Shown: one piece after another, positions 1 through 64,000 of the stretch | Numbering within the stretch: position 1 is the stretch's first letter | Layout: the number at the start of each line of letters is the position of its first letter | Source of the DNA: an uncultured Alphaproteobacteria bacterium | GTDB taxonomy: Bacteria > Pseudomonadota > Alphaproteobacteria > Micropepsales > Micropepsaceae | Direction: 5' to 3' | Assembly: GCA_902826695.1 (NCBI GenBank) | Contig: CADEFU010000003.1 | Span: forward strand, 248,001-312,000 | Length of the DNA stretch: 64,000 bases | Translations under genes and position numbers: made by a program | The notes under the pieces: generated by a model | Told to the model about the DNA's origin: nothing | Databases searched by the model: none | What the model saw: the letters and a program-made list of their open reading frames with translations, nothing else

Positions 1-159
1 GCCCAACACCGGAAACGCCGGAAGCAGAGCGATCGCATACGACACCGGCGCTGCCGGCGGATGATTGGTGAACATCCAGGTCACGCCGAGGACGGCGACG
101 ACGTAAGCGAGCATCGTTGGGATGAACCAAGCGATGTAACGTCTTCTGGCGGTGTTCAT
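1..159 (-). CDS. Small membrane protein, partial (C-terminus outside window)
   Basis: The first 53 codons of a leftward gene are visible; the rest lies off the window. The start ATG at 159 is preceded by AAGGA with 8 bases between, a good ribosome binding site. The N-terminus has three arginines (MNTARRRY) followed by a hydrophobic segment (about residues 9-30), a short polar stretch with NHPP, and the beginning of a second hydrophobic segment, so a small multi-pass inner-membrane protein is likely, with positive charges inside. I do not recognise the family. A perfect inverted repeat lies 33 to 57 bases upstream. Confidence 0.6.
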   Translation of the reverse strand, partial: MNTARRRYIAWFIPTMLAYVVAVLGVTWMFTNHPPAAPVSYAIALLPAFPVLG

Positions 160-191
160 GACAAGCTTCCTTGCTGTTATGACAAGGAACA

Positions 192-216
192 TTGACATCT
201 TGAGGTGCGATGTCAA
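192..216. promoter_or_regulatory. Perfect 8-bp inverted repeat, candidate operator
   Basis: TTGACATC and GATGTCAA form a perfect 8-bp inverted repeat around a 9-bp spacer. On the minus strand TTGACA (216-211) could also serve as a -35 hexamer with a weak AATGTT 17 bases on, so the dyad would overlap the promoter of the membrane gene starting at 159. Repressor operator is an inference; no regulator gene is visible nearby. Confidence 0.4.
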
Positions 217-254
217 GCAACCTTTACAAAAAATTGGCTTGATGAGTTTTTGAT

Positions 255-262
255 GATAATAT
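255..262. repeat. Left copy of 8-bp target-site duplication
   Basis: GATAATAT directly abuts the left inverted repeat of the transposon and is repeated exactly at 3065-3072. Eight base pairs is the duplication size known for the IS1595 family. It overlaps a promoter-like sequence (TTGGCT at 234, 17-bp spacer, TAATAT at 257). Confidence 0.85.
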
Positions 263-285
263 CGCATATATATACTTGACAAACA
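263..285 (+). repeat. Left terminal inverted repeat
   Basis: This 23-bp end begins with CGCA and continues with the 19-bp core shared with the other end. Mismatches to the right end are at positions 1, 3 and 4. It contains TTGACA (276-281), the apparent -35 hexamer of the transposase promoter. Confidence 0.85.
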
Positions 286-304
286 GACCGGCTAGCCCTA
301 GATA
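276..304 (+). promoter_or_regulatory. Transposase promoter, -35 inside the inverted repeat
   Basis: TTGACA (276-281), a 17-bp spacer and TAGATA (299-304) form a sigma70-like promoter reading into the transposase. The predicted start of transcription, about 7 bases after the -10, is near 311, which falls at the end of the left arm of the adjoining hairpin. Confidence 0.55.
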
Positions 305-324
305 AGGTCTCAGAAACGAGACCT
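305..324 (+). promoter_or_regulatory. Hairpin over the transposase ribosome binding site
   Basis: AGGTCTC (305-311), loop AGAAAC and GAGACCT (318-324) form a perfect 7-bp stem four bases before the start codon at 329. The only Shine-Dalgarno-like bases (GAG at 318-320) are in the right arm. Transcripts entering from outside would carry both arms and hide this site; transcripts from the element's own promoter would begin at or inside the hairpin and lack most of the left arm. Confidence 0.6.
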
Positions 325-328
325 GGCC

Positions 329-1267
329 ATGAGCATCCTAGACGCCCCCTATTTCCGCGACGATGAAGCGGCCTACGCCAAGCTCGAATCGGTCATGTGG
401 CCGTCCGGCCCAGAGTGCCCGCACTGCGGCGTCATCAATGATGCCCGCAAGATTGCGGCAAATCCGGCGAAGAAAGTCCGCCTCGGCCTCTACCGCTGCA
501 ACGGCTGCAAAGCCCAATTCACGGTGACGGTCGGGACGGTTTTCGAGCGCAGCCATATCCCGCTGCACAAGTGGCTGCAAGCCGCCTACCTGATTTGCTC
601 GTCCAAGAAAGGCATCAGCGCCAAGCAGATCGAGCGCACGGTGCAGGTCACCTACAAGTCCGCTTGGTTCATGATGCACCGCATCCGCGTGGCGATGGAC
701 CCGATCATCAAGACACCCGGCGAGCCTATCGGCGGCGCGGGCAAGATCGTCGAAGCGGACGAAACCTACATTGGGCGCAAGAAAGGCATGGAGAAGAAGC
801 GCGGCGGGTTCGACCATAAGCACGCGGTGCTCGGGCTTGTAGAGCGCGGCGGCGACGTCCGCACGTTTCATATCGACCGCGCGACGAAGGGTCTTGTGAA
901 GTCCATCGTTGACCAGCACGTCCGCCCGGAGACGCGTCACTACACGGACGGCGCGGCGATCTACGAAAACAACGCTATGGGCCTCCAAGGCGGCCACGAT
1001 TGGGTTGACCACGGTCGAGACGAATACGTTCGCGGCGACGTTCACACCAACACGATTGAAGGCTACTTCTCGATCTTCAAGCGCGGCATGAAGGGCATCT
1101 ACCAGCATTGCAGCGAGAAGCACCTTGTGAAGTACCTCGCTGAATTCGACTTCCGCTACAACAACCGTGAGGCGATGGGCGTTAACGACAGTAAACGCAC
1201 GGACCATGCGCTAAAGGGCGCGCGCGGGAAGCGTCTCACTTATCGGCGGATTGACACACGGGTCTGA
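329..1267 (+). CDS. IS1595-family transposase
   Basis: This 312-aa protein is the DDE transposase of the element. It has an N-terminal zinc ribbon (CPHC at residues 30-33 and CNGC at 57-60), a helical region with the family's SAWFMMHRIR motif (about 111-120), then the ISXO2-type catalytic domain with ADETYIG (D144), YTDG (D207) and HTNTIEG followed by FKRG (E244, K251). Length and motif order are as expected and the frame is intact. Translation is probably limited by the hairpin at 305-324. The long open frame on the opposite strand is a shadow. Confidence 0.93.
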   Translation: MSILDAPYFRDDEAAYAKLESVMWPSGPECPHCGVINDARKIAANPAKKVRLGLYRCNGCKAQFTVTVGTVFERSHIPLHKWLQAAYLICSSKKGISAKQIERTVQVTYKSAWFMMHRIRVAMDPIIKTPGEPIGGAGKIVEADETYIGRKKGMEKKRGGFDHKHAVLGLVERGGDVRTFHIDRATKGLVKSIVDQHVRPETRHYTDGAAIYENNAMGLQGGHDWVDHGRDEYVRGDVHTNTIEGYFSIFKRGMKGIYQHCSEKHLVKYLAEFDFRYNNREAMGVNDSKRTDHALKGARGKRLTYRRIDTRV

Positions 1268-1398
1268 CTCAAAACGCCGCATACGAAAACGCGACTTGAG
1301 CCGCTGACTCTGCTGTGCGAGTCTTGGTTGGGCATGCGGAACAACCTCGGCCGGGAGGCCCTGGCATCTGACGGGACGGTCGCCACCCTTGAGGCGGC

Positions 1399-2307
1399 CT
1401 AGAAAGCCCTAGGAGCAGACGAGGCCGGTGCCCACCATTGCTTCGGATAGCCATAGAACTTGAAGATTTCTTGTTGTTCCGCCGTGAGCTTTGCCGCTTT
1501 GAATCCTGGAAGCAGTTTGACGCCGTAGCCTGAAATTTGTCCGCCGACTTTGTCGGGCGCGCGTGCCATTCGATCATGCAATAGTTTGGCATACGACGCA
1601 TCACACGGGCCGCTTTCAGCGCAGTCTGCCGCTTGGAAGAACGCTCCGGCGACCACATCCGCGAGCTTTAACCCCGCTCGGCTTTGATGCGGATACACCT
1701 CAAGCAAGTGCGAATGCAGCGTGTCCCACTCGATGTCGCCCGCCGTCAAGAACATGTTATCCGCGCGGCTTTTCGGTCTGATCCATTCATAGTAGGCCCT
1801 CATCTGCGCGTATCTTAGACCACCTCGCTCGCTGTACTCGACTTTGAGACGCTTAACCTCGCCGTATTTTGCGCGCGAGTGAGCCGCCACGAAGTGGGTC
1901 ATTCTCTCAAGCAGGACGCGAGTCAGCCAGCAGTAGAACCAATTGTCCGAGGGAACCTTGGCGGCGTTTTGGTTGTTGTAGCCCTCCATGTTCTTCTTGT
2001 TTGATGCCACCACGAAGCAACGCAAAGGCAGCGCCGCAACCGATCTGCACAACGTGGTGCGACCCGCGACGTTCAGTTTGGAGAAGTGAATGTCTTTGAG
2101 TTGCTTGCTCGGAAGAGAATCGCGCGCTGCCTTGATCCAGTGCGGGACCTCCGCCTCGCGCTCGGCGTCGATCACGACGCCAGAGACAATCAGCCACTCG
2201 CTAGAGCCAGCCGTTGCACGAGTTTTGATACGTTTCAGGCCAGGATCGCCAGACTCGTCAACGTATGCTACGTAATGATATTCGGGCTTCTGGATACCGG
2301 CACTCAT
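1399..2307 (-). CDS. DUF3800 domain protein, transposon cargo
   Basis: This 302-aa protein begins with the DUF3800 signature YVDESGDPG at residues 15-23, the acidic motif at the end of strand 1 in this RNase H-like family. Further acidic residues, including D in LKLADVVAG near the C-terminus, fit the family. DUF3800 proteins occur mostly on mobile elements and near defence genes; their biochemical role is not settled, a metal-dependent nuclease being the usual guess. I chose the ATG at 2307 because the DUF starts just after it; an upstream ATG at 2337 would overlap the divergent gene. The two start codons overlap on opposite strands in the sequence CATG (2305-2308). Confidence 0.85.
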   Translation of the reverse strand: MSAGIQKPEYHYVAYVDESGDPGLKRIKTRATAGSSEWLIVSGVVIDAEREAEVPHWIKAARDSLPSKQLKDIHFSKLNVAGRTTLCRSVAALPLRCFVVASNKKNMEGYNNQNAAKVPSDNWFYCWLTRVLLERMTHFVAAHSRAKYGEVKRLKVEYSERGGLRYAQMRAYYEWIRPKSRADNMFLTAGDIEWDTLHSHLLEVYPHQSRAGLKLADVVAGAFFQAADCAESGPCDASYAKLLHDRMARAPDKVGGQISGYGVKLLPGFKAAKLTAEQQEIFKFYGYPKQWWAPASSAPRAF

Positions 2308-2506
2308 GGCACGCACGAAAACGAAAAAACGGGACACAAAGAATCAGCATACAGCGTTCAAGAAGGCCGCGCGTGAACTAGGGTGCGACCAACGCGAGGG
2401 CGCATTTGATGCTGCGCTGGGCAAGCTGGCGCGATCAGCGCCGGTGCCGAAACCGAAGCCACGCCCGGTGCGGCGCAAGCCGTTGCTCGTATTCGATGAC
2501 GTATGA
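2306..2506 (+). CDS. Small basic protein (66 aa), transposon cargo
   Basis: A lysine/arginine-rich N-terminus (MARTKTKKRDTK) is followed by AARELGCDQREGAFDAALGKLAR and a proline/lysine tail. The ELGCD...AFD..L.K.A pattern resembles a widespread family of short uncharacterised proteins found on mobile elements and phages in alphaproteobacteria (from memory). A DNA- or RNA-binding role would fit the charge but is a guess. It diverges from the DUF3800 gene with overlapping start codons, so each gene's promoter must lie inside the other's coding region or transcription must come from elsewhere. Confidence 0.6.
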   Translation: MARTKTKKRDTKNQHTAFKKAARELGCDQREGAFDAALGKLARSAPVPKPKPRPVRRKPLLVFDDV

Positions 2507-2547
2507 GGCCCGGCTCCACCGTTGTTCTATCCTCGGGCCACACGCGC

Positions 2548-2718
2548 TTACACCTCGTAGACTGGTGCGGTATAGCTACGCTTCACTAGGTTAACCCCAT
2601 CTAGCGCATCACTTTTGTTCCAGTAGGCTTCACCAGAGTCCGCAATCGTGCGATGATTCTCGGACTTAAGACGCCAGCGCCATTGGTTGTGCCTGTCGCG
2701 GTAGATTTCGTAGTACAT
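2548..2718 (-). CDS. DUF1508 (YegP-like) protein, 56 aa, transposon cargo
   Basis: The minus strand encodes a 56-residue protein starting MYYEIYRDRHNQWRWRLKSE and continuing with IADSGEAYWNKSDALDGV and LVKRS. This is the compact DUF1508/YegP fold pattern: aromatic strand, WRWRL, I-A-x-S-G-E-x-Y, then a helix with the I/V-x-x-V-K motif. A single repeat is present, as in short family members. The gene is intact with a TAA stop. Its function is unknown. It converges with the 66-aa gene (41 bases between the stops) and its ATG overlaps the ATG of the next rightward gene in CATG (2716-2719). Confidence 0.8.
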   Translation of the reverse strand: MYYEIYRDRHNQWRWRLKSENHRTIADSGEAYWNKSDALDGVNLVKRSYTAPVYEV

Positions 2719-2962
2719 GGATGTCACTCCGATGGATGATGAAAGATACGCGACACACTTGTTCAGCTACCCGTTCGAGGGTGCGAAATGGACCATCGAC
2801 ATCCGGGCAAGGGATGCAGATGAAGCTCAGCGTCGGCTGCGGGCTCTGGCGTGGGCCACCTATGACGGTGTGCTCGTTGCCAGAGTCCCAGCGGCTCCCG
2901 GCGGGCTCATTTCGCGACTCGGATCAGGGCTGAGGCGCATCGCAAGGACCATCCTCCGCTGA
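2717..2962 (+). CDS. Small protein (81 aa), transposon cargo
   Basis: The protein contains FSYPFEGAKWTIDIRARDADEA, RLRALAWATYDGVL and ARVPAA before a basic amphipathic C-terminus (GLRRIARTILR). I recall similar short proteins with an F-x-Y-x-F-E-G-x-x-W start and a D-G-x-L-x-A-x-I/V-P motif in alphaproteobacterial accessory DNA, but no function. The start may be ATG 2717 or, perhaps better, ATG 2732 (MDDERYATH), which would avoid overlapping the divergent DUF1508 start. It is the last gene before the right end of the transposon. Confidence 0.6.
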   Translation: MDVTPMDDERYATHLFSYPFEGAKWTIDIRARDADEAQRRLRALAWATYDGVLVARVPAAPGGLISRLGSGLRRIARTILR

Positions 2963-3041
2963 GTCGGGGGTAAAACCACATGCTTTCGTAGCGATATCCC
3001 ACGATTAGTTGTGGAAGGCCCCTATGCTACCCATGGGGTGT

Positions 3042-3064
3042 TGTTTGTCAAGTATATATACACC
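3042..3064 (-). repeat. Right terminal inverted repeat
   Basis: Read on the minus strand this end begins GGTG and continues with the same 19-bp core as the left end. On the plus strand it contains TTGTCA (3045-3050), a possible outward-facing -35 hexamer placed 16 bp before TAATAT (3067-3072) in the target duplication. Confidence 0.85.
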
Positions 3065-3072
3065 GATAATAT
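3065..3072. repeat. Right copy of 8-bp target-site duplication
   Basis: GATAATAT, identical to 255-262, starts at the base after the right inverted repeat. It carries the -10-like TAATAT (3067-3072) that belonged to the uninterrupted target promoter. Confidence 0.85.
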
Positions 3073-3131
3073 GATTGACGTGTCGAGGCGGCGTTCCTAC
3101 ATCGGTCTCAGCACTTCGGGAGCAAGAAGCG

Positions 3132-3421
3132 ATGAGCAAACTGAATATAGGAGTCGGCGAGGAGTTTCCGTTGGACGACGCGCCGAGGAGCGAGCGCCAT
3201 CATCCTTGTGGCGCCCATTGGCGCACCGCATGCGCCGTCGCCACCATCGGCATCGTGCCGTCGCCACACTGCTGGTGTTGCCCGCGGCCGCCGCATCGGT
3301 GACAGCGGCAATCCTGTACCCGCTCGCGACATTGGGCGTGATCGGTGGGCTGGGTGCCGCGACTGCGATCTACCGTCACGCGCGCCGCGATGGCGCGAAC
3401 CCGCCGCAGGAGCAAAAGTGA
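3132..3421 (+). pseudogene. Small membrane protein gene, probably frameshifted
   Basis: An ATG at 3132 opens a frame reading MSKLNIGVGEEFPLDDAPRS then a His/Arg-rich stretch to HWR (codons ending at 3224). The neighbouring frame continues from there with HRMRRRHHRHR, a hydrophobic segment and a basic tail, ending at 3421. Neither half looks complete: the first frame turns into Cys/Pro-rich nonsense and stops at 3302, the second has only an internal ATG at 3230 (63 aa). The MSKLNIGVGEEFPLDD start resembles small alphaproteobacterial proteins (memory). A one-base loss near 3224, a sequencing error or a -1 ribosomal shift would each explain it. The transposon ends 60 bp upstream. Confidence 0.5.
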
Positions 3422-3681
3422 TGCGTCACCACGGATTTCATCACCGCCGCGCCGCCGCGGAAGGTGATCGCACGACGACGCGCGTCCAACTCGAACTCCC
3501 GCCGCAAGCAATGGAACGTCTTCAGCGACTTAAAGAGAAGACGGAAGCGGCATCCTATGCGGAAGTCATCCGCAACGCGCTTCGTCTGCTCGAAGCCCTC
3601 GTCGACGAACACGACAAAGGTGCCGAGTTCACGCTTCGCAAGCCCGATGGCGAGACGATCGCCTACAAAATCTTCGTCTAG
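3421..3681 (+). CDS. Ribbon-helix-helix (CopG-like) DNA-binding protein, 86 aa
   Basis: After a basic start (MRHHGFHHRR) comes TTTRVQLELPPQAMERLQRL and a second helix SYAEVIRNALRLLEALV, the beta-helix-helix layout of the RHH/CopG/MetJ fold (about residues 17-60), then a C-terminal strand region ending in YKIFV. RHH proteins bind operators as dimers. The ATG shares one base with the TGA of the preceding frame, and GGAG lies just upstream, so translation is coupled to the small membrane gene. It may regulate that gene; this is inferred from position only. Confidence 0.72.
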   Translation: MRHHGFHHRRAAAEGDRTTTRVQLELPPQAMERLQRLKEKTEAASYAEVIRNALRLLEALVDEHDKGAEFTLRKPDGETIAYKIFV

Positions 3682-3688
3682 AAATGCT

Positions 3689-3710
3689 GAGGGGGCCGAT
3701 CGGCCCCCTC
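3689..3710. terminator. Palindromic bidirectional terminator
   Basis: A perfect 22-bp palindrome (GAGGGGGCCGA and its complement) lies between the convergent ends of the RHH gene and ccrM. There is no T-run, so termination may be inefficient or factor-assisted. Confidence 0.55.
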
Positions 3711-3716
3711 GAAGCG

Positions 3717-4829
<1,113 letters not shown>

Positions 4830-4904
4830 TTACCGCCCTGATGCGTCATGCAGGCGCGCGCGATGGCGTGCCGGCGATGCCGTCAGAACGTGGTTTGACT
4901 TAGT

Positions 4905-5043
4905 GAGTCCGCGGCGGCCCCGATGTTGTGCCCTACCAAAACCGTCGCTAGACCTCGCGACGTTGAATCACGGATGACTCGCCGTCAATAAGTGTTTTGA
5001 ATCAGATCGTTAATCGCGGAATCGATCTTGAATCATCGGACTC
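4905..5043. promoter_or_regulatory. Cluster of seven GANTC sites upstream of ccrM
   Basis: GANTC occurs at 4905, 4965, 4976, 4999, 5019, 5030 and 5039. The last six fall within 79 bp. Three are in the repeated octamer TTGAATCA (4963, 4997, 5028). At this base composition about one site per 300 bp is expected. CcrM methylates this motif, so the methylation state of the region could feed back on ccrM transcription, as is known in Caulobacter with two leader sites. Confidence 0.8.
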
Positions 5044-5061
5044 GCGAACCACTAGATGTTG

Positions 5062-5107
5062 TTCGCGCTTAACGATGTTGCTGTGAATAAGTTTCGTTAA
5101 GCGCGAA
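5062..5107. promoter_or_regulatory. 14-bp inverted repeat enclosing a DnaA-box-like site
   Basis: TTCGCGCTTAACGA (5062-5075) and its exact complement (5094-5107) flank an 18-bp spacer. The spacer contains TGTGAATAA (5082-5090), the reverse of TTATTCACA, which fits the DnaA-box consensus TTATNCACA. Each arm contains TTAA, the core of a CtrA half-site, though not with the N7 spacing of a full CtrA box. It lies 11 bp after the rnhB stop, so a terminator role is also possible, but no T-run follows. Confidence 0.5.
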
Positions 5108-5118
5108 ACGCGCGCCGC

Positions 5119-5724
5119 TCAACTCGCGAAACGCAACTTCAACTGCGCGATCGGCGCAAAGCTTCTGCGATGATGTGCCGTCGGCCCCAGCCGATCGAGC
5201 GCGGCCAAGTGATCGGCCGTCCCATATCCTTTGTTGCGCGCCCAGTTGTAACCTGGATGCGCCGCGTCGAGTTCACACATGATGCGATCCCGCGTCACCT
5301 TGGCGACGATCGAAGCCGCCGCGATCGACATCGACTTCGCGTCGCCCTCGATGATCGTCTCGACCGGGCAGGCGAGGGCAGGGGCGCGGTTCCCGTCCAC
5401 GAACGCCATGACGGGCGCGAGCGAAAGCTGCTCCGTTGCCCGCCGCATGGCGAGCATCGTCGCTTGCAGGATGTTGATCTCGTCGATCTCCTCGACGCTC
5501 GCGCAGGCGATGCCGACGGCGAGCGCCCGCTCCATGATCTTCTCGAACGCCTTTTCGCGGGCCTCGGCCGTCATCGCTTTGGAGTCATCGAGTCCGCGCG
5601 GCAACCGTGCCGGATCCAAGATCACTGCGGCGGCAAACACGGGGCCGGCCAACGGTCCACGCCCAACCTCATCGATCCCCGCAACGGGGCCGTCGATCTT
5701 CCGTTCGCGCGTAAAAGACGGCAT
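5119..5724 (-). CDS. rnhB: Ribonuclease HII
   Basis: The 201-aa enzyme cleaves RNA embedded in duplex DNA, including single ribonucleotides. GIDEVGRGPLAG (residues 16-27) carries the first two metal ligands D18 and E19; D110 in FVDGNRAPAL and D128 in IEGDAKSMSIAAASIVAK complete the DEDD centre, and the C-terminal HHRRSFAPI motif is present. The usual DSKKLS motif reads DSKAMT, a mild deviation. Length is normal. It lies between the radical SAM gene (45 bp upstream) and ccrM, the order known from other alphaproteobacteria. Confidence 0.96.
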   Translation of the reverse strand: MPSFTRERKIDGPVAGIDEVGRGPLAGPVFAAAVILDPARLPRGLDDSKAMTAEAREKAFEKIMERALAVGIACASVEEIDEINILQATMLAMRRATEQLSLAPVMAFVDGNRAPALACPVETIIEGDAKSMSIAAASIVAKVTRDRIMCELDAAHPGYNWARNKGYGTADHLAALDRLGPTAHHRRSFAPIAQLKLRFAS

Positions 5725-5769
5725 CGGGGCGGCGGCTCCTGGAAGCCCCCGCCGATCATGCGAGGGGCG

Positions 5770-6894
5770 CTACAACAACCGCAACTGATCGCCCGCCGCC
5801 GGTGGCGGCTTGAACAAATCAGTCGCAAGCGGCGTCCACCATTGATTGAGTCCGAGCCGATCGCAAGCAAGCTTGAACCGCTTCGCGATCAGGTCCGCGT
5901 AAACCCCGGTCCCCTTCATGCGTTTTCCCCATTCCGCGTCGTAGTCCTTGCCGTCTCGCATGGAGCGGATCAGCGACATCACATGTGAGGCGCGCCCCGG
6001 TTGCTCGGCCTCCAACCACTCGCGAAACAGGTCTTTGATCTCAAGCGGCAGCCTAAGCACCACATACCCGGCATGCCGCGCGCCCGCCTCCCGCGCGCGC
6101 TCCAAAATCGCTTCCATCTCGTGATCGTTGAGCGCCGGGATCATCGGGGCCGTCATCACCGACGCCGGCACGCCGGCCGCAGTCAGTTCGCGGATCGCCT
6201 CAAGCCGCCGTTCTGGCGTCGGTGCCCGCGGCTCCATCGCCCGCGCGAGCTTGCGATCGAGCGTCGTCACCGAAATGGCAACCCGCGCGAGATTGTCCTT
6301 CGCCATCTCGGACAAGATGTCGAGATCGCGCAACACACGGTTCGACTTCGTCACGATCCCAACCGGATGCCGGAAGTCCCGCAGCACCTTCAGGACCTCC
6401 CGCGTCACCTGATACTTCTCGTCGATCGGCTGATAGGGATCCGTATTCGTGCCCAACGCCATCGAGCGCACCTGATAGCCAGGCTTCCTCAGCTCCTGCG
6501 CCAACAGCTGTGCGGCTTTCGGCTTTGCAAACAGCCGGCTCTCAAAATCCTGCCCCGGCGACAACCCAAGATACGCATGAGTGGGCCGCGCAAAGCAGTA
6601 CACGCAACCATGCTCGCACCCGCGATAGGGATTGATCGACCGGTCGAACGGAATGTCGGGCGAGTCGTTGCGCGCGATGATCGTTCGCGTCGCATCGATC
6701 GCAACAGTGGTCGCGAGTTTCGGCGCCTCCTCATCGACCGTTCCCCACCCGTCGTCGATGAGCACCCGATGCTCGCGCTCGAACCGGCCGCTGACATTGC
6801 TCAGCGTCCCGCGTCCCTTCACGCCTGATGGGTGCGCGGCGAACTCGCCCTCCTGCGGCGGTCGCGGCCCATGCCCGACGATGTTCTTGGCCAT
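5770..6894 (-). CDS. PA0069-family radical SAM protein
   Basis: The 374-aa protein has the radical SAM cluster motif RGCEHGCVYCF with C93, C97 and C100, preceded by the family's long N-terminal region (SNVSGRFE, INPYRGC) and followed by GTNTDPYQPIDEKYQVTR and TKSNRVLRDLDIL typical of the PA0069/Rv2578c group. These are related to spore photoproduct lyase, but the substrate is unknown. Leftward transcription: 37 bp after the GNAT gene and 45 bp before rnhB, so the three are probably one transcription unit. Confidence 0.9.
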   Translation of the reverse strand: MAKNIVGHGPRPPQEGEFAAHPSGVKGRGTLSNVSGRFEREHRVLIDDGWGTVDEEAPKLATTVAIDATRTIIARNDSPDIPFDRSINPYRGCEHGCVYCFARPTHAYLGLSPGQDFESRLFAKPKAAQLLAQELRKPGYQVRSMALGTNTDPYQPIDEKYQVTREVLKVLRDFRHPVGIVTKSNRVLRDLDILSEMAKDNLARVAISVTTLDRKLARAMEPRAPTPERRLEAIRELTAAGVPASVMTAPMIPALNDHEMEAILERAREAGARHAGYVVLRLPLEIKDLFREWLEAEQPGRASHVMSLIRSMRDGKDYDAEWGKRMKGTGVYADLIAKRFKLACDRLGLNQWWTPLATDLFKPPPAAGDQLRLL

Positions 6895-6931
6895 CGGGGC
6901 AGCATATCAGAAGGCAAGAACAAAACAAGAA

Positions 6932-7717
6932 CTATACTCCACCAAGAGCGCGATGCCGGTAGTGATAGCGATAAAGTTCCTGGGAAAACCCGAGCTTCTC
7001 GTAGAGCGCCATCGCCGCCGCGTTCGCCGACACGACCTGCAAGCACGCGGCCCGCGCGCCGACATCGCCAGCCGCCCACCGCAGGATCGCGGCAACGCAG
7101 TCCTGCGCATAGCCGCGCTGCCGGAATGCTGGATCGGTCACGACCAGGTTCAAGCAAACGATCTCATCGTGAACCGCCCCCTTCGCGACAGAGCGGATCA
7201 CACCACCTTCATCTCGAACCGCGGCAAACACCGCGGGCAGGGCGAGCTGCTGCAAAATCTTCTCAACTTTCTTCGCCTCGCTCACCGACTGTCCCGCCAT
7301 GCGTCCGCGCGCCGACAGCCATTCTTCGCTTGGTTGTCCCTTCGTGAGCTCAACGGCGCGCGCAAACCCGCGCGGCGGCGCATGCACGTCGAAGTCCATG
7401 AATAGCGTGCTCGTCTCATCCTGAGCATCGTAGCCGCGTGCTTCCAACAACGCGTCCAGCCGGTCACCCGCGGTAGAGAGAATACGAAAATGCGTCGCAA
7501 GCCCGTGGCGGCGATAGATGTCTTCGCAGTATGCGATCTTCGCGGCGACAGGAAGCGACCCATCGCTCAAGATGTTCACCGAATTCGTGCGCCGCGTCTG
7601 CCCGTCCGCAAGCCGTATCAGCCACCCGTCATAGTGAATTTCTTGAAGTGCGGGCCAAGCATTCAGGCACGCCTCTTCCACCCGCGCTGCCTGCGCATTC
7701 GGTGGCTTCCAGTTCAT
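6932..7717 (-). CDS. GNAT family N-acetyltransferase, 261 aa
   Basis: The C-terminal part carries the acetyl-CoA loop (NLVVTDPAFRQRGYAQ) and the last GNAT motif (SANAAAMALYEKLGFSQELYRYHYR). The N-terminal half (ALQEIHYDGWLIRLADGQTRR, NSVN) is the accessory domain of two-domain GNAT proteins that start with this WL-R-x-A-x-G-x-T-R-R-x-N-S motif. The substrate is unknown. I place the start at 7717, where GGAG precedes the ATG by 6 bases; the open frame extends far upstream but runs through the leader and antisense to the next gene. A terminator hairpin and a short leader ORF sit directly upstream. Confidence 0.85.
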   Translation of the reverse strand: MNWKPPNAQAARVEEACLNAWPALQEIHYDGWLIRLADGQTRRTNSVNILSDGSLPVAAKIAYCEDIYRRHGLATHFRILSTAGDRLDALLEARGYDAQDETSTLFMDFDVHAPPRGFARAVELTKGQPSEEWLSARGRMAGQSVSEAKKVEKILQQLALPAVFAAVRDEGGVIRSVAKGAVHDEIVCLNLVVTDPAFRQRGYAQDCVAAILRWAAGDVGARAACLQVVSANAAAMALYEKLGFSQELYRYHYRHRALGGV

Positions 7718-7761
7718 GGGTTTCTCCATTCGCGTGTGCCGGATGGAGGGCCGATGGCAAC

Positions 7762-7788
7762 AAAAAACCCCGCGCATCCGGCGGGGTT
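7762..7788 (-). terminator. Intrinsic terminator / attenuator before GNAT gene
   Basis: On the minus strand AACCCCGC, a 7-base loop and GCGGGGTT form a perfect 8-bp stem (7788-7766) merging into a run of six T (7767-7762). It lies 45 bases before the GNAT start codon and 31 bases after the stop of a short leader ORF. GGCGGG at the end of that ORF can pair with CCCGCC of the terminator's first arm, giving a possible antiterminator. Confidence 0.7.
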
Positions 7789-7818
7789 GAACTCCTGCAA
7801 CGTCGTTCAGACGCGTTG

Positions 7819-7875
7819 CTACCCGCCCTTTAGAAGGAGCGCGCGGCGTCGGTTCTGAACGTTGTCGGCCATCAT
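7819..7875 (-). CDS. Putative 18-aa leader peptide
   Basis: A short frame MMADNVQNRRRALLLKGG ends 31 bases before the terminator stem. Three Arg codons (CGA CGC CGC) and three Leu codons (CTC CTT CTA) in a row are typical of stall sites in attenuator peptides. No clear Shine-Dalgarno sequence precedes either ATG (7875 or 7872), which weakens the case. If real, ribosome position would decide between terminator and antiterminator pairing. Confidence 0.35.
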   Translation of the reverse strand: MMADNVQNRRRALLLKGG

Positions 7876-8023
7876 GGGCCGGGCTGATAGCAAACCGGCC
7901 GCACACACGCCAGGGGTTTCGCGACCATGCCTGTCTGGCAAAGGGATGGGTCCGGATGAAATTTCGGTGAAATAGGCGCTTGCCGCTGGGCAAACCTGCC
8001 GCGCCGGTCAAAGATGCGCGCGA

Positions 8024-8470
8024 ATGGCCATTGAGATCCGCAAAGCGACCGCCACCGACGTAGCCGAGGTGGCTGAAGTCTTCATCGCCTCGCAGTCCGA
8101 CGCGCTGCCGTTCCTGGCGCGCCTCCACACAAAGCAAGAAACTCGCGGCTTCATCGCGAACCAAGTCTTCAGGCACTGCGACGTGTGGGTGGCCGAGGAG
8201 ACGGGAAGGATCGTCGGCATGATGGCGCTTGCCGGGACGCATGTCGACCACCTCTATCTCATGCCCGGCCACTACCGCCGCGGCATCGGCACGCTGCTCC
8301 TCGACAAAGCAAAGGAGCTGAGCTCGCAAAAACTCACGCTCTACGCCTTCGCCGTGAACAAGCGCGCGCGCGCCTTCTACGAGCACCACGGCTTCACAGC
8401 GATCGAATTCGGCGACGGTTCGGGCAACGAAGCCGGCGAGCCCGACGTACTCTACGAATGGCGGCCTTAA
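8024..8470 (+). CDS. GNAT family N-acetyltransferase, 148 aa
   Basis: A compact single-domain GNAT: N-terminal IRKATATDVAEV, strand with VWVAEETGRIVGMMAL, HVDHLYLMPGHYRRGIGTLLL as the acetyl-CoA binding motif A (YRRGIG, about residues 83-88), and NKRARAFYEHHGF as motif B. The central FLARLHTKQETRGFIANQVF region is shared with many acetyltransferases of unknown substrate. It is transcribed rightward on its own, divergent from the GNAT gene at 7717. Confidence 0.87.
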   Translation: MAIEIRKATATDVAEVAEVFIASQSDALPFLARLHTKQETRGFIANQVFRHCDVWVAEETGRIVGMMALAGTHVDHLYLMPGHYRRGIGTLLLDKAKELSSQKLTLYAFAVNKRARAFYEHHGFTAIEFGDGSGNEAGEPDVLYEWRP

Positions 8471-8554
8471 GTCCATGCCGCCTCGGGCTGCATGTTGGCG
8501 TGCCCTCACGCTTTCTGTTAGTGATACCTAGGCGCGAGGTGGGCTCGTCTTAGA

Positions 8555-9208
8555 ATGGTCGAACTTCAGTACGCGGACTGGCATGCGTTCAACATCGCCG
8601 TCCACGTGACCGCGGGCGCTTTGGGACTGCTCGTCGGAATCATACCCATGGTTTCGCAGAAGGGCGGCGCACGTCACCTCCTTTTCGGGCAAGCATTCGT
8701 TCCCTGCGCCACGCTCGCGTTGGTGACGGCGACGGTGGGCATCGTCTTCTTTGATCCGCCACCGGCGTTGATCGCTGCGACGCTAACCGCGGGCTATCAA
8801 TTCGTTGGCAGCCTTCGCTCTCTTCACTTGAAGGATCGGGGCCCCGGATTCTTCGACGCACTTCTCGCCATCGCTTGCCTTGCAGCCTGTGTCTGGCTGT
8901 TTTCTTCGATGAGCAGCGGGACGCGATCCTGGCCGCCAGCTCTGGGCTACGGGACCGCCGGATTTCTATCGCTGGTCGCGTTGTATGACCTGAGCAGGCA
9001 CGCATGGGCCGTCTCATGGCTGGCGCACGCGCGCCCGCTCGATCACGGTCTGAAGATGACGAGTGCGTACTTCGCGATGTTGGCCGCGGGTGCCGGCAAC
9101 ATTCTGCGCGACTATCAGCCATTCAGCCAAGTTGGCCCGACAGTCTTAGGAGTCTTCGTTGCGGTGGTGCTCGCGGTGTCATACCTGCGGAAGCGCAAGA
9201 ACGCCTAG
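8555..9208 (+). CDS. DUF2306-like integral membrane protein, 217 aa
   Basis: Six or seven hydrophobic segments are visible. The segment HVTAGALGLLVGIIPMVSQKGGARHLLFGQAFV matches the pattern of DUF2306-type proteins: a conserved His in helix 1, a short K-G-G-x-x-H loop, then a second helix. Function is unknown. The stop overlaps the stop of the convergent lytic transglycosylase gene by four bases. Confidence 0.65.
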   Translation: MVELQYADWHAFNIAVHVTAGALGLLVGIIPMVSQKGGARHLLFGQAFVPCATLALVTATVGIVFFDPPPALIAATLTAGYQFVGSLRSLHLKDRGPGFFDALLAIACLAACVWLFSSMSSGTRSWPPALGYGTAGFLSLVALYDLSRHAWAVSWLAHARPLDHGLKMTSAYFAMLAAGAGNILRDYQPFSQVGPTVLGVFVAVVLAVSYLRKRKNA

Positions 9209-11181
9209 GGCGCGCGGCGAAGGATCTGGTTCAGTTCCTGCGGATTAAGCGCCTCGCCGCGGCGTCCCTTGTAGACGAGATAATTCTCAAGCACGCGCAT
9301 CACATAGTTGCGCGTTTCGTCGAACGGAATCGTCTCGATCCAGTCGATCGCATCGACCTTCGCGTCGCGCGGGTCGCCGTACTTCGTGGCCCATCCAAGC
9401 ACGCGCGCCTTGCCGGCATTGTAGCCTGCGATGGTCAGAACCCACGAGCCGCCAAGCCCGTCGAGCAGATCCTTCACGTGGTGACAGCCGAGGCCGAGAT
9501 TGACTTGCGGCTTGTGCAGATCGTTGGCGCCGGCATAGGCAAGCCCATAACGGCGCGCGACATCCTGGGCGGTCGAAGGAAGAAGTTGCAAAAGCCCGCG
9601 AGCGTTCGCGGTGCTGACCGCAGAAGGATCGAATTCGCTCTCCTGACGGGCGAGCGCGAGGATGAGGGCGGGCGGAACGCCCGCCGCGGCGCAGGCCGGC
9701 GGCAGGTCGATCAGCGGATAGAGCTCGTTCAATCTCAGTCCACCCAAGCTCTGCGCTTTCTTGGCGCTGCGCACCGCGCCGTAGGTATTGCCGATCCGCG
9801 ACAACCGTGTACTCAGCGTCGCGGCGCATTCGGCGGACTGACAGCCGTCAATGGCGGCATTCGCAAACACGTTGGCGCGGCGGTTGTCGCCGATGCGAAG
9901 CAGTGTATCGGATGCCTCGACGAGGTCTTCCAAGGCCTCGATCGCGGAAGCGCCCGTCGGACTGGGTCCTGCGCTCCACGCCGGTGCCGTCCCGCCCTGC
10001 ATCTCAAGCGCCAACCGGCCATAGAACGCGCCCGGCTCTGCAGCAGCAATCGCGATCGCTTGCTGCGCAGCCGCGTCTTTGTCGCGAGCCTTCAGCGCAA
10101 GTCCCTTCCAATAGGCCGCACGCGCCCGCGTGATCGGCGAGCGTGCTGCAGCTTCCAGATTCAGAAAGTGAACGAGCGCCTTCTTAGGTTCGTCCAAACG
10201 GCGCAGCGCAATCCACCCCGCCAAGAATTCCGCATCCAAATAGGCTGCGATGTTGAGCTCGGCTGACAAGCGCGAGCGCGACGCCAGCTTGTAAGCCGTG
10301 TCTTCTTCGCCGGCGTCGACAGCGGTCCGCGCCTGCAAATTGTGTTCCGCCCACCAGCCCTGCGAATACGCGGCCGAGGGCGCACCACGCTCGTTGGCCT
10401 CCAACAGAGCCGACCAAGCATCCTCCGTCTTGCCCGCCTTGCGCAGCCGCACCGCCTGATCAAAGAAGAGACTGGCGGCCCACGCAGGCGACGGCGCGTC
10501 ATCTTCGAAATCATCGGGATCGACATCGCTACCCGATTGGATACCGACCCTCCCGCCAACCACACCCTGCACCTTCGGCGACAGCAGCGGCAGCAGTTCG
10601 CGCGCCGCCGTCACATTCCGGCTCCACAACAGCGCGTCGGCGCGAACAAGATGATCGCCGTCGCTCAAACCCATCTGCGTGGCGCTCGTCCAGCTCTGAT
10701 AGTCGGCAAAGCTCAGCGTGAGTCCAGTCCAGCAGCGCCTGATGCCGGCAAGGGCGTCCTGCTTCTGCTCGCGCGCGAACTGAGATTTCGCCCAGGCGAG
10801 GCACGCGCCGCTGGAGCGTGGCTGACGCGTCTTGAACCACGCCGGTCCCTTCGCCTCGATGAGCGCGCCGTCGAGCAGAGCTTCCTCGCCGCGCTGCACG
10901 ATTAGCGAGCGCCCCGGCCAGTTCGCATGCGCGCTCAAAAAGCCGTCGATCTCATCGAACGTCGCGCCCGAGTCTTGCGCCGAAACATAACGCCACTGCA
11001 CGAGATCGCGCACAACCGCCGGCTGCTTGTCGGCCAGCACCTTCGCGCCGGCCCAATCCTTCGCATCCTGCGCCGCGAACGCCTTGGTCAGCGCCTCAAG
11101 CGCCTTCGCGTTCGGTTCGGCCTGAGCGACGCCCGAGACCAGCGATGTTGCAAGAGCGGCGAACAATACGGCCGTCCGCAC
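9205..11181 (-). CDS. Soluble lytic murein transglycosylase, Slt70-like
   Basis: Exported enzyme that cleaves peptidoglycan glycan strands to 1,6-anhydroMurNAc products. From the GTG at 11181 (GAGG 7 bases upstream) it starts with a signal peptide (VRTAVLFAALATSLVSGVAQA), followed by a long helical superhelix region (about 30-500) and a C-terminal SLT domain: ALARQESEFDPSAVS with the catalytic Glu, ANARGLLQLLPSTA, and IAGYNAGKARV. An ATG at 11235 would add 18 residues but has no ribosome site. It belongs to a leftward series with moaB and a second Slt gene. Confidence 0.92.
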   Translation of the reverse strand: MRTAVLFAALATSLVSGVAQAEPNAKALEALTKAFAAQDAKDWAGAKVLADKQPAVVRDLVQWRYVSAQDSGATFDEIDGFLSAHANWPGRSLIVQRGEEALLDGALIEAKGPAWFKTRQPRSSGACLAWAKSQFAREQKQDALAGIRRCWTGLTLSFADYQSWTSATQMGLSDGDHLVRADALLWSRNVTAARELLPLLSPKVQGVVGGRVGIQSGSDVDPDDFEDDAPSPAWAASLFFDQAVRLRKAGKTEDAWSALLEANERGAPSAAYSQGWWAEHNLQARTAVDAGEEDTAYKLASRSRLSAELNIAAYLDAEFLAGWIALRRLDEPKKALVHFLNLEAAARSPITRARAAYWKGLALKARDKDAAAQQAIAIAAAEPGAFYGRLALEMQGGTAPAWSAGPSPTGASAIEALEDLVEASDTLLRIGDNRRANVFANAAIDGCQSAECAATLSTRLSRIGNTYGAVRSAKKAQSLGGLRLNELYPLIDLPPACAAAGVPPALILALARQESEFDPSAVSTANARGLLQLLPSTAQDVARRYGLAYAGANDLHKPQVNLGLGCHHVKDLLDGLGGSWVLTIAGYNAGKARVLGWATKYGDPRDAKVDAIDWIETIPFDETRNYVMRVLENYLVYKGRRGEALNPQELNQILRRAP

Positions 11182-11296
11182 AGAAATGCCTCGACGAAAG
11201 TCGACCCGGTATTGGTTCAAGTGGATAGCGCCCATCGCTCTAAGGATGGCCCGGGGCTGCAGGAGAAGGCAAGCCGACTAACACGCCGGTAAAGGC

Positions 11297-11857
11297 CTAC
11301 TTCTTCCGCTTCTCCGCCGCGAGGTGCTCCTCGAACCGTGGCATGAGCTCCACAAAATTGCAGGGCTTGTGGCGCGCGTCGAGTTGCCATTTCAGGATCC
11401 CGTCCCAGCCGTCCTTCACCGCGCCGGTAGAGCCGGGTAGGGCGAAGAGCAGCGTTCCGCGCGCGAGCCCCGCGCAGGCGCGGCTTTGGATCGTCGACGT
11501 GCCGACCTTCTCGTACGACAAATGATGGAACAGCACCGAGAACCCGTCGATCTCTTTCTCGAACAGTGGCCGCATCGCCTCGACGGTGACGTCGCGCCCG
11601 GTCAAGCCGGTGCCGCCGGTCGTGATGATCACGTCCACGTCAGGTGAAGCGATCCACCGCGAAAGTTGCGCGCGCACCTGTTCCACGTCGTCGCGCAACA
11701 ACGCGCGATCGGCAAGCACGTGCCCAGCGCCTGTCAAGCGCTCGACCAACGTGTCGCCGGACGTGTCGTTCTCCCGCGTGCGCGTGTCGGAAACCGTGAG
11801 CACGGCGATGCGCACGGGGTGGAACGGCTTCGTCTCGTCGATGCGGCTTGCAGACAT
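11297..11857 (-). CDS. moaB: Molybdenum cofactor biosynthesis protein B
   Basis: 186-aa MoaB/Mog-fold protein. Visible motifs: [17 protein letters not shown], the molybdopterin-binding [11 protein letters not shown] and the [16 protein letters not shown] loop. The family adenylates molybdopterin or binds it during cofactor assembly; in many proteobacteria MoaB can be dispensable. The start codon follows the stop of the upstream lytic transglycosylase gene by one base, so they are co-transcribed. No other Moa gene is in this window. Confidence 0.93.
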
Positions 11858-11858
11858 A

Positions 11859-13583
11859 TCAGTGGCTCAACGACGCGACGCGCTGCCGGTCGAACGGCGT
11901 CATCACCGGCCACTCGCCGCGCGCGATTTGGTCGAGTGTCGTTTTCGATTCCCCTAGCCGGTCTTGATAAATCCAATAGTTCGCAATCACGCGCTCCACA
12001 TAGCCGCGCGTCTCGCGTGACGGGATGCTCTCGACGAAGAGCAGCGGATCGCCACGGTGTTCCACCTCTTTCAACCACTTCTGCAAATTGCCCGGCCCCC
12101 CGTTATAGGAGACGACCAGGTGGATGAGGTTCCCGTCCGGCTGCCCGAACTCGATCATCTTCTTCACATAGCGTTGGCCCACGCTCAGATTGAACGCGGG
12201 GTCGAACAGCTTCGCCTTCGTCCCCGGATTGTCGAGCGTCGTGTCCTTCATCGTGCCCGCCGCGGTCGTCGGCAGAACCTGCATCAAGCCCCGCGCGTCC
12301 GACGAACTGACGACCCGCATCTCGAACTTGCTCTCCTGCCGCGCGATGGCGTGAACGATCGCGGGGTCCACCTGCCACCCGTCGCTGGGCTTCACCCGCA
12401 TGATCGGATAGGCGGCAGCTTTCAAATCCGCCGAACGCGCCGCCCCCGCCGCCAGCAGTTGCACATGGGCGAAACCCATCTCGTGCGCGAGCGCGATGAA
12501 CGGCCGATCGAGTTCCGGGTTGAGCCGCCCGTGGCTGCGTGCGATCGATCCTTCAGCCGCCTCCATCTCGCCGCACTGATAGAGCGCGATGCCGCGCGCT
12601 ATCCCGGAAACACGCGTAAGCCGCTCGAAGCCGGCACGATCGAGTTTCGGCTCGTTCCACGTAAACGGCGCCTCGCGCCCCAGAAGACGCAACGCGATCA
12701 GCCCATAGAACGTGCGCGGCTTGTCCGCCGCGATTTCAAGCATCGGCGACACGCGCTCAGGCTGCTTTGCAATGAGGAAAGACCGCGCCGCCCAAACACC
12801 GGCCGCTGACTTCATCCATGACGACGACTTCGGGTTTTCGGCCAGCGCCGCGAAGTGCCGCGCCGCCACGTCGTATTGCTGCAAGCGAAACGCCGCGATT
12901 CCCGCGACCCAGTCCGCATCCGGAACTTCGCTCCGCACTTGCTCGGCCACCTTGTCGGCGAGCGCTAGCGCTGTCGAGGAGTCGCCGAGATAATACTGCC
13001 CCGCCGCCACTTGATGCGTGAGCCGCCCCAAATCCGCACGCGACAGGCTCGAGCGCAATTCCGCGCTTTCGATATAGGCCGTCGCGGCGCCAACCTTGCC
13101 GCCGGCGATCATGCCCTTCAGCTTCTTGGCCGCCGCCTCAGCCGCCGCGCTCGTGTACTCGGTCGGCGTGTCGGACTCGTCGAGATTGCCGCGAATGACC
13201 TTCCGGTCCGGGTCCTCAAGCTCACCCGCGCGCTTCGAATCTTTCCGAACCGCAAGCGCATAGATGCGCGCAGCCTCCGGATAGTCGTCATAGGTCTTCA
13301 GCCACGTCTTCAACTGGTCGAACGAACTGACCGTCTTCGGGCTCAAATAATTCTTCGCCACAACATGCGGCAGCAGCAGCTTGTTTTTCACTTGCGGCAA
13401 CAGCGCACTGACCTGCGCCGTATCGCCGGCATCCGCCGCTTTGAAGAGCGCCTTGTAAGTGGCGACATCCTCGTCGCCGAGCACCCGCACGAACGAACTC
13501 GGCGCCGCAAAGCTGGCATCCGAAGAAAGCGCGACAGCGCACGACACGGCAATGACAAAGACGCGCAATACGCGAGCGATCAT
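11859..13583 (-). CDS. Lytic transglycosylase with SLT domain
   Basis: A second Slt-type peptidoglycan lytic enzyme of 574 aa, with signal peptide ([20 protein letters not shown], cleavage near SFAA), a helical repeat region, and a C-terminal SLT domain: [17 protein letters not shown] with catalytic Glu, [13 protein letters not shown], and [16 protein letters not shown] chose the ATG at 13583 because GGAG lies 6 bases upstream and the signal peptide then begins at residue 1; an ATG at 13613 would add ten residues. It is not a recent copy of the 9.2-kb gene: the two differ strongly outside the catalytic motifs. Confidence 0.92.
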
Positions 13584-13709
13584 GCCGAACTCCGGCGCCA
13601 GAGAGTGGTTCATTGGCGACTCATACGGGCCACCGCCGTCGCAAACAAGTTGGCAGCGGTTTTTCGCGCTTTGATTGTGCTGGCGTAACGGTGCACGCCT
13701 GACCGACAG

Positions 13710-14744
13710 CTACCTTGATCGGCACGCACTGTTCGCGATCGAACGCAGCTGCTTGTAACTCCAGCTTGCTTTTAGCGCGGCATCAGACAACCGGTTCAAC
13801 CTGACCTGTTGCCCGATCGGATCGATAGTCAGCGAGTAGAGTTGGTGATCGGGACGCTGAAAAACGCCGGGGGGCCAAACGCCACGCGCCGGGTACGGAT
13901 AGACCTTAGTCCCCTCCGCACCTTCCACAACTATGCGTTCAGTCGAGTTGGGTTTGCTGACGTCCGGCCCAACGATAACAAACCGATCGCCGAGCCGCTG
14001 GACAGACTCTGCTGACCCGAATTCGCGATCTCTCAAATGCACTTCGATGCGATCCGTACCTGGCGTGACCAGGTAGTAGTGCGGGAATTGATCTGGTGCC
14101 CAAGACGGGGCGCGGCCAAGAACGCTGATGTCAGCGTGTACCACGAGCCGATCTCCCTCGGTCCACCGGGGCGCTCCAAGGTTGTTAAATCGTTGACCCA
14201 AATGCGGGGAAACTGGCCACAGCCTTGTCTCGTCCATCGTGACGAGGTCGAGACGCGCAATGTATTGGTTGCCGCGATAGTTGCCTCGAGCCAAGAAAAT
14301 TGAAGCAGGGCCGGCTGACATGGCGTTGATGCGAGTAGCGCTGTTGTTGGACAAGCGCTTGATAGTGCCCTCAGTCAGCGATACGACGTGCAGACTTTGT
14401 GGCGCGGTATCAAAGTTTGCCACTTGGTCCGCATCGCTCCGGCGCCATGAAAGCACCGCTATCCCATCATTCTCAAGGCTAACTGCTTGTGGCAGGTCCT
14501 CGCCACACGGAATCTGCACAAGCGACGTTTGCTGCGATTGAGCGTTGATCTTAACAAGAGTCCAGCGGTCAGTATCATCAGCGGCCACCGAAACGACGAT
14601 GGAGTCCGTTGTTAGGTTGTATGTGGGGTGCATCACGCTGAGGTCTGGCACCCAGGCGCGAGCAAACGGCGTGACGAGGTGACTTACCAAGCCGAAGGCA
14701 ATCGCGCCAAGCCACAAGCGACTAGCAACGTCTCGGTCGCTCAT
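13710..14744 (-). CDS. Unrecognised protein, beta-propeller-like, probably exported
   Basis: 344 aa with a hydrophobic N-terminal segment ([15 protein letters not shown]) and then repeated beta-strand stretches with patterns such as [41 protein letters not shown] and [15 protein letters not shown], which resemble propeller blades. No catalytic motif is evident. Base composition is visibly less GC-rich than both neighbours. It overlaps the uracil-DNA glycosylase gene by four bases (start within ATGA), so it is translated from the same message. Possibly a later insertion into an older udg-slt arrangement. Confidence 0.6.
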
Positions 14745-15601
14745 GTTGCATCTAGTTCTTTAAGCCGCAGCCTTAAGCTCAGCAAATCCTGCCATGCCTG
14801 GCGCTTTGCCCCTGGCTGACGCAACAGATAGGCCGGGTGAAACGTCGGAAGGGCAGGAATCTCAACGCCATTCACCTGATAGCGTCCCCATCGCCCCCGA
14901 ATCCGCGTGATGCCTTCTTCCACATTCAGCACGTGCTTCACCGGCGTGCCGCCGAGCAACACCAAAACCTTGGGTTGTTTGAGCTCGATATGACGTAGCA
15001 GGAATGGTGCACACAGCGCCGCCTCTTCCGGCGTCGGTGGACGGTTACCTGGCGGCCGCCAGAAGATGACATTCGTGATGTAAGCGCTCGAAGATCGATC
15101 GAGCCCGATCGCATTCAACATCCGATCGAGTAGGTGACCGCTGCGCCCGACAAACGGCAATCCCTCCAAATCTTCATCGCGACCCGGCGCTTCGCCGATC
15201 AGCATCACCGGCGCGTCGGGATGTCCGGCGGCGAACACCGTGTTCTTCGCGGTGACCTTCAACGCACAGCCGTCGAACGCTTCGACGGCAGCCTTCAGTT
15301 CGTCGAGCGTCTTGCACCGCGCCGCAATCTCGCGCGCGGCACCAGCGGCTGCAGGCGGTGTCACAAACGAAGCGGGGGGACGTTGGGGCAGAGGCTCAAG
15401 CGGACGCGGCGCCGGTCGCTCAGGCGCCGGCTCGGCGGCACGCGCGGCGCGCGGTACGACCTGCGCCGGCGCTTCACGCACGACCTCCGCCGCTACGGCA
15501 AAGCGGTCCACCGGCGCCTCAGCCAACGCTTCATCCGCCCCGGCCTCAACCAGCCAGGCGAGCATCTGCCGCGCTTCCATCGGATCGACAGTGTGATTCA
15601 A
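14741..15601 (-). CDS. Uracil-DNA glycosylase family 4 (4Fe-4S)
   Basis: 286 aa. Removes uracil from DNA. The catalytic region begins near residue 95: [20 protein letters not shown] holds two iron-sulfur ligands, [20 protein letters not shown] is the family-4 water-activating motif, [18 protein letters not shown] and the second Cys pair (ALCAPFL and beyond) follow, and [10 protein letters not shown] is the minor-groove loop. The first 90 residues are an alanine/proline-rich linker ([19 protein letters not shown]) of low complexity, common in alphaproteobacterial members. Confidence 0.92.
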
Positions 15602-15749
15602 TGCCTTACCCGCGTTGACCGTGCCCCATCGGGGCCCCTAATTTGCCCGTCATACAACATTGCGACGCATCCCACCTAGCAACATCCCGACGCGTTCAGG
15701 GGCACACGCCTTGGAACCACCGGCGCAACAACAAATGAGACTCCCCTAA

Positions 15750-17408
15750 ATGACCGCTCGCGAAGCCATGGAATACGACGTTGTCATCGTGGGCGCGGGC
15801 CCAGCCGGGCTCTCGGCCGCGATCCGCCTGAAACAACGCGCGGCCGAAACGGGAAAGGAAATCAGCGTCTGCGTCCTCGAGAAGGGCTCTGAAGTCGGCG
15901 CCCACATTCTCTCAGGCGCTGTCATCGACCCGATCTCGATGAACGAACTCTTCCCCGACTGGAAGGAAAGGGGCGCCCCGCTCGACACACCGGTCACCGA
16001 CGACCGCTTCCTTTATCTAGGCCCGTCCGGCTCGCTGCGCGTGCCGAACATTCTCATGCCGCCCTTGATGAGCAATCACGGCAACTACATCGCAAGCCTC
16101 GGCAACATCTGCCGCTGGCTCGCGAAGCAGGCCGAAGAACTTGGCGTTGAAATCTACCCCGGCTTCGCTGCCGCCGAGGTGCTGTACGACGACAAGGGCG
16201 CGGTCAAAGGTGTTGCCACCGGCGACATGGGCATAGGCCGCGATGGCAAGCAGAAGTCGAGCTTCGCCCGCGGCATGGAACTGCACGGCAAATACACCCT
16301 GATCGCCGAAGGCGTCCGTGGTTCGCTCGCCAAGCAACTGATGTCGCGTTTCAAACTCGACGAGGGCAAGGACCCGCAAAAGTTCGGCATCGGCTTGAAA
16401 GAGCTCTGGCAGCTTCCGCCCGAGATGCACAAGAAGGGTCTCGTCGTTCACACGATGGGCTGGCCGCTTCCCAACAACGCCGGCGGTGGTTCGTTCATGT
16501 ACCACTGGGGCGACAACTTCGTGTCGATCGGGTTCGTCGTCCACTTGAACTACAAGAACCCCTACATCTCGCCGTTCGACGAGTTTCAGCGCTTCAAAAC
16601 GCACCCCGCGATCCGCCCATTCCTGGAAGGCGGAAAGCGCATCGCCTATGGCGCGCGCGCGATTACCGAAGGCGGCTTCCAGTCCGTGCCGAAGCTGACA
16701 TTCCCGGGCGGCGCGTTGATCGGCTGTTCCGCGGGCTTCGTAAACGTGCCGCGCATCAAGGGCAGCCACAACGCGATGAAGACCGGCATGATGGCCGCCG
16801 AAGCGGCTTTCGACGCCGTGGTCACCGGCCGCGCCCACGATGAACTGACGGAGTACACTGAGGCCTATCAACATAGCCACGTTTACAAGGACCTGAAGCG
16901 TGTCCGGAACGTGAAGCCGTTCTGGAGCCGTCTCGGCACCGTGCTCGGCGTCGGCTTCGGCGGGATCGACATGTGGTGCAACCAACTCTTCGGCACGAGC
17001 CCATTCACGCTCAAGCACGGCAAGTCCGATGCGGCCTCGCTTGAGCCGGCGCGCAACTTCAAACCGATCGTCTACCCAAAGCCGGACGGCGTAGTTTCAT
17101 TCGACAAGCTGTCATCGGTCTTCCTTTCAGCGACGAATCACGAAGAAGACCAGCCGATTCACCTGACGCTGAAAGATCCCTCGATTCCCATCTCGAAGAA
17201 TCTCCCCGAATATGACGAGCCCGCGCAGCGCTATTGTCCAGCCGGCGTTTACGAGGTGGTTAGAGACACATCTGGCGGAAATCCGCGCTTTGTGATCAAC
17301 GCGCAGAACTGCGTTCACTGCAAAACTTGCGATATCAAAGATCCGGCGCAGAACATAAACTGGGTCACACCTGAGGGCGGCGGCGGCCCGAACTACCCAA
17401 ACATGTGA
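15750..17408 (+). CDS. Electron-transfer flavoprotein:ubiquinone oxidoreductase
   Basis: 552 aa. Passes electrons from ETF (reduced by acyl-CoA and related dehydrogenases) to ubiquinone at the inner membrane. FAD-binding [14 protein letters not shown] at residues 11-24, [19 protein letters not shown], the membrane-associated middle part, and a C-terminal 4Fe-4S domain with RYCPAGVYE and [19 protein letters not shown] (four Cys). Length and motifs are complete. A second ATG at 15768 (MEYDVVIVG) is an equally plausible start. The window's acyl-CoA dehydrogenase (47.3 kb) could be one of its electron sources through ETF. Confidence 0.96.
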
Positions 17409-17425
17409 GTGAGAGTGTTGTGCGC

Positions 17426-19165
17426 ATGGTGACGGCGATTAAAGGCGGCTTGGTAGCGGCGGCGTTGGCGGCGGGTTTGATCGTCGGCCTGACGCAGTGC
17501 TCGTCGATTGAACAAACCGAGCGCACCCCACCCGCAAACCAATACGGCAGCTACCTTGCCGGCCGTTTCGCGGCTAGCGAGCGTGACGCCAGCGCGGCCG
17601 CTCACTACTTCGACAACGCCCTCCGCTTCGACCCCTCAAACGCCGAGCTTCTCGAGCGCGCGGTGATGAGCGACGTGGCCCGAGGCGACCTGAATGCTGC
17701 GGCCGACCACGCCGAAGCGCTCGTCAAAGGCACACCCTCCGCCCGCATCGCCCGCCTGGTCATTGGCGTGCGCGCTCTGCGCGACGGCGGATATGCCCGC
17801 GCGCGCCAAGAGTTCGAGCAAGTCTCCGGTAACGCTGCCGCCGAAATCGCCGCAAAGCTGGGCCTCGCCTACGCGAACTTCTCGGAAGGTAGAACCGCAC
17901 AAGCATTGGAAGTCACGGGTAAGCTCGCGGACCTGGCAAGCGTGCGCGCGTTTGTCCTTTATCATCAGGCGGTGATCGAAGATCTGTCCGGCAATGCGAA
18001 GGCCGCGATGCCGCATTTCGAAGAAGCAAACCGCGCCTCCAGCGGCCAGTCACTCCGCATCCTGCAGGCCTACGCGGTTCACCTCGCCCGCAACGGCGAG
18101 ATGGGCAAGGCAAAGGCCGTCTATGGCGAGTTCCTGAAGAAGGCGCCCTCCAACCCGATCATCAAACGTGCACTCGCCCGCCTCGAGACGGGGCAAATTC
18201 CCGATCGCGTCATCGGCGGCGCCAAGCAGGGCCTATCCGAAACATTCTACGGCATCGCCGCAAGCTTGAGCGACGAGCGTTCGATCGAAATTCCCATCTT
18301 CTACCTCCAGCTCGCCCTCGCGCTTGAGCCGAACCACGATCTCTCGCTCTCGCTGCTCGGCGACCGTCTCGAAGCCGCCGAGCGTTTCGCCGACGCCAAC
18401 GCCGTCTACGCGCGTATCCAACCGAACTCACCGCTCTACATCAACGCGCGCCAGCAGATCGCGCAGAACATGCAACGCGAGGAACGCTACGACGAGGCGC
18501 TGGGCCTCTTGCGAGGCTCGCTCGGCGGCAATGCTGAGGATATCGAAGTCCATTCCTCCATCGGCGACGTCCTGCGCGGTCAAGAAAAGTACGCGGAAGC
18601 GGCGGAGGCTTACTCGAAAGCGATCGCACTGCTGGCCGAGCCGAAAGAGCGCCACTGGACGCTGTTCTATACGCGCGGCATCGCCTACGAACGCTCGAAG
18701 CGCTGGGGCGACGCCGAACGCGACCTTAAGCAAGCGCTCAAGCTCAAGCCGGAACAGCCGCTGGTCATGAACTACCTGGCCTACAGCTGGGTGGAGCAGG
18801 GCATGAACCAAACGGAAGCGCTCGCCATGTTGCGCCGCGCGGTCGAACTACGCCCCGAGGACGGCTTCATCATCGACAGCCTCGGCTGGGCCTACTATCA
18901 GCTCGGCGACTACAAGAGTGCGATCAAGTACCTCGAACAGGCGATCCTGATCGAACCGGGCGAAGCCACGGTCAACGACCACCTGGGCGACGCCTACTGG
19001 CGGGTCGGCCGCAAGCTTGAAGCTCGCTATCAATGGCAGCATGCGCTGACGCTGAAGCCGCAGGAAAAAGAAGTCGCCGTCATTCAACGCAAGATCGAAT
19101 CCGGCCTCGCGGAGATTCCTAAAGCGCCCGCCCACGCCGGCACGCCGCAGCCAACAGGCCAGTGA
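17426..19165 (+). CDS. TPR-repeat lipoprotein
   Basis: About 579 aa. The N-terminus is a lipoprotein signal: MVTAIKGG, hydrophobic core, then a lipobox ending LTQC. The rest is tetratricopeptide repeats, clear in AAHYFDNALRFDPSNAELL, YAEAAEAYSKAIALL, GDAERDLKQALKLKPEQPL and KSAIKYLEQAILIEPGEATV. Likely an envelope scaffold or assembly factor; similar TPR proteins beside ispE are common in alphaproteobacteria. A GTG at 17405 overlaps the preceding stop (GTGA) and is an alternative start, but the lipoprotein signal fits the ATG at 17426 better. Confidence 0.85.
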   Translation: MVTAIKGGLVAAALAAGLIVGLTQCSSIEQTERTPPANQYGSYLAGRFAASERDASAAAHYFDNALRFDPSNAELLERAVMSDVARGDLNAAADHAEALVKGTPSARIARLVIGVRALRDGGYARARQEFEQVSGNAAAEIAAKLGLAYANFSEGRTAQALEVTGKLADLASVRAFVLYHQAVIEDLSGNAKAAMPHFEEANRASSGQSLRILQAYAVHLARNGEMGKAKAVYGEFLKKAPSNPIIKRALARLETGQIPDRVIGGAKQGLSETFYGIAASLSDERSIEIPIFYLQLALALEPNHDLSLSLLGDRLEAAERFADANAVYARIQPNSPLYINARQQIAQNMQREERYDEALGLLRGSLGGNAEDIEVHSSIGDVLRGQEKYAEAAEAYSKAIALLAEPKERHWTLFYTRGIAYERSKRWGDAERDLKQALKLKPEQPLVMNYLAYSWVEQGMNQTEALAMLRRAVELRPEDGFIIDSLGWAYYQLGDYKSAIKYLEQAILIEPGEATVNDHLGDAYWRVGRKLEARYQWQHALTLKPQEKEVAVIQRKIESGLAEIPKAPAHAGTPQPTGQ

Positions 19166-20028
19166 CGCGCCGCCTCGCCCCCGCTAAGGTCAATCTCTAT
19201 CTACACGTTGGCGATAAGCGCGCCGACGGCTACCACGATCTTCTGAGCCTCGTTGTATTCGCCGACACCGGCGACTGGCTGAGTGCATCGCCCGCCGATC
19301 GCATGTCGCTCAAGGTCACCGGCACCTTCCCCGATATTGGCCCCGCGGACGAAAACCTCGTCGTCAAAGCCACCCATGCGCTACACGCCTGGGCGAACAA
19401 GAACGGCCACAATACCAAGCCGATCGAACTTGCCCTCGAAAAGAACCTGCCTATCGCCTCCGGCATTGGCGGCGGTTCAAGCGACGCCGCAACCGCGCTG
19501 CTGATGCTCGCCGAACTTTGGGGCCTGCCCATTGCTATGGACGAACTTGAGGCGCTGGCATTGAGCCTCGGTGCCGACGTCCCCGTCTGCATGCGCCAAA
19601 GCCCGACCTTGGTCTCCGGCATCGGCGAATTACTTGAGCCCGTCACCTTGCCGGCGTTTCACCTCGTCCTCGTCAATCCGCGCGAACAAGTCCCAACCGC
19701 TCAAGTGTTCAAAGCGCTCTCCGCCCGCTCCGGCGCCTACGCGCTCCCGCTCCCGAAATGCGAAACCGCGCGCGACCTCGCGATGTACCTCGATCGCACC
19801 GGCAACGACCTCGCCGCTCCCGCAAAGGCGATCACCCCCACCATCATGCACGTCGAGAATGCCCTCGCCGCCACCGATGGCTGCCTCGTCGTTCGCATGT
19901 CGGGCTCAGGCGCCACATGCTTCGGCCTCTATGAAACAGCCGCTGCCGCCGATACTGCCGCCAAAGCCATCGCAGCCGCGCACCCTGTCTGGTGGGTGCG
20001 CGCTGCAAAATCTTACGTTCGCGGCTGA
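19162..20028 (+). CDS. ispE: 4-diphosphocytidyl-2-C-methyl-D-erythritol kinase
   Basis: 288-aa GHMP kinase of the MEP isoprenoid pathway. N-terminal LAPAKVNLYLHVGDKRADGYH, ATP-binding LPIASGIGGGSSDAATALL (about residues 94-112), and C-terminal VVRMSGSGATCFGLY. The GTG start overlaps the previous stop (GTGA), so it is coupled to the TPR lipoprotein gene. Its products ultimately supply the polyprenyl synthase encoded convergently next door. Confidence 0.95.
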   Translation: MTRRLAPAKVNLYLHVGDKRADGYHDLLSLVVFADTGDWLSASPADRMSLKVTGTFPDIGPADENLVVKATHALHAWANKNGHNTKPIELALEKNLPIASGIGGGSSDAATALLMLAELWGLPIAMDELEALALSLGADVPVCMRQSPTLVSGIGELLEPVTLPAFHLVLVNPREQVPTAQVFKALSARSGAYALPLPKCETARDLAMYLDRTGNDLAAPAKAITPTIMHVENALAATDGCLVVRMSGSGATCFGLYETAAAADTAAKAIAAAHPVWWVRAAKSYVRG

Positions 20029-20030
20029 AT

Positions 20031-21050
20031 TCAATAAGCCCGGCTGACGCAGAACTCGGCAAGATCGACGAGCGCGCGTCGCATCGGGCTGTCCGGAAAC
20101 ACGTTGAGCGCCCGGCAGGCCTCGTCCGTAAACGCACGCGCTTTAGCGAGCGTCGCCGGGATCGCATGGTGCTTTTCGATCAGATGGATCGCATGCGTCA
20201 GATCCGCGTCCACCTGCTGGCGTTGCGCCATCGTGCGCCGCCAGAACTCGGCTTCATCCCCGCTCGCGTGACCCACCGCAATGATTACCGGCAACGTGAG
20301 CTTACCTTCGCGGAAATCGTCGCCGACCGCTTTGCCCATCATCGCCTCACGCCCGGAATAGTCGAGCGCGTCGTCCACGAGCTGGAACGCGACGCCAAGA
20401 TTGTGCCCGTAGAGCTTCAACGCCGCTTCGCGCAAGCCGTCGGTCTGCGCGATCACCGCGCCCGACTCGGCCGCCGCCGCAAACAGCGCTGCCGTCTTCG
20501 CGGCGATGATCTTGAGGTAGGTGTCTTCCGTGACCGCGATGTTGCCCTGCGTGTTCAGCTGCATCACCTCGCCCTCGGCGATCACCGCCGACGCGTTCGA
20601 GAGGATGTTGAGCACGCGAAGCGACCCCGTCTCGACCATCAATTGGAACGATCGCGAGAACAGAAAGTCGCCGACCAACACGCTCGGCGCATTGCCGAAG
20701 ATCACATGGGCGGCTGCCCTGCCACGGCGCAGCTCGCTCTCATCAACGACGTCGTCGTGCAAGAGCGTCGCCGTGTGAATGAACTCGACCGCGGTCGCAA
20801 GCCGGATATGGCCTAGCCCCTGATACCCGCACAGCTGCGCCGCCGCGAGCGTCAGCATCGGCCGGATTCGCTTACCGCCTGAGTTGATAAGGTGTCCCGC
20901 AAGCTCCGGGATCAACGGCACGTCCGAGCGCATCCGCTCCAGGATTAAAGCGTTAACGTGCTGAAGATCGGCTTCAACCAGCCGGAAAAGCCGGTCCACC
21001 GCGCCGGACGGTTCGCCGGCACCTTTCGCTAATCGCTGAACAACCCGCAA
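20031..21050 (-). CDS. ispB: All-trans polyprenyl (octaprenyl/decaprenyl) diphosphate synthase
   Basis: 339 aa. Long-chain trans-prenyl synthase giving the ubiquinone side chain. First aspartate-rich motif LLHDDVVDESELRRG and second LVDDALDYSG are intact; GGKRIRPMLTL and FREGKLTLPVI are typical. Product length cannot be read directly, decaprenyl being usual in alphaproteobacteria. It converges with ispE with two bases between the stops. Confidence 0.92.
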   Translation of the reverse strand: MRVVQRLAKGAGEPSGAVDRLFRLVEADLQHVNALILERMRSDVPLIPELAGHLINSGGKRIRPMLTLAAAQLCGYQGLGHIRLATAVEFIHTATLLHDDVVDESELRRGRAAAHVIFGNAPSVLVGDFLFSRSFQLMVETGSLRVLNILSNASAVIAEGEVMQLNTQGNIAVTEDTYLKIIAAKTAALFAAAAESGAVIAQTDGLREAALKLYGHNLGVAFQLVDDALDYSGREAMMGKAVGDDFREGKLTLPVIIAVGHASGDEAEFWRRTMAQRQQVDADLTHAIHLIEKHHAIPATLAKARAFTDEACRALNVFPDSPMRRALVDLAEFCVSRAY

Positions 21051-21172
21051 AGTCCGATCCTCGGTTTTGGTTGCGTGGAACCGCCGACTAAGATTGAACT
21101 TAGGTAGCGCTCCAATGAGCGGTCAAGGGCGCAGAGCGCCACGCTTTTGTGAACCTGTGAAGAGGCGTCCGA

Positions 21173-21394
21173 ATGGTCGAACTCATGCGCACGAACGACA
21201 TGGTGCTGATCAGCTACGTTCGCGCTTTGTTGGGGTCCGAAGGCATCGAGACGTTCGACTTCGACCTGCACGCCAGCGTGCTCGACGGTAGCGTCGCCGC
21301 GATTCAGCGCCGCGTGATGGTTGACGACGCCGACGAAAAGGCTGCGCGCCAGTTGTTAAGAGATGCGGATCTTGGCGACGTCCTCAAACCGTGA
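21173..21394 (+). CDS. DUF2007 family protein, 73 aa
   Basis: Small soluble protein with MVELMRTNDMVLISYVRALL at the start and RRVMVDDADEKAARQLLRDA at the end, the conserved two-part pattern of DUF2007 (GlnB-like fold, putative signal transducer). Its role is unknown. It overlaps the following methyltransferase frame by up to 32 bases, depending on that start. Confidence 0.85.
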   Translation: MVELMRTNDMVLISYVRALLGSEGIETFDFDLHASVLDGSVAAIQRRVMVDDADEKAARQLLRDADLGDVLKP

Positions 21395-22148
21395 TCAGCG
21401 TCCAAAGGCCGCACAAGCGGTGGAACTGACGGACGACGCGTTTCTAAACGGACGCGTTCAGGCGTGGCAGCCGCACGACGGTTTCCGAGCCGGTCTCGAT
21501 TCGGTGACACTTGCAGCCAGCGTGCCCGCCCGGTCGCGTGAGGAAGTGTGCGAACTCGGAGCAGGCGTCGGCGTCGCGTCTCTCTGCCTCGCCGCCCGTG
21601 TACCGCAGCTGCGCATCACAGCCGTCGAAATTGACGCAGATCTCTCAGCCCTCGCGCAAGCAAACGCTGAGCGCAACGCCGCGCAGATGAGCGTCGTGCT
21701 CGCCGATGTGCTGAAACGTCCGCGCACCCTCGCGCGTCAACACTTCCACCACGTCTTCACGAACCCGCCGTACCACGACATCGGCCAAGGCACGCGCGCA
21801 CCCGAGGCGGCAAAGGCCCGCGCCACTTCCGTCCATGCGCACGATCTCTTCACTTGGCTCCGCTTTGCCCGCGCGCTCGTGCGCCCGAAAGGCACGGTGA
21901 CCGCAATCGTGCCGCCGGCCCAAATCATGACTGCACTCGACGCCTTGTCGCCGCAAGGGCAGGGGACCGAAATCGTGCCACTCTGGCCAAAGCAAGGTGC
22001 CCCCGCCAAACGTACGATAATCCGTGTACGGATGAATTCGAAGGCGCCATTGCAACTCCACGCTGGCCTCGTGCTGCACACAACCGCCGGAAAGCCGACG
22101 CCTGAAGCCGAAGCCGTCTTGCGGCACGGCGAGGCTCTCATTACATAA
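21363..22148 (+). CDS. TrmN6-like tRNA1(Val) adenine-37 N6-methyltransferase
   Basis: Up to 261 aa. Class I SAM methyltransferase with motif I ELGAGVGVASLCLAAR, acidic VEIDADLSALAQANAERN, and NPPYHDIGQG, the N6-adenine catalytic motif, followed by HDLFTWLRFARALVRPKG. The TDDAFLNGRVQAWQPHDGFRAG N-terminus matches YfiC/TrmN6-type enzymes that modify A37 of tRNA1(Val). A GTG at 21420 (VELTDDAFL) is an alternative start avoiding the overlap with DUF2007. Substrate is inferred from family. Confidence 0.85.
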   Translation: MRILATSSNRDQRPKAAQAVELTDDAFLNGRVQAWQPHDGFRAGLDSVTLAASVPARSREEVCELGAGVGVASLCLAARVPQLRITAVEIDADLSALAQANAERNAAQMSVVLADVLKRPRTLARQHFHHVFTNPPYHDIGQGTRAPEAAKARATSVHAHDLFTWLRFARALVRPKGTVTAIVPPAQIMTALDALSPQGQGTEIVPLWPKQGAPAKRTIIRVRMNSKAPLQLHAGLVLHTTAGKPTPEAEAVLRHGEALIT

Positions 22149-22153
22149 GCACC

Positions 22154-23008
22154 ATGTTCGAATGGATCAGAAAGACGTGGCGCCGCGTCGCCGGCACGAC
22201 CCCGCCGGTCGTGAAGGTGCTGCGCCTGAACGGCGCCATCGGCATGGCAACCGGTCTGCGCAAGGGCCTGTCTCTCGCCACCACGGCGCTCCCGATCGCC
22301 AAGCTCTTTGCCGACAAGTCCGTCGCCGCCGTAGCGCTCGTGATCAACTCTCCCGGCGGCTCGCCGGTGCAGGCGGGGCTAATCCACGACCGCATCCGCG
22401 CACTCGCCAAGGAACGCGGCATCAAGGTGCTGACTTTTGCCGAAGACGTGGCCGCGTCCGGCGGCTACATGCTCGCGCTCGCCGGCGACGAGATCTACGC
22501 CCACCCGAACTCGATCGTGGGTTCCATCGGCGTTGTCTCCGCCGGTTTCGGCTTCGAAAAGTTGATCGAGAAAATCGGCGTCGAACGCCGCGTCTATCAC
22601 GCGGGCGATCGTAAGGCGATGCTCGACCCGTTCAAACCGGAAGACCCCAAAGACGTCGCCCACCTCGAAGCGCTGCAGCGCGAGGTCCACGAAACCTTCA
22701 AACAAATGGTCCGCGACCGTCGGGGCGAAAAACTGAACGGCGAGGAAAGCGACCTCTACTCCGGTGCCTTCTGGACCGGCGCAAAGGCAAAGCAGCTCGG
22801 CCTCATCGACGGCGTCGGCGACCTGCGCACGATCTGCCGCCACAAATACGGCGAGAAGGTCGAGTTCCAGGTCATCACCCCGCGCAAGCCCTGGTTCTCG
22901 CTCGACGCCTTCACCAGCCGCAGCGACGTCGAGCCCCGCGCCGACTTCGCAACAGGGCTGATCTCGGCCCTCGAAGAGCGTGCGCTCTGGTCCCGTTTCG
23001 GCTTATAA
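22154..23008 (+). CDS. S49 family signal-peptide-peptidase-like serine protease
   Basis: 284 aa. Compact single-domain SppA/SohB-type protein. VALVINSPGGSPVQAGLI, then DVAASGGYMLALAGDEIYA with the nucleophilic Ser, and SIVGSIGVVSAGFGF. The general-base Lys is likely in the HAGDRKAMLDPF segment. There is only weak hydrophobicity at the N-terminus, so membrane attachment is uncertain. It follows the methyltransferase by 5 bases and precedes a zinc-ribbon membrane protein, suggesting one operon. Confidence 0.9.
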   Translation: MFEWIRKTWRRVAGTTPPVVKVLRLNGAIGMATGLRKGLSLATTALPIAKLFADKSVAAVALVINSPGGSPVQAGLIHDRIRALAKERGIKVLTFAEDVAASGGYMLALAGDEIYAHPNSIVGSIGVVSAGFGFEKLIEKIGVERRVYHAGDRKAMLDPFKPEDPKDVAHLEALQREVHETFKQMVRDRRGEKLNGEESDLYSGAFWTGAKAKQLGLIDGVGDLRTICRHKYGEKVEFQVITPRKPWFSLDAFTSRSDVEPRADFATGLISALEERALWSRFGL

Positions 23009-23014
23009 GTGCGC

Positions 23015-23248
23015 ATGGGTTTCTTCACGCTCCTGATCCTCGGCCTTCTCGGCGCCCTGATCTACTTCGGCGTCAAAGGCCGCATCGTGCGCCTGCGCGA
23101 GGAATTCGCCGAAGCCCTCCGCCGCGCACAAGGCAAGCGTCCAGAGAACTTGCCGTCGGAAAGCATGACCCAGTGCAAGACCTGCGGCACCTACATCGCC
23201 ACCGGCCAACAGAAGAACTGTGGCAAGCAGGGTTGCCCGTACACCTAA
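23015..23248 (+). CDS. Small membrane protein with C-terminal zinc ribbon (PP0621-like)
   Basis: About 77 aa: one N-terminal transmembrane helix (MGFFTLLILGLLGALIYFGV), a basic amphipathic stretch, then CKTCGTYIATGQQKNCGKQGCPY with four Cys arranged as C-x2-C and C-x4-C. This layout matches short PP0621-type proteins. Function unknown. A GTG at 23009, immediately after the previous stop, is an alternative start. Confidence 0.7.
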   Translation: MGFFTLLILGLLGALIYFGVKGRIVRLREEFAEALRRAQGKRPENLPSESMTQCKTCGTYIATGQQKNCGKQGCPYT

Positions 23249-23258
23249 GGATTGGGCC

Positions 23259-23546
23259 ATGCGTTTCGTGTTCCAGAACAATCAAGAGGTAGAGGTCGAG
23301 CTGCTTATCGAGCCGTGGGCGATAAGTGAGATCGTCTCGCCAGGCGAAGTCGTCGAGTTCGAGGTGAACGACTCGCCCGCACCAGAGATCGAGTTCTACG
23401 TCGTCGAGTCGGGGCAACCCTGCGTCTACGTCATGTCCGAACTCGTACGTATTCGCGCAAACGGGCAAGAGCACGTTTTCAGGACCGAGAAGCGCCCACC
23501 CTTGGCGGGCTTTCACTTCTTGAGACCTATCTTTCACTCGAACTAG
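23259..23546 (+). CDS. Hypothetical protein, 95 aa
   Basis: Acidic, soluble-looking protein (MRFVFQNNQEVEVELLIEPW, then many Glu) with strands in a pattern suggesting a small beta-rich fold. I do not recognise the family. The ATG at 23259 is preferred to the longer open frame because that frame overlaps the preceding gene. It follows the zinc-ribbon gene by ten bases, so is probably co-transcribed. Confidence 0.55.
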   Translation: MRFVFQNNQEVEVELLIEPWAISEIVSPGEVVEFEVNDSPAPEIEFYVVESGQPCVYVMSELVRIRANGQEHVFRTEKRPPLAGFHFLRPIFHSN

Positions 23547-23562
23547 CTCGTTCGCCGTCGGC

Positions 23563-23591
23563 TTGACCCCCAGCGCCCCCCTCTTTAGCTT
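23563..23591 (+). promoter_or_regulatory. Probable glyQ promoter
   Basis: TTGACC (23563-23568), a 17-bp spacer and TAGCTT (23586-23591) lie 27 bases before the glyQ start codon. The -10 is weak, as is common for housekeeping promoters in alphaproteobacteria. Confidence 0.4.
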
Positions 23592-23617
23592 CCGCCGCTC
23601 TCTAACGAAGCGCGCAA

Positions 23618-24565
23618 ATGACCGCCCCCGATCGCTCTTTCCAAGGCCTGATTCTGACCCTCCAGCACTATTGGGCCGACCAAGGCTGCGTGCTGCTCCA
23701 ACCGTTCGATATGGAGATGGGGGCGGGCACGTTCCACCCGGCGACGACGCTGCGCGCGCTCGGACCTAATCCGTGGAAATGCGCCTATGTCCAGCCCTCG
23801 CGCCGCCCGAAGGACGGCCGCTACGGCGACAACCCGAACCGCTTTCAGCGCTATTACCAGTTCCAGGTGATCCTGAAGCCCTCGCCCGACAACGTGCTTG
23901 ACCTCTATCTGGGCTCGCTCAAGGCGCTCGGCATCAACCCAGACGAACACGACATCCGCTTCGTCGAAGACGATTGGGAATCGCCCACGCTCGGTGCCTG
24001 GGGCTTAGGGTGGGAAGTCTGGTGCGACGGCATGGAGGTGACGCAGTTCACCTACTTCCAACAAGTCGGCGGCATCGACTGCCGCCCCGTCTCGGCCGAA
24101 ATCACCTACGGGCTCGAGCGGCTCGCGATGTACGTCCAAGGCGTCGATAACGGCTTCGACCTCGCCTACAACACGATGAACCGCCAGTCGCCGGACTTCA
24201 TGCGCTGGGGCGATGTCTATCATCAGAACGAAGTCGAACAGTCCGGCTTCAACTTCGAACACGCGAATACCGAAGCGCTGTTCCAGCACTTCAAAGACGC
24301 CGAAGAACAGTGCAAGCGCCTGCTCGCGCGCAAAGTCGGCCGCAGCGCCGCGCACCCCGACTGGCGCCACGTGCTGCCAGCCTACGAGCAATGCATCAAG
24401 GCGAGCCACGCGTTCAACCTGCTCGACGCCAGAGGCGTCATCAGCGTCACCGAACGCCAAGCCTATATCGGCCGCGTCCGCGCGCTCGCCAAAGAATGCG
24501 CCCAAGCCTGGATCGACAGCCCGCAAGGCATGACGGTGGGCGCCGGCCAGAGCGGGATGCGCTAA
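23618..24565 (+). CDS. glyQ: Glycyl-tRNA synthetase alpha subunit
   Basis: 315 aa. Class II catalytic subunit of the bacterial alpha2-beta2 enzyme. [31 protein letters not shown] at the start, [23 protein letters not shown] (motif 2 region) and [14 protein letters not shown] (motif 3) are all present; length is normal. It is followed 4 bases later by glyS. Confidence 0.97.
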
Positions 24566-24569
24566 CGCC

Positions 24570-26855
24570 ATGCCCCAGCTCCTCCTCGAAATCTTCTCCG
24601 AAGAAATCCCGGCGCGCATGCAAGCCGCCGCCGCGCGCGATCTCGAACGCCTCGTTGTCGGCGGTCTGACCGACCGCGGCTTCCTGAACGAAGGCGCGCG
24701 CTCGTTCGCGACGCCGCGCCGCCTCGCACTCGTGATCGAAGGTCTGCCCGCGCAACAGTCGGACGTGCGCGAAGAACGCAAAGGCCCGAAGGTCGACGCA
24801 CCCGACGCTGCGATCCAAGGCTTCCTGCGCTCGACCGGTCTCACGAAAGACCAGCTGAAAGTCCAAAAGGACCCGAAGGGCGACTTCTACCTCGCGATCA
24901 CCGAACGCAAGGGCCGCCCGACGCCGGCCGTCATCGCCGAATTGATCCCCGAGGTCGTCAAGTCGTTCCCGTGGCCGAAGTCGCAACGCTGGGGTGCAGG
25001 CGACCTCACCTGGGTGCGCCCGCTGCATTCGATCCTCTGTACGTTCGACGGCGAAGTGGTCCCGTTCGAAGTCGGCACCGTGCGTTCGGGCAACAGATCC
25101 CGCGGCCACCGCTTCCTCGGCAACAACGAATTCGAAGCCCGCCGCTTCGACGACTATGTCGACAAGCTGAAGCGCGCGCACGTGATCCTGGCCGCAGCCG
25201 ACCGCAAGGCGCAAATCCTGCACGACGCGAAACAACTCGCGCACGCGCAAAATCTCGAACTCATCGAAGACGACGGCCTGGCCGATGAAGTGGCAGGCCT
25301 CGTCGAATGGCCGGTGCCGCTGATCGGTCAGTTCGACAAAGGCTTCCTGGACGTGCCGCAGGAGATTTTGATCTCCACCATGCGCGCAAACCAAAAATAC
25401 TTCGCGCTCAAAGACCCGAAGACCGGCAAACTCGCGAACAAATTCGTCGTCATCGCGAACATGATCACGAAAGACGGCGGCAAGAACGTCGTCGCCGGCA
25501 ACGAGCGTGTGCTCCGCGCAAGGCTCTCCGACGCGAAGTTCTTCTGGGACCAAGACCGCAAGACGAAACTCGAAGCCCGCGTGCCCGCGCTAAAAGACAT
25601 CGTCTTCCACGCCAAGCTCGGCACGCAACTCGAGCGCGTCGAACGCATCGAAACGCTCGCAGCCGAAATCGCCAAACTCATCGGCGCCGACGAAGCGAAG
25701 GCGAAACGCGCCGCCCGCCTCTGCAAAGCCGACCTTGTCTCCGGCACCGTTGGCGAATTCCCGGAAGTGCAAGGCGTCATGGGCCGCTACTTCGCGCTGA
25801 ACGACAAAGAAGACGCCGCCGTCGCCGATGCCGTGCGCGATCACTACCGGCCGCAAGGTCAAAGTGACGACGTGCCCGGCGCGCCCGTCAGTATCGCGGT
25901 CGCATTGGCCGATAAGATCGACACCCTCGTCGGCTTCTTTGCGATCGACGAAAAACCGACCGGCTCGAAAGACCCTTACGCGCTGCGTCGCGCAGCGCTT
26001 GGCGTCATTCGCATAATCTTGACGGCGGCGGTTCGCGTAAACCTCGTTCGTGTCTTCGGGGCGAGCGTCGCGGCGGCGTTCAAGCAAGAGGCGTCGGCCG
26101 ATCCTCGCGGCATCGCGACCGCGTTCTTCGACACGCTTGCCAAGAGCGGCGTCTCCGCCGACAAGCGGAGCGAACTCGGCCTCTACGCAGATCTCGTTCG
26201 CGCAGGCGTGGACAAAGGCTGGGACGAAGTGCTCGCGTCCGGCGACCAGGAGAGCGAATTCTTCGACGGTCAGCGCTTGATGGAGCTCGGCTATTTCTTC
26301 GGCCCTCTATCGCGCGATCTGTTGGGCTTCTTTGGCGACCGCTTGAAGGCCGCCTTGCGCGAAAAGGGCATTCGCCACGACCTCATCGACGCCGTGTTCG
26401 CGCTTCGCGGACAAGACGACCTCGTTTTGATCGTCCGCCGCGTCGAGGCGCTGCAAAGCTTCCTCAAGACCGAAGACGGCAAGAACCTGCTCGCGGGCTA
26501 CAAGCGCGCCCTGAACATCCTGAAAATCGAAGAGGGCAAGGAGAAGAAGAAGGACGCGAAACACGCGGGCTTCGCCGGCAAGCCCGACGTGTCGCTGCTC
26601 GAAGCGCCCCAAGAGGTCGAACTCTTCAAGACGCTCGCGATCGCGAACGATCTGATCGCCTCAGAGGTCAACCAAGAACGCTTCGAAGAAGCGATGCGCG
26701 CCATGTCTCGCCTGCGCGCGCCCGTCGACGCCTTCTTCGACAAGGTGACGGTCAACGCCGACAACCCGAAACTCCGCGAAAACCGCCTGAAGCTCTTAAG
26801 CGAAATCCGCGACGCCATGCACACCGTCGCCGACTTCTCAAAGATCGAAGGGTGA
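24570..26855 (+). CDS. glyS: Glycyl-tRNA synthetase beta subunit
   Basis: 761 aa. tRNA-recognition subunit partnering GlyQ. Typical start [53 protein letters not shown] and [20 protein letters not shown] with the HD-like core, ending in the anticodon-binding DALR-type domain ([22 protein letters not shown]). Slightly longer than Escherichia GlyS, as usual in alphaproteobacteria, and rich in Lys-Glu linkers near residue 660. Confidence 0.97.
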
Positions 26856-26859
26856 CCTC

Positions 26860-27198
26860 ATGAAAGCACGCCTCAACTACGTCGAGTTACCCGCGACCGA
26901 TATCGCGAAGGCGAAGGTGTTCTACGAGCAAGCGTTCGGTTGGACGCTGACCGAGTTCGGCCCCGATTACGCGGGAACGACGACCGGCGACGTGGACATC
27001 GGACTGCAAGGGGATAAGGCCGAAGCGCCGAAAGCCCCGCTCGCCATTGTCGAGTCGAAGAACCTCGAAGCCGCTCTCAAATCGGTCACCACAGCTGGCG
27101 GCAAGATCACGAAGCCGATCTTCTCATTCCCCGGCGGCCGCCGCTTCCATTTCACCGACCCCAGCGGCAACGAACTCGCCGTGTGGCAACAGGCTTAA
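26860..27198 (+). CDS. VOC (glyoxalase/bleomycin-resistance) family protein
   Basis: 112 aa, a single vicinal-oxygen-chelate module pair: LNYVELPATDIAKAKVFYEQAFGWTLTEFG, then a second half with AALKSVTTAGGKITKPIF and FHFTDPSGNELAVWQ. Glu in NELAVW is the usual metal ligand. The chemistry is not predictable. It starts 4 bases after the glyS stop and may ride on that transcript. Confidence 0.85.
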   Translation: MKARLNYVELPATDIAKAKVFYEQAFGWTLTEFGPDYAGTTTGDVDIGLQGDKAEAPKAPLAIVESKNLEAALKSVTTAGGKITKPIFSFPGGRRFHFTDPSGNELAVWQQA

Positions 27199-27208
27199 GC
27201 GCGGCCTG

Positions 27209-27688
27209 TCACTCCCCGCACTTGAACGGGATAACCGCCTTCGCCGTCGTCTTCGTCACGCCCTTGCCGATCAGCTTCGCGGTGACTTCGATCTCGTCGC
27301 AGCCCGTGTCGTACAGGAACAGCGGTGCAAGGAACCTCGTCGTCTCGTCGTAGATCGAAACGTCCATCGTGCGCTGCCCCACGATCTTGGCCTTGTACCC
27401 GCGCGCGGTGATCTGCACCTTCACAGCGCCGATCGGCACGTCCTTACCCACGACCTCGACGGTGACGAGCGTGAAGTTCGACGGCGCGCCCGCACCCCCT
27501 TCGCCGATGATCGTGTTCCACAGCGTGTTTTCGCCGCTCGCCAAGATGTCGTCGGACAACTTGCCCGACCCTTCATAGTAGAGCTGCGCATGGATGGCCG
27601 CGATCTTCGGCGTCTCGGCGGCAAACGTGATTGAGCTCGCGGCAACAACGGCCACGGCCGCGGTGGAAATCAGAGAGAGCAGCTTCAC
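27209..27688 (-). CDS. Exported hypothetical protein, 159 aa
   Basis: GTG start at 27688 with AAGGA eight bases upstream, then a signal peptide (VKLLSLISTAAVAVVAASSITFA). The mature part is beta-rich with TLVTVEVVGKDVPIGAVKVQITARG and TGCDEIEVTAKLIGKGV and two Cys (TGCDE and KCGE) that could form a disulfide. The family is not recognised; a periplasmic role is likely. It converges with the VOC gene. Confidence 0.65.
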   Translation of the reverse strand: MKLLSLISTAAVAVVAASSITFAAETPKIAAIHAQLYYEGSGKLSDDILASGENTLWNTIIGEGGAGAPSNFTLVTVEVVGKDVPIGAVKVQITARGYKAKIVGQRTMDVSIYDETTRFLAPLFLYDTGCDEIEVTAKLIGKGVTKTTAKAVIPFKCGE

Positions 27689-27835
27689 GGGATCATCCTT
27701 GGCAAGAGTGCATCGCCCCGCGATCAAATCGAACGATTGCGTCGCGGGAAAGGCACAAACCCGCCACACCTGCGGCGATTTTGACCTGATCGCCGCGCTT
27801 GACCCTCCAGCCGCGTGAGGCCGCATGCTCCCCTC

Positions 27836-28588
27836 ATGTCGAAGCAACGCACATTGACGGTGAAGGACGTGAGCGAGCTGACCGGCGTTTCGGTTCGCAC
27901 GCTGCACTACTACGACGAGATCGGGCTGCTGGCACCGGATCGTTCGCGCGCCGGCTATCGCCTCTACACCGACACCGACCTCATCCGCCTGCAGCAGATC
28001 CTGATCGGCCGCTCGTTGGGCTTGGCACTCGAAGACATCCGCCGCGCGCTCGACGACCCGAACTTCGACGCACCGGCGGCGCTCCGCCGTCAACGCGACC
28101 AACTGCTCGCGCGCGTCAGCGAAACCCACCGCATGATCGCCTCGATCGATGCGACGTTGAAACACTTGGATAAGAAAGACGAACCCATGGCCAACAAAGA
28201 CATGTTCGAAGGCTTCGAGCCGGAAAAGTACGAAGCCGAAGCGAAACAGCGCTGGGGCGAAACCGACGCCTACAAAGAAAGCGCCCGCCGCACGCGCAAA
28301 TACGGCGAAAAAGATTGGGCCGCGATCAAGGCGGAAACGAACGAAATCTTCGCCGACGCCGACGCCGCCATGAAAGCGGGCAAGAAGAGCGACAGCGCCG
28401 ACGCCCGCGCGCTCGCCGAGCGTCACCGCCAGCACACCGAACGCTGGTTCTACCCGTGCTCGACCGCGATGCACGTAAACCTCGCCGACATGTGGGAAGC
28501 CGACGAACGCTTCAAAGCCAATATCGACAAGTTCGGCGAGGGCCTGACGGCATGGTTGGCGGCAGCGGTACGCGCAGCAGCGGCATAA
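27836..28588 (+). CDS. MerR regulator with TipAS ligand-binding domain
   Basis: 250 aa. N-terminal MerR winged helix (TLTVKDVSELTGVSVRTLHYYDEIGLLAPDRS, RAGYRLYTDTDLIRLQQI) and dimerisation helix, then a C-terminal TipAS domain from about 120: EAKQRWGETDAYKESARRTRKYG and HRQHTERWFYPCSTAMH. TipAL-type proteins bind thiopeptides and other multidrug ligands and activate their own and exporter genes. A LysE exporter follows across an inverted-repeat element. The ATG at 27836 is chosen over a GTG at 27815. Confidence 0.92.
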   Translation: MSKQRTLTVKDVSELTGVSVRTLHYYDEIGLLAPDRSRAGYRLYTDTDLIRLQQILIGRSLGLALEDIRRALDDPNFDAPAALRRQRDQLLARVSETHRMIASIDATLKHLDKKDEPMANKDMFEGFEPEKYEAEAKQRWGETDAYKESARRTRKYGEKDWAAIKAETNEIFADADAAMKAGKKSDSADARALAERHRQHTERWFYPCSTAMHVNLADMWEADERFKANIDKFGEGLTAWLAAAVRAAAA

Positions 28589-28592
28589 CTTT

Positions 28593-28697
28593 CCTGGGAC
28601 CGCGGGCGTCCTCGCCCGCTCTTAACAGCGTTTCCAACGCCATGGTAGCTGAAGTAGAGTAGCCGAAAGAGCGGGCGAGGACGCCCGCGGTCCCAGG
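28593..28697. repeat. Perfect 31-bp inverted repeat pair (REP/BIME-like)
   Basis: The arms at 28593-28623 and 28667-28697 are exact reverse complements, separated by 43 bp. Each arm also contains a smaller hairpin (GCGGGCG, TCCT, CGCCCGC). The arrangement, two opposed GC-rich palindromic units in an intergenic gap, is that of a REP doublet. It separates the tipA-like gene from the LysE gene and could also stop or stabilise transcripts. I recall very similar units beginning CCTGGGACCGCGGGCG in other bacterial genomes. Confidence 0.8.
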
Positions 28698-28712
28698 CAG
28701 TAAGCACGCCGT

Positions 28713-29327
28713 ATGACACTCGAACTCTACCTCGCCTTCGTCGCCGCCTCGGTCGCGCTTGCTGTGATGCCGGGCCCGAACGTCGCCGTGATCGTTGCGA
28801 ATGCGGTGAGCTACGGCCCGCGCTATGGTCTGCTCACAGTAGCGGGCACGTCGAGCGCGATGATCCCGCAGCTGGCCGTAACCACGCTCGGCCTCTCCGC
28901 GGTCTTGAGCTTCATGGCTGAGTGGTTCGAGGTCCTGCGCTGGATCGGCGTTGCCTATCTCGTCTACCTCGGCATCCAAGCCTGGCGCGCGCCGGTGACG
29001 GACCTCGCGGGAACGCCGCCGCAGCCGAAGTCGGCCCGCGCGATCTACGCGCGTGGCGTGCTCGTCTCGCTCACGAACCCGAAGACGTTGTTGTTCTTCG
29101 GCGCCTTTCTGCCTCAATTCGTCGATCCGCAGGCGGCCGCGATGGGCCAGCTCGCGATCCTCTCGCTCACGTTCTTTGTCGTTGCCGCCGCGATCGACGC
29201 GTGCTGGGCTCTGCTCGCGAGCCGCGCCCGCGGCCTCTTCGCCCGCCTCGGCAAATGGACGAACCGCATCACCGGCGGCGTCCTGCTCGGCGCCGGCCTG
29301 GGCCTGGCTCTCGCGCGCAAGCCCTAG
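28713..29327 (+). CDS. LysE/RhtB family amino-acid exporter
   Basis: 204 aa with six hydrophobic segments. ALAVMPGPNVAVIVANAVSYGPRYGL is the family's N-terminal signature (PGP with a following G-x-x-x-G), GVAYLVYLGIQAWRAP helix 3, and SLTNPKTLLFFGAFLPQFVDP the conserved middle motif. Exports amino acids or similar metabolites. The upstream TipAS-type regulator might control it, although the inverted repeat between them argues against simple co-transcription. Confidence 0.92.
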   Translation: MTLELYLAFVAASVALAVMPGPNVAVIVANAVSYGPRYGLLTVAGTSSAMIPQLAVTTLGLSAVLSFMAEWFEVLRWIGVAYLVYLGIQAWRAPVTDLAGTPPQPKSARAIYARGVLVSLTNPKTLLFFGAFLPQFVDPQAAAMGQLAILSLTFFVVAAAIDACWALLASRARGLFARLGKWTNRITGGVLLGAGLGLALARKP

Positions 29328-29401
29328 CGCGGCAAAGCGCCTTGCCCTGATTTTGCCCCAACCGCCCGCTAAGGCTCGCCTCCGAACGAAGGGAGCGGCA
29401 C

Positions 29402-30151
29402 GTGCGGCGCATCAGATCGATCATCGTCTTGACCTTGAGCGCGGCCGTCCTCAGCGCCGCCGCCCCGCCTGCGTCGCAACCGGTCGAAGGCGAGAAGACC
29501 TTCGTCGCCCGCCCGAAGTTCGGCGCTGCCGTGTTCGACCTGCCGTCCGCCGTCCGCTGGCGCGCGACGCCGCTTGACGGTGCGCGCTATCGCATCGAGC
29601 TTGCCGCCGACATCAACGCCGCAACGGTTCTCGCCAACGTCCCGGCGCTATCCGCCCGCGCCTTGAATCGCGACAAGCCGTGCGATGTCCTCGTCCGTGT
29701 CAAATCCGCAGCCGCAAAACTCACCGGCCCGCGCTCGCTCACCTACGACCTGCGCTTCTACTACGCCAAGCGCATGTGTGTGGGGCTTCCGCTCGAATAT
29801 CCGGCCGACGTCGCCTGCGCCGCCAAGATCGCGGTGGCGGCGCAGCGCTCCGTCGTCACGATCGACGTGCAAGGCGCAACAAACCCGGCGTGCCGCATCG
29901 ACGGCCTCTCGCCGGCCTTGAGCGATGGGATCACCGCGCAATTCGGCCAGGACATCTTCAAGCGCCACACTGTCGACGCGGCCAAGCTCCTCCCGAAAGA
30001 GTTCCAAGGTGTCACCTTCGACATCCGCACGCTTGCGATCGACCCGGCAACCGCCGTTCTCCACATCGAAGGTCAGGGCACAATGAGCGAACCCCAATTC
30101 GCCGCCCTAATGACCCGCATCAACGCCGCGCGAATGACGCGCTGGCGCTAG
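29402..30151 (+). CDS. Exported hypothetical protein, 249 aa
   Basis: GTG start with GGGAG upstream, then a signal peptide (IIVLTLSAAVLSAAAPP). The mature protein has four Cys (KPCDVLV, RMCVGLP, DVACAAK, NPACRID) that could make two disulfides, and long beta stretches such as LTYDLRFYYAKR and SVVTIDVQGATN. Family not recognised; periplasmic or surface location is likely. Confidence 0.65.
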   Translation: MRRIRSIIVLTLSAAVLSAAAPPASQPVEGEKTFVARPKFGAAVFDLPSAVRWRATPLDGARYRIELAADINAATVLANVPALSARALNRDKPCDVLVRVKSAAAKLTGPRSLTYDLRFYYAKRMCVGLPLEYPADVACAAKIAVAAQRSVVTIDVQGATNPACRIDGLSPALSDGITAQFGQDIFKRHTVDAAKLLPKEFQGVTFDIRTLAIDPATAVLHIEGQGTMSEPQFAALMTRINAARMTRWR

Positions 30152-30326
30152 GAGCGTGATCGACGGTTCAGTGCCTCACGAACCCACGACCGCCCGCCAA
30201 GCCTTCCTCGTGCGCATCGGTCCCCAACCGGCCGGTAACGTCCGCCGCCGGCCTCATTGACGGTTGCTTGATTTGCTGCACTGCACATGAGAAGTAGCCC
30301 CGACGGCTTTGGGATGGGCACATCGC

Positions 30327-32981
<2,655 letters not shown>

Positions 32982-33366
32982 CCCAAAGTACTTGCGAGGT
33001 TGCGCATTCCGGGCTCGCGCCGGAATTCGCACCCGCACAGGTCACTTTTCGCCAAAAAATCGAAAACAGCAGAAATAAGCCATTTTCCCCCGACGCGGGC
33101 GCCTGGCAGGCCCCCCAAGCGTCCTGCGTGCGCACGATTTTCCGCCAGTCCCCATATTAAATCTCCGTCATGACTAGGGATAAGTGTCGCACCGGCACAA
33201 GATATAGACGCGATGGAAGTCTGAATAGTTTCAGACAAACATTTCGACATTTCAGAGCAAGCTGCATCGAATACTGCACCAAGACTGAAAAGCAGAAGTA
33301 AATCGAACAGTTAACATCAAGAACAACCTGCGACAGGTTGACATAGCCTATCCGGTAGGCCCCCGA
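32982..33366. other. Non-coding gap after ppdK
   Basis: No convincing gene. A hairpin ATTCCGG/CCGGAAT (33006-33026) lies 24 bp after the ppdK stop and may help terminate its transcript, without a T-run. Further on are two small dyads, GTCTGAA/TTCAGAC (33219-33236) and CAACCTG/CAGGTTG (33325-33341), that look like protein-binding sites. From about 33140 the sequence is more AT-rich than the surrounding coding DNA. Confidence 0.5.
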
Positions 33367-33395
33367 GTGACACGTTAGTACTGTCTCCCTATACA
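33367..33395 (+). promoter_or_regulatory. Promoter for the cell-wall hydrolase leader
   Basis: GTGACA (33367-33372), a 17-bp spacer and TATACA (33390-33395) form a good sigma70-like promoter. Transcription would begin near 33402, giving a leader of about 235 nt before the hydrolase start codon. Confidence 0.55.
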
Positions 33396-33401
33396 ACCCG
33401 A

Positions 33402-33638
33402 AGTTTGTTGCGCCGCACCGGGACAGTTCGTACCCGTCCTGACCCTCTGCATGAGGGAGACACCCGTTCAGGTTGTCTGTCAGTGCGGCTCAGGTTCACC
33501 AAAGTTCTGCCGGATCTGAGCCTCCCGGAAAGTTACTGGCCCGATGGCTGCAACCGTCGGTCTGAAGAAACGAGATGAGGTCCCGGTTAAGGGGCCCGCC
33601 CAAAGGGGTGTGTAAACGCCGTTATCCATGGAGCGTTC
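33402..33638 (+). ncRNA. Structured 5' leader or small RNA, unclassified
   Basis: The stretch between the predicted start of transcription and the hydrolase gene can fold into several stems: CCGCAC 33413-33418 with GTGCGG 33483-33488 enclosing a CCCTC/GAGGG hairpin; GGCTCAG 33487-33493 with CTGAGCC 33516-33522; CCGATGG 33541-33547 with CCGTCGG 33554-33560; GGTCCC 33579-33584 with GGGGCC 33591-33596. It lacks the signature motifs of RNase P, SRP RNA, tmRNA or cobalamin riboswitches that I can check by eye. It could be a cis-regulatory leader or an independent RNA. Confidence 0.4.
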
Positions 33639-34340
33639 ATGGCGAAGACGTTTGGACTAGTTCGACTTCTCTCCCGCAACGACCGGATCCTCCGGTTCGG
33701 TTTTGGCGGAGCTCTGCTTTATGCGCTGACCATCGCCTTGGTCAGCCCCGTGATTTCGAATGCCGCGACCGCCCCCGCAGGGCGCATCTACGCGGCCGCC
33801 GATGCGGTCGTCCTGCGCCTGGAGAGCCTGCGCCCGACGCTGATGACGCTCGAGGCCCCCGGCATGGCAGCCCTACCGATGACCGTCGTCCGCGACGAAA
33901 TTGTGAACCGCCCCGCCTACCAGGCCTACCTGAAGGAGAAGGACTGCCTGGCGACCGCGATCTACTTCGAGGCCCGCGGCGAAACCGCGAAAGGCCAGAA
34001 GGCCGTCGCCGAAGTCGTCTTGGCCCGCACCCGCGTGCCTGGCCGTCCGAAGACCATCTGCGGCGTCGTCTATGAAGGCTCGCACCGCCGCACGGGCTGC
34101 CAGTTCTCGTTCACCTGCGACGGCGTCGCCGACCGCGTCGTGAACAAGGACGCCTGGCGCCAGGCGACCCGCATCGCCGCCAACGTCATGCGCACCGGCG
34201 GCAAGGTCAACGCCGTCGCCGGCGGCGCCACGTTCTACCACGCCGACTATGTGAGCCCGCGGTGGGCCTCGAAGATGGTCAAGGTCGCCGAAATCGGCAC
34301 GCACATCTTCTACAAGCCCCCCCGCGGCCGGCACCTCTAA
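33639..34340 (+). CDS. SleB-like cell-wall hydrolase (Hydrolase_2)
   Basis: 233 aa, exported or membrane-anchored through an N-terminal hydrophobic helix (FGFGGALLYALTIALVSPVI). The catalytic domain begins near residue 100: LATAIYFEARGETAKGQKAVAEVVLARTR with the presumed catalytic Glu, then ICGVVYEG, GCQFSFTCDG and GATFYHADYVSPRW. This is the peptidoglycan hydrolase fold of spore-cortex lytic SleB, used in vegetative cell-wall turnover in proteobacteria. GGAG precedes the ATG by 5 bases. Confidence 0.92.
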   Translation: MAKTFGLVRLLSRNDRILRFGFGGALLYALTIALVSPVISNAATAPAGRIYAAADAVVLRLESLRPTLMTLEAPGMAALPMTVVRDEIVNRPAYQAYLKEKDCLATAIYFEARGETAKGQKAVAEVVLARTRVPGRPKTICGVVYEGSHRRTGCQFSFTCDGVADRVVNKDAWRQATRIAANVMRTGGKVNAVAGGATFYHADYVSPRWASKMVKVAEIGTHIFYKPPRGRHL

Positions 34341-34370
34341 GCCAGCGTCCTTCACCCGAGTAATCCAAGG

Positions 34371-34392
34371 GGCCGGAGAGAAATCTCCGGCC
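34371..34392 (+). terminator. Intrinsic terminator after cell-wall hydrolase gene
   Basis: GGCCGGAGA, tetraloop GAAA and TCTCCGGCC form a perfect 9-bp stem followed by TCCTTTATTTCTT. It lies between the convergent hydrolase and outer-membrane protein genes and reads best on the plus strand. Confidence 0.8.
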
Positions 34393-34426
34393 TCCTTTAT
34401 TTCTTGTTCCTCAGGCTCGCTGCCGC

Positions 34427-35296
34427 TTAGTCCAATTCGCTGAACACGCCGGCCGCGCGCAGCGGTGTGGAGGGTGTGTCGAGCGAGGCGCCATTGCGGT
34501 CGTTTTCTTTGAGGCTGTTCGTGCCGAACAAATACGAGAACGAGAGCGCGACCGTGCTCACGTCGCCGTCGTCGCCTTCCGTCGTCGCGTCGTAGTTGCC
34601 GCTGCGATAGGACAAGGTGCCGTAGATGGGGGCGTCGGCGAGCCGGGTTTGTACCGAAAGCCCCCATTCGAACGCTTCGCCGTCATCGTCGCCGTCGATC
34701 ACGTTGCTGGCTTCGACGTAGGCGACCTCGGCTTCGACCTTCACGTCGTTCGTCACGAAGTAACGGCCCACGGCCCGCAGCAGGTAGGCGTCGTCGTCAA
34801 AGCCTTCGTTGTCGCCGCCATTGTGGTCGCTGATGTCGAGCAAGGCCGCCTGCGCGGCCAGCGTGATGTCCTCGAGCCAGAACTGGCCTTCGAGGCCGAC
34901 CCACCCGCCGGACCACGTCTCTTCATCCGTCGGACTGCCGCTGCCATAGCCTGCGAACAAGCCGATCATGCCGCTTCCCGGCATGCGATACGAAATGTGC
35001 GCGCCCACACCTTGCATGCTGGAGTATTGATCGGAGTCGCTTCCGGCCGTCACCTGCTCGCCCAGCACGTCGAACTGCGCCGACCAGTTCGTGCCGAATG
35101 CAAAGGCGAGCGACGCAGCCCCGCTGATGACGAGATCGGTCGAATCGTCGCCGTCCGTCGTCTCGTAGTCGAAATAGCCGCCGCCCACCGTGAAGGTGCC
35201 GGTGACGTCTTTGCTTTGAATGCCATCCGCGAAGGCCGGTACGGCCACAGCGCCGAGCAGCGTCGCAGCGAGGGCGGCGCGCAGTCCGATAGTCAT
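34427..35296 (-). CDS. Outer-membrane beta-barrel type protein
   Basis: 289 aa with a clear signal peptide (LRAALAATLLGAVAVPAFA) followed by alternating strands rich in Tyr, Gly and Asp, for example TFTVGGGYFDYET, VGAHISYRMPGSGMIGLFAGYG, VEAEVAYVEASNV and YGTLSYRSGNYD. Loops carry many acidic residues (DGDDSTD, DGDDDGE). This is consistent with a small porin or barrel of 10 to 14 strands. The sequence does not end in the usual terminal Phe but runs on past VALSFSYLFG by about 40 residues. Substrate unknown. Confidence 0.7.
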   Translation of the reverse strand: MTIGLRAALAATLLGAVAVPAFADGIQSKDVTGTFTVGGGYFDYETTDGDDSTDLVISGAASLAFAFGTNWSAQFDVLGEQVTAGSDSDQYSSMQGVGAHISYRMPGSGMIGLFAGYGSGSPTDEETWSGGWVGLEGQFWLEDITLAAQAALLDISDHNGGDNEGFDDDAYLLRAVGRYFVTNDVKVEAEVAYVEASNVIDGDDDGEAFEWGLSVQTRLADAPIYGTLSYRSGNYDATTEGDDGDVSTVALSFSYLFGTNSLKENDRNGASLDTPSTPLRAAGVFSELD

Positions 35297-35516
35297 GTCG
35301 TGGGGTGCTCCTGAATAGCCGCCGTTGCCGGCGGCCGTTGATACGGTCGCCGCGCCGGTGAGCCTTCAGCGCATACGGGCATGTTCGAAGCGCGGGGTTA
35401 ATGAAAGGCTAACGGCGGCGCCGCGACCTGTGGGCCTTCGGCAACACGGCAATCCATCTGACACGGCGCTGAATTCGCACTAGTGTACGGCTCCGCGTCC
35501 TTGATGAGCCCGCCCC

Positions 35517-36722
35517 ATGCCCCGCACTCTCGCCGACATCCCGACGCTCCCGCTTCCCATGCCGGCCGACGCCGATCCGTATGCAGTCTTCGCCGAATGC
35601 CGCGCAAAGGTACCCTTCGTGCGTGTCGAGATGGGCCTCGTCCTGGCATTGCGCGCCCGTCACCTCGACGTCGTGATGACCGACGCTACGCGCCAGCTCG
35701 AGACCGAAACGAAGATGATGCAGGGCATCACTTCAGGCCCGCTGTTCGAATTCACGCAAGCGGCTATGCTGTTCGCGAACGGTGACGCGCATCGCCGCCG
35801 CCGCGCGCCGGTGCAGCGCACGTTCGCCTTCAAGCTCATGGACGCGATGCGCCCGAAGGCGGCGGCGCTCGCCGCCGAACTCATAACGACGCGCCTGAAT
35901 GCGGGCCCGATCGACTTCGTGAAAGAGATTGCAGCCCAAATCCCAGCGCGCATCATCGCCGACATCTTGGGCATCCCGCGCTCCGACTTACCCATCTTCC
36001 TGCAATGGATCGCCGACACGGCCGAGGGCCTCGGCTTCATCGATGTCGCGCGCCGCCCGCAGATCGAGGCAAGCCTCACGGCCTTCGACAAGTATGTCAG
36101 CGCGCTGCTCGACGATCGCCGCCGGACCCCGCGCGAGGACTTCCTCACGGACTATGTCGAGGCGACCGCCCGCGACGGCGAGCTGAGCGACATCGAAATC
36201 CGCACCCAAGTGATCGGCCTCATCCTCGCCGGCTCCGACACCACGCGCGGCTCGCTGTGCATGACGCTCGCGCGGTTGCTGCAGCAGCCCGCGCAATGGC
36301 GCGCCTTCTGCGAGGACCCCGACGCACTAAAGCGTGGCGCGGTGGATGAGGGTCTGCGCTTCGACCCCGTCGTCTCCGGCATCCCGCGCGTCGCCGTAGA
36401 GGACTTCGAAGTTGACGGCTACCTGATCCCCAAAGGCACCCTGATCGCCGTCTCTTTGCTCTCCGCCTTGCGCGACAGCGACGTGTTCGCCGATGCGGAC
36501 CGTTTCGACATCACGCGCAAAGACCATCCGCGCTGGCACATGATCTTCGGCGCCGGCGCCCACCGCTGCGTCGGCGAGGCGCTGGCCCGCGCCGAGATGG
36601 AAGAGACGCTCGCCACGATCGCCCGCCTCAGCCCCAACACGAAGCTCGAAGGCACCCCGCCGCGCCTCAAACCCGGCGCCATCCGCCAAATCGACCAAAT
36701 GCGCGTCAGCTTCGCAGCCTGA
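35517..36722 (+). CDS. Cytochrome P450
   Basis: 401 aa bacterial class I P450. The I-helix oxygen motif LAGSDTTRGS (about residues 238-247), K-helix ExxR in DEGLRFDP, and heme-binding FGAGAHRCVGEALAR with the axial Cys are present. Needs ferredoxin partners, none of which is adjacent. Substrate is not predictable. It stands alone between an outer-membrane protein and a convergent SDR gene. Confidence 0.95.
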   Translation: MPRTLADIPTLPLPMPADADPYAVFAECRAKVPFVRVEMGLVLALRARHLDVVMTDATRQLETETKMMQGITSGPLFEFTQAAMLFANGDAHRRRRAPVQRTFAFKLMDAMRPKAAALAAELITTRLNAGPIDFVKEIAAQIPARIIADILGIPRSDLPIFLQWIADTAEGLGFIDVARRPQIEASLTAFDKYVSALLDDRRRTPREDFLTDYVEATARDGELSDIEIRTQVIGLILAGSDTTRGSLCMTLARLLQQPAQWRAFCEDPDALKRGAVDEGLRFDPVVSGIPRVAVEDFEVDGYLIPKGTLIAVSLLSALRDSDVFADADRFDITRKDHPRWHMIFGAGAHRCVGEALARAEMEETLATIARLSPNTKLEGTPPRLKPGAIRQIDQMRVSFAA

Positions 36723-36753
36723 TCGACGCCGCCGCTACAGTCGCGCTGACCAA

Positions 36754-37602
36754 CTACTTCTCGGCGCGCGCCGCCAGCGCCGGAAACAGCTTCATGATCC
36801 GCCCGCGCATATAGCTCGGCGCAAATCCCTTGATCCGGTCGATCCATGCGATCTCCTTCGGCACGTAGTAGTGCAGCTTCGGCTTGGCGGCGTGATAAGC
36901 CTCCCACACGCACTCGGCCACGCTGGAGGCCGGCATCAGCCGGAACATCCCCGTCTTCGGCGCCTTCGCGTAGAATTCGTCCTCGCTCGGCTTCGGCATG
37001 TCGCCCGATCGGTTGGGGGTCGAGCGCAGGATCGCCGTATCGATCAATCCCGGCAGCACGTCAGCCACCCGAACCCCGTGCCGCGCCCACTCGACTGACA
37101 AGGCTTCCGTGAGCCCCTTCACCCCATGCTTCGTCGCCGCGTAAACGGCGATACGCGGCATCCCATAGGTCGCCGATGACGAAGATGTCGTGAACAGCAT
37201 CGAATTGGCCGTCTTCTTCAAATAGGGCAGGGCCGCATAAGCCCCATTCAGCGCGCCGACGAAGTTGATCTGCACGACCCGCATCGCGGCCTCATAGGGC
37301 ACGTCCTCGAACCACCCTGACTCCCCGATCCCCGCGTTGTTGAACAAAAGGTCCAACCGCCCCGCTTTGGCATAGAACCCCGCCAGCGCCCCGTCGAACG
37401 CGTCCTTCGACGTGACGTCGAGCTTCGCCGTCCAACAATTCTCTGACCCGAGCTCCTGCACGAGCGTCGACAAGCCCGCTTCGTTCACGTCGCTGGCGCC
37501 CACGAACCACCCCTTAGAGGCGAACAGCTTCGCCGTCTCTCGCCCCATGCCGGAGGCCGCCCCCGTGATAAAGACAGCCTGCCGTCCCGTTGATTGGCTC
37601 AT
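36754..37602 (-). CDS. Short-chain dehydrogenase/reductase
   Basis: 282 aa classical SDR: cofactor motif FITGAASGMGRETA (TGxxxGxG), ASDVNEAG after strand 2 suggesting NAD preference, NNAG at the end of strand 4, catalytic SSSSATYG Ser and YAATKHG. The C-terminal extension YYVPKEIAWIDRIKGFAPSY resembles membrane-associated SDRs acting on lipids or retinol-like substrates. The ATG at 37602 follows AAGGA and is preferred over the upstream one at 37653. Confidence 0.92.
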   Translation of the reverse strand: MSQSTGRQAVFITGAASGMGRETAKLFASKGWFVGASDVNEAGLSTLVQELGSENCWTAKLDVTSKDAFDGALAGFYAKAGRLDLLFNNAGIGESGWFEDVPYEAAMRVVQINFVGALNGAYAALPYLKKTANSMLFTTSSSSATYGMPRIAVYAATKHGVKGLTEALSVEWARHGVRVADVLPGLIDTAILRSTPNRSGDMPKPSEDEFYAKAPKTGMFRLMPASSVAECVWEAYHAAKPKLHYYVPKEIAWIDRIKGFAPSYMRGRIMKLFPALAARAEK

Positions 37603-37721
37603 CTGCAAGTCCTTGTTCTCAAATGCTGGTTCCGATGGCACCTCTCCTAGCATATCGCGCTTGCAAGTCCGGCCCCCCTCGGGGCAGTTTCCGCGCTTCG
37701 ACGCGATTTGGAGTCTCTCGC

Positions 37722-38252
37722 ATGTCCCTCGGCCGCTTCGCCGCCCTTCCTGTCATTGCCGTAGCAAGCCTTGCGCTTACCGGCTGCGTTTTCTCTTTGG
37801 GCGGCGACGACGATGGCGCCGCCAAGCCGAAGGCGCGCGTCGCAGATGCCTGCCCCAACCGCGATGCCGCGAACTGGGCGAAGATGACCGCCTACCTCGA
37901 CGAGAACAAAAAGCGCGAAGGCGTGAAGGAGACCCCCTCGGGCCTCCAATACCGTGTCCTCGCCGACGGTAAGGGCACGCGCAACCCGACCTGGGCCTCC
38001 ACCGTTCAGGTCCGCTACAAGGGTGCCCTCATCGACGGCACGGTCTTCGACGAGACCACGACCGCACCTGCCGAATTCGAAGCCGGCGCCGTGATCAAGG
38101 GCTGGCAAGAAGCGCTTGAGATGATGAACGAAGGCGACAAGTGGAGCGTCGTCATCCCGGCGAACCTCGCCTATGGCTGCAAGGGCAAGGGCGACAAAAT
38201 CAAAGCCGACCAAGTCCTCGTCTTTGACATCGAGCTTGTGAAGATAAAGTAG
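37722..38252 (+). CDS. FKBP-type peptidyl-prolyl isomerase lipoprotein
   Basis: 176 aa. Lipoprotein signal with lipobox LALTGC, then an acidic linker and an FKBP domain: TPSGLQYRVLADGKG, VQVRYKGALIDGTVFDETT, VIKGWQEALEMMNEGDKWSVVIPANLAYG, ending VFDIELVKIK. Likely a periplasmic, membrane-tethered folding factor. The ATG at 37722 is the natural start, since the longer frame lacks a signal. Divergent from the SDR at 37602. Confidence 0.93.
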   Translation: MSLGRFAALPVIAVASLALTGCVFSLGGDDDGAAKPKARVADACPNRDAANWAKMTAYLDENKKREGVKETPSGLQYRVLADGKGTRNPTWASTVQVRYKGALIDGTVFDETTTAPAEFEAGAVIKGWQEALEMMNEGDKWSVVIPANLAYGCKGKGDKIKADQVLVFDIELVKIK

Positions 38253-38387
38253 CCATCGGTCTTTCTCCAAAGCCCGTGCGACCGTGCCAACCTGCAGGGG
38301 TAAGCGCGCGATGAATTGCGCGCAAACCTAGGCAACCAGCTGGCACGCTCCGATCGCTGCTTCCGTTTATGATGATCAAATCAATCA

Positions 38388-38741
38388 ATGACCAAACACC
38401 GCATCTACACAACGAGCTTCGCCAGCGTCTACCCGCTCTACGTCGCCAAGGCCAAAAAGAAGGGGCGCACGAAGGAGGAGGTCGATCAGATCATCGCTTG
38501 GCTGACGGGCTACCGCGGTAAAGCATTCGAAGCGCAACTTGAAAAGAAAACCGACTTCGAAACCTTTTTCGCACGCGCGCCAAAGATGAACCCATTGCGA
38601 ACGATGATCACCGGCGTGGTGTGCGGCGTCCGCGTGGAAGACGTTGCAGAGCCGACCATGCGTGAGATCCGCTATCTCGACAAACTGATCGACGAGCTCG
38701 CGCGCGGTAAGGCGATGGAGAAGATACTGCGCAAGCCGTGA
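38388..38741 (+). CDS. DUF2200 family protein
   Basis: 117 aa. [54 protein letters not shown] and [24 protein letters not shown] follow the highly conserved DUF2200 pattern. Function unknown; probably soluble. No operon partner. Confidence 0.93.
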
Positions 38742-38756
38742 CCGGCGCGCCGACGC

Positions 38757-40202
38757 CTATCCGACCCAGGCAAGTTCCCGCTGGGTCGCGCGCGCTGCCA
38801 AAACGCGCGCCAACCGCTTCGAGGCTTCGCGTAGCACTTCGGGCCGGAAGCCCGCGAAGCCGAGCAACAGGCCGGCATCGCGGGGTTCGCCGGCATAGAA
38901 ACGGCTCAGCGGTTCTACGGCGAGGCCAGCTTCGCGCGCGGCGCCGGCAAACGCTGCATCGTCGGTGGGATAGCGGAAGCGTGCGAAGAGATGCATGCCG
39001 CAATCGACCGGATCGGTTTGAAGAAACGCAGCGCAGTCCTCCGCAAGCGCGCTCCGCAACACGTCGCGGCGCTCCGCAACGGCATCACGGCTGCGCCGCA
39101 GGTGCTTTGAGAAGTGGCCCGAGGCGATGAACTCGGCGAGCACGATCTGGTTCGGCACCGTGGTGTAGCGCTCCGACATCTGCAGCGCGCTGGCGAAGCG
39201 CTCTGCCAGTTCGGCCGGCACGACAAGATAAGCAAGCCGCAATGACGGAAAGATCGTGGTGCTGAACGTGTTCATGTAGAGGACGTGCGCGGTGTCGTCC
39301 ATCGCCACCATCGGCGCGACATTCGTTCGCTCGTTGCGGAACTCGTAACCGTAGTCGTCCTCGATGATGAACGCGCCCGTTTCGCGCGACCAGTCCAGCA
39401 GCGCGCGCTTGCGGGTGGCGGACAGTTGGGTCCCAGACGGAAACTGACGTGACCCGCTTACCACCGCCATCGCGGCGCGCGGCGCCTGCCGCTTGCCGTC
39501 GGCGACATTCATGCCTTCGCGATCTACCGCGACGGCGATCGGCGCAACTCCGGCGGCTGTCAACGCAGGCCTTACCCCAGGGTAGCAAGGATTTTCTGTC
39601 CAGGCGGAGCTACCCGCTGGGCACAACAACTCGCCAGCCAACAAGATGCCGGCATGCGCGCTAGGCACGATGACGATCCGTGCGGGCGTGCATTTGATGC
39701 CGCGCGTAGAGGCAAGATGGGTCGCTATCGCCGCGCGCAGGTCCGGCCAGCCGGCGCCCGAGCCTACCTGAAGTGCGTCCAGTGGAATGTTCTGCCAGCT
39801 TCTTGTCTGGATGCGGCGCCAAATGTTCAGCGGAAACACATCAAGTGCGGTCGCGCCAAGCGAGAACGGCATATTTGGCGGCACCTCGTCGGCCACGCGC
39901 GGTTCGGCGCGCTGCTCAACCAGGCCACCGGTCCAGTTCACGTAAGTCCCCGAGCGCTTTCGCGACTCGACAAGCCCTTCGGCGGCGAGAAGGTCGATCG
40001 CCATCACCGCGGTCCAGCGCGACACGCCCGCATCCTTCGCAATTAGGCGCGTGCCGGGCAACTTCTCGCCGTGTACCCAAATGCCGGCCAGAATGAGGTC
40101 GCGCAAGTTCTGGGAGAGACGGCGCGCGAGCGCGAGTTCGGTGTCACCGCCACCGAGACTTACGATCCCATTTGTTGCGCGCCGCATGTCGGCAACCCCC
40201 AA
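38757..40202 (-). CDS. MocR/GabR-type GntR regulator lacking the PLP lysine
   Basis: 481 aa. N-terminal GntR winged helix (LRDLILAGIWVHGEKLPGTRLIAKDAGVSR, LESR-like VESRKRSGTYV) fused to an aminotransferase class I-like domain (GWPDLRAAIATHLASTRGI, GSRQFPSGTQLSATRKRALLDW, IIEDDYGYEF). In the family the PLP Schiff-base lysine lies in GTFSK; here the segment reads NTFSTTIFPSLRLAYLV, so Lys is replaced by Thr while the Asp and Tyr of EDDY remain. It probably no longer binds PLP as an internal aldimine and may sense another ligand or none. Confidence 0.9.
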   Translation of the reverse strand: MGVADMRRATNGIVSLGGGDTELALARRLSQNLRDLILAGIWVHGEKLPGTRLIAKDAGVSRWTAVMAIDLLAAEGLVESRKRSGTYVNWTGGLVEQRAEPRVADEVPPNMPFSLGATALDVFPLNIWRRIQTRSWQNIPLDALQVGSGAGWPDLRAAIATHLASTRGIKCTPARIVIVPSAHAGILLAGELLCPAGSSAWTENPCYPGVRPALTAAGVAPIAVAVDREGMNVADGKRQAPRAAMAVVSGSRQFPSGTQLSATRKRALLDWSRETGAFIIEDDYGYEFRNERTNVAPMVAMDDTAHVLYMNTFSTTIFPSLRLAYLVVPAELAERFASALQMSERYTTVPNQIVLAEFIASGHFSKHLRRSRDAVAERRDVLRSALAEDCAAFLQTDPVDCGMHLFARFRYPTDDAAFAGAAREAGLAVEPLSRFYAGEPRDAGLLLGFAGFRPEVLREASKRLARVLAARATQRELAWVG

Positions 40203-40417
40203 TTCAACCGCAGCAATCGTAACACCGCTTCGTCAATCCGATTTCAAATACGCGTGAAGCAAATCCCAAAATTCTGGGTGCAATCGCTGAGCATGAATCG
40301 AGCAAAAGCCTTGCTTAATCATCACTTAAGCGTGCGAAGCAGTGCGTGCGCAGGCCAGTTTCGTTCGGTTGCGCCGGGCCAGAGCTTGATGGCTTTTGTC
40401 TTTTCCACCATATTGAT

Positions 40418-40429
40418 ATGCATATGCAT
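40418..40429. promoter_or_regulatory. Palindrome ATGCATATGCAT, candidate MarR operator
   Basis: A perfect 12-bp palindrome lies 16 bases before the marR-type start codon in an otherwise ordinary intergenic gap. MarR-family repressors usually bind such short palindromes in their own promoter. Confidence 0.4.
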
Positions 40430-40445
40430 GTAAAACGGTGCGGGC

Positions 40446-40895
40446 ATGAAGAGAACGATTGGCGGACTGGATCTAACTGCGACCGGCGCGTGCGGTGCCT
40501 TCAATCTGAAGCGCGCGGCGCGCGCGGTGGCGCGGGTCTACGACGCCCAGCTCCTTCGCGTGGGCCTACGCTCGACTCAATTCACAACCCTGGTAGCAGC
40601 GGCAAAGGCGGGACCCGCGCCGGTCGGCCACCTTGCCGAGATGACCGGAATGGACCAGACGACCATGACGCGCGGGCTGCAGCTGATGGCACGCCAGGGT
40701 CTGGTCTCAATCGCAAAGCGCGGCAGTGGCCGTACGAAGATCGTGACGCTGACGCGGGAAGGTGAGCGGTTGCTAAAGCGCGCGACGCCGCTTTGGCGGG
40801 CCGCGCACGCTGGCTTCACCTCAACATTCGGTCCGACGAAGTGGCGGACCATGCAACGTGAGCTCGAGCGCGCGGCCGCACTGCAGAAGTCGTAA
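40446..40895 (+). CDS. MarR family transcriptional regulator
   Basis: 149 aa. Winged-helix core: LRSTQFTTLVAAAKAGPAPVGHLAEMTGMDQTTMTRGLQLMARQGLV (helices 2 to 4), then wing IAKRGSGRTKIVTLTREGERLLKRA. N- and C-terminal helices for dimerisation are present. Ligand unknown. No divergent partner close by; the palindrome at 40418 suggests self-regulation. Confidence 0.9.
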   Translation: MKRTIGGLDLTATGACGAFNLKRAARAVARVYDAQLLRVGLRSTQFTTLVAAAKAGPAPVGHLAEMTGMDQTTMTRGLQLMARQGLVSIAKRGSGRTKIVTLTREGERLLKRATPLWRAAHAGFTSTFGPTKWRTMQRELERAAALQKS

Positions 40896-40931
40896 CGAAC
40901 GCACGCCCCTCAGCTTCGCTCTCGCGGCCCG

Positions 40932-41930
40932 CTAGGGCGCGGGTAAGGTCAGCGCCTGGCCCAAGAACGCACGCGTTCTCTCCCACCCATCGGCGAGCGC
41001 CGCGTTCGTACCCTTGTTCGTGCCGCCGAGCATCGAGAACATTTCGTAGCGCGGATCGCTCTCCGCGACCGGCACGCCGAACGCATAGTGCCCCGCGTCG
41101 CCGTACGCGAGCAGCGTCACATCGGGTGCGCCTTTCTCTTTCGCCCGCGCTTCGATCATTCGCGACATCGGACATGACGGCCAAACGACATCTTTCTCCG
41201 CGCAGATAAGCAGCATACGTGCCTTGATTTGCTCCACCGGGATCACAACGTCGGGCTTGGCCGCTTGCACCCGCGCCAGGCTGGCGAGCCATTCGGCGGC
41301 GTAGAAGTCGAAGGCAAAGCCGACATCCTCAACCGACATGTAGGCAAGAGGTTTGCCGCCATCGGTCCACGCGGCACCCGGCGACGAGAAGGGATTGTTC
41401 CAATCGAACCCCGCCCACACCGCATTGGCGGGCATGCCGAGCACGAGCGCGCGGATTTCCGGATGGCGGATCGCAAGGATTTGGGCAACTTCGGTGCCGC
41501 GCGACCACCCCGCGATTGCAATGCGCGTTGGATCGACTTCCGGCCGCGCCTTCAACCAAGCGAGCGCACGCTCAAATCTCTCAAGTGGCAAGTCCACCAT
41601 CCGCGAAGGTAACCCCGGCCCGCGATGATAGGCCAGATGCAGCGCATGATAGCCCTCGCCCTGCAGCGCTTTCGCGAGACCGGTCATCTCGGATCCGAGC
41701 CCGCCCTCGCTGCCACCGAGGACGAGCACGGCGGGCAGCTTCCCCTCGCGCTGCGCCGGATAGAAATTGGCGAGCAAACCGTCGTCCGTAACGCGTACGC
41801 CGCCAGGCCGCGGGTCGACAAGCTCCAGCTTCGGTATCCACGGCTTCGCATTCCAAACCCACACACCGCCCGCGACCAGAAGCACCAGCAAAACCCCAAA
41901 CACGATGCCAATTCGGCGAACCCAGACCAT
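40932..41930 (-). CDS. Alpha/beta hydrolase, BAAT/acyl-CoA thioesterase-like
   Basis: 332 aa. One N-terminal membrane helix (IGIVFGVLLVLLVAGGVWVW), then an alpha/beta hydrolase fold: LPAVLVLGGSEGGLGSEM, nucleophile elbow IAGWSRGTEVAQ (Ser), acid near LLICAEKDVVWPS and His in YGDAGHYAFG. The GWSRG-x-E region and the C-terminal part match the BAAT C-terminal domain found in acyl-CoA thioesterases and bile-acid conjugating enzymes. The ATG at 41930 comes two bases after the MerR stop, with GAGG upstream, so the two are one operon. Confidence 0.85.
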   Translation of the reverse strand: MVWVRRIGIVFGVLLVLLVAGGVWVWNAKPWIPKLELVDPRPGGVRVTDDGLLANFYPAQREGKLPAVLVLGGSEGGLGSEMTGLAKALQGEGYHALHLAYHRGPGLPSRMVDLPLERFERALAWLKARPEVDPTRIAIAGWSRGTEVAQILAIRHPEIRALVLGMPANAVWAGFDWNNPFSSPGAAWTDGGKPLAYMSVEDVGFAFDFYAAEWLASLARVQAAKPDVVIPVEQIKARMLLICAEKDVVWPSCPMSRMIEARAKEKGAPDVTLLAYGDAGHYAFGVPVAESDPRYEMFSMLGGTNKGTNAALADGWERTRAFLGQALTLPAP

Positions 41931-41932
41931 GC

Positions 41933-42724
41933 TTACGACCTCTTCTTTGCCTGTTTGGTTTTCCGCTCGCGCGCCTCGCGCGCGGCTTTGATGAATTCGA
42001 CGACCTCTCGCGTCATCGGCTGGTTCACGTTCTGACCCCAATCGCCGACATTGAGCCAAAACGAACGCGCCTCGCGCTTCTGCTCTTTCGTGGCGACACT
42101 GTTGAACGGCTTCAGCAACTCGTTCCACCTGTCGAGCAGCGCCTGACCCTTTGCGGATGCCGGATCGAGCGGCAGTGCGGCCTTAATGTCGGCGGCAATC
42201 GCCCACCAAGCTTTGTCGTGCGCTTCTGGATCGATGCGCGCCAAAAGCCGTGTCTGCATCTTCACCCACGCACGTTGGCGCGCCGGTGAAAAGTACTTGT
42301 CGAAGACCTTCCGCCAGCTTTCGTCCTGCTCGCACTGTTCGCCTGCTTCGACGAGCCGGCAAAGCACGTCAACGTCTGTGCCTCCACCGCGCTCGATCTC
42401 CCGCGCAATGCCTTGAAGCAACGTCAGTGACGACTGCACCGATGCGGCTTGCGCGCGCAAACTCTCGATCTGCGCCTTCACGAGTGTCTTCGCATCGACC
42501 TTCGCCGCGAGCAGCCGCTCGATCTCGTCCAAGCTGAACCCGGCGCGCTTCAAAATGCGCACACTGGCAAGCGCCCTGAGCGCCTCGGCCCCATAGAGCC
42601 GCTGACCGGCCGCCGAACGATCGGGTTTGACGAGCCCCAGTTGCTCGTAGTGCCGAATCGCGCGCTCGGTCAGCCCCGTGCGCGCCACCACATCGCCAAT
42701 CTTTAAAAGTCTCAAGCGTGCCAT
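41933..42724 (-). CDS. MerR family regulator, 263 aa
   Basis: N-terminal MerR domain (LLKIGDVVARTGLTERAIRHYEQLGLVKPDRS, GQRLYGAEALRALASVRIL) followed by a dimer helix and a C-terminal region (RQRAWVKMQTRLLARIDPEAHDKAWWAIA) of the TipAS-like helical type. It lacks the Cys pattern of metal sensors. It precedes the hydrolase gene by two bases and probably controls it. Confidence 0.9.
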   Translation of the reverse strand: MARLRLLKIGDVVARTGLTERAIRHYEQLGLVKPDRSAAGQRLYGAEALRALASVRILKRAGFSLDEIERLLAAKVDAKTLVKAQIESLRAQAASVQSSLTLLQGIAREIERGGGTDVDVLCRLVEAGEQCEQDESWRKVFDKYFSPARQRAWVKMQTRLLARIDPEAHDKAWWAIAADIKAALPLDPASAKGQALLDRWNELLKPFNSVATKEQKREARSFWLNVGDWGQNVNQPMTREVVEFIKAAREARERKTKQAKKRS

Positions 42725-42794
42725 CCCGGACGTTCTAATCCCTGACGTAACGTCAGAAGCAAGGGGAGGGGAGAGGCCCGGAATTCAGCGAAAT

Positions 42795-44204
42795 CTAAGT
42801 ACGCACGACCTTGCCCGGGTTCATAATTCCCTTCGGATCGAGCGCCCGCTTCACAGCCCGCATCGTCTCAAGCGCGGCAGGGCTCTTGTAGCGCGTGATC
42901 TCGTCGATCTTGGCTTGTCCGATCCCATGCTCCGCGCTGATCGAGCCGCCATAGGTATGCACGATGTCGTGCACGATCCGGTTCACCTCATCGACGCGGG
43001 CCAGGAACGTTGCCTTATCGCTGCCGGAAGGTTGCGAAATGTTGAAGTGAATGTTCCCGTCGCCCAGATGCCCGAATGGCACCGGCCGCGCGCCCGGCAC
43101 CGCCGCGACAACAGCGCGCGAAGCCTCGCCCAAGAACCGCGGGATCGCCGAGATCGGTACCGACACGTCGTGCTTGATGCTCCCGCCTTCCGGCTTCTGC
43201 GCCTCCGAGAGGTTGTCGCGCAACCGCCAAAACGCCTCGCGATGACTGAGCGACTGCGCCACAGCGCCGTCGACGATCAGCCCGGCGCTCGCCGCATCGG
43301 CAAGCAGCTGCTGCGCCGCACCGATCTGCGCCTCGGCAAACAGCGACAGATCGAGCAGCACATACCACGGATAGGCGCGGTCGAATGGGTCGCGCGCGGC
43401 CGGCATATGCTTCACGACAAACTCAAGCCCGATGCGCGGCATCAACTCGAACGCAGTGACGCTTGCACTTTGCGCTCGTGCAAAGTTCAACAGTGCAATG
43501 GCCTTGTCCACGCTCTCGACCGCCACGATCGCGGTCTCGATCTCGGCGGGTTTGGGGTAAAGCTTCAATACAGCCCCCGTAACGACGCCAAGCGTCCCCT
43601 CCGCGCCGATAAAGAGCTGTTTCAAGTCGTACCCGGTATTGTCCTTGCGCAGCGCGCCAAGCCCGTTCCAAATCTCACCGCTCGGCAAGACCGCTTCCAA
43701 GCCCAGCACAAGCTCGCGCATGTTCCCGTAGGCAAGCACGCCCGTGCCCCCGGCATTCGTCGAGATCAGCCCGCCGATCGTTGCCGATCCTTCCGAGGCA
43801 AGGCTCAAGGGAAACAAGCGGTCCTCTGCGTCTGCTGCCGCTTGCACGTCCGCCAAGATACATCCCGCATCGACGGTCATCGTGTTCGCCATCGCATCGG
43901 TGACGCGAACCCGCTTGAGGCGCTTCAATGACAGCAACACTTCACCTGACGGAATCTGCCCGCCGACGAGCCCCGTGTTACCGCCTTGCGGCACGAGCGG
44001 CGTCCCCGTCGCCGCACACACGCGCACGATCTCGCAAACCGAGGCCACTGTCGAAGGCTTCAGCAACAGCGGCGTCGTGCCCCGCCACCGCTCCCGCCAC
44101 TCGACAAGATGGGGCGCGATCTCTGCCGGGTCCTCGCTCCAGCCGCCGGTACCGGCGGCGTGCTTCAATCGGTTCAACACATCGGGAGGTGGGGAGCTTG
44201 CCAT
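42795..44204 (-). CDS. FAD-binding oxidoreductase, D-2-hydroxyglutarate/D-lactate dehydrogenase type
   Basis: 469 aa. N-terminal FAD-binding domain of the PCMH/VAO fold (LVPQGGNTGLVGGQIPSGEVLLS, ASEGSATIGGLISTNAGGTGVLAYGNMRELVLG) and a C-terminal GlcD-type domain with HLGDGNIHFNI and AEHGIGQAK carrying the metal and substrate His residues. Oxidises a D-2-hydroxyacid, probably with ETF as acceptor. I choose ATG 44204 (MASSPPPD) since the longer frame overlaps the tsaC-like gene. Confidence 0.9.
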   Translation of the reverse strand: MASSPPPDVLNRLKHAAGTGGWSEDPAEIAPHLVEWRERWRGTTPLLLKPSTVASVCEIVRVCAATGTPLVPQGGNTGLVGGQIPSGEVLLSLKRLKRVRVTDAMANTMTVDAGCILADVQAAADAEDRLFPLSLASEGSATIGGLISTNAGGTGVLAYGNMRELVLGLEAVLPSGEIWNGLGALRKDNTGYDLKQLFIGAEGTLGVVTGAVLKLYPKPAEIETAIVAVESVDKAIALLNFARAQSASVTAFELMPRIGLEFVVKHMPAARDPFDRAYPWYVLLDLSLFAEAQIGAAQQLLADAASAGLIVDGAVAQSLSHREAFWRLRDNLSEAQKPEGGSIKHDVSVPISAIPRFLGEASRAVVAAVPGARPVPFGHLGDGNIHFNISQPSGSDKATFLARVDEVNRIVHDIVHTYGGSISAEHGIGQAKIDEITRYKSPAALETMRAVKRALDPKGIMNPGKVVRT

Positions 44205-44214
44205 GCCTTGCACA

Positions 44215-45174
44215 CTACTCGCGAACCGCGGCGCGTTGAAGACGGTCGTTGATGGCCTCGCCAAGCCCCGCGACCGGAACCGGCATCACCGCAATACCCC
44301 GCGCGCCTGCCGCGTCGAGCTTACGCAGCATCGCAAAGAGATGCGCCGCCGCCTCGACAAGATCGCCCGATGCGCTCAAATTCTGCGTCACCATTGCACC
44401 TTCGAGCGCCGGACCAAACGCCAACAGCGCCTCGTCCGCGGCGACCGACGTCGCATTCAGCCTGAGCGGCGTCGCGGTCGCATAGTGCCGCTTCAATCGC
44501 CCCGGCGAATGCGGCGCCGCCTCGCTGTCGGAGCCACGCCCCAGCGCACCGACAACCGCTTCGATATCCGCGCGCGTGATCGCCCCGGGCCTGAGCAACG
44601 TCGCGCGAGTCTCGCCGAGGCCCACGATCGTGGACTCAAGCCCATGCGTCGTCGCCCCGCCGTCGAGAATGAGCGCAACCGCTTCGCCAAGGCTATCTGC
44701 CACATGCCGCGCGTTCGTCGGTGAAACGCTCCCTGACCGGTTCGCACTCGGCGCAGCCAGCGGCCCGCCAAACGTCTCAAGCAACTGCTGCGCAACCGGA
44801 TGCACCGGCACCCGCAGCGCAATCGTCTCCAACCCCGCTGTCGCCAGCCACGAGATGCCGCAGTCCTTGACCCGCGGCACAACCAGGGTCAGCGCCCCCG
44901 GCCAAAACCGCGCCGCGAGCGTCCGCGCCCGCGCATCGAAAACGCCATATCGTTCTGCTGCCGCGAGGTCGCGCACATGCACGATAAGCGGATTGAACTG
45001 CGGCCGCCCCTTGGCCGCGAAGATGCCCGCAACCGCTTCGTCGCTCCGCGCATCCGCGCCGAGCCCGTACACCGTCTCCGTCGGAAACGCGACGAGCCTG
45101 CCTTCGGATAGCAGTCGTGCGGCTTTCGCCAGCGCTGCTGGCGTGGGATCGGTAATGTTGGAAACTGGCACCAT
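44215..45174 (-). CDS. L-threonylcarbamoyladenylate synthase (Sua5/TsaC)
   Basis: 319 aa. First enzyme of tRNA t6A37 formation. LVAFPTETVYGLGADARSDEAVAGIFAAKGRPQFNPLIVHV is the hallmark of the YrdC domain, with APSANRSGSVSPT and the TIVGLGETRATLLRPGAI motif; the extra C-terminal 110 residues are the Sua5 domain (HSPGRLKRHYATATPL), so it is the long Sua5 form rather than short TsaC. ATG 45174 (MVPVSN) is chosen. Ten bases separate it from the FAD oxidoreductase start. Confidence 0.93.
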   Translation of the reverse strand: MVPVSNITDPTPAALAKAARLLSEGRLVAFPTETVYGLGADARSDEAVAGIFAAKGRPQFNPLIVHVRDLAAAERYGVFDARARTLAARFWPGALTLVVPRVKDCGISWLATAGLETIALRVPVHPVAQQLLETFGGPLAAPSANRSGSVSPTNARHVADSLGEAVALILDGGATTHGLESTIVGLGETRATLLRPGAITRADIEAVVGALGRGSDSEAAPHSPGRLKRHYATATPLRLNATSVAADEALLAFGPALEGAMVTQNLSASGDLVEAAAHLFAMLRKLDAAGARGIAVMPVPVAGLGEAINDRLQRAAVRE

Positions 45175-45239
45175 GACGTCTAATAGCGGGAACAAATACG
45201 AGGCGAAAGGCGGAGCTCCGCCTAGATGAAGAGGTTTGG

Positions 45240-45446
45240 ATGAAATCGGTATATTTGGTGTTTCACGTTCGCCGTGACAAAAGGTCGGAGGACGTCAAGT
45301 TGATCGGCGCTTACTCGACCCGCGTAAGAGCGGAGGCGGCAATAAAGCGCCTGAAGAGACGTCCCGGTTTCGACCGATACCCCGACAGCTTTCACATCGA
45401 TCGATATGAACTCGATCGCGACCATTGGGTAGAGGGGTTTGGTTAG
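45240..45446 (+). CDS. Small conserved protein, 68 aa
   Basis: MKSVYLVFHVRRDKRSEDVKLIGAY then STRVRAEAAIKRLKRRPGF and DSFHIDRYELDRDHWVEGF. The pattern V-Y-L-x-x-H-V followed by a helix and D-R-D-H-W-x-E-G-F resembles a widespread short family (DUF7336-like) seen singly in many bacteria. Function unknown. It sits between divergent and convergent neighbours with its own promoter. Confidence 0.7.
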   Translation: MKSVYLVFHVRRDKRSEDVKLIGAYSTRVRAEAAIKRLKRRPGFDRYPDSFHIDRYELDRDHWVEGFG

Positions 45447-45449
45447 CGG

Positions 45450-46022
45450 TTACTTCGCGCGCTTGGCCGTCACGTTCACCATGACCTTAACGTCCAGCGC
45501 GACCGACGTGCCGTTGGCAAAGTCGGGCCCCAGACCGACGCCGAACGCGAGCCGCTTCAGCACCGTCTCGCCCTTCATCACCGCAGTGTCGCCCGTGATG
45601 TCGAGCGTGAAGGGCAGGGTGATGTCCTTGCTGACGCCCTTGAGCGTCAATTTCGCCGCCGCCTCATACTTGTTGCCGCCTTTGTGCGCGAAGGAAGTCG
45701 TCTGAAACACCGCCTGCGGAAAGTCGAGAATGTTGAACCAGGCGGGCTTCAGCAGCATCGCGTCGCGCTCGACGAGACCGGTCTTAGCTTCGTCCATCGG
45801 GATCGTGATCCTTGCCGACGAGTGAGCCAGGTCGTCGGTGCTGAACGAAATCTGCGACCCGAAGGCCTTGAACTTTCCCTTCACGACCGCGCCCTCGACC
45901 ACGACCGCAAATTCAAGCGAACTCTTGGCCTGATCGACGTTCCACTTAACCGGCGCCGCGAACGCAGTAACGGCGGCACCAAACGAAGCGAGTGCAATCA
46001 CAAAGAAACGCAGCATGGACAA
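45450..46022 (-). CDS. YceI family periplasmic protein
   Basis: 190 aa. Signal peptide (MLRFFVIALASFGAAVTAFA) and a YceI lipocalin-like barrel: VKWNVDQAKSSLEFAVVVEGAVVKGKFKAF, ITIPMDEAKTGLVERDAML, FPQAVFQTTSFAHKGGNKYEAAAKLTLKGVSKDITLPF. The fold binds isoprenoid chains such as polyprenyl quinones. One of two YceI genes flanking a cytochrome b561. Confidence 0.93.
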   Translation of the reverse strand: MSMLRFFVIALASFGAAVTAFAAPVKWNVDQAKSSLEFAVVVEGAVVKGKFKAFGSQISFSTDDLAHSSARITIPMDEAKTGLVERDAMLLKPAWFNILDFPQAVFQTTSFAHKGGNKYEAAAKLTLKGVSKDITLPFTLDITGDTAVMKGETVLKRLAFGVGLGPDFANGTSVALDVKVMVNVTAKRAK

Positions 46023-46070
46023 ACCTCTGTAGGAGCCGTCACGATTCCGCCATGACGACCAATGGGGCGA

Positions 46071-46631
46071 TCACACCTTCGTAAACGGCAGCATCCTTCT
46101 GAACACCGTATCGCGATCGACGAAGTGGTGTTTCAACGCCGCCGCCACGTGCGCGATCAAGAGCAGGATCATGAGATTGCCGAGCAGCTCATGCGCCTCT
46201 TCAAAGAACTCGTGGGTATCGTGATCGGTTCCAACCGGCAGACTGGGCAGTTCCACCGCTCCGAACAGCATCGTGGGAATGCCCAGGCTCGACGACGATG
46301 CGACCGCCCATCCGGTCAGCGGAATCGCGAGCATCAACGCATAGAGCCCGAAATGGCTGATATGTGCGCCCCACCGCTGCCACGCGGGCATGCCCGCAGG
46401 CAGCGCCGGCACCGGATGCATGAGCCGCCAGCCGATCCGCGCGACGGTTAGCGCCAGCACGGTGATCCCGAACGACTTGTGCATCTGGTAGAGGAAGAAC
46501 TTGTTCGGATCGCTGTTCGGCAATCCGTGCATATACTTGCCGACGATCAGCAGCGAGATGATCGCAAGCGCGATCAGCCAATGCAAAGTCATCGCCACGG
46601 TGCCGTAGCGCGTCGGCGCGTTCGAGGTCAT
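46071..46631 (-). CDS. Cytochrome b561
   Basis: 186 aa, four transmembrane helices with the heme-ligand His in helices 1 and 2 and 4 (TLHWLIALAIISLLIVGKYMHG, FFLYQMHKSFGITVLALTVAR, ELLGNLMILLLIAHVAAALKHHFVDRDTVFRRM). Member of the prokaryotic cytochrome b561 (YodB-type) family that moves electrons between quinol and periplasmic partners. It is flanked by YceI genes on the same strand at 4 and 48 bases, so an operon in quinone handling is likely. Confidence 0.93.
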   Translation of the reverse strand: MTSNAPTRYGTVAMTLHWLIALAIISLLIVGKYMHGLPNSDPNKFFLYQMHKSFGITVLALTVARIGWRLMHPVPALPAGMPAWQRWGAHISHFGLYALMLAIPLTGWAVASSSSLGIPTMLFGAVELPSLPVGTDHDTHEFFEEAHELLGNLMILLLIAHVAAALKHHFVDRDTVFRRMLPFTKV

Positions 46632-46635
46632 CGGT

Positions 46636-47241
46636 CTATTTCTCCGCCAGAAGTTCCGTCTCGATGTAGAGCGTTACCTCATCGCCGATAAACGACCGCC
46701 ACGCAACGTCAGGAAACGCGAAATCGGCATGGCGAAGCTTGGTTGTGGCGGAAAACCCGACGACATAGGTGTTCGCGAACGCGTGCATCTTGCCGCCGTT
46801 GAACGTGGTCTTCAGCGTTACGGGCTTCGTAACTCCGTGCAGTGTCAAATCGCCTGTGATCTCACCCTCGTTCTTGCCCGTGACTTTGATGCTCGTGGAT
46901 TTGAACGTCGCCTTCGGAAACTTCGCGGTCTCGAAGAAGCTGTTCTTGAGTTCGCCGTCCAATTTGTCGCTCGGCGTGTCCAAGCTGTTCATATCGATTT
47001 CGATCGAAATCGAGCTCTTTTCCGGCTGTGCACCGTTGAACGCCATCGACCCGGCGGCAGTGTTGAACCGCCCGCAATAGTCGGCGATCTCGTTATGGCG
47101 GATACAAAACAGGATGCCTGTGTGCGAGGGGTCCAGCTTGTACTTGCCCTTTGGCGCCGCCTGCGGATTGGTTGAGGCATCGGCAAGCACCGGCGCGGCG
47201 GCGACCGCGAACACGCTTGCAAGAAGAGTCGAACGGAACAT
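46636..47241 (-). CDS. YceI family periplasmic protein
   Basis: 201 aa. Signal peptide (MFRSTLLASVFAVAAAPVLA), then YKLDPSHTGILFCIRHNEIADYCGRFNTAAGSMAF, ISIEIDMNSLDTPSDKLDGELKNSFF, FPKATFKSTSIKVTGKNEGEITGDLTLHGVTKPVTL, ending with the conserved DEVTLYIETE. It carries two Cys close together (FCIRH, DYCGR), unlike its partner at 45450. First gene of the YceI-b561-YceI unit. Confidence 0.93.
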   Translation of the reverse strand: MFRSTLLASVFAVAAAPVLADASTNPQAAPKGKYKLDPSHTGILFCIRHNEIADYCGRFNTAAGSMAFNGAQPEKSSISIEIDMNSLDTPSDKLDGELKNSFFETAKFPKATFKSTSIKVTGKNEGEITGDLTLHGVTKPVTLKTTFNGGKMHAFANTYVVGFSATTKLRHADFAFPDVAWRSFIGDEVTLYIETELLAEK

Positions 47242-47342
47242 GTTGGGATTCCTCAACTGGGGGTGAATGTGGCCTCTATAAACGAGAGGCGTTTCCCGAT
47301 AAACCTGGCGCGCTTGGCCAATAGCGATACGCACTCATTTTC

Positions 47343-49148
47343 ATGACCTACCACGCACCCGTGAAGCAACTTCGGTTCGCACTCGACGCCGTCGCCAACT
47401 TGCGAAGGCTCTATGGCAACTCTGCCTACGGCGAGTTGAGCGACGACTTGATCGACGCTGTCCTCGAAGAGGCGGGCCGATTCGCAAGCGAAGTGATCGC
47501 GCCGTTGAACCGCACCGCCGACAAAGATGGCGCGCGCCTCGAAAACGGCAAGGTCATCCTGCCGGCCGGATTTGAGGCCGCCTACAAAAGCTTCGTCGCG
47601 AACGGCTGGAACGCGATAACCGGTCCCGTCGAATTCGGTGGTCAAGGCATGCCACACGCTGTGGGTGTCGCCGTGCAGGAGATGTGGCAGTCGGCGTCGA
47701 TGGCGTTCGGCCTCTGCCCGTTGCTCAGCCAAGGTGCGATCGAAGCGCTGACCGCCCACGGTACACCCGAGCAAAAGCAAACCTATTTACCCAAGCTCGT
47801 CGAAGGCAGGTGGACCGGCACGATGAACCTGACCGAGCCGCATGCCGGCTCCGACGTCGGCGCGCTGAAGTCGAAAGCCGTGAAGCAGCCCGACGGGACC
47901 TACAAGATCACCGGCACAAAGATCTTCATCACCTGGGGCGAACACGACGCGGCGCAGAACATCATCCATCTCGTCCTCGCGCGATTGCCGGAAGCGCCGC
48001 CGGGGACGCGCGGCATCTCGTTGTTCCTGGTGCCGAAGTTCCTCGTGAATGCGGACGGCAGCCTCGGCGCCCGCAACGATCTCAGATGCGTCGGTCTCGA
48101 GCACAAGCTCGGCATCCACGGCTCACCCACCTGCGTGATGTCGTTCGGCGACAACGGCGGCGCCACCGGCTTCCTGATCGGCCAGGAGAACAAGGGCATG
48201 TCGGCGATGTTCACGATGATGAACGCCGCGCGCCTGAACATCGGCGTGCAAGGCGTCGCCATCGCCGAGCGCTCGTTCCAGCAAGCGCTGGCCTATGCGC
48301 GTGAGCGCCGCCAAGGCAAACCGTTCGGCTTGCAGCACGAAGTCTTGGAGATGTCGCCGATCATCTTCCATGCCGACGTGCGCCGCATGCTGCTCACCCA
48401 AAAGGCGATCGCCGAAGCGGGCAGGGCGATCTGTCTCGCGAACGCTATCGCGATCGACCTCGCCCGTCACGGCGAGAGCGCGGCCGAACGCGCCGCCGCC
48501 AAAGCGCGCGAAGAACTGCTGACGCCGCTCTCCAAAGGTTGGTCCACCGACATGGGCGTCGAAGCCGCCTCCTTGGGCGTGCAAGTCCACGGCGGTATGG
48601 GTTTCATTGAAGAAACCGGCGCGGCGCAGCACTACCGCGACGCGCGCATCACCCCGATCTACGAAGGCACGAACGGCATCCAAGCCATCGACCTCATCGG
48701 CCGCAAGCTCGGTCTCGACGGCGGCGAGGCGGTGCGCCGCTTCCTCGCCGAAATCGCCGACACCGCCGCGCTGTGCGAACACGCGAAGCGCGACGACCTG
48801 AAGTCGATCGGCCGCGAACTCGCCCGCGCCTTGAAAGCCGCCGACAGCGCGACCGCCTGGCTGCAGACGACGATGCGTTCGTCCCCGCAACGAGCGCTCC
48901 CCGGCGCGACACCTTACTTACGGATGCTGGGCCATGCAGCCGGCGCCCATTACCTCGCCCGCGGCGCTCTCGTTGCCGCCGAGCGCCTGGCGAAGAGTGA
49001 CCCCGACACGACGTTCCTCGAAACCCGCATCGCCGTCGCCCAATTCTTCGCCGAGCAACTCCTACCCCAAGCCGAAGGCCTGCTCGGCCCCATCACCCGT
49101 GGCGCCGGAGGTCCGTTCGACCTAAGCGCCGACGACATCGGCTCCTAA
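47343..49148 (+). CDS. Acyl-CoA dehydrogenase, DmdC/AidB-like long form
   Basis: 601 aa, longer than the usual 380 because of an extra N-terminal segment and a C-terminal helical domain (SAWLQ region onward). FAD-dependent acyl-CoA oxidation: MNLTEPHAGSDVGALKSKAV, GTKIFITWGEHD, QVHGGMGFIEETGAAQHYRDARITPIYEGTNGIQA. The length and EGTNGIQAIDLIGRKL motif fit the 3-methylmercaptopropionyl-CoA dehydrogenase type; substrate is not certain. Electrons would pass through ETF to the ETF-QO at 15.7 kb. Confidence 0.92.
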   Translation: MTYHAPVKQLRFALDAVANLRRLYGNSAYGELSDDLIDAVLEEAGRFASEVIAPLNRTADKDGARLENGKVILPAGFEAAYKSFVANGWNAITGPVEFGGQGMPHAVGVAVQEMWQSASMAFGLCPLLSQGAIEALTAHGTPEQKQTYLPKLVEGRWTGTMNLTEPHAGSDVGALKSKAVKQPDGTYKITGTKIFITWGEHDAAQNIIHLVLARLPEAPPGTRGISLFLVPKFLVNADGSLGARNDLRCVGLEHKLGIHGSPTCVMSFGDNGGATGFLIGQENKGMSAMFTMMNAARLNIGVQGVAIAERSFQQALAYARERRQGKPFGLQHEVLEMSPIIFHADVRRMLLTQKAIAEAGRAICLANAIAIDLARHGESAAERAAAKAREELLTPLSKGWSTDMGVEAASLGVQVHGGMGFIEETGAAQHYRDARITPIYEGTNGIQAIDLIGRKLGLDGGEAVRRFLAEIADTAALCEHAKRDDLKSIGRELARALKAADSATAWLQTTMRSSPQRALPGATPYLRMLGHAAGAHYLARGALVAAERLAKSDPDTTFLETRIAVAQFFAEQLLPQAEGLLGPITRGAGGPFDLSADDIGS

Positions 49149-49152
49149 GCAA

Positions 49153-49175
49153 AGAGCCGCCCGTGGGGCGGCTCT
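49153..49175. terminator. Hairpin terminator between convergent genes
   Basis: AGAGCCGCCC, loop GTG and its exact complement form a perfect 10-bp stem (49153-49175) just after the acyl-CoA dehydrogenase stop and before the convergent alkB stop. Followed by CTCGAAAGG rather than a T-run, so it may be a weak terminator in either direction. Confidence 0.55.
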
Positions 49176-49197
49176 CTCGAAAGGCCCCAGCGTCATT

Positions 49198-50394
49198 TCA
49201 CGCCGCAGCCGTCGCGTCCACTTGGCCATAGCGTTCGGCCAGTCGCCTCGCCGCCGGCTGATGCACGTTGACCTTGCTCAGATCGCCCTTGGCCCACGCC
49301 ATCACTTTCTTGTCCATCACGGCGAACCACAGCGGCGGGATCGCGGCGAGGAGGTACATGCCGGGATACCCGTTCGGCAGACGCGGCAGGTCGGGGAAAT
49401 CGCGCAGCGATTGATACGGACGCTGCGGATTGGCGTGGTGATCCGAATGGCGCTGCAGGTGGAACGTGATCAGGTTCGAGAAGATGTGGTTCGTGTTCCA
49501 CGAATGGCGCGGCGCGACCGGCTCGTAGCGCCCGTTTTCGCGCTTCTGCCTGAGCAAGCCGTAGTGCTCCACATAGTTCGCCTGCGTGAGCCCATACCAA
49601 CCGATGAAGTGGTGCGCCACGATGAAGGGCAGCACGATCCAACCGCACACCGCAACCAACACGGCCGCCGCCGCGAACGTGATTGAATAACCCTGAAGAA
49701 TGTCGTTCTCGAGCGACCAGGCCGACTTGCCGCGCTTCGACATGCGCAAGGCTTCCTGCTCCCAGCCGCGGCGGAACGTGCCCGGCAGCTCGCGCGTCGC
49801 GAAGTGATAGATCGTCTCGCCCATGCGCGACGATGCGGGATCCTCCGGCGTCGACACCCACACGTGATGCCCGCGATTGTGCTCGATGCAGAAATGCGCA
49901 TAGCCGCACACCGCGCAGGCGAGCTTGGCGAAGAAGCGGTCGACCGGGCTGTGCTTGTGGCCGAGTTCGTGCCCCGTCGTCAGGCAGCCGCCGTCGATCG
50001 TGCCAACGCCGATGATCAGCGCCAGGATCGACCACCACGGAAGCGCCTCGGTGCCGACGAGATAGGCCGTCGAGAGGAAGCTCACCCAGAACAGCGGCAC
50101 CGACAGCATGCACAGCACGCGGTAGTAATTGTCCGACGCCATTGCCTCGACGACTGCGTCTGGCGGGTTGTTCGTGTCTTCGCCCAAGATCATGTCGGCG
50201 ATCGGCACGACGCCGAACACGAACAGCAGTGGGACCAGCGTCCACAGCGTATTGCCGCCGCTCAGGAAATAGCCTGCGACCGCCAGGGGCGGCACCAGCG
50301 GCAGGAACAGCGAAAGGAAGTAGAGATAGCGCTTGCCGTCCACGTAACTGACGGTGCGTCCGTCTTCGGTGCGACCGGTAAAGGCCATAGGCAT
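49198..50394 (-). CDS. alkB: Alkane 1-monooxygenase AlkB
   Basis: 398 aa membrane di-iron hydroxylase for the terminal carbon of alkanes. All histidine boxes are present: HELGHKH, EHNRGHH, NYVEHYGLLR and LQRHSDHHA. About six hydrophobic segments flank them. Needs rubredoxin and rubredoxin reductase, not seen in the window. The divergent AraC-type gene at 50490 is the obvious candidate regulator; a dyad lies in the 95-bp gap. Confidence 0.95.
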   Translation of the reverse strand: MPMAFTGRTEDGRTVSYVDGKRYLYFLSLFLPLVPPLAVAGYFLSGGNTLWTLVPLLFVFGVVPIADMILGEDTNNPPDAVVEAMASDNYYRVLCMLSVPLFWVSFLSTAYLVGTEALPWWSILALIIGVGTIDGGCLTTGHELGHKHSPVDRFFAKLACAVCGYAHFCIEHNRGHHVWVSTPEDPASSRMGETIYHFATRELPGTFRRGWEQEALRMSKRGKSAWSLENDILQGYSITFAAAAVLVAVCGWIVLPFIVAHHFIGWYGLTQANYVEHYGLLRQKRENGRYEPVAPRHSWNTNHIFSNLITFHLQRHSDHHANPQRPYQSLRDFPDLPRLPNGYPGMYLLAAIPPLWFAVMDKKVMAWAKGDLSKVNVHQPAARRLAERYGQVDATAAA

Positions 50395-50466
50395 TTCCTC
50401 CTGAAAGAGCCCATTCCGGCTCGTTATGGGGAGAGCCTAAGCGAGGCCGCCCTGTTGCGCGCGCCA

Positions 50467-50481
50467 AAAATGTGGCATTTT
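50467..50481. promoter_or_regulatory. Dyad AAAATG-TGG-CATTTT between alkB and araC-type gene
   Basis: A perfect 6-3-6 inverted repeat lies eight bases before the regulator's ATG, within wider half-symmetry (GCGCC on each side). No ribosome site is visible between it and the ATG, which suggests a leaderless or unusual start for the regulator. Confidence 0.35.
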
Positions 50482-50489
50482 GCGCCACG

Positions 50490-51491
50490 ATGACCAAGGC
50501 AATTTCATCCGACCCCAGACGCGCGATACCGGCCCCGGCCGGCTACATCCGCTTCCTTGTCCGCCGGTTCGGACCCTCGCCGGCGCTGCGTGCGGAGTTG
50601 CTGAAGGGCACCGACATCGAGGAAGCCCGGCTGAACGATTCCGCCGCCGAAGTCACGCTGTTCACGTTCATCACGTTCAACGAAAACCTCTGCCGCCTGG
50701 TGGGCGAGGCCTGGCCCTTGGACGCAATCGCGGCGTTCAGCACCTCGATGCAAGGCGCGCTCGAAGTCGCGGTGCGCAGCGCGCCCACGATCGGCGACGC
50801 CCTCGACATCATCGCCCGCTTCGGTCACGTCCGTGCGCCGTTCCTGTCCCCTCGCGCCAAGCGTGAGGCAAAAGCGATGCGCCTCGTCCTTCGCCAGGGC
50901 GTCGCGATCTCCGACGCCGGTTGGCGCGCCTTGAGCTTGAGCGTCGCGCTCGGGATAGCGGGCATGTTGAGCGTGCTCACGGAAGGCGACACGCAAGGGC
51001 TTGAATTTGCCTTCCCGTGGCGCCCGCCGAAATACGCCGACCGCTTGCGCCAAGCTTTGCCAGGCACGTTGAAGTTTGCCGCACCCGACTTGGCGATCGC
51101 ACTGCCGCACGACATCTGCCGCCGCGCCTCGCCCTTCGCCGACGCCGCCCTGCACGCGACCGCGCTCGCCGAGCTCGAAAACATCGCCCGCCGCATCCAG
51201 GGCGAAGACACGCTGGTGCTGCGCATCGAGCGCCTCATGAGCCGCCGCCGCGTGGGTCGCCTCACCGAGGACGAAGCGGCCGAGGAACTCGGCCTCTCGC
51301 GCCGCACGCTGGTACGCCGCCTGAGCGAGGGCGGCACGACGTTCCGAACCCTGCTCGACGCGCACCTGAAGGAGCGCGCCCGCCAAATGCTCGACGACGG
51401 CAAGTTCGCCCGCGACGAGATGGCCGACGCGCTCGGCTTCGAAGACCCGACGAGCTTTAGCCGCGCCTGCCGCAGATGGTTCCCGCGGTGA
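50490..51491 (+). CDS. AraC family regulator of alkane genes (probable)
   Basis: 333 aa. N-terminal 'Arabinose_bd' type sensor half (about residues 20-200) and C-terminal AraC helix-turn-helix pair (TEDEAAEELGLSRRTLVRRLSEGGTTFRTLLDAHLKERARQML, FARDEMADALGFEDPTSFSRACRRWF). Divergent from alkB and so likely its activator, as AraC-type AlkS-independent regulators beside alkB are known. The ATG has no Shine-Dalgarno; an in-frame GTG at 50472 is an alternative. Confidence 0.88.
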   Translation: MTKAISSDPRRAIPAPAGYIRFLVRRFGPSPALRAELLKGTDIEEARLNDSAAEVTLFTFITFNENLCRLVGEAWPLDAIAAFSTSMQGALEVAVRSAPTIGDALDIIARFGHVRAPFLSPRAKREAKAMRLVLRQGVAISDAGWRALSLSVALGIAGMLSVLTEGDTQGLEFAFPWRPPKYADRLRQALPGTLKFAAPDLAIALPHDICRRASPFADAALHATALAELENIARRIQGEDTLVLRIERLMSRRRVGRLTEDEAAEELGLSRRTLVRRLSEGGTTFRTLLDAHLKERARQMLDDGKFARDEMADALGFEDPTSFSRACRRWFPR

Positions 51492-51571
51492 CCTATCGCT
51501 CCCCTGTCGATTCCAGGGGCCTTCGTTCGTCCTTGACAAGGACGCACGCTCGCTCAACCACGGTGGAACTC

Positions 51572-52069
51572 ATGAGACACGTACCTGCAGCTTTCGCTTT
51601 GATCTTCGCGCTGGTCGCTCAGCCGGCGGTCGCCCTCGACTGTCCCACGCCCTACCTGTGCTTCCTGAACGGCAACTGGGCGGCGGACGGCACGTCATTC
51701 GGCAAGCCTTCGCGCGTGACCATGCGCTGGGAGGCTGCACTCGGCGGCAAGTTCGCCCGCGTCGATTACCGCATCGAAACGAAGGGCGAGGGCGGCCAAG
51801 TCTTCGAAGGCGTCGGACTCTATCGACCGCTCAATGGTGGCGCATACGACGGCACGTGGTTCGACAGCCAGGGTGCGATGCACCCGCTCAAGGCCACGTT
51901 CACCGGCGAAAGTCTCACGACCTATTGGGGTGTGAAGGGCAAGGCTTACGGCCGCACGGTCTACAAGCTTGTGCGCGCCTACGATCAGGTTGAAGTCGTC
52001 GACGCGATCCTGGATAAGAAGGGCGTCTGGCGCGAGTTCTCGCGCAACACGCTCACGAAAATGGAGTGA
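51572..52069 (+). CDS. Exported DUF1579-like protein, 165 aa
   Basis: ATG at 51572 after GGTGGA, signal peptide (MRHVPAAFALIFALVAQPAVA), Cys in DCPTPYLCF, then beta strands FLNGNWAADGTSFGKPSRVTMRWEAALGGKFARVDYRIE and YRPLNGGAYDGTWFDSQGAMHPLKATF. The 'L-x-G-x-W x-x-x-x-F' plus W-E/F-x-Y pattern resembles small lipocalin-like DUF1579-type proteins. Ends two bases before the ATG of a truncated SDR start. Confidence 0.65.
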   Translation: MRHVPAAFALIFALVAQPAVALDCPTPYLCFLNGNWAADGTSFGKPSRVTMRWEAALGGKFARVDYRIETKGEGGQVFEGVGLYRPLNGGAYDGTWFDSQGAMHPLKATFTGESLTTYWGVKGKAYGRTVYKLVRAYDQVEVVDAILDKKGVWREFSRNTLTKME

Positions 52070-52071
52070 TC

Positions 52072-52134
52072 ATGTCCCTCAAAGGCCGCGTCGCCCTCAA
52101 GGCGCGCCTGTCGGCGGCTCCCCAGGTGCTATAA
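52072..52134 (+). pseudogene. Truncated 5' end of an SDR gene
   Basis: ATG two bases after the previous stop opens MSLKGRVALKARLSAAPQVL, then TAA. The first nine codons match the start of the intact SDR at 52540 (25 of the first 27 bases), after which similarity stops at the point where that gene continues VTGASRG. It looks like the beginning of a second SDR gene whose remainder was lost. Confidence 0.5.
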
Positions 52135-52539
52135 GTCTGGAAGATATCCACAAAATTTGGCGTTAGGACCTTGGGGCGCGAAATGCTTCTCAGAGCGCCC
52201 GTTCGACGCTCCAGCACGCGAGATGTGGAGCCACAACGACACGCCGACCGAACGCTTTTCAACAAAACTCGTCGCGGGGGCAAAAAAGCGGTCAACCTAA
52301 CCCTCTCAAAACAAACGAGAATATTGTGGGGGGTAAAGGGGGCCTTAACGGGGGGGATAACCCCCTTAAGCAATGAGTCATAAGCTAGAAGTCAATAGCC
52401 ATAAGCAAAGCAGCAGCAGCGCTGCGCCCGCGACTTTGCCGAATGCAATCTCGCCAGCCGCTCGCGCATCACCGCGAACTTTCGAGCGCGGTGTGCTACG
52501 ATGCGAACCATCAGCCATCACCGAACTGGAGCGCCCCCA
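52135..52539. other. Non-coding gap after truncated SDR
   Basis: No gene recognised. The sequence is unusually purine- and G-run-rich (several runs of five to seven G) and AT-richer than neighbours around 52250-52400. One imperfect hairpin, CTTAACGGGGG with CCCCCTTAAG (about 52344-52371), could act as a terminator. It looks like debris from the deletion or insertion that truncated the SDR start. Confidence 0.45.
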
Positions 52540-53310
52540 ATGCCCCTCAAAGGCCGCATCGCCCTCGTCACCGGCGCCAGCCGCGGCATCGGCCGCGCGA
52601 TCGCGCTGGGTCTCGCCGCCGACGGCGCCGACGTCGCCGTCAACTACCGCCGCGAAGAGGCGGAAGCCCAAAAAGTCGTCGCCGAAATCAAAGCGCTGGG
52701 CCGCAAGGCCGCCGCCTACCAGGCCTCGGTCGACAACATCGACGAAGATGCCGCAATGCTTGAGCGCATCAAGAAAGAACTCGGGCCCATCTCGATCCTT
52801 GTCAACAACGCCGGTATCGCAAGCCGCGGCAACACCGTCGCCGACACCGATCCCGGCGAAATGCAACGCGTGCTCGGCGTGCACGCACTGGCGCCGTTCT
52901 ATCTCTCGAAACTCGTGCTGCCGCAGATGCGTGGCCAAAAGCGTGGCGACATCATCGTCATCTCCTCCGTCGCGACGCTGGGTTACGCCGGCCGCGGCAG
53001 CCCCTACAACATGGGCAAAGCCGCGGGCGAAGCGCTCGCCTACACGCTGGCGAAGGAGGAGAAGGGCAACAACATCTACGTCAACGTCGTCGCCCCGCCG
53101 CTAACAGACACCGACATGGGCCAGCGTCTCGCGAAGTCGCGCGGCGTCGCGGCGATCCACGACCTCGACAAGCAGTCTCCCTTCGGCCACGTCTGCGCGC
53201 CCGAAGACATAGCCAACGTCGTGCGCTACCTCGTCTCGCCGTTGAACACCTATGTGTCCGGCGAAAAGATCACGGTCCACGGCGCCGCCGACCGCGCAGG
53301 TTTCGCTTGA
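52540..53310 (+). CDS. SDR oxidoreductase (FabG-like)
   Basis: 256 aa. GRIALVTGASRGIGRAIALGLA (TGxxxGIG), NNAGIASRG, catalytic Ser in IISSVATLG, YNMGKAAGE with Tyr-x3-Lys, and C-terminal FGHVCAPEDIANVVRYLVSP. NADPH preference is suggested by NYRREEAEAQ after strand 2. The ATG at 52540 is chosen because the frame upstream lacks SDR sequence. AbgT transporter follows 42 bases later. Confidence 0.92.
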   Translation: MPLKGRIALVTGASRGIGRAIALGLAADGADVAVNYRREEAEAQKVVAEIKALGRKAAAYQASVDNIDEDAAMLERIKKELGPISILVNNAGIASRGNTVADTDPGEMQRVLGVHALAPFYLSKLVLPQMRGQKRGDIIVISSVATLGYAGRGSPYNMGKAAGEALAYTLAKEEKGNNIYVNVVAPPLTDTDMGQRLAKSRGVAAIHDLDKQSPFGHVCAPEDIANVVRYLVSPLNTYVSGEKITVHGAADRAGFA

Positions 53311-53352
53311 ACCACTCTCGACAGCCGCGTCGTTCCATGATCATTTCGGCGC

Positions 53353-54918
53353 ATGACGGCTGAAGCAAGCCCGGCGGGGGCGCGAAATAGGTTTCTGGAC
53401 GGGGTCGAACGCTTGGGCAATTTACTGCCCGATCCCGTCTTCATTTTCATTTGGATCATTCTCGCGGTCGTCATCGTGTCCGTGATCGGCGCGATGGCGG
53501 GTTGGACGGCGACCAACCCCGTCACCGGCGAAGTGCTCGTCGCAAAAAGCCTGCTGACGGAAGAGAACCTGCAGAAGCTGTTCGTCGAGATGCCGAAGAC
53601 CTACACCGGCTTCACGCCGCTGGGCCTGGCGCTGACCATAATGATAGGCGCCGGCGTCGCCGACCGCAGCGGGCTCTTCTCATCGCTCCTTCGCGCGGGC
53701 TTGAGCGGCGTGCCGAAAGCGTTGCTCACCCCCACCGTCATCGTGCTCGGCATGATGACGACCCATGCCGTCGATGCTGGCTATCTGGTTTACATCCCAC
53801 TTGCCGGCGTGATCTTCGCTGCAGCCGGGCGCCACCCTGTCATGGGCATCGCAGCCGGCTTTGCCGGCACCGGCGTCGGCCTTTCCGGCAATCTCTTCCC
53901 GGGCCAATACGACGTGCTGATCTTGGGCATCACCGAAACCGGCGCGCGCATCCTGGTGCCGGATTGGACGATGAACCCGCTCGGCAATTGGTGGTTCAGC
54001 TTGACGGCGGCGTTCGTCTTTACCGCACTCGGCTGGTTCGTCACCGAACGCATCATCGCGCCAAGGTTTGGCGAATGGAAAGGCGACGGCGCCAAGGCCG
54101 AACTCGCCGCCGCGGCGTTGACACCGGAGGAACGCCGCGGCTTGCGCAGGGCGGGCCTCGCCGCGCTGGGCGTGGTGGCGCTCTTCGCCTGCCTAGCGCT
54201 ATGGCCCGGCTTCACGCCGCTCTACGACGAAGCGGCCGAAGGATCGCAACGCCTCACCCCGTTCTATCGCAGCCTGACCGCAGGCTTTTTCTTATTGTTC
54301 ATCTCATGCGGTTGGGCGTACGGCGCGGCCACGGGGGCGATCAAATCGCATCGCGATATCGTCGCGATGATGGGCAAGGGCCTCGAAGGCATGGTGCCCT
54401 ATCTGGTGCTCGTCTTCTTCGCCGCGCACTTCGTGGCGATGTTCGGCTGGTCGAACCTGGGGCCGATCACCGCGATCGTCGGCGCCGAGCAGTTGCGCGC
54501 GATGAATGCGCCGCCGGCGCTGCTGCTACCGATGCTCGCAACGATGTCGTCCTGGCTCGACTTCCTCATCGCTTCAGGCTCGGCGAAGTGGACCGCGATG
54601 GCGCCGGTTGCGACACCGATGATGATGTTGCTCGGAATCTCGCCGGAAATGACGACCGCCGCCTATCGCGTCGGCGACTCGGTGACGAACCTGATCTCGC
54701 CGCTGAACGCATACTTCGTTCTGACCCTGACGTTCTGCCAGCGCTGGGTTGCGGACTTCCGTTTGGGCTCGCTGCTCGCCGTCATGCTGCCCTACGGCAT
54801 CGCCTTCTTCCTCGGCGGCATGGTGCTCACCGCAACCTGGGTCGCACTCGAGATCCCTGTCGGCCCCGGTGCACCGGTCGCCTATGAGGTTCCGGTCGCT
54901 CGGCCCGCCGCGCCGTAA
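53353..54918 (+). CDS. AbgT family transporter
   Basis: 521 aa with about twelve hydrophobic segments. LGNLLPDPVFIFIWIILAVVIVS, GFTPLGLALTIMIGAGVADRSGLF, TTHAVDAGYLVYIPLAGVIFA and the C-terminal ATMSSWLDFLIASGSAKWTAMAPVATPMMMLLGISPE are typical of the p-aminobenzoyl-glutamate/drug transporter family, proton-motive-force driven. Substrate may be pABA-glutamate or antimetabolites; not decidable here. Confidence 0.93.
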   Translation: MTAEASPAGARNRFLDGVERLGNLLPDPVFIFIWIILAVVIVSVIGAMAGWTATNPVTGEVLVAKSLLTEENLQKLFVEMPKTYTGFTPLGLALTIMIGAGVADRSGLFSSLLRAGLSGVPKALLTPTVIVLGMMTTHAVDAGYLVYIPLAGVIFAAAGRHPVMGIAAGFAGTGVGLSGNLFPGQYDVLILGITETGARILVPDWTMNPLGNWWFSLTAAFVFTALGWFVTERIIAPRFGEWKGDGAKAELAAAALTPEERRGLRRAGLAALGVVALFACLALWPGFTPLYDEAAEGSQRLTPFYRSLTAGFFLLFISCGWAYGAATGAIKSHRDIVAMMGKGLEGMVPYLVLVFFAAHFVAMFGWSNLGPITAIVGAEQLRAMNAPPALLLPMLATMSSWLDFLIASGSAKWTAMAPVATPMMMLLGISPEMTTAAYRVGDSVTNLISPLNAYFVLTLTFCQRWVADFRLGSLLAVMLPYGIAFFLGGMVLTATWVALEIPVGPGAPVAYEVPVARPAAP

Positions 54919-54972
54919 GGTGGTTGCACGCGCGAATCCCCTCGTCGCAAATAAGCGCGAGCGAGGTGATTC

Positions 54973-55605
54973 GTGCCCGATCAGACTTACAACCTAAACG
55001 GCGCTTTCAAGCCTACGACGAAGCGCCGTGCCGATCTCGACGGCCCGGACTTCTTCCCGACCCCGGCCTGGGCGACGCAGGCGCTGGTCGAGAACGAACG
55101 CTTCGACGGCACGATCTGGGAATGCGCCTGCGGTGACGGCGCCATGGCCCGCGTTCTGGAAGGAGCGGGCTACAAAGTGCGCGCAACCGATCTCTATGCG
55201 CGTGGCCATGGCGAAGACGGCGTCGACTTCCTGAAGAGCACACGTAAGGTCGACAACATCGTCACGAATCCGCCCTACAACGTCGCCGAAGCTTTCGTCG
55301 CGCAAGGCCTGAAACTCGCGCGGCACAAGTTCGCGCTGCTGCTGCGGCTCGCCTTCCTCGAAGGCGCGAACCGCGCGAACACGATCTTCCTGAAGCATCC
55401 GCCGTCGCGCGTGTGGATCTTCTCCGAACGCATCACGTTCTACATGAAGGGCGCGGAGCGGGCAGGCAGCGGCACGACCGCCTACGCCTGGTTCGTCTGG
55501 GACAAGCACGCCAAGGGCCCGACCGAACTCAAATGGTTCAAGCCGGGCATCAAAGCTCGCGTCACTTCACCTTCAACTCCCGCTCGATCCGCCGGTCGGG
55601 AATGA
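54973..55605 (+). CDS. Phage-type class I methyltransferase with NPPYN motif
   Basis: 210 aa, GTG start. DFFPTPAWATQALVENERFDGTIWECACGDGAMARVLEGAGYKVRATDLYARG holds SAM motif I (ACGDGAM), and NIVTNPPYNVAEAFVAQGL the catalytic NPPY motif of N6-adenine methyltransferases; the rest (LRLAFLEGANR) follows the compact phage/prophage layout. Probably modifies DNA. No prophage genes surround it. Its last 44 bases overlap the convergent TMEM175 gene. Confidence 0.8.
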   Translation: MPDQTYNLNGAFKPTTKRRADLDGPDFFPTPAWATQALVENERFDGTIWECACGDGAMARVLEGAGYKVRATDLYARGHGEDGVDFLKSTRKVDNIVTNPPYNVAEAFVAQGLKLARHKFALLLRLAFLEGANRANTIFLKHPPSRVWIFSERITFYMKGAERAGSGTTAYAWFVWDKHAKGPTELKWFKPGIKARVTSPSTPARSAGRE

Positions 55606-56140
55606 ACCAGACCGCGGCGACCAGCGAATAGAGCGCGAAGCCGGCGTAACTGTTCACGAATGAAACCGCGATGCCCGCTGCATAGATCGCAAGCGATGCA
55701 TAGCCTTTGACGTCGTTACCGATCGCGGCACCGATTGTCGAGCCCGCGCCGTGCGATGCGATCAATACGCGCGCCAGAATCGTGTACGCAATCGCTGCCA
55801 TGAACAACACGCACCCATAGAGCGCGACCGGCAAGGTCTCGAAGTGGTTCTCGCCGACCCACCCTGTCATGAACGGAAACAGCGACAGCCAGAATAGAAA
55901 ATTCAGGTTCGCCCACATGACGCGCCCATCGACCTTATGCACCGCATGCCAAAGGTGGTGGTGGTTGTTCCAGTAGATGCCGACATAGATGAAGCTGAGC
56001 ACGTAGCTGACGAACTTCGGCCAGATCGGCGCCAGCGCGTCCAGCGTCGCCCCGTGCGGCGGTTTCATTTCCAGCACCATGATCGTGATGATGACGGCGA
56101 TGACGCCGTCGCTAAATGCTTCCACCCGGCCCTTGCCCAT
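55562..56140 (-). CDS. TMEM175 family potassium channel-like protein
   Basis: 192 aa with six hydrophobic segments: one bacterial TMEM175 (DUF1211) unit. RVEAFSDGVIAVIITIMVLEMKPP contains the conserved FSDG and helix-1 pore motif, followed by YVGIYWNNHHHLWHAV and LFWLSLFPFMTGWVGEN. Works as a tetramer. ATG 56140 (MGKGRVEAFS) is the natural start, the longer frame adding a charged extension. Confidence 0.9.
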   Translation of the reverse strand: MGKGRVEAFSDGVIAVIITIMVLEMKPPHGATLDALAPIWPKFVSYVLSFIYVGIYWNNHHHLWHAVHKVDGRVMWANLNFLFWLSLFPFMTGWVGENHFETLPVALYGCVLFMAAIAYTILARVLIASHGAGSTIGAAIGNDVKGYASLAIYAAGIAVSFVNSYAGFALYSLVAAVWFIPDRRIERELKVK

Positions 56141-56279
56141 ACGGTTTCCCTCTCGAATCGCGCGCGGCTCTCGCAACACCTTGAAATAAAGGGTGAATCA
56201 CACCCGGCGCTATGCCTGTTTGCGTCATGCCGCAGTGCAGCATAGCCTGTGACCCGACAGACATCGGAATCGAGCAGTC

Positions 56280-57344
56280 ATGACGATCACCCTGGACGGC
56301 GTTGAGGCGCCGATGCGCGAGCGCGACGGCCTCAAATATCCGTTCGATGCGAAGCCCGAATCCGGTCAGACGATCGAGGTCTCGCCGGGCATCCACTGGA
56401 TTCGTCTGCCGCTGCCGTTCCAGCTGAACCACATCAACGTCTGGCTGCTGGAAGACGGCGACGGCTGGACCGTGGTCGACACCGGCATCGCCTCGAGCGC
56501 CGCGAAGGATATCTGGCGCCAGGTCCTCGCGAACAAGGGCGGCAAGCCGGTGAAGCGCGTGATTGTCACGCACTTGCATCCCGACCACGTCGGCCTCGCC
56601 GGCTGGTTCGCAAAGAAATTCGAAGCGCCGCTCTACATGTCGCGCACCGACTATCTGCTCTGCCGCACGCTGGTGATGGACACCGGCCAGCCGGCGCCGG
56701 AAGACGGCGTGCTGTTCTACAAGGCCGCCGGCTTCCACGACGAGGCGCTGGAGGATTACCGCAAGCGCTTCGGCGGCTTCGGCATGGGCATTCACAGCCT
56801 CCCGCAATCGTTCCACCGTCTGGTCGACGGCCAGGAGATTGTGATCGGCCGGAACAAATGGCGCATCGTCGTCGGCCGTGGCCACGCGCCGGAGCACGCT
56901 TGTCTCTGGTGCCCGGAGAAGAAGCTGATGATCTCCGGCGACCAAATCCTGCCGCGTATCTCATCGAACGTCAGCGTCTTCCCGACCGAACCCGAAGCAA
57001 ACCCGCTGCAAGAATGGCTCGACAGCTGCGCCATGCTGAACAAGCTCATCCCCGACGACACGCTGATCTGCCCAGCGCACAACGAACCGTTCTACGGCGT
57101 GAAGACGCGCATGACCCAACTGATCGACGATCACGAAGACGGCATGAGCAAGCTGCTCGAACTCTGCGCGACGCCCAAGCGCGCCGTCGACGCCTTCCCA
57201 GCTCTCTTCCGCACGAAGATCACAAGCGGGAACTACGGCATGGCCACCGGCGAAAGCCTCGCCCACCTGAACTGCCTCATCGCCCGCGGAAAGATCAAAC
57301 GCACAAGAGACGCGAACGGCGTGGATTGGTATAAAGCCGCTTAA
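56280..57344 (+). CDS. MBL-fold metallo-hydrolase
   Basis: 354 aa. Metallo-beta-lactamase fold with VTHLHPDHVGLAGWF (HxHxDH at about 98-103), GRGHAPEHACLW, LMISGDQILP and CPAHNEPF as the further metal ligands. The C-terminal region (LLELCATPKRAVDAFPALF) matches the 'MBL fold hydrolase with winged C-terminal domain' group, which often acts on thioesters or lactones. Substrate unknown. Confidence 0.92.
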   Translation: MTITLDGVEAPMRERDGLKYPFDAKPESGQTIEVSPGIHWIRLPLPFQLNHINVWLLEDGDGWTVVDTGIASSAAKDIWRQVLANKGGKPVKRVIVTHLHPDHVGLAGWFAKKFEAPLYMSRTDYLLCRTLVMDTGQPAPEDGVLFYKAAGFHDEALEDYRKRFGGFGMGIHSLPQSFHRLVDGQEIVIGRNKWRIVVGRGHAPEHACLWCPEKKLMISGDQILPRISSNVSVFPTEPEANPLQEWLDSCAMLNKLIPDDTLICPAHNEPFYGVKTRMTQLIDDHEDGMSKLLELCATPKRAVDAFPALFRTKITSGNYGMATGESLAHLNCLIARGKIKRTRDANGVDWYKAA

Positions 57345-57371
57345 GCCCGCGCAACCACGGGGGAGCAAGCC

Positions 57372-58142
57372 ATGTTCCCAGAAGACTATCCGCGAACTTG
57401 GTCGGAGATGTCCTTCGAATTCAAGGGCATGTTCGCTTACCACCTATCGATCACCGTGATGGTAATCGCCAGCGGATGGCTTACGCCGATCGAGGAGACT
57501 CTCATCGCCGCCGCTTTGATGCTCGCGATCGCTGTCGCCTCGTTCATCCGCCGCCTTCGCCATGAGTGGCACTGGCAAGGTGTCACGGCCTTGCGCGCAG
57601 CCGGTGCGGTCTTAGTCGCGGTGTTGACGGGTTACTTCCTGTTCGCGACATCCGGACTGGCGCTGCAGGCGCAAGGTCTCGAGCTCGACCGCCCCTACGC
57701 GTGGAGCCCATTCATTCTCGCAGGGCTTGGCATTGGCGTGTTCATAGTGCTCAACGTGCTTCGCATCACCCATCTTTCCGAAAAAGCGTTCCGCGAAGAG
57801 TGCGGTGACCAAGGGCTCCAACCGCAACCCGCGCCTCCACCCGAGCCACGCTGGAAAGTGATCACGAAATACGTGTTCATCGCGGCATTTCTTGCGGTGT
57901 GGTTGGAGGGTGTCACCTTCTTCTATGTCTACGACCGTACAATACGCGCGGGTTCACCGACGCCGACCGTCGAGCGATCCGTTGCCTTCAAGAACAAGGG
58001 CGTGACCGTCTACATCACGTCGGCTGAGAAGCAGCTGATCGACCAACTGCAACGGTTCATGTTCGTCGGCATTCCTGCGGTCATGGCGGCGTCGGTCTTC
58101 CTACATTTCGTGCTCAAGATACGCATCTCGTTTCTGCGATAG
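57372..58142 (+). CDS. Hypothetical membrane protein, 256 aa
   Basis: About six hydrophobic helices (LSITVMVIASGWL, ETLIAAALMLAIAVASF, AVLVAVLTGYFLFAT, FILAGLGIGVFIVLNVL, YVFIAAFLAVWLEGVTFFYVY, FMFVGIPAVMAASVFLHFV) with short loops. I recognise no family. It starts 27 bases after the MBL gene, with GGGGGAG upstream, and is probably co-transcribed. Confidence 0.6.
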   Translation: MFPEDYPRTWSEMSFEFKGMFAYHLSITVMVIASGWLTPIEETLIAAALMLAIAVASFIRRLRHEWHWQGVTALRAAGAVLVAVLTGYFLFATSGLALQAQGLELDRPYAWSPFILAGLGIGVFIVLNVLRITHLSEKAFREECGDQGLQPQPAPPPEPRWKVITKYVFIAAFLAVWLEGVTFFYVYDRTIRAGSPTPTVERSVAFKNKGVTVYITSAEKQLIDQLQRFMFVGIPAVMAASVFLHFVLKIRISFLR

Positions 58143-58185
58143 CCCAGGCAAGGATCATTCTTTCGCGACTTCGCGTGAGACCCCT

Positions 58186-58614
58186 CTACTTTCCCGTCAT
58201 CGGATTGAGCGTCGGCACCGCATCGCGGAACTCTCGATCGTTGAGTGTCACGACGGTGCAGCCATTGGCGGCGGCCGTTGCCGCAATGATCATGTCTGTC
58301 GTGCTGCGCGGCCGTCCCGCTTGTGTGCCCTCGCGCATCAGCCTCGCCCACTCGCGAGCTGCCCGCTCTTCAAAGGCGAGAATGCGCCCAGCGAACGACT
58401 TCAGCGGTCCTGCAGGGCCGTGAAACCAACTCTCCAGCGCTTGGCGCTTCCGTCCCGGAGCCCGCTCCAACACGCCGCGTTCGATCTCGGCTAAAGAAAA
58501 GGAAGAAATGAACAGGTGCTCGTCGTGTTGATCGAGCAACCACTGTTCCACCAGGCTCGACGGCGAGACTTTAGTGCCCTCACTCAGGATGGTTGTGTCG
58601 AGAAGAAACCTCAT
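58186..58614 (-). CDS. vapC: PIN-domain toxin (VapC-like)
   Basis: 142 aa. FLLDTTILSE (first acidic residue D6), SSFSLAEIERGVLER (Glu), and TTDMIIAATAAANGCTVVTLNDREF (third and fourth acidic residues) make a complete PIN RNase active site. ATG 58614 overlaps the antitoxin stop within ATGA, the usual coupled arrangement. Targets are RNA, exact site unknown. Confidence 0.9.
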   Translation of the reverse strand: MRFLLDTTILSEGTKVSPSSLVEQWLLDQHDEHLFISSFSLAEIERGVLERAPGRKRQALESWFHGPAGPLKSFAGRILAFEERAAREWARLMREGTQAGRPRSTTDMIIAATAAANGCTVVTLNDREFRDAVPTLNPMTGK

Positions 58615-58931
58615 CCGAGGTCGATTTTCCGGCCTGGGTCGAACGGCCGCTCGATGTACCAATCAACGCCTACAAGCGGCGACGACCTCAGCCATCGCCA
58701 CACCCCGCCTTTCGCGCCGTGTGCAGGCGCGAGCTTCTGGCCGAGTTCGTCCCTAAGCCGTTGAGCCGCTTCATCCTCGGCCGCAAGCCGGGTAGCCAGC
58801 GCACGAATGAGCTCCTTGTCGCGAACAAGACCGCGAACCTCAAAGCGAGCCATCCCGCGCAACCGCATCGCGCGGCGATTCTTTGCGACGGCCCGATACA
58901 CAGCGGACTTTTCTTTGAAACCTTTGGACAT
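58611..58931 (-). CDS. vapB: Antitoxin of the VapBC-type pair
   Basis: 106 aa. Basic N-terminus (GFKEKSAVYRAVAKNRRAMR), then ARFEVRGLVRDKELIRALATRLAAEDEAAQRLRDEL and a C-terminal end (RSSPLVGVDWYIERPFDPGRKIDLG). The latter, ending in 'R-K-V/I-D-L', resembles antitoxins paired with PIN toxins in alphaproteobacteria (memory). It starts at a leaderless-looking ATG inside a tandem operator. Confidence 0.72.
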   Translation of the reverse strand: MSKGFKEKSAVYRAVAKNRRAMRLRGMARFEVRGLVRDKELIRALATRLAAEDEAAQRLRDELGQKLAPAHGAKGGVWRWLRSSPLVGVDWYIERPFDPGRKIDLG

Positions 58932-58967
58932 AACCGGCTATATAACCGGTTATACTTCGGTTGTCAA
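58930..58967 (-). promoter_or_regulatory. Leaderless promoter with tandem 12-bp operators (vapBC)
   Basis: On the minus strand TTGACA (58967-58962), a 17-bp spacer and TATATA (58944-58939) lie just seven bases before the antitoxin ATG, so the transcript likely begins at or next to the start codon. ATAACCGGCTAT (58930-58941) and the perfect palindrome ATAACCGGTTAT (58942-58953) are adjacent near-identical operators overlapping the -10 and part of the spacer, fit for autorepression by the VapBC complex. Confidence 0.7.
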
Positions 58968-59025
58968 CACTTGGCGCGTGCTCGCCGCCGGTGTAGGGGT
59001 GGCGCAACACCACGAGACTCACCCC

Positions 59026-59892
59026 ATGTCCCTCAAAAACAAAACCCTCTTCATCACCGGCGCGAGCCGCGGCATTGGCCTGGCGATCGCGCTCCGCGCC
59101 GCGCGCGACGGCGCCAACATCGCGGTCGCGGCCAAGACTGCCGACCCGCACCCGAAACTCCCCGGCACGATCTACTCCGCCGCGAAAGAGATCGAAGCGG
59201 CGGGCGGCAAGGCGCTGCCGCTCGTCGTCGACGTGCGCGATGAGGCCAACGTCGCCGCAGCGATCGAGCAAACGGCCCAAAAATTCGGCGGCATCGACAT
59301 CTGCATCAACAACGCAAGCGCGATTCAGCTCACGCCCACCACGATGACCGACATGAAGCGCTACGATCTGATGCACCAGGTCAACACGCGCGGCACATTC
59401 ATGGTGTCAAAGTATTGCGTGCCGCACCTGAAGAAGGCCGCGAACCCGCACATCCTAAACCTCTCCCCGCCGCTCGATATGTCGGAGAACTGGTTCGCCA
59501 ACCACGTCGCCTACACGATGGCGAAGTACGGCATGAGCATGTGCGTGCTCGGCATGGCGGGCGAGTTCCGCGCCGACGGCATCGCGGTCAACGCGCTCTG
59601 GCCGCGCACCGGCATCGCGACGGCGGCGATCCGAAACGCACTCGCGGGCGACGAAGGCATGAAGATGTGCCGCACGCCCGAGATCATGGCCGACGCCGCC
59701 CATGTGATCCTGACGAAGCGCGCGCGTGAGTTCACCGGCAACTTCTGCATCGACGACACGCTGCTCTACGAAGCGGGCGTGCGCGACTTCGACCAATACC
59801 GCGTCGACCCGACGAAAGACCTGATGCCCGACTTCTTCGTGCCGGAATCGTCGAAGCCGCCCGTGAGTTTGAAGGCGGCGCGGAGCGCTTGA
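59026..59892 (+). CDS. SDR oxidoreductase, HSDL2-like
   Basis: 288 aa. KTLFITGASRGIGLAIALRAA, KTADPHPKLPGTIYSAA after strand 2, NNASAIQLTPT (NNAS variant of NNAG), NLSPPLDMSENWFANHVAYTMAKYGMSM with the catalytic Tyr-x3-Lys, and FCIDDTLLYEAGVRDFDQYRVDP. The layout is that of the hydroxysteroid dehydrogenase-like 2 group, without the SCP2 domain. Coupled closely to the following gene (two bases). Confidence 0.92.
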   Translation: MSLKNKTLFITGASRGIGLAIALRAARDGANIAVAAKTADPHPKLPGTIYSAAKEIEAAGGKALPLVVDVRDEANVAAAIEQTAQKFGGIDICINNASAIQLTPTTMTDMKRYDLMHQVNTRGTFMVSKYCVPHLKKAANPHILNLSPPLDMSENWFANHVAYTMAKYGMSMCVLGMAGEFRADGIAVNALWPRTGIATAAIRNALAGDEGMKMCRTPEIMADAAHVILTKRAREFTGNFCIDDTLLYEAGVRDFDQYRVDPTKDLMPDFFVPESSKPPVSLKAARSA

Positions 59893-59894
59893 GC

Positions 59895-60596
59895 ATGGAA
59901 TCGCTCTATCTCATCGCCATCATCGTCCTTGTCCTCACGGCTGGCTGGCTGTTGCAGAAATGGCAGGAGGCGCGCCGCGAAAAGTTCATTCGCGCCTACA
60001 TGTTCCCCGACGGTCTTCTCGCTAAGCTCGGCAAGCAACGCTCGAACATCGGCCGCAAGGAACAGCAGCTCGTTGCCCGTGCATTGCGCCAATTCTTCCT
60101 GGCCCACTTAAAGAGCGGCCGAAAATTCGTCTCGATGCCGAGCCAAATCGTCGACGACCTCTGGCACGAGTTCATCCTCTACACCCGCCAGTACGAAGCG
60201 TTCTGCAACGGCGCCTTCGGTAAGTTCCTGCATCACACGCCGGCGATCGCTCTCTCCGCCGACAAGCAGAACAACACGGGCCTTCGCCGCGTTTGGCGGT
60301 ACGCGTGCCTGGAGGAAAACATCAACCCCCTCACGCCGACCCGTCTGCCGCTTCTCTTCGCGCTCGACGAAAAGTTGAAGATCGAAAACGGCTTCCGTTA
60401 TGCCGCCGATTGCAGCGGCTTCAAACGCGAAGGCGCAGACAAGAACGCGACCGGCGGCACACCCCACTGCGGCGGCGACTTTTCAAGCACGAGCTTCGAC
60501 GGCTCCACCGACGGCATATCCGAAGGCAGCGACGGCGGAGGTGACGGCGGCGGCGACGGCGGAGGCTGCGGTGGCGGCTGCGGCGGCGGGGACTAG
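59895..60596 (+). CDS. Glycine-rich-domain-containing protein
   Basis: 233 aa. N-terminal helix (LYLIAIIVLVLTAGWLL), a helical domain (FLAHLKSGRKFVSMPSQIVDDLWHEFILYTRQYEAFC, where WH and FC are the family's conserved marks) and a low-complexity tail of alternating Gly and Asp with two Cys (GGGDGGGCGGGCGGGD). It resembles small GRDP-type proteins; function unknown. Downstream of the HSDL2-like SDR, with overlapping 3' end against a small membrane gene. Confidence 0.72.
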   Translation: MESLYLIAIIVLVLTAGWLLQKWQEARREKFIRAYMFPDGLLAKLGKQRSNIGRKEQQLVARALRQFFLAHLKSGRKFVSMPSQIVDDLWHEFILYTRQYEAFCNGAFGKFLHHTPAIALSADKQNNTGLRRVWRYACLEENINPLTPTRLPLLFALDEKLKIENGFRYAADCSGFKREGADKNATGGTPHCGGDFSSTSFDGSTDGISEGSDGGGDGGGDGGGCGGGCGGGD

Positions 60597-60799
60597 CGCA
60601 CCTGCTTCGGCGCCTGCGAAAACACGGCAAAGGCGATCGCCACCGCCGCTAGAATAACAACGTCCCAAATGCAAACATCGCCGTACCGATAGAACGGCAA
60701 GTACCGGTCGAACCCATAGCGATCGATCACGAATTCCGCAATCAACACCCACGTGTTCAAGACGGCCAACGCCGACGCAAGCCTGACCCAAAGGGGCAT
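60593..60799 (-). CDS. Small membrane protein, 68 aa
   Basis: Two hydrophobic helices (VRLASALAVLNTWVLIAEFV and CIWDVVILAAVAIAFAVFS) around a Tyr/Arg-rich loop (DRYGFDRYLPFYRYGDV). ATG 60799 (MPLWVRLAS) is chosen over 60823. Family not recognised. Its last bases overlap the glycine-rich gene; the MerR gene at 60803 is divergent. Confidence 0.55.
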   Translation of the reverse strand: MPLWVRLASALAVLNTWVLIAEFVIDRYGFDRYLPFYRYGDVCIWDVVILAAVAIAFAVFSQAPKQVR

Positions 60800-60802
60800 C
60801 TG

Positions 60803-61246
60803 ATGAAAATGAAGCCGGTCCAACAGCGATCTCCCGAAAATGAGCGCACGCGCAAGGCTGCAACTTCAACCGCGCTTCAAGTCAAGGGACGGTTCACGAT
60901 CGGCGCGCTCGCCAATGCCACCGGTCTGCGCGCAAGCGCCATTCGCTACTACGAGCGCTTGGGTCTCCTGCCGGCGGCGCCGCGCCGCCATGGCTGGCGC
61001 GACTACGGCCCAGACGATGTGCGCCGCGTAAGGCAGCTCGTCGCCGCCCGCGCCCTAGGCTTCTCGCTGCGTCAGGTGAAGGCGCTGAGCGCCACACTCA
61101 CCGATCGCGCGGCATTGGTCACAAGCCTCGCGGCCAAAGCGGCAGACCTCGACGCGCGCATCGCGTCGCTCCGGCGCTCCCGCACAAAGATCGCAACGCT
61201 CATCGGCTGCGAGTGCAAAGACGCGAAATCTTGCGAGCGAATATGA
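60803..61246 (+). CDS. MerR family regulator with C-terminal cysteines
   Basis: 147 aa. MerR domain (RFTIGALANATGLRASAIRYYERLGLLPAAPRRHGWRDYG) and dimer helix, then a short C-terminus ending IGCECKDAKSCERI. The C-x-C-x5-C pattern suggests metal or thiol sensing, but it is not the SoxR or ZntR signature. The ATGA overlap couples it to the GNAT gene that follows. Confidence 0.85.
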   Translation: MKMKPVQQRSPENERTRKAATSTALQVKGRFTIGALANATGLRASAIRYYERLGLLPAAPRRHGWRDYGPDDVRRVRQLVAARALGFSLRQVKALSATLTDRAALVTSLAAKAADLDARIASLRRSRTKIATLIGCECKDAKSCERI

Positions 61247-61725
61247 GCCCCCGGGCAGCTGGCACCGCGCCCGCCATCCGCATCGCCCGCGTCGATGAAC
61301 GCGAGCGCCTGATCGAGCTGCAGCGCCGCGCCTCGCTCGCGAACGAAGGCGACCGCGCGCTGGTGCTCGCAAACCCGGACATCGTCGACATCCCGCGCGC
61401 GCAGCTCGAAGATGGCTGCGTCCTGGTCGCCGAGCGCGATGGCATCACGCTCGGCCTCGCGGTCGTGCTCCCGCGCGACGACGGTGCTGCCGAACTCGAC
61501 GGCCTGTTCGTCGAGCCCTCCGCTTGGCGCCAAGGCATCGGCCGCCATCTGGTCGACGCCGCCGGCGCGCATGCGCGCACGTTGGGCGCCGCAGCCCTCC
61601 ACGTCATCGCGAACCCGCACGCCGGCACATTCTACGACACCTGCGGCTTCGAGCCCTTAGGCGAAGTCAAACTCCAATTCGGCTCCGGCCTCGCGATGCA
61701 CAAGCCGCTTCCGCAGATAACGTAG
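61243..61725 (+). CDS. GNAT family N-acetyltransferase, 160 aa
   Basis: From ATG 61243 the protein reads MSPRAAGTAPAIRIARVDE, then RASLANEGDRALVLANPDIVDIPRAQ, LDGLFVEPSAWRQGIGRHLVDAAG (acetyl-CoA motif RQGIG) and NPHAGTFYDTCGFEPLG. Complete single-domain GNAT; substrate unknown. Translationally coupled to the MerR gene, which presumably regulates it. Confidence 0.87.
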   Translation: MSPRAAGTAPAIRIARVDERERLIELQRRASLANEGDRALVLANPDIVDIPRAQLEDGCVLVAERDGITLGLAVVLPRDDGAAELDGLFVEPSAWRQGIGRHLVDAAGAHARTLGAAALHVIANPHAGTFYDTCGFEPLGEVKLQFGSGLAMHKPLPQIT

Positions 61726-61728
61726 GCG

Positions 61729-62943
61729 CTACGCCTCCGGAATAGGCTCGTGCGGCTCGTATCCCTTGAGCGCCTTGTACGAAAAGCTCATGAGCGCAAC
61801 CGCAAGCGCGGTGAAGAAGATGTACATGAACAGGAATGCCACCCACATCACCGACGCGATCGGTCCGATGATCGCGTCGAGCTGGTGCCTCACCTTGTCT
61901 CGATCGGCCGCTAGCTTCGCATCGTCGTCGTCCACAGCGATTTCCGGCACCGCCACGTCCGGTGGCGGCGTCGCTGGTGCAGGCGCGACCGGTGCCGCAG
62001 GTGACGCCGGTTGTTGCGGCTGAGCTGGCGCCGCAGGTAAAGCAGGCGCCGCCGGTGCAACGGACGGCGCAGGTGCGGCGCCAGCAGGCTCTTGCGCTGG
62101 GGCCGGGACCTTCGGTGCTTCCGCTTCAGGTAAGGCCGGCGCGGTGATGGCCGGAACCTCAGGCAGCGCCGCCTTCATCTTGTTGGTGTAATACCAATAC
62201 GCGCCGACAGCCGGTACCAAAATGAGAAGGTAGATCCAAACGAACGTCAGGAAGAACGCACCGATCAGTCGCCACACATTGCCGTGCGTTATCTGCCAGG
62301 GTTCGCTTGGAGAAATCCTGTTCGTCGCCACGACAGCCGGCGGCCACACCGCAAGCCGTAGGCTGACATAAATGATGAGCACATACGCCACGAAGTAGAA
62401 GGTGAGAAACACCGTCAGCGCGCCGCCGCCCATGGCGCCGCTGATGGACTGGAAGGCCAAGCGCGGATCATCGATGATCTTTTGGAACATCCCGACCGGG
62501 TCGCCGCCTGAGATAAACAGCACGAACGGTGCGATAACCGCTGCAAGGATCCCAAGGACAATGAGGGCGGTCAGTACGCCCATCAGGGCGTAGAGGAATT
62601 CGGTCTTGCCGAAGGCGAAGTTGAAAAACTGGCCCGGCCTGCGGTCGCCGAACAGAATGACGCGATGAATAGAGACGGCGACGGCCGCCAGTGCGATCGT
62701 TTGCAGAACAAGATTTGCGACGTTGAACGCAACGATTCTCTCGAGAACGAGTGCGACGGTGAGCGGGTTGGGCAATCCGCGCAACGTCTCACCGTCGATC
62801 TGCATGATGTAAGCGCTCAACCCGATCTGGGCGGCGAACAACGCGACGATCGGGAACCAAGCCAACCGGAAAATCGTGAAGCAGTTCCACAGCGTAAAGC
62901 CGATCGCACGCCCCGCAACGCGGAACACTGGCAACTTGTTCAT
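61729..62943 (-). CDS. Membrane protein with proline/alanine-rich linker, 404 aa
   Basis: Six or seven hydrophobic segments in the first 275 residues (AIGFTLWNCFTIFRLAWFPIVALFAAQIG, LVLQTIALAAVAVSIHRVILFG, ALMGVLTALIVLGILAAVIAPFVLF, ALTVFLTFYFVAYVLIIYVSL, FFLTFVWIYLLILVPAVGAYWYY), a roughly 90-residue Pro/Ala-rich linker, then one more helix (VMWVAFLFMYIFFTALAVALMSF). Family not recognised with certainty. The linker probably spans periplasm or cytoplasm. Confidence 0.65.
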   Translation of the reverse strand: MNKLPVFRVAGRAIGFTLWNCFTIFRLAWFPIVALFAAQIGLSAYIMQIDGETLRGLPNPLTVALVLERIVAFNVANLVLQTIALAAVAVSIHRVILFGDRRPGQFFNFAFGKTEFLYALMGVLTALIVLGILAAVIAPFVLFISGGDPVGMFQKIIDDPRLAFQSISGAMGGGALTVFLTFYFVAYVLIIYVSLRLAVWPPAVVATNRISPSEPWQITHGNVWRLIGAFFLTFVWIYLLILVPAVGAYWYYTNKMKAALPEVPAITAPALPEAEAPKVPAPAQEPAGAAPAPSVAPAAPALPAAPAQPQQPASPAAPVAPAPATPPPDVAVPEIAVDDDDAKLAADRDKVRHQLDAIIGPIASVMWVAFLFMYIFFTALAVALMSFSYKALKGYEPHEPIPEA

Positions 62944-63064
62944 CGTCTCGTCCCCCACGCCCCCCGGCGCGGGCCCAATCAGGCATCCGAAGCGATGCAA
63001 CAGTCAAAGGGGCGCAAGCACCGCGATGCGGTTAACGCGGCGCAGCACAACTGGCGCACGATTT

Positions 63065-64000
63065 TCAACCGGCAAACGCATCCACATACGCACTCAGCGC
63101 CGCGGTCCCGCCCGTATGCAGGAACACCACGGGCTGCTTGGCGTGGAACGCGCCTTTGCGCACCTCGCCGATGAGCGCCGCCATCGCTTTGCCGGCATAC
63201 ACCGGATCGAGCAACAAGCCCTCCGTCCGCGCCACAAGCTCCACCGCCTCGCGCATCGCATCGGAGGCAATGCCGTAACCCGCACCCTGATAGCCGTCGA
63301 TCACCTGCACGCGCGGCGACACGTCGAGCAGCGGTATGCCCATCAAATGCAACGTCTCGATCGCCAGCGCATGGACCGTTTCGGCGATGTCCGCGCCATG
63401 CTTCTTATACACGTTCACGCCCATGATCCGCGTCGCACTGTCGGCAAGCGTCGCGCCCGCGACCAACCCGGCCTGCGTACCGCCGCTCGACGAGCCATGC
63501 ACGATCGCATCCACGGTGATGCCCATCGCCTCGGCTTGGCCCTCGATCTCGTTGAACGCATCGACATAGCCGAGCGAGCCCACCGCGTTCGAGCCGCCGA
63601 TCGGCACCACATACACCCCGCGGCCCGCCTGCGAATGCGCAGCGGCCGCCGCCTGAAACGCCGCGCTCGCCGCCTTGTCGTCCTTCACGACATGAACCCG
63701 CGCACCCAACAACCCGTCGAGAAGCACATTGCCCGACTGCCCGTACGCCGCGCTGTCGCGCGCCACCATCTCGATCAAGATCAGATCGCACGGCAGTCCG
63801 AGCTTCGCCGCCGCCGCTGCGGTCTGCCGCGCATGGTTCGACTGCACCGCCCCAAACGTGACGACGGCCCCAGCCCCTTGCGCCAAAGCTTCACCCATCA
63901 AAAACTCAAGCTTGCGCGTCTTGTTGCCCCCGGTCGCCAGCCCCGTGCAGTCGTCACGCTTCACATAAAGGGCAGGGCAGCCAGGCCCGAGCGCCGCCCG
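63065..64000 (-). CDS. D-cysteine desulfhydrase / ACC deaminase-like, 5' end cut by window
   Basis: PLP enzyme of the ACC deaminase family; the first residues lie beyond 64000. RDDCTGLATGGNKTRKLEFLMGEA carries the PLP lysine (GGNKTRK), with VTFGAVQSNHARQTAAAAAKLGL (the SNH motif), HGSSSGGTQAGLVAGA as the phosphate loop, and FLHTGGTAALSAY near the end. The visible part fits D-cysteine desulfhydrase better than ACC deaminase by general look, but the decision needs alignment. Confidence 0.88.
   Translation of the reverse strand, partial: RAALGPGCPALYVKRDDCTGLATGGNKTRKLEFLMGEALAQGAGAVVTFGAVQSNHARQTAAAAAKLGLPCDLILIEMVARDSAAYGQSGNVLLDGLLGARVHVVKDDKAASAAFQAAAAAHSQAGRGVYVVPIGGSNAVGSLGYVDAFNEIEGQAEAMGITVDAIVHGSSSGGTQAGLVAGATLADSATRIMGVNVYKKHGADIAETVHALAIETLHLMGIPLLDVSPRVQVIDGYQGAGYGIASDAMREAVELVARTEGLLLDPVYAGKAMAALIGEVRKGAFHAKQPVVFLHTGGTAALSAYVDAFAG

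Follow-up and report, generated by a model that had tools for sequence, protein, structure and literature searches.

An IS1595-family unit transposon carrying DUF3800 and a small basic protein shared with its alphaproteobacterial relatives

The element and its insertion site

The window analysed here is a stretch of 64,000 nucleotides from contig CADEFU010000003.1 of an uncultured Alphaproteobacteria bacterium (Micropepsaceae; assembly GCA_902826695.1). Inspection of its sequence places an element of the IS1595 family at positions 263-3064 (2,802 bp), with the following features:

255-262, no strand: left copy of the target-site duplication GATAATAT, present as a single copy, GATTATAT, in relative G091
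263-285, plus strand: left terminal inverted repeat, with an inward TTGACA
329-1267, plus strand: IS1595-family transposase, 312 aa (Pfam, NCBIfam, residues invariant in 28 sister elements)
1399-2307, minus strand: DUF3800 protein, 302 aa from ATG 2307, predicted RNase H-fold nuclease and main cargo (Pfam, invariant residues, fold)
2306-2506, plus strand: p66, type A small basic protein, 66 aa, pI 10.8, whose start overlaps that of DUF3800 within one CATG
2548-2718, minus strand: DUF1508/YegP-type protein, 56 aa from ATG 2718 (59 aa from GTG 2727; profile match 1e-13)
2717-2962, plus strand: p81, 81 aa, phrog_2920 protein, divergent partner of DUF1508 with a CATG start common to both
3042-3064, minus strand: right terminal inverted repeat, with an inward TTGACA
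3065-3072, no strand: right copy of the target-site duplication GATAATAT

The two inverted repeats are 23 bp long and match at 20 of 23 positions, and the 8-bp duplication GATAATAT is exact on both sides. The 19-bp repeat core, TATATATACTTGACAAACA, was found at two places only, which are the two ends of the element (0 expected by chance). An unoccupied site exists in the genus relatives G091 and G087 (n = 2), where the flanks joined with one GATAATAT match continuously. At the G091 junction, TGATGATATTTTGATGATTATATGATTGA versus TGATGAGTTTTTGATGATAATATGATTGA, 26 of 29 bases are identical and a single GATTATAT is present, and in G087 the alignment crosses the insertion junction without a gap. 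The left flank (1-262) as sole query had no match in the genus, conservation being limited to 23 bp by the junction. The ends, the duplication and the unoccupied site demonstrate past mobility of the element. In its own genome it is present in one copy with a single transposase, and no second insertion was found there.

The initial annotation had described a complete IS1595-family transposon with these boundaries and had anticipated empty sites with a single copy of the duplicated sequence. All of this was borne out, the transposase adding strong family matches. It had also suggested a compound carrier, which we reject, because a compound (composite) transposon requires two flanking IS copies; one transposase and one genome copy make this a unit transposon.

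Some 60 bp separate the insertion from a downstream start codon conserved in the genus (MSKLNIGVGEEFPLDD...), that of the gene at 3132-3302, and the element may therefore alter the expression of this gene. Just downstream of the insertion are genes for a CcrM-like DNA methyltransferase (3717-4829) and an RNase HII (5119-5724), both named from sequence alone.

The transposase and its sister elements

The transposase matches the Pfam families Zn_ribbon_IS1595 and DDE_Tnp_IS1595 (5e-12 and 7e-30) and NCBIfam transpos_IS1595 (5e-54). Zinc ribbon and DDE_Tnp_IS1595 domains, inverted repeats and an 8-bp duplication place the element in the IS1595 family, and, with DUF3800, DUF1508 and p81 enclosed by the repeats of a single IS, it has the layout of a transporter IS.

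About 40 transposase relatives were taken from the same family of genomes and screened for repeats and an 8-bp duplication; since the order holds one family, the order-level genome search repeated the family-level one. Fetched relatives and earlier loci gave 28 bounded elements of 2.0-3.4 kb with the repeat consensus GGCGATTATATACTTGAC, an exact 8-bp duplication in 27 of them and an extra 1-2 kb or so in all 28. The zinc-ribbon cysteines C30/C33/C57/C60 and residues D144, D207, N241 and E244 are invariant across the 28 elements. About 27 are complete sister elements with one or two cargo genes each. Plasmids of Roseomonas, Methylobacterium and Bradyrhizobium carry elements of the same build with exact duplications; Sulfitobacter and Pseudosulfitobacter loci contain the transposase and the small gene, and a search for element ends in them found none. 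The transposase tree puts the window element in one group with L021, L024 and L026 (support 92/83).

TTGAC occurs within 22/28 left ends and 11/28 right ends of the bounded elements. The inward TTGACA of the repeats could serve the transposase as a -35 box; that of the right end could do the same for cargo on the minus strand. A 973-bp deletion derivative (L055 4587-5559, G023:C86) shares its perfect repeats with the full-length L048 and contains a DUF3800 fragment and the small gene, which makes it a non-autonomous IS1595 element.

p66 and the small basic proteins

Profile searches returned no family match for p66. Two small-protein profiles, type A (the p66 type) and type B (the EDDVLRRMLKTPPKPH type), were each built from a subset of elements; applied to the elements held out, both recovered the small gene (A, 2e-15 to 8e-7; B, 1e-10 to 3e-5). 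One of the two types is present in 25 of the 28 complete elements, with a looser look-alike in the other three (L124, L015 and L019). A single family comprising both types was rejected, as the hhalign probability was only 6%; their homology is thus unproven, though their layout is alike. The association with the transposase is close: 41 of 60 small-protein loci examined in 96 genomes have one within 1.5 kb, against about 0.3% expected, and several of the loci without a nearby transposase sit at contig ends.

The DUF3800/p66 and DUF1508/p81 pairs each begin in one CATG palindrome, with start codons overlapping by two bases (window 2305-2308 and 2716-2719; further shared CATG starts at L048 5889-5892, L229 760-763 and L024 4009-4012). 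L048 and L024 have the same arrangement for DUF3800/p66, whose starts abut in L026, and G008 has it for DUF1508/p81. The lack of intergenic space is thus conserved in both divergent gene pairs and across several elements. The overlap means that each promoter lies within the partner gene or beyond it, and mutual antisense control of the pairs is possible.

Head-to-head genes with overlapping start codons in several elements could indicate that p66 is a cargo partner of the DUF3800 nuclease, for instance an antitoxin or adaptor, the two forming a toxin-antitoxin-like pair on a transposon. The small-protein type also partly follows the cargo, type A occurring with DUF3800, RusA-like and PIN cargo and type B with RNxxxH proteins. 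Against such a pairing, all 12 DUF3800 loci with an IS1595 transposase or its remnant have a type A gene, compared with 4 of 29 without (Fisher p about 2e-7, indicative only because the loci are non-independent), and in two of these four the sequence ends on the transposase side. Type A also accompanies unrelated cargo, and on the transposase tree the small-protein type changes six times, less often than the cargo (ten times). The pair L059 and L136 is the most direct case: over their first 1,171 bp, which take in the left end, the transposase and most of the small gene, they share 77% identity, and their final 23 bp match, yet in between one carries DUF3800 and the other an RNxxxH protein unrelated to it. 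The small gene was retained and the cargo swapped, and p66 is most simply taken as part of the core. We therefore regard a p66-nuclease partnership as unlikely. Across the group, p66 is a hallmark of these transposons and would most simply be part of their mobile core. The core itself (left end, transposase, p66, right end) is co-inherited across Alphaproteobacteria, and the genes between are exchanged and mostly nuclease-like.

DUF3800

The main cargo protein scores 32.2 bits against Pfam DUF3800 (PF12686), above the cut-off of 21; like the profile match of DUF1508, this agrees with the families first assigned to the two genes. Their starts were corrected, DUF3800 best beginning at ATG 2307 and DUF1508 at ATG 2718. 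The AlphaFold model of DUF3800 (pLDDT 78.7) has RNase HII/HIII as its best match (Foldseek 6e-4, VIA-align Z 11.4). All nine sequences compared retain D17, E18, D21, E134 and D217, and the DExGD motif is likewise invariant. At sequence level, neither Pfam RNase_HII nor any PDB sequence was matched, so that the likeness is one of fold, and we predict DUF3800 to be a nuclease with an RNase HII-like fold.

Six complete elements share the arrangement of DUF3800, transposase and p66, namely that of the window and those of Azospirillum (L021), Phenylobacterium (L024), a MAG (L026), G023 (L048) and IMG/VR (L110). They have six different 8-bp duplications, and partial elements exist besides. L110 has a response-regulator receiver domain gene (4344-4700, 119 aa) as second cargo. 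The DUF3800 tree intermixes IS-borne copies with those of phages and chromosomes, and the context changes at least ten times, which implies that DUF3800 was taken up more than once. DUF3800 genes with 24-54% identity to that of the window are also present on IMG/VR contigs (L081-L109) and in Rhizobium phage RHph_TM3_3_3; these phage and prophage contigs lack the IS1595 transposase and p66.

In the literature, DUF3800 is termed an RNase H-fold nuclease and is found beside Cas12a2 and VI-F systems (PMC10910872, PMC12669027). The initial annotation had placed DUF3800 near defence loci, a link supported indirectly by published accounts in which certain CRISPR loci have it as an RNase H-fold accessory; PADLOC, in contrast, had no match for any of the five proteins of the window element. 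Guidance of DUF3800 by a non-coding RNA was considered and is not favoured: an Rfam search for DUF3800-I and related RNA, which covered window positions 1-4000 and 11 relatives and would have passed over overlapping or unknown RNAs, gave no match, and non-coding space is scarce.

An RNase H-fold nuclease located in a transposon recalls TnpB of IS200/IS605, and DUF3800 might likewise serve the element's own transposition or retention as an ncRNA-associated nuclease acting at the donor or empty site. This would accord with the reported links of DUF3800 genes to ncRNAs and to Cas12a2 and VI-F loci, and with a clade of elements from several hosts that retains DUF3800 with its transposase. Most sister elements, however, move without DUF3800, its tree is interleaved as described, and alongside the empty Rfam result the L021 element has almost no non-coding space. 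We consider a TnpB-like role highly improbable.

Other cargo of the group

DUF1508 and p81 look like a separate two-gene cassette. The only family matched by p81 is phrog_2920. A survey of 96 genomes turned up p81 once more and DUF1508 twice more. Both genes coincide at G008:C236, again as this divergent pair, and their neighbours there are a type B small gene, an RNxxxH gene, a fragment of a transposase and an end resembling the repeats. Judged by this gene content, G008:C236 is a second, decayed IS1595 element. Four cargo genes had been proposed for the window element. DUF3800 stands as true cargo, recurring in five other complete elements with different duplications, and DUF1508 and p81 form their own cassette, found in one other place only; the 66-aa protein is linked to the transposon and is not cargo.

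DUF3800 is also the cargo of L124 and L136 on another branch. The remaining elements carry HNH_5 (L152), PIN (L219, L220) and RusA-like genes (L125, L140, L150, L155), the latter assigned with caution because the Pfam match is weak (0.07). L156 combines GmrSD_N with an RNxxxH protein, and PADLOC matches PD-T4-2_A and NsnA there. In L219 and L220 (Roseomonas and Methylobacterium plasmids), a protein of about 270-290 aa, which could be a PIN partner, is followed by the PIN/VapC protein and a type A small gene. Helical RNxxxH proteins are the cargo of eleven elements; R100 and H105 are their only invariant columns, and they have weak Pfam HEPN matches. As the AlphaFold model was poor (pLDDT 65.7) and Foldseek gave no useful match, the assignment rests on the motif and the weak Pfam scores; an A4 profile search against PDB sequences yielded nothing meaningful. 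We suspect that these proteins are HEPN-like. The element L223 on a Bradyrhizobium sp. Ash2021 plasmid (22/22 repeats, type B small gene, RNxxxH cargo) is broken by a nested IS256-family element. Cargo that is not nuclease-like occurs in L006, L143, L015 and L019 and, with the response regulator, in L110, which is a point against reading the group as a nuclease carrier.

Such genes, together with the existence of one-off genes and the fact that IS1595 passengers have long been known, would fit ordinary passengers, acquired by chance and of no selected function for the element. Against this, elements from different orders carry DUF3800, nuclease-like genes turn up repeatedly among the other cargo, and a second IS1595 element again has the DUF1508-p81 pair. 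We judge chance acquisition an improbable account of the group.

Proposed role and significance

The element is, in our view, probably a unit transposon of the transporter IS type, with a core that exchanges mostly nuclease-like cargo, p66 as an accessory and the nuclease paying for its carriage. Since the same core occurs with other nuclease-like genes in relatives, the group looks like a standard carrier of exchangeable nucleases. The transposase would cut at the repeats and insert the unit with an 8-bp duplication, and p66 may assist transposition or help to regulate the element. The nuclease cargo would earn its place either by attacking foreign nucleic acid, from phage or rival elements, or by giving an advantage to cells in which the element is retained; a role in defence or retention is accordingly conceivable for it. 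We count against this explanation that the element is single-copy, that PADLOC was blank for its own genes and that three elements have a loose look-alike of the small protein. More tentatively, the alphaproteobacterial IS1595 elements might be a platform of two components, the transposase and a small basic protein as its obligatory cofactor, for the transport of interchangeable nuclease modules of one gene each, DUF3800 among them, with a function in defence or element protection; we hold this to be possible and somewhat doubtful.

Our results suggest that the transfer of single-gene nuclease modules between bacteria is not confined to large transposons and prophages but also involves very small insertion sequences, and that the IS1595 machinery includes a protein of about 60 residues that has been overlooked. 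The small protein is a searchable mark for more such cargo, including defence genes missing from current libraries, and the sisters L059 and L136, with their swapped cargo, allow what the core does to be told apart from what the cargo does by experiment.

Comparison with known systems

Transporter IS of the IS1595 family with passengers are already known (Siguier et al., 2009, as cited in PMC3129680 and PMC8101967) and share with the present elements the zinc-ribbon and DDE_Tnp_IS1595 transposase, the 8-bp duplications and passengers within the repeats. Passengers per se are therefore not new. A conserved small basic protein or nuclease-biased passengers were not reported for IS1595 in the literature searched, which did not extend to Siguier et al. 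(2009) itself; the stereotyped small protein, the nuclease-biased cargo and the clean cargo swapping are what our analysis adds, and this is no proof of novelty.

RNase HII/HIII is the best fold match of DUF3800, whose first strand bears a DExG motif like that of RNase HII. DUF3800 differs in lacking a sequence-level match and in having insertions, and E134 and D217 need not sit as in RNase HII. The DUF3800 proteins near Cas12a2 and VI-F loci (PMC10910872, PMC12669027) are of the same Pfam family and RNase H fold, whereas that of the window has no CRISPR array, Cas gene or TPR domain and is transposon-borne beside a small basic protein. Tn7-like transposons (PMC8649781) likewise combine a transposon core with exchangeable defence-type cargo, including HEPN and PIN genes. 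They do so with multi-protein machinery and much larger cargo, in contrast to the one transposase and one to three genes that the IS1595 group fits into 2-3.4 kb.

Follow-up and report, generated by a model that had tools for sequence, protein, structure and literature searches.

CcrM target sites lie within a predicted ccrM promoter core shared by many alphaproteobacteria

The window, as the whole stretch of DNA analysed is called here, spans 64 kb of a contig from an uncultured alphaproteobacterium of the family Micropepsaceae. On its minus strand is ccrM, encoding the GANTC adenine methyltransferase (3717–4814), with a start (MGVV...) that is conserved in the genus and an open frame extending to 4829. 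The gene is single-copy in the genome, and its product matches the NCBIfam model NF050803 (DnaMtaseCcrMCaul) over nearly the full length (E 3.4e-191), scoring 634.6 bits where the model cut-off is 830 bits. Upstream of ccrM, and also on the minus strand, is rnhB for ribonuclease HII (5119–5724; NF000595, E 4e-76), itself adjoined by a gene for a PA0069-family radical SAM protein (NF033668, 5770–6894). Convergent with ccrM is a reading frame for an 86-residue protein (3421–3681) without a match in NCBIfam, a similar sequence of which, judged by eye, also lies beside ccrM in another genome (G087, locus L002); downstream of ccrM, about 2.4 kb away, is an IS1595-family transposase (NF033547, 329–1267).

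Between rnhB and ccrM are a cluster of GANTC sites and an inverted repeat. The sites start at 4905, 4965, 4976, 4999, 5019, 5030 and 5039, bearing out the count of the preliminary description (seven sites in 139 bp, six of them in 79 bp). The window as a whole is GANTC-poor, with 101 sites observed against a mean of 308 in shuffles, and when 101 sites were placed at random 20,000 times, a 79-bp span with six of them arose once and one with more than six never did. By eye, the cluster upstream of ccrM also forms the longest run of overlapping matches (six sites) when the genome is searched for triplets of closely spaced GANTC.

Superimposed on the cluster is a predicted minus-strand promoter of ccrM, composed of a −35 element TTGACG (4983–4988), a 17-bp spacer with GANTC sites and a −10 element CAACGT (4960–4965), with transcription predicted to start at about 4953. 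GANTC site 1 (4976–4980) lies within the spacer, at +8 from the start of TTGAC and about −27 from the predicted start, and the −10 element begins with the last C of site 2 (4965–4969, offset +19). Upstream of the −35 element and an A-tract is site 3 (4999–5003, offset −15), followed by three more sites of a ladder (5019–5043, offsets −35, −46 and −55); a site at −5 is absent from the window. The remaining GANTC, in the untranslated leader (4905–4909, offset +79), fits YGAKTCK on one strand by eye. In Caulobacter, ccrM is controlled by methylation of two leader sites. The preliminary description had placed a dense methylation-sensitive region upstream of ccrM; dense and conserved it is, but it sits in the ccrM promoter rather than beside it, and overlooked were the site inside the −35/−10 spacer and the one overlapping the −10 element. 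We predict that the dense GANTC region is the ccrM promoter itself, with CcrM target sites built into its core.

A bare promoter pattern, TTGAC-N18-CANNNT, matches once in the 64-kb window and is not evidence by itself, because 0.98 matches are expected by chance; what argues for a ccrM promoter is its position across genomes. The family sample consists of 79 loci from 81 genomes with ccrM, G022 and G089 (5′ end missing) and a second piece from G090 having been dropped, and the class sample outside the family consists of the best 145 of 217 genomes with ccrM, ranked by likeness of CcrM to that of the window. The whole order is represented by one family, with 96 genomes of the family and, at a completeness of at least 90%, 64 genomes of the order. 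Defined without reference to GANTC (TTGAC, A at +24, T at +28), the promoter occurs exactly once in 183 of the 224 ccrM upstream regions (79 family loci and the best 145 of 217 from the class), including 76 of the 79 family loci, and not once on the reverse strand. The two bases correspond to positions 2 and 6 of a −10 hexamer separated from TTGACG by 17 bp, and have a family-weighted frequency of 1.00 in 143 loci chosen only by TTGAC and both GANTC sites. At −12, C is found in 177 of the 183 promoters, G in 4 and A in 2; T never occurs there, and C still prevails where site 2 has been lost (24/30). The −10 element is poor by this measure, and the absent T at −12 fits, as expected, a promoter that would need help.

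The GANTC sites are locked to this promoter. Among loci fitting a stricter pattern with a narrower gap, site 2 ends at a constant 24 bp from TTGAC even as site 1 shifts (52/53 family and 54/58 class loci); the gap range was widened for the offset counts that follow, in which a one-base displacement of the L170 region leaves the offsets from TTGAC unaffected. In the 79 family loci a GANTC is found at +19 in 78, with only a handful at most neighbouring offsets, at +8, +9 or +10 in 77, at −14 to −17 in 78 and at −5 in 65, and further peaks near −35 and −44 are specific to the family. Class loci (best 145 of 217) have site 1 at +7 to +10 in 98 cases and site 2 at +19 in 77. A second recurrent element, TAA(C/G)-N4-TT-GANTC with an A-rich tract, was noted by eye just upstream of the −35 element in many families; in the window it occupies 4999–5013 on the minus strand and is not a full CtrA site.

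Both core sites are present in 74 of the 79 family loci and in 67 of the 145 loci from other families (best 145 of 217), the other 78 lacking one or both. Taken by promoter, the 76 in the family comprise 74 with both sites and 2 with site 2 only, and the 83 from other families with GcrA comprise 54 with both, 17 with site 1, 5 with site 2 and 7 with neither (within the best 145 of 217). A GANTC in the region of site 3 (−22 to −13) accompanies 72/76 family promoters, 63/83 class promoters with GcrA and 19/24 without it (class, best 145 of 217). Counted per family (n = 70; class loci from the best 145 of 217), 55 have the promoter, 49 have at least one site in it and 33 have both, the defined promoter being absent in 15. 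A further set of 80 loci from named records, which overlaps the 224-locus set (for example, L090, L097, L098 and L100 are family genomes) and is not independent of it, contains 40 loci with both sites, 5 with site 2, 3 with site 1, 2 with the promoter and no sites, and 30 with no such promoter. Both sites are found in many Rhodobacteraceae (Rhodobacter, Paracoccus, Gemmobacter), Pelagibacteraceae, Kiloniella, Parvibaculum sedimenti and Desertibaculum; without them are all Caulobacter loci of this set, including Caulobacter sp. Root1455, in which the TTGAC promoter is present and both sites are absent, and also Phyllobacterium, Mesorhizobium and Thalassospira.

The core with two sites is class-wide, and only the ladder upstream of it special to the family of the window. 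Comparison with relatives, which had been proposed as a check, finds the number and spacing of GANTC sites conserved among family loci and so speaks for the finding; successive spacings are 9, 11, 20, 23 and 11 bp in the window and 10, 11, 20, 23 and 11 bp in G091. A perfect helical ladder was rejected, as spacings of 9–11, 14, 20 and 23 bp fit no single phase, and we claim an ordered spacing and nothing stronger.

The twin-site promoter is nearly private to ccrM. Searched for in 290 whole genomes, its pattern gives 103 matches in 89 genomes, against 5 for a reversed control. Placeable are the 82 matches in genomes whose own ccrM upstream region is in the sample; 75 of these lie at ccrM and 7 elsewhere. 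The other 21 belong to genomes whose ccrM upstream region is outside the sample, and 8 of them are copies of one repeat in genome G365. Although the pattern permits a range of lengths, 72 of the 75 matches at ccrM are of equal length. Within the family, a related pattern with a narrower gap is matched in 69 of 96 genomes, with 6 matches for the control. The G365 repeat occurs in eight places, mostly at contig ends, has the TTGAC...GANTC...GANTC order in a different geometry and is possibly a mobile element. Wide retention of the twin-site arrangement at ccrM among alphaproteobacteria, together with its near-absence from the rest of their genomes, suggests that CcrM probably controls the timing of its own synthesis.

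Immediately beyond the rnhB stop codon is an unstranded feature, an exact 14-bp inverted repeat (5062–5107; arms 5062–5075 and 5094–5107), whose 18-nt spacer contains a DnaA-box match, TTATTCACA (5082–5090, minus strand, the sense strand of ccrM); repeat and box are as first described. The box is conserved in four of six loci of the genus, those of the four closest species, at −101 or −102 from the start of the −35 element (TTATTCACA, TTATTCACA, TTATACACA and TTATGCACA), the copies differing at no position other than the degenerate fifth (T, T, A and G). At most 350 bp upstream of ccrM, TTATNCACA occurs in 12 of 79 family loci (shuffle mean 0.2) and, among class loci (best 145 of 217), in 8/67 with both sites (shuffle 0.5) and 10/78 without (0.6); in another genus it lies at +37 to +39, just past the predicted start, in 7 loci. 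Two further loci, in families without detectable GcrA, have a box at +5 or +6, in the place of site 1 (L309 of f16, TTATCCACA; L214 of f113, TTATACACA). The suggestion that DnaA may be added to ccrM control draws strength from the conserved box, but place and presence vary by clade, and an addition clade by clade is plausible. As in DnaA-regulated cell-cycle promoters, TTATNCACA has a fixed place in the closest relatives; unlike in those, the place and presence of the predicted box shift between clades.

The inverted repeat had been taken as part of the control region, a view that finds no support: it is complete only in the genome of the window and was rejected as a conserved operator. As RNA it would fold into a hairpin of −22.6 kcal/mol (z −3.8); it was rejected as a terminator, having no T-run and not being listed by a terminator scan, and an Rfam search for a conserved leader RNA gave no match. 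We regard the repeat as incidental.

Promoter geometry, the lock of GANTC to the promoter, conservation over many families and near-exclusive use at ccrM are direct observations, and their best reading, to which we give a probability of roughly 0.62, is methylation-gated autoregulation of ccrM, with a regulatory logic that we infer. The methylation state of the core sites would set ccrM transcription: passage of the replication fork would turn fully methylated sites hemimethylated and open the promoter, and newly made CcrM would re-methylate them and close it. In the genome of the window, a methyl-dependent complex of GcrA and sigma-70 at site 1 would be the likeliest activator, and at site 2, which overlaps the −10 element, the reader is likely to be a different one, either CcrM or RNA polymerase itself. 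The sequence does not fix whether the feedback is positive or negative, and activation by full methylation is just as conceivable.

The start of site 1, at about −28 to −25, resembles the placement of GANTC in methylation-controlled Caulobacter promoters. In the portions of the cited papers drawn on here, the GANTC of ctrA P1 is at −29 and that of podJ P2 at −24, with 11 of 96 cell-cycle starts having more than one GANTC within 50 bp and a single site being the rule (PMC4287350), and ftsZ has a GANTC between −35 and −10 (PMC3708114). Caulobacter ccrM is likewise described there as having a GANTC in its promoter and being transcribed only from hemimethylated DNA (PMC2217572). GcrA protects ctrA P1 from −35 to −10 when fully methylated and a smaller region when hemimethylated (PMC3667746, in the part used), footprints that by analogy would suit a promoter opening in the hemimethylated state and closing in the fully methylated one. 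With the GcrA- and CcrM-controlled sigma-70 promoters of Caulobacter (ctrA P1, ftsZ, mipZ and podJ P2) the ccrM promoter shares a GANTC in the core and, by our prediction, a timing tied to replication; those promoters, however, serve targets of CcrM and not ccrM, and here two sites are locked in place, one overlapping the −10 element.

An ordinary GcrA-dependent promoter, with GcrA as the sole reader recruited together with sigma-70 by methylated GANTC in a positive feedback, would belong to a known class, and two GANTC sites do lie within −35/−10, at +8 and +19 from TTGAC. GcrA is present in 202 of 290 class genomes, including that of the window (PF07750, E 2.7e-49; a canonical 159-residue frame), and PMC7987155, as far as the part consulted goes, predicts ccrM as a core GcrA target. 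Within the best 145 of 217 class loci, site 1 is somewhat rarer in promoters without GcrA (16/24, versus 71/83 with it; Fisher p 0.07) and site 2 is not (18/24 versus 59/83; p 0.80), the shifts between the two sites with GcrA being suggestive only (p 0.07 and 0.08) and phylogenetically confounded. By eye, neither site 1 (CGAGTCA) nor site 2 (TGATTCA) of the window matches YGAKTCK on either strand; elsewhere site 1 matches it at a frequency of 0.49 in the family, 0.46 with GcrA and 0.38 without (class, best 145 of 217). The sites do not vanish where GcrA is absent, as this promoter type would lead one to expect. Loci with GcrA have both in 54 of 117 cases and those lacking it in 13 of 28 (best 145 of 217), and the mean number of GANTC from −60 to +19 is 3.42 and 3.46, respectively. 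The 24 promoters without GcrA comprise 13 with both sites, 3 with site 1, 5 with site 2 and 3 with neither (within the best 145 of 217), so that 21 keep at least one. Families without GcrA that have both sites are f42, f56, f57, f84, f85 and f102, with one genome of f76. In the 28 genomes, GcrA was not recovered by a permissive profile search or by a protein search, the latter finding it in 4 of 4 positive controls; the best weak PF07750 matches were translated and rejected as not GcrA-like. Because the sites persist equally in genomes without recognizable GcrA, GcrA is not the only reader, and its role as sole reader, weakened by these genomes, is unlikely.

The same persistence, the location of the sites in the −35/−10 spacer and across the −10 element, and a pattern nearly private to ccrM would also suit self-repression, in which CcrM binds its clustered unmethylated or hemimethylated target sites and blocks RNA polymerase; these substrate sites would vanish as CcrM works, however, and long-lasting binding would be needed, which makes this distinctly improbable. 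Still less probable is control by CtrA as in Caulobacter and Sinorhizobium with incidental GANTC sites. There is a TTAAC between ladder sites, ccrM is under the influence of CtrA in S. meliloti (PMC4433202, in the part used), and the arms of the inverted repeat each contain TTAA, as had been noted; but TTAA-N7-TTAA occurs in 0 of 79 family loci, where full CtrA sites were rejected as the main control, and the fixed placement of GANTC relative to the promoter extends over many families. Among class loci without the twin sites, 5 of 78 have TTAA-N7-TTAA (within the best 145 of 217). That the sites cluster by chance, or that the loci simply inherited a single intergenic sequence, could be argued from the relatedness of the loci, but the central base and flanks vary while GA and TC stay, both sites occur in 33 of 70 families (class loci from the best 145 of 217) and the pattern has 103 matches against 5 reversed; these counts already contradict such a view.

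A bolder reading we put forward as tentative and rather doubtful: most alphaproteobacteria would share a promoter dedicated to ccrM at which RNA polymerase (or CcrM) reads GANTC methylation directly, without GcrA, as a self-timing replication sensor, and GcrA, DnaA or CtrA would be layered on by lineage. The CtrA-type promoter of Caulobacter crescentus and rhizobia serves the same gene and in Caulobacter is methylation-sensitive, but the Caulobacter, Phyllobacterium and Mesorhizobium loci are without the twin-site promoter, and ccrM of Caulobacter and Sinorhizobium is CtrA-activated according to the parts of PMC2217572 and PMC4433202 used. An earlier comparative study reported DnaA motifs at ccrM loci that lack CtrA sites (PMC2877005, in part). 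The 2021 paper, in the part available, agrees with our results in predicting that ccrM is a core GcrA target in many orders but no longer so in Caulobacterales and Parvularculales, and differs in scoring YGAKTCK regardless of position and in GcrA-bearing genomes only, with no promoter geometry or ladder in that part (PMC7987155). In the literature searched, which mostly leaves out subscription papers and was seen in part, no description was found of the twin-site promoter, the −10 lock or the persistence without GcrA. The class-wide twin-site core is our main result, with the family ladder as an elaboration; GcrA control of ccrM had already been predicted (PMC7987155, in the part available).

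How CcrM is restricted to a brief interval of the cell cycle is understood chiefly from Caulobacter, whose ccrM promoter is of the other type. A core-site promoter kept from Pelagibacteraceae to Rhodobacteraceae to the order of the window would make Caulobacter the exception, and would give these bacteria a compact, replication-triggered pulse generator. Because the promoter persists without GcrA, one can test directly whether RNA polymerase itself reads m6A.
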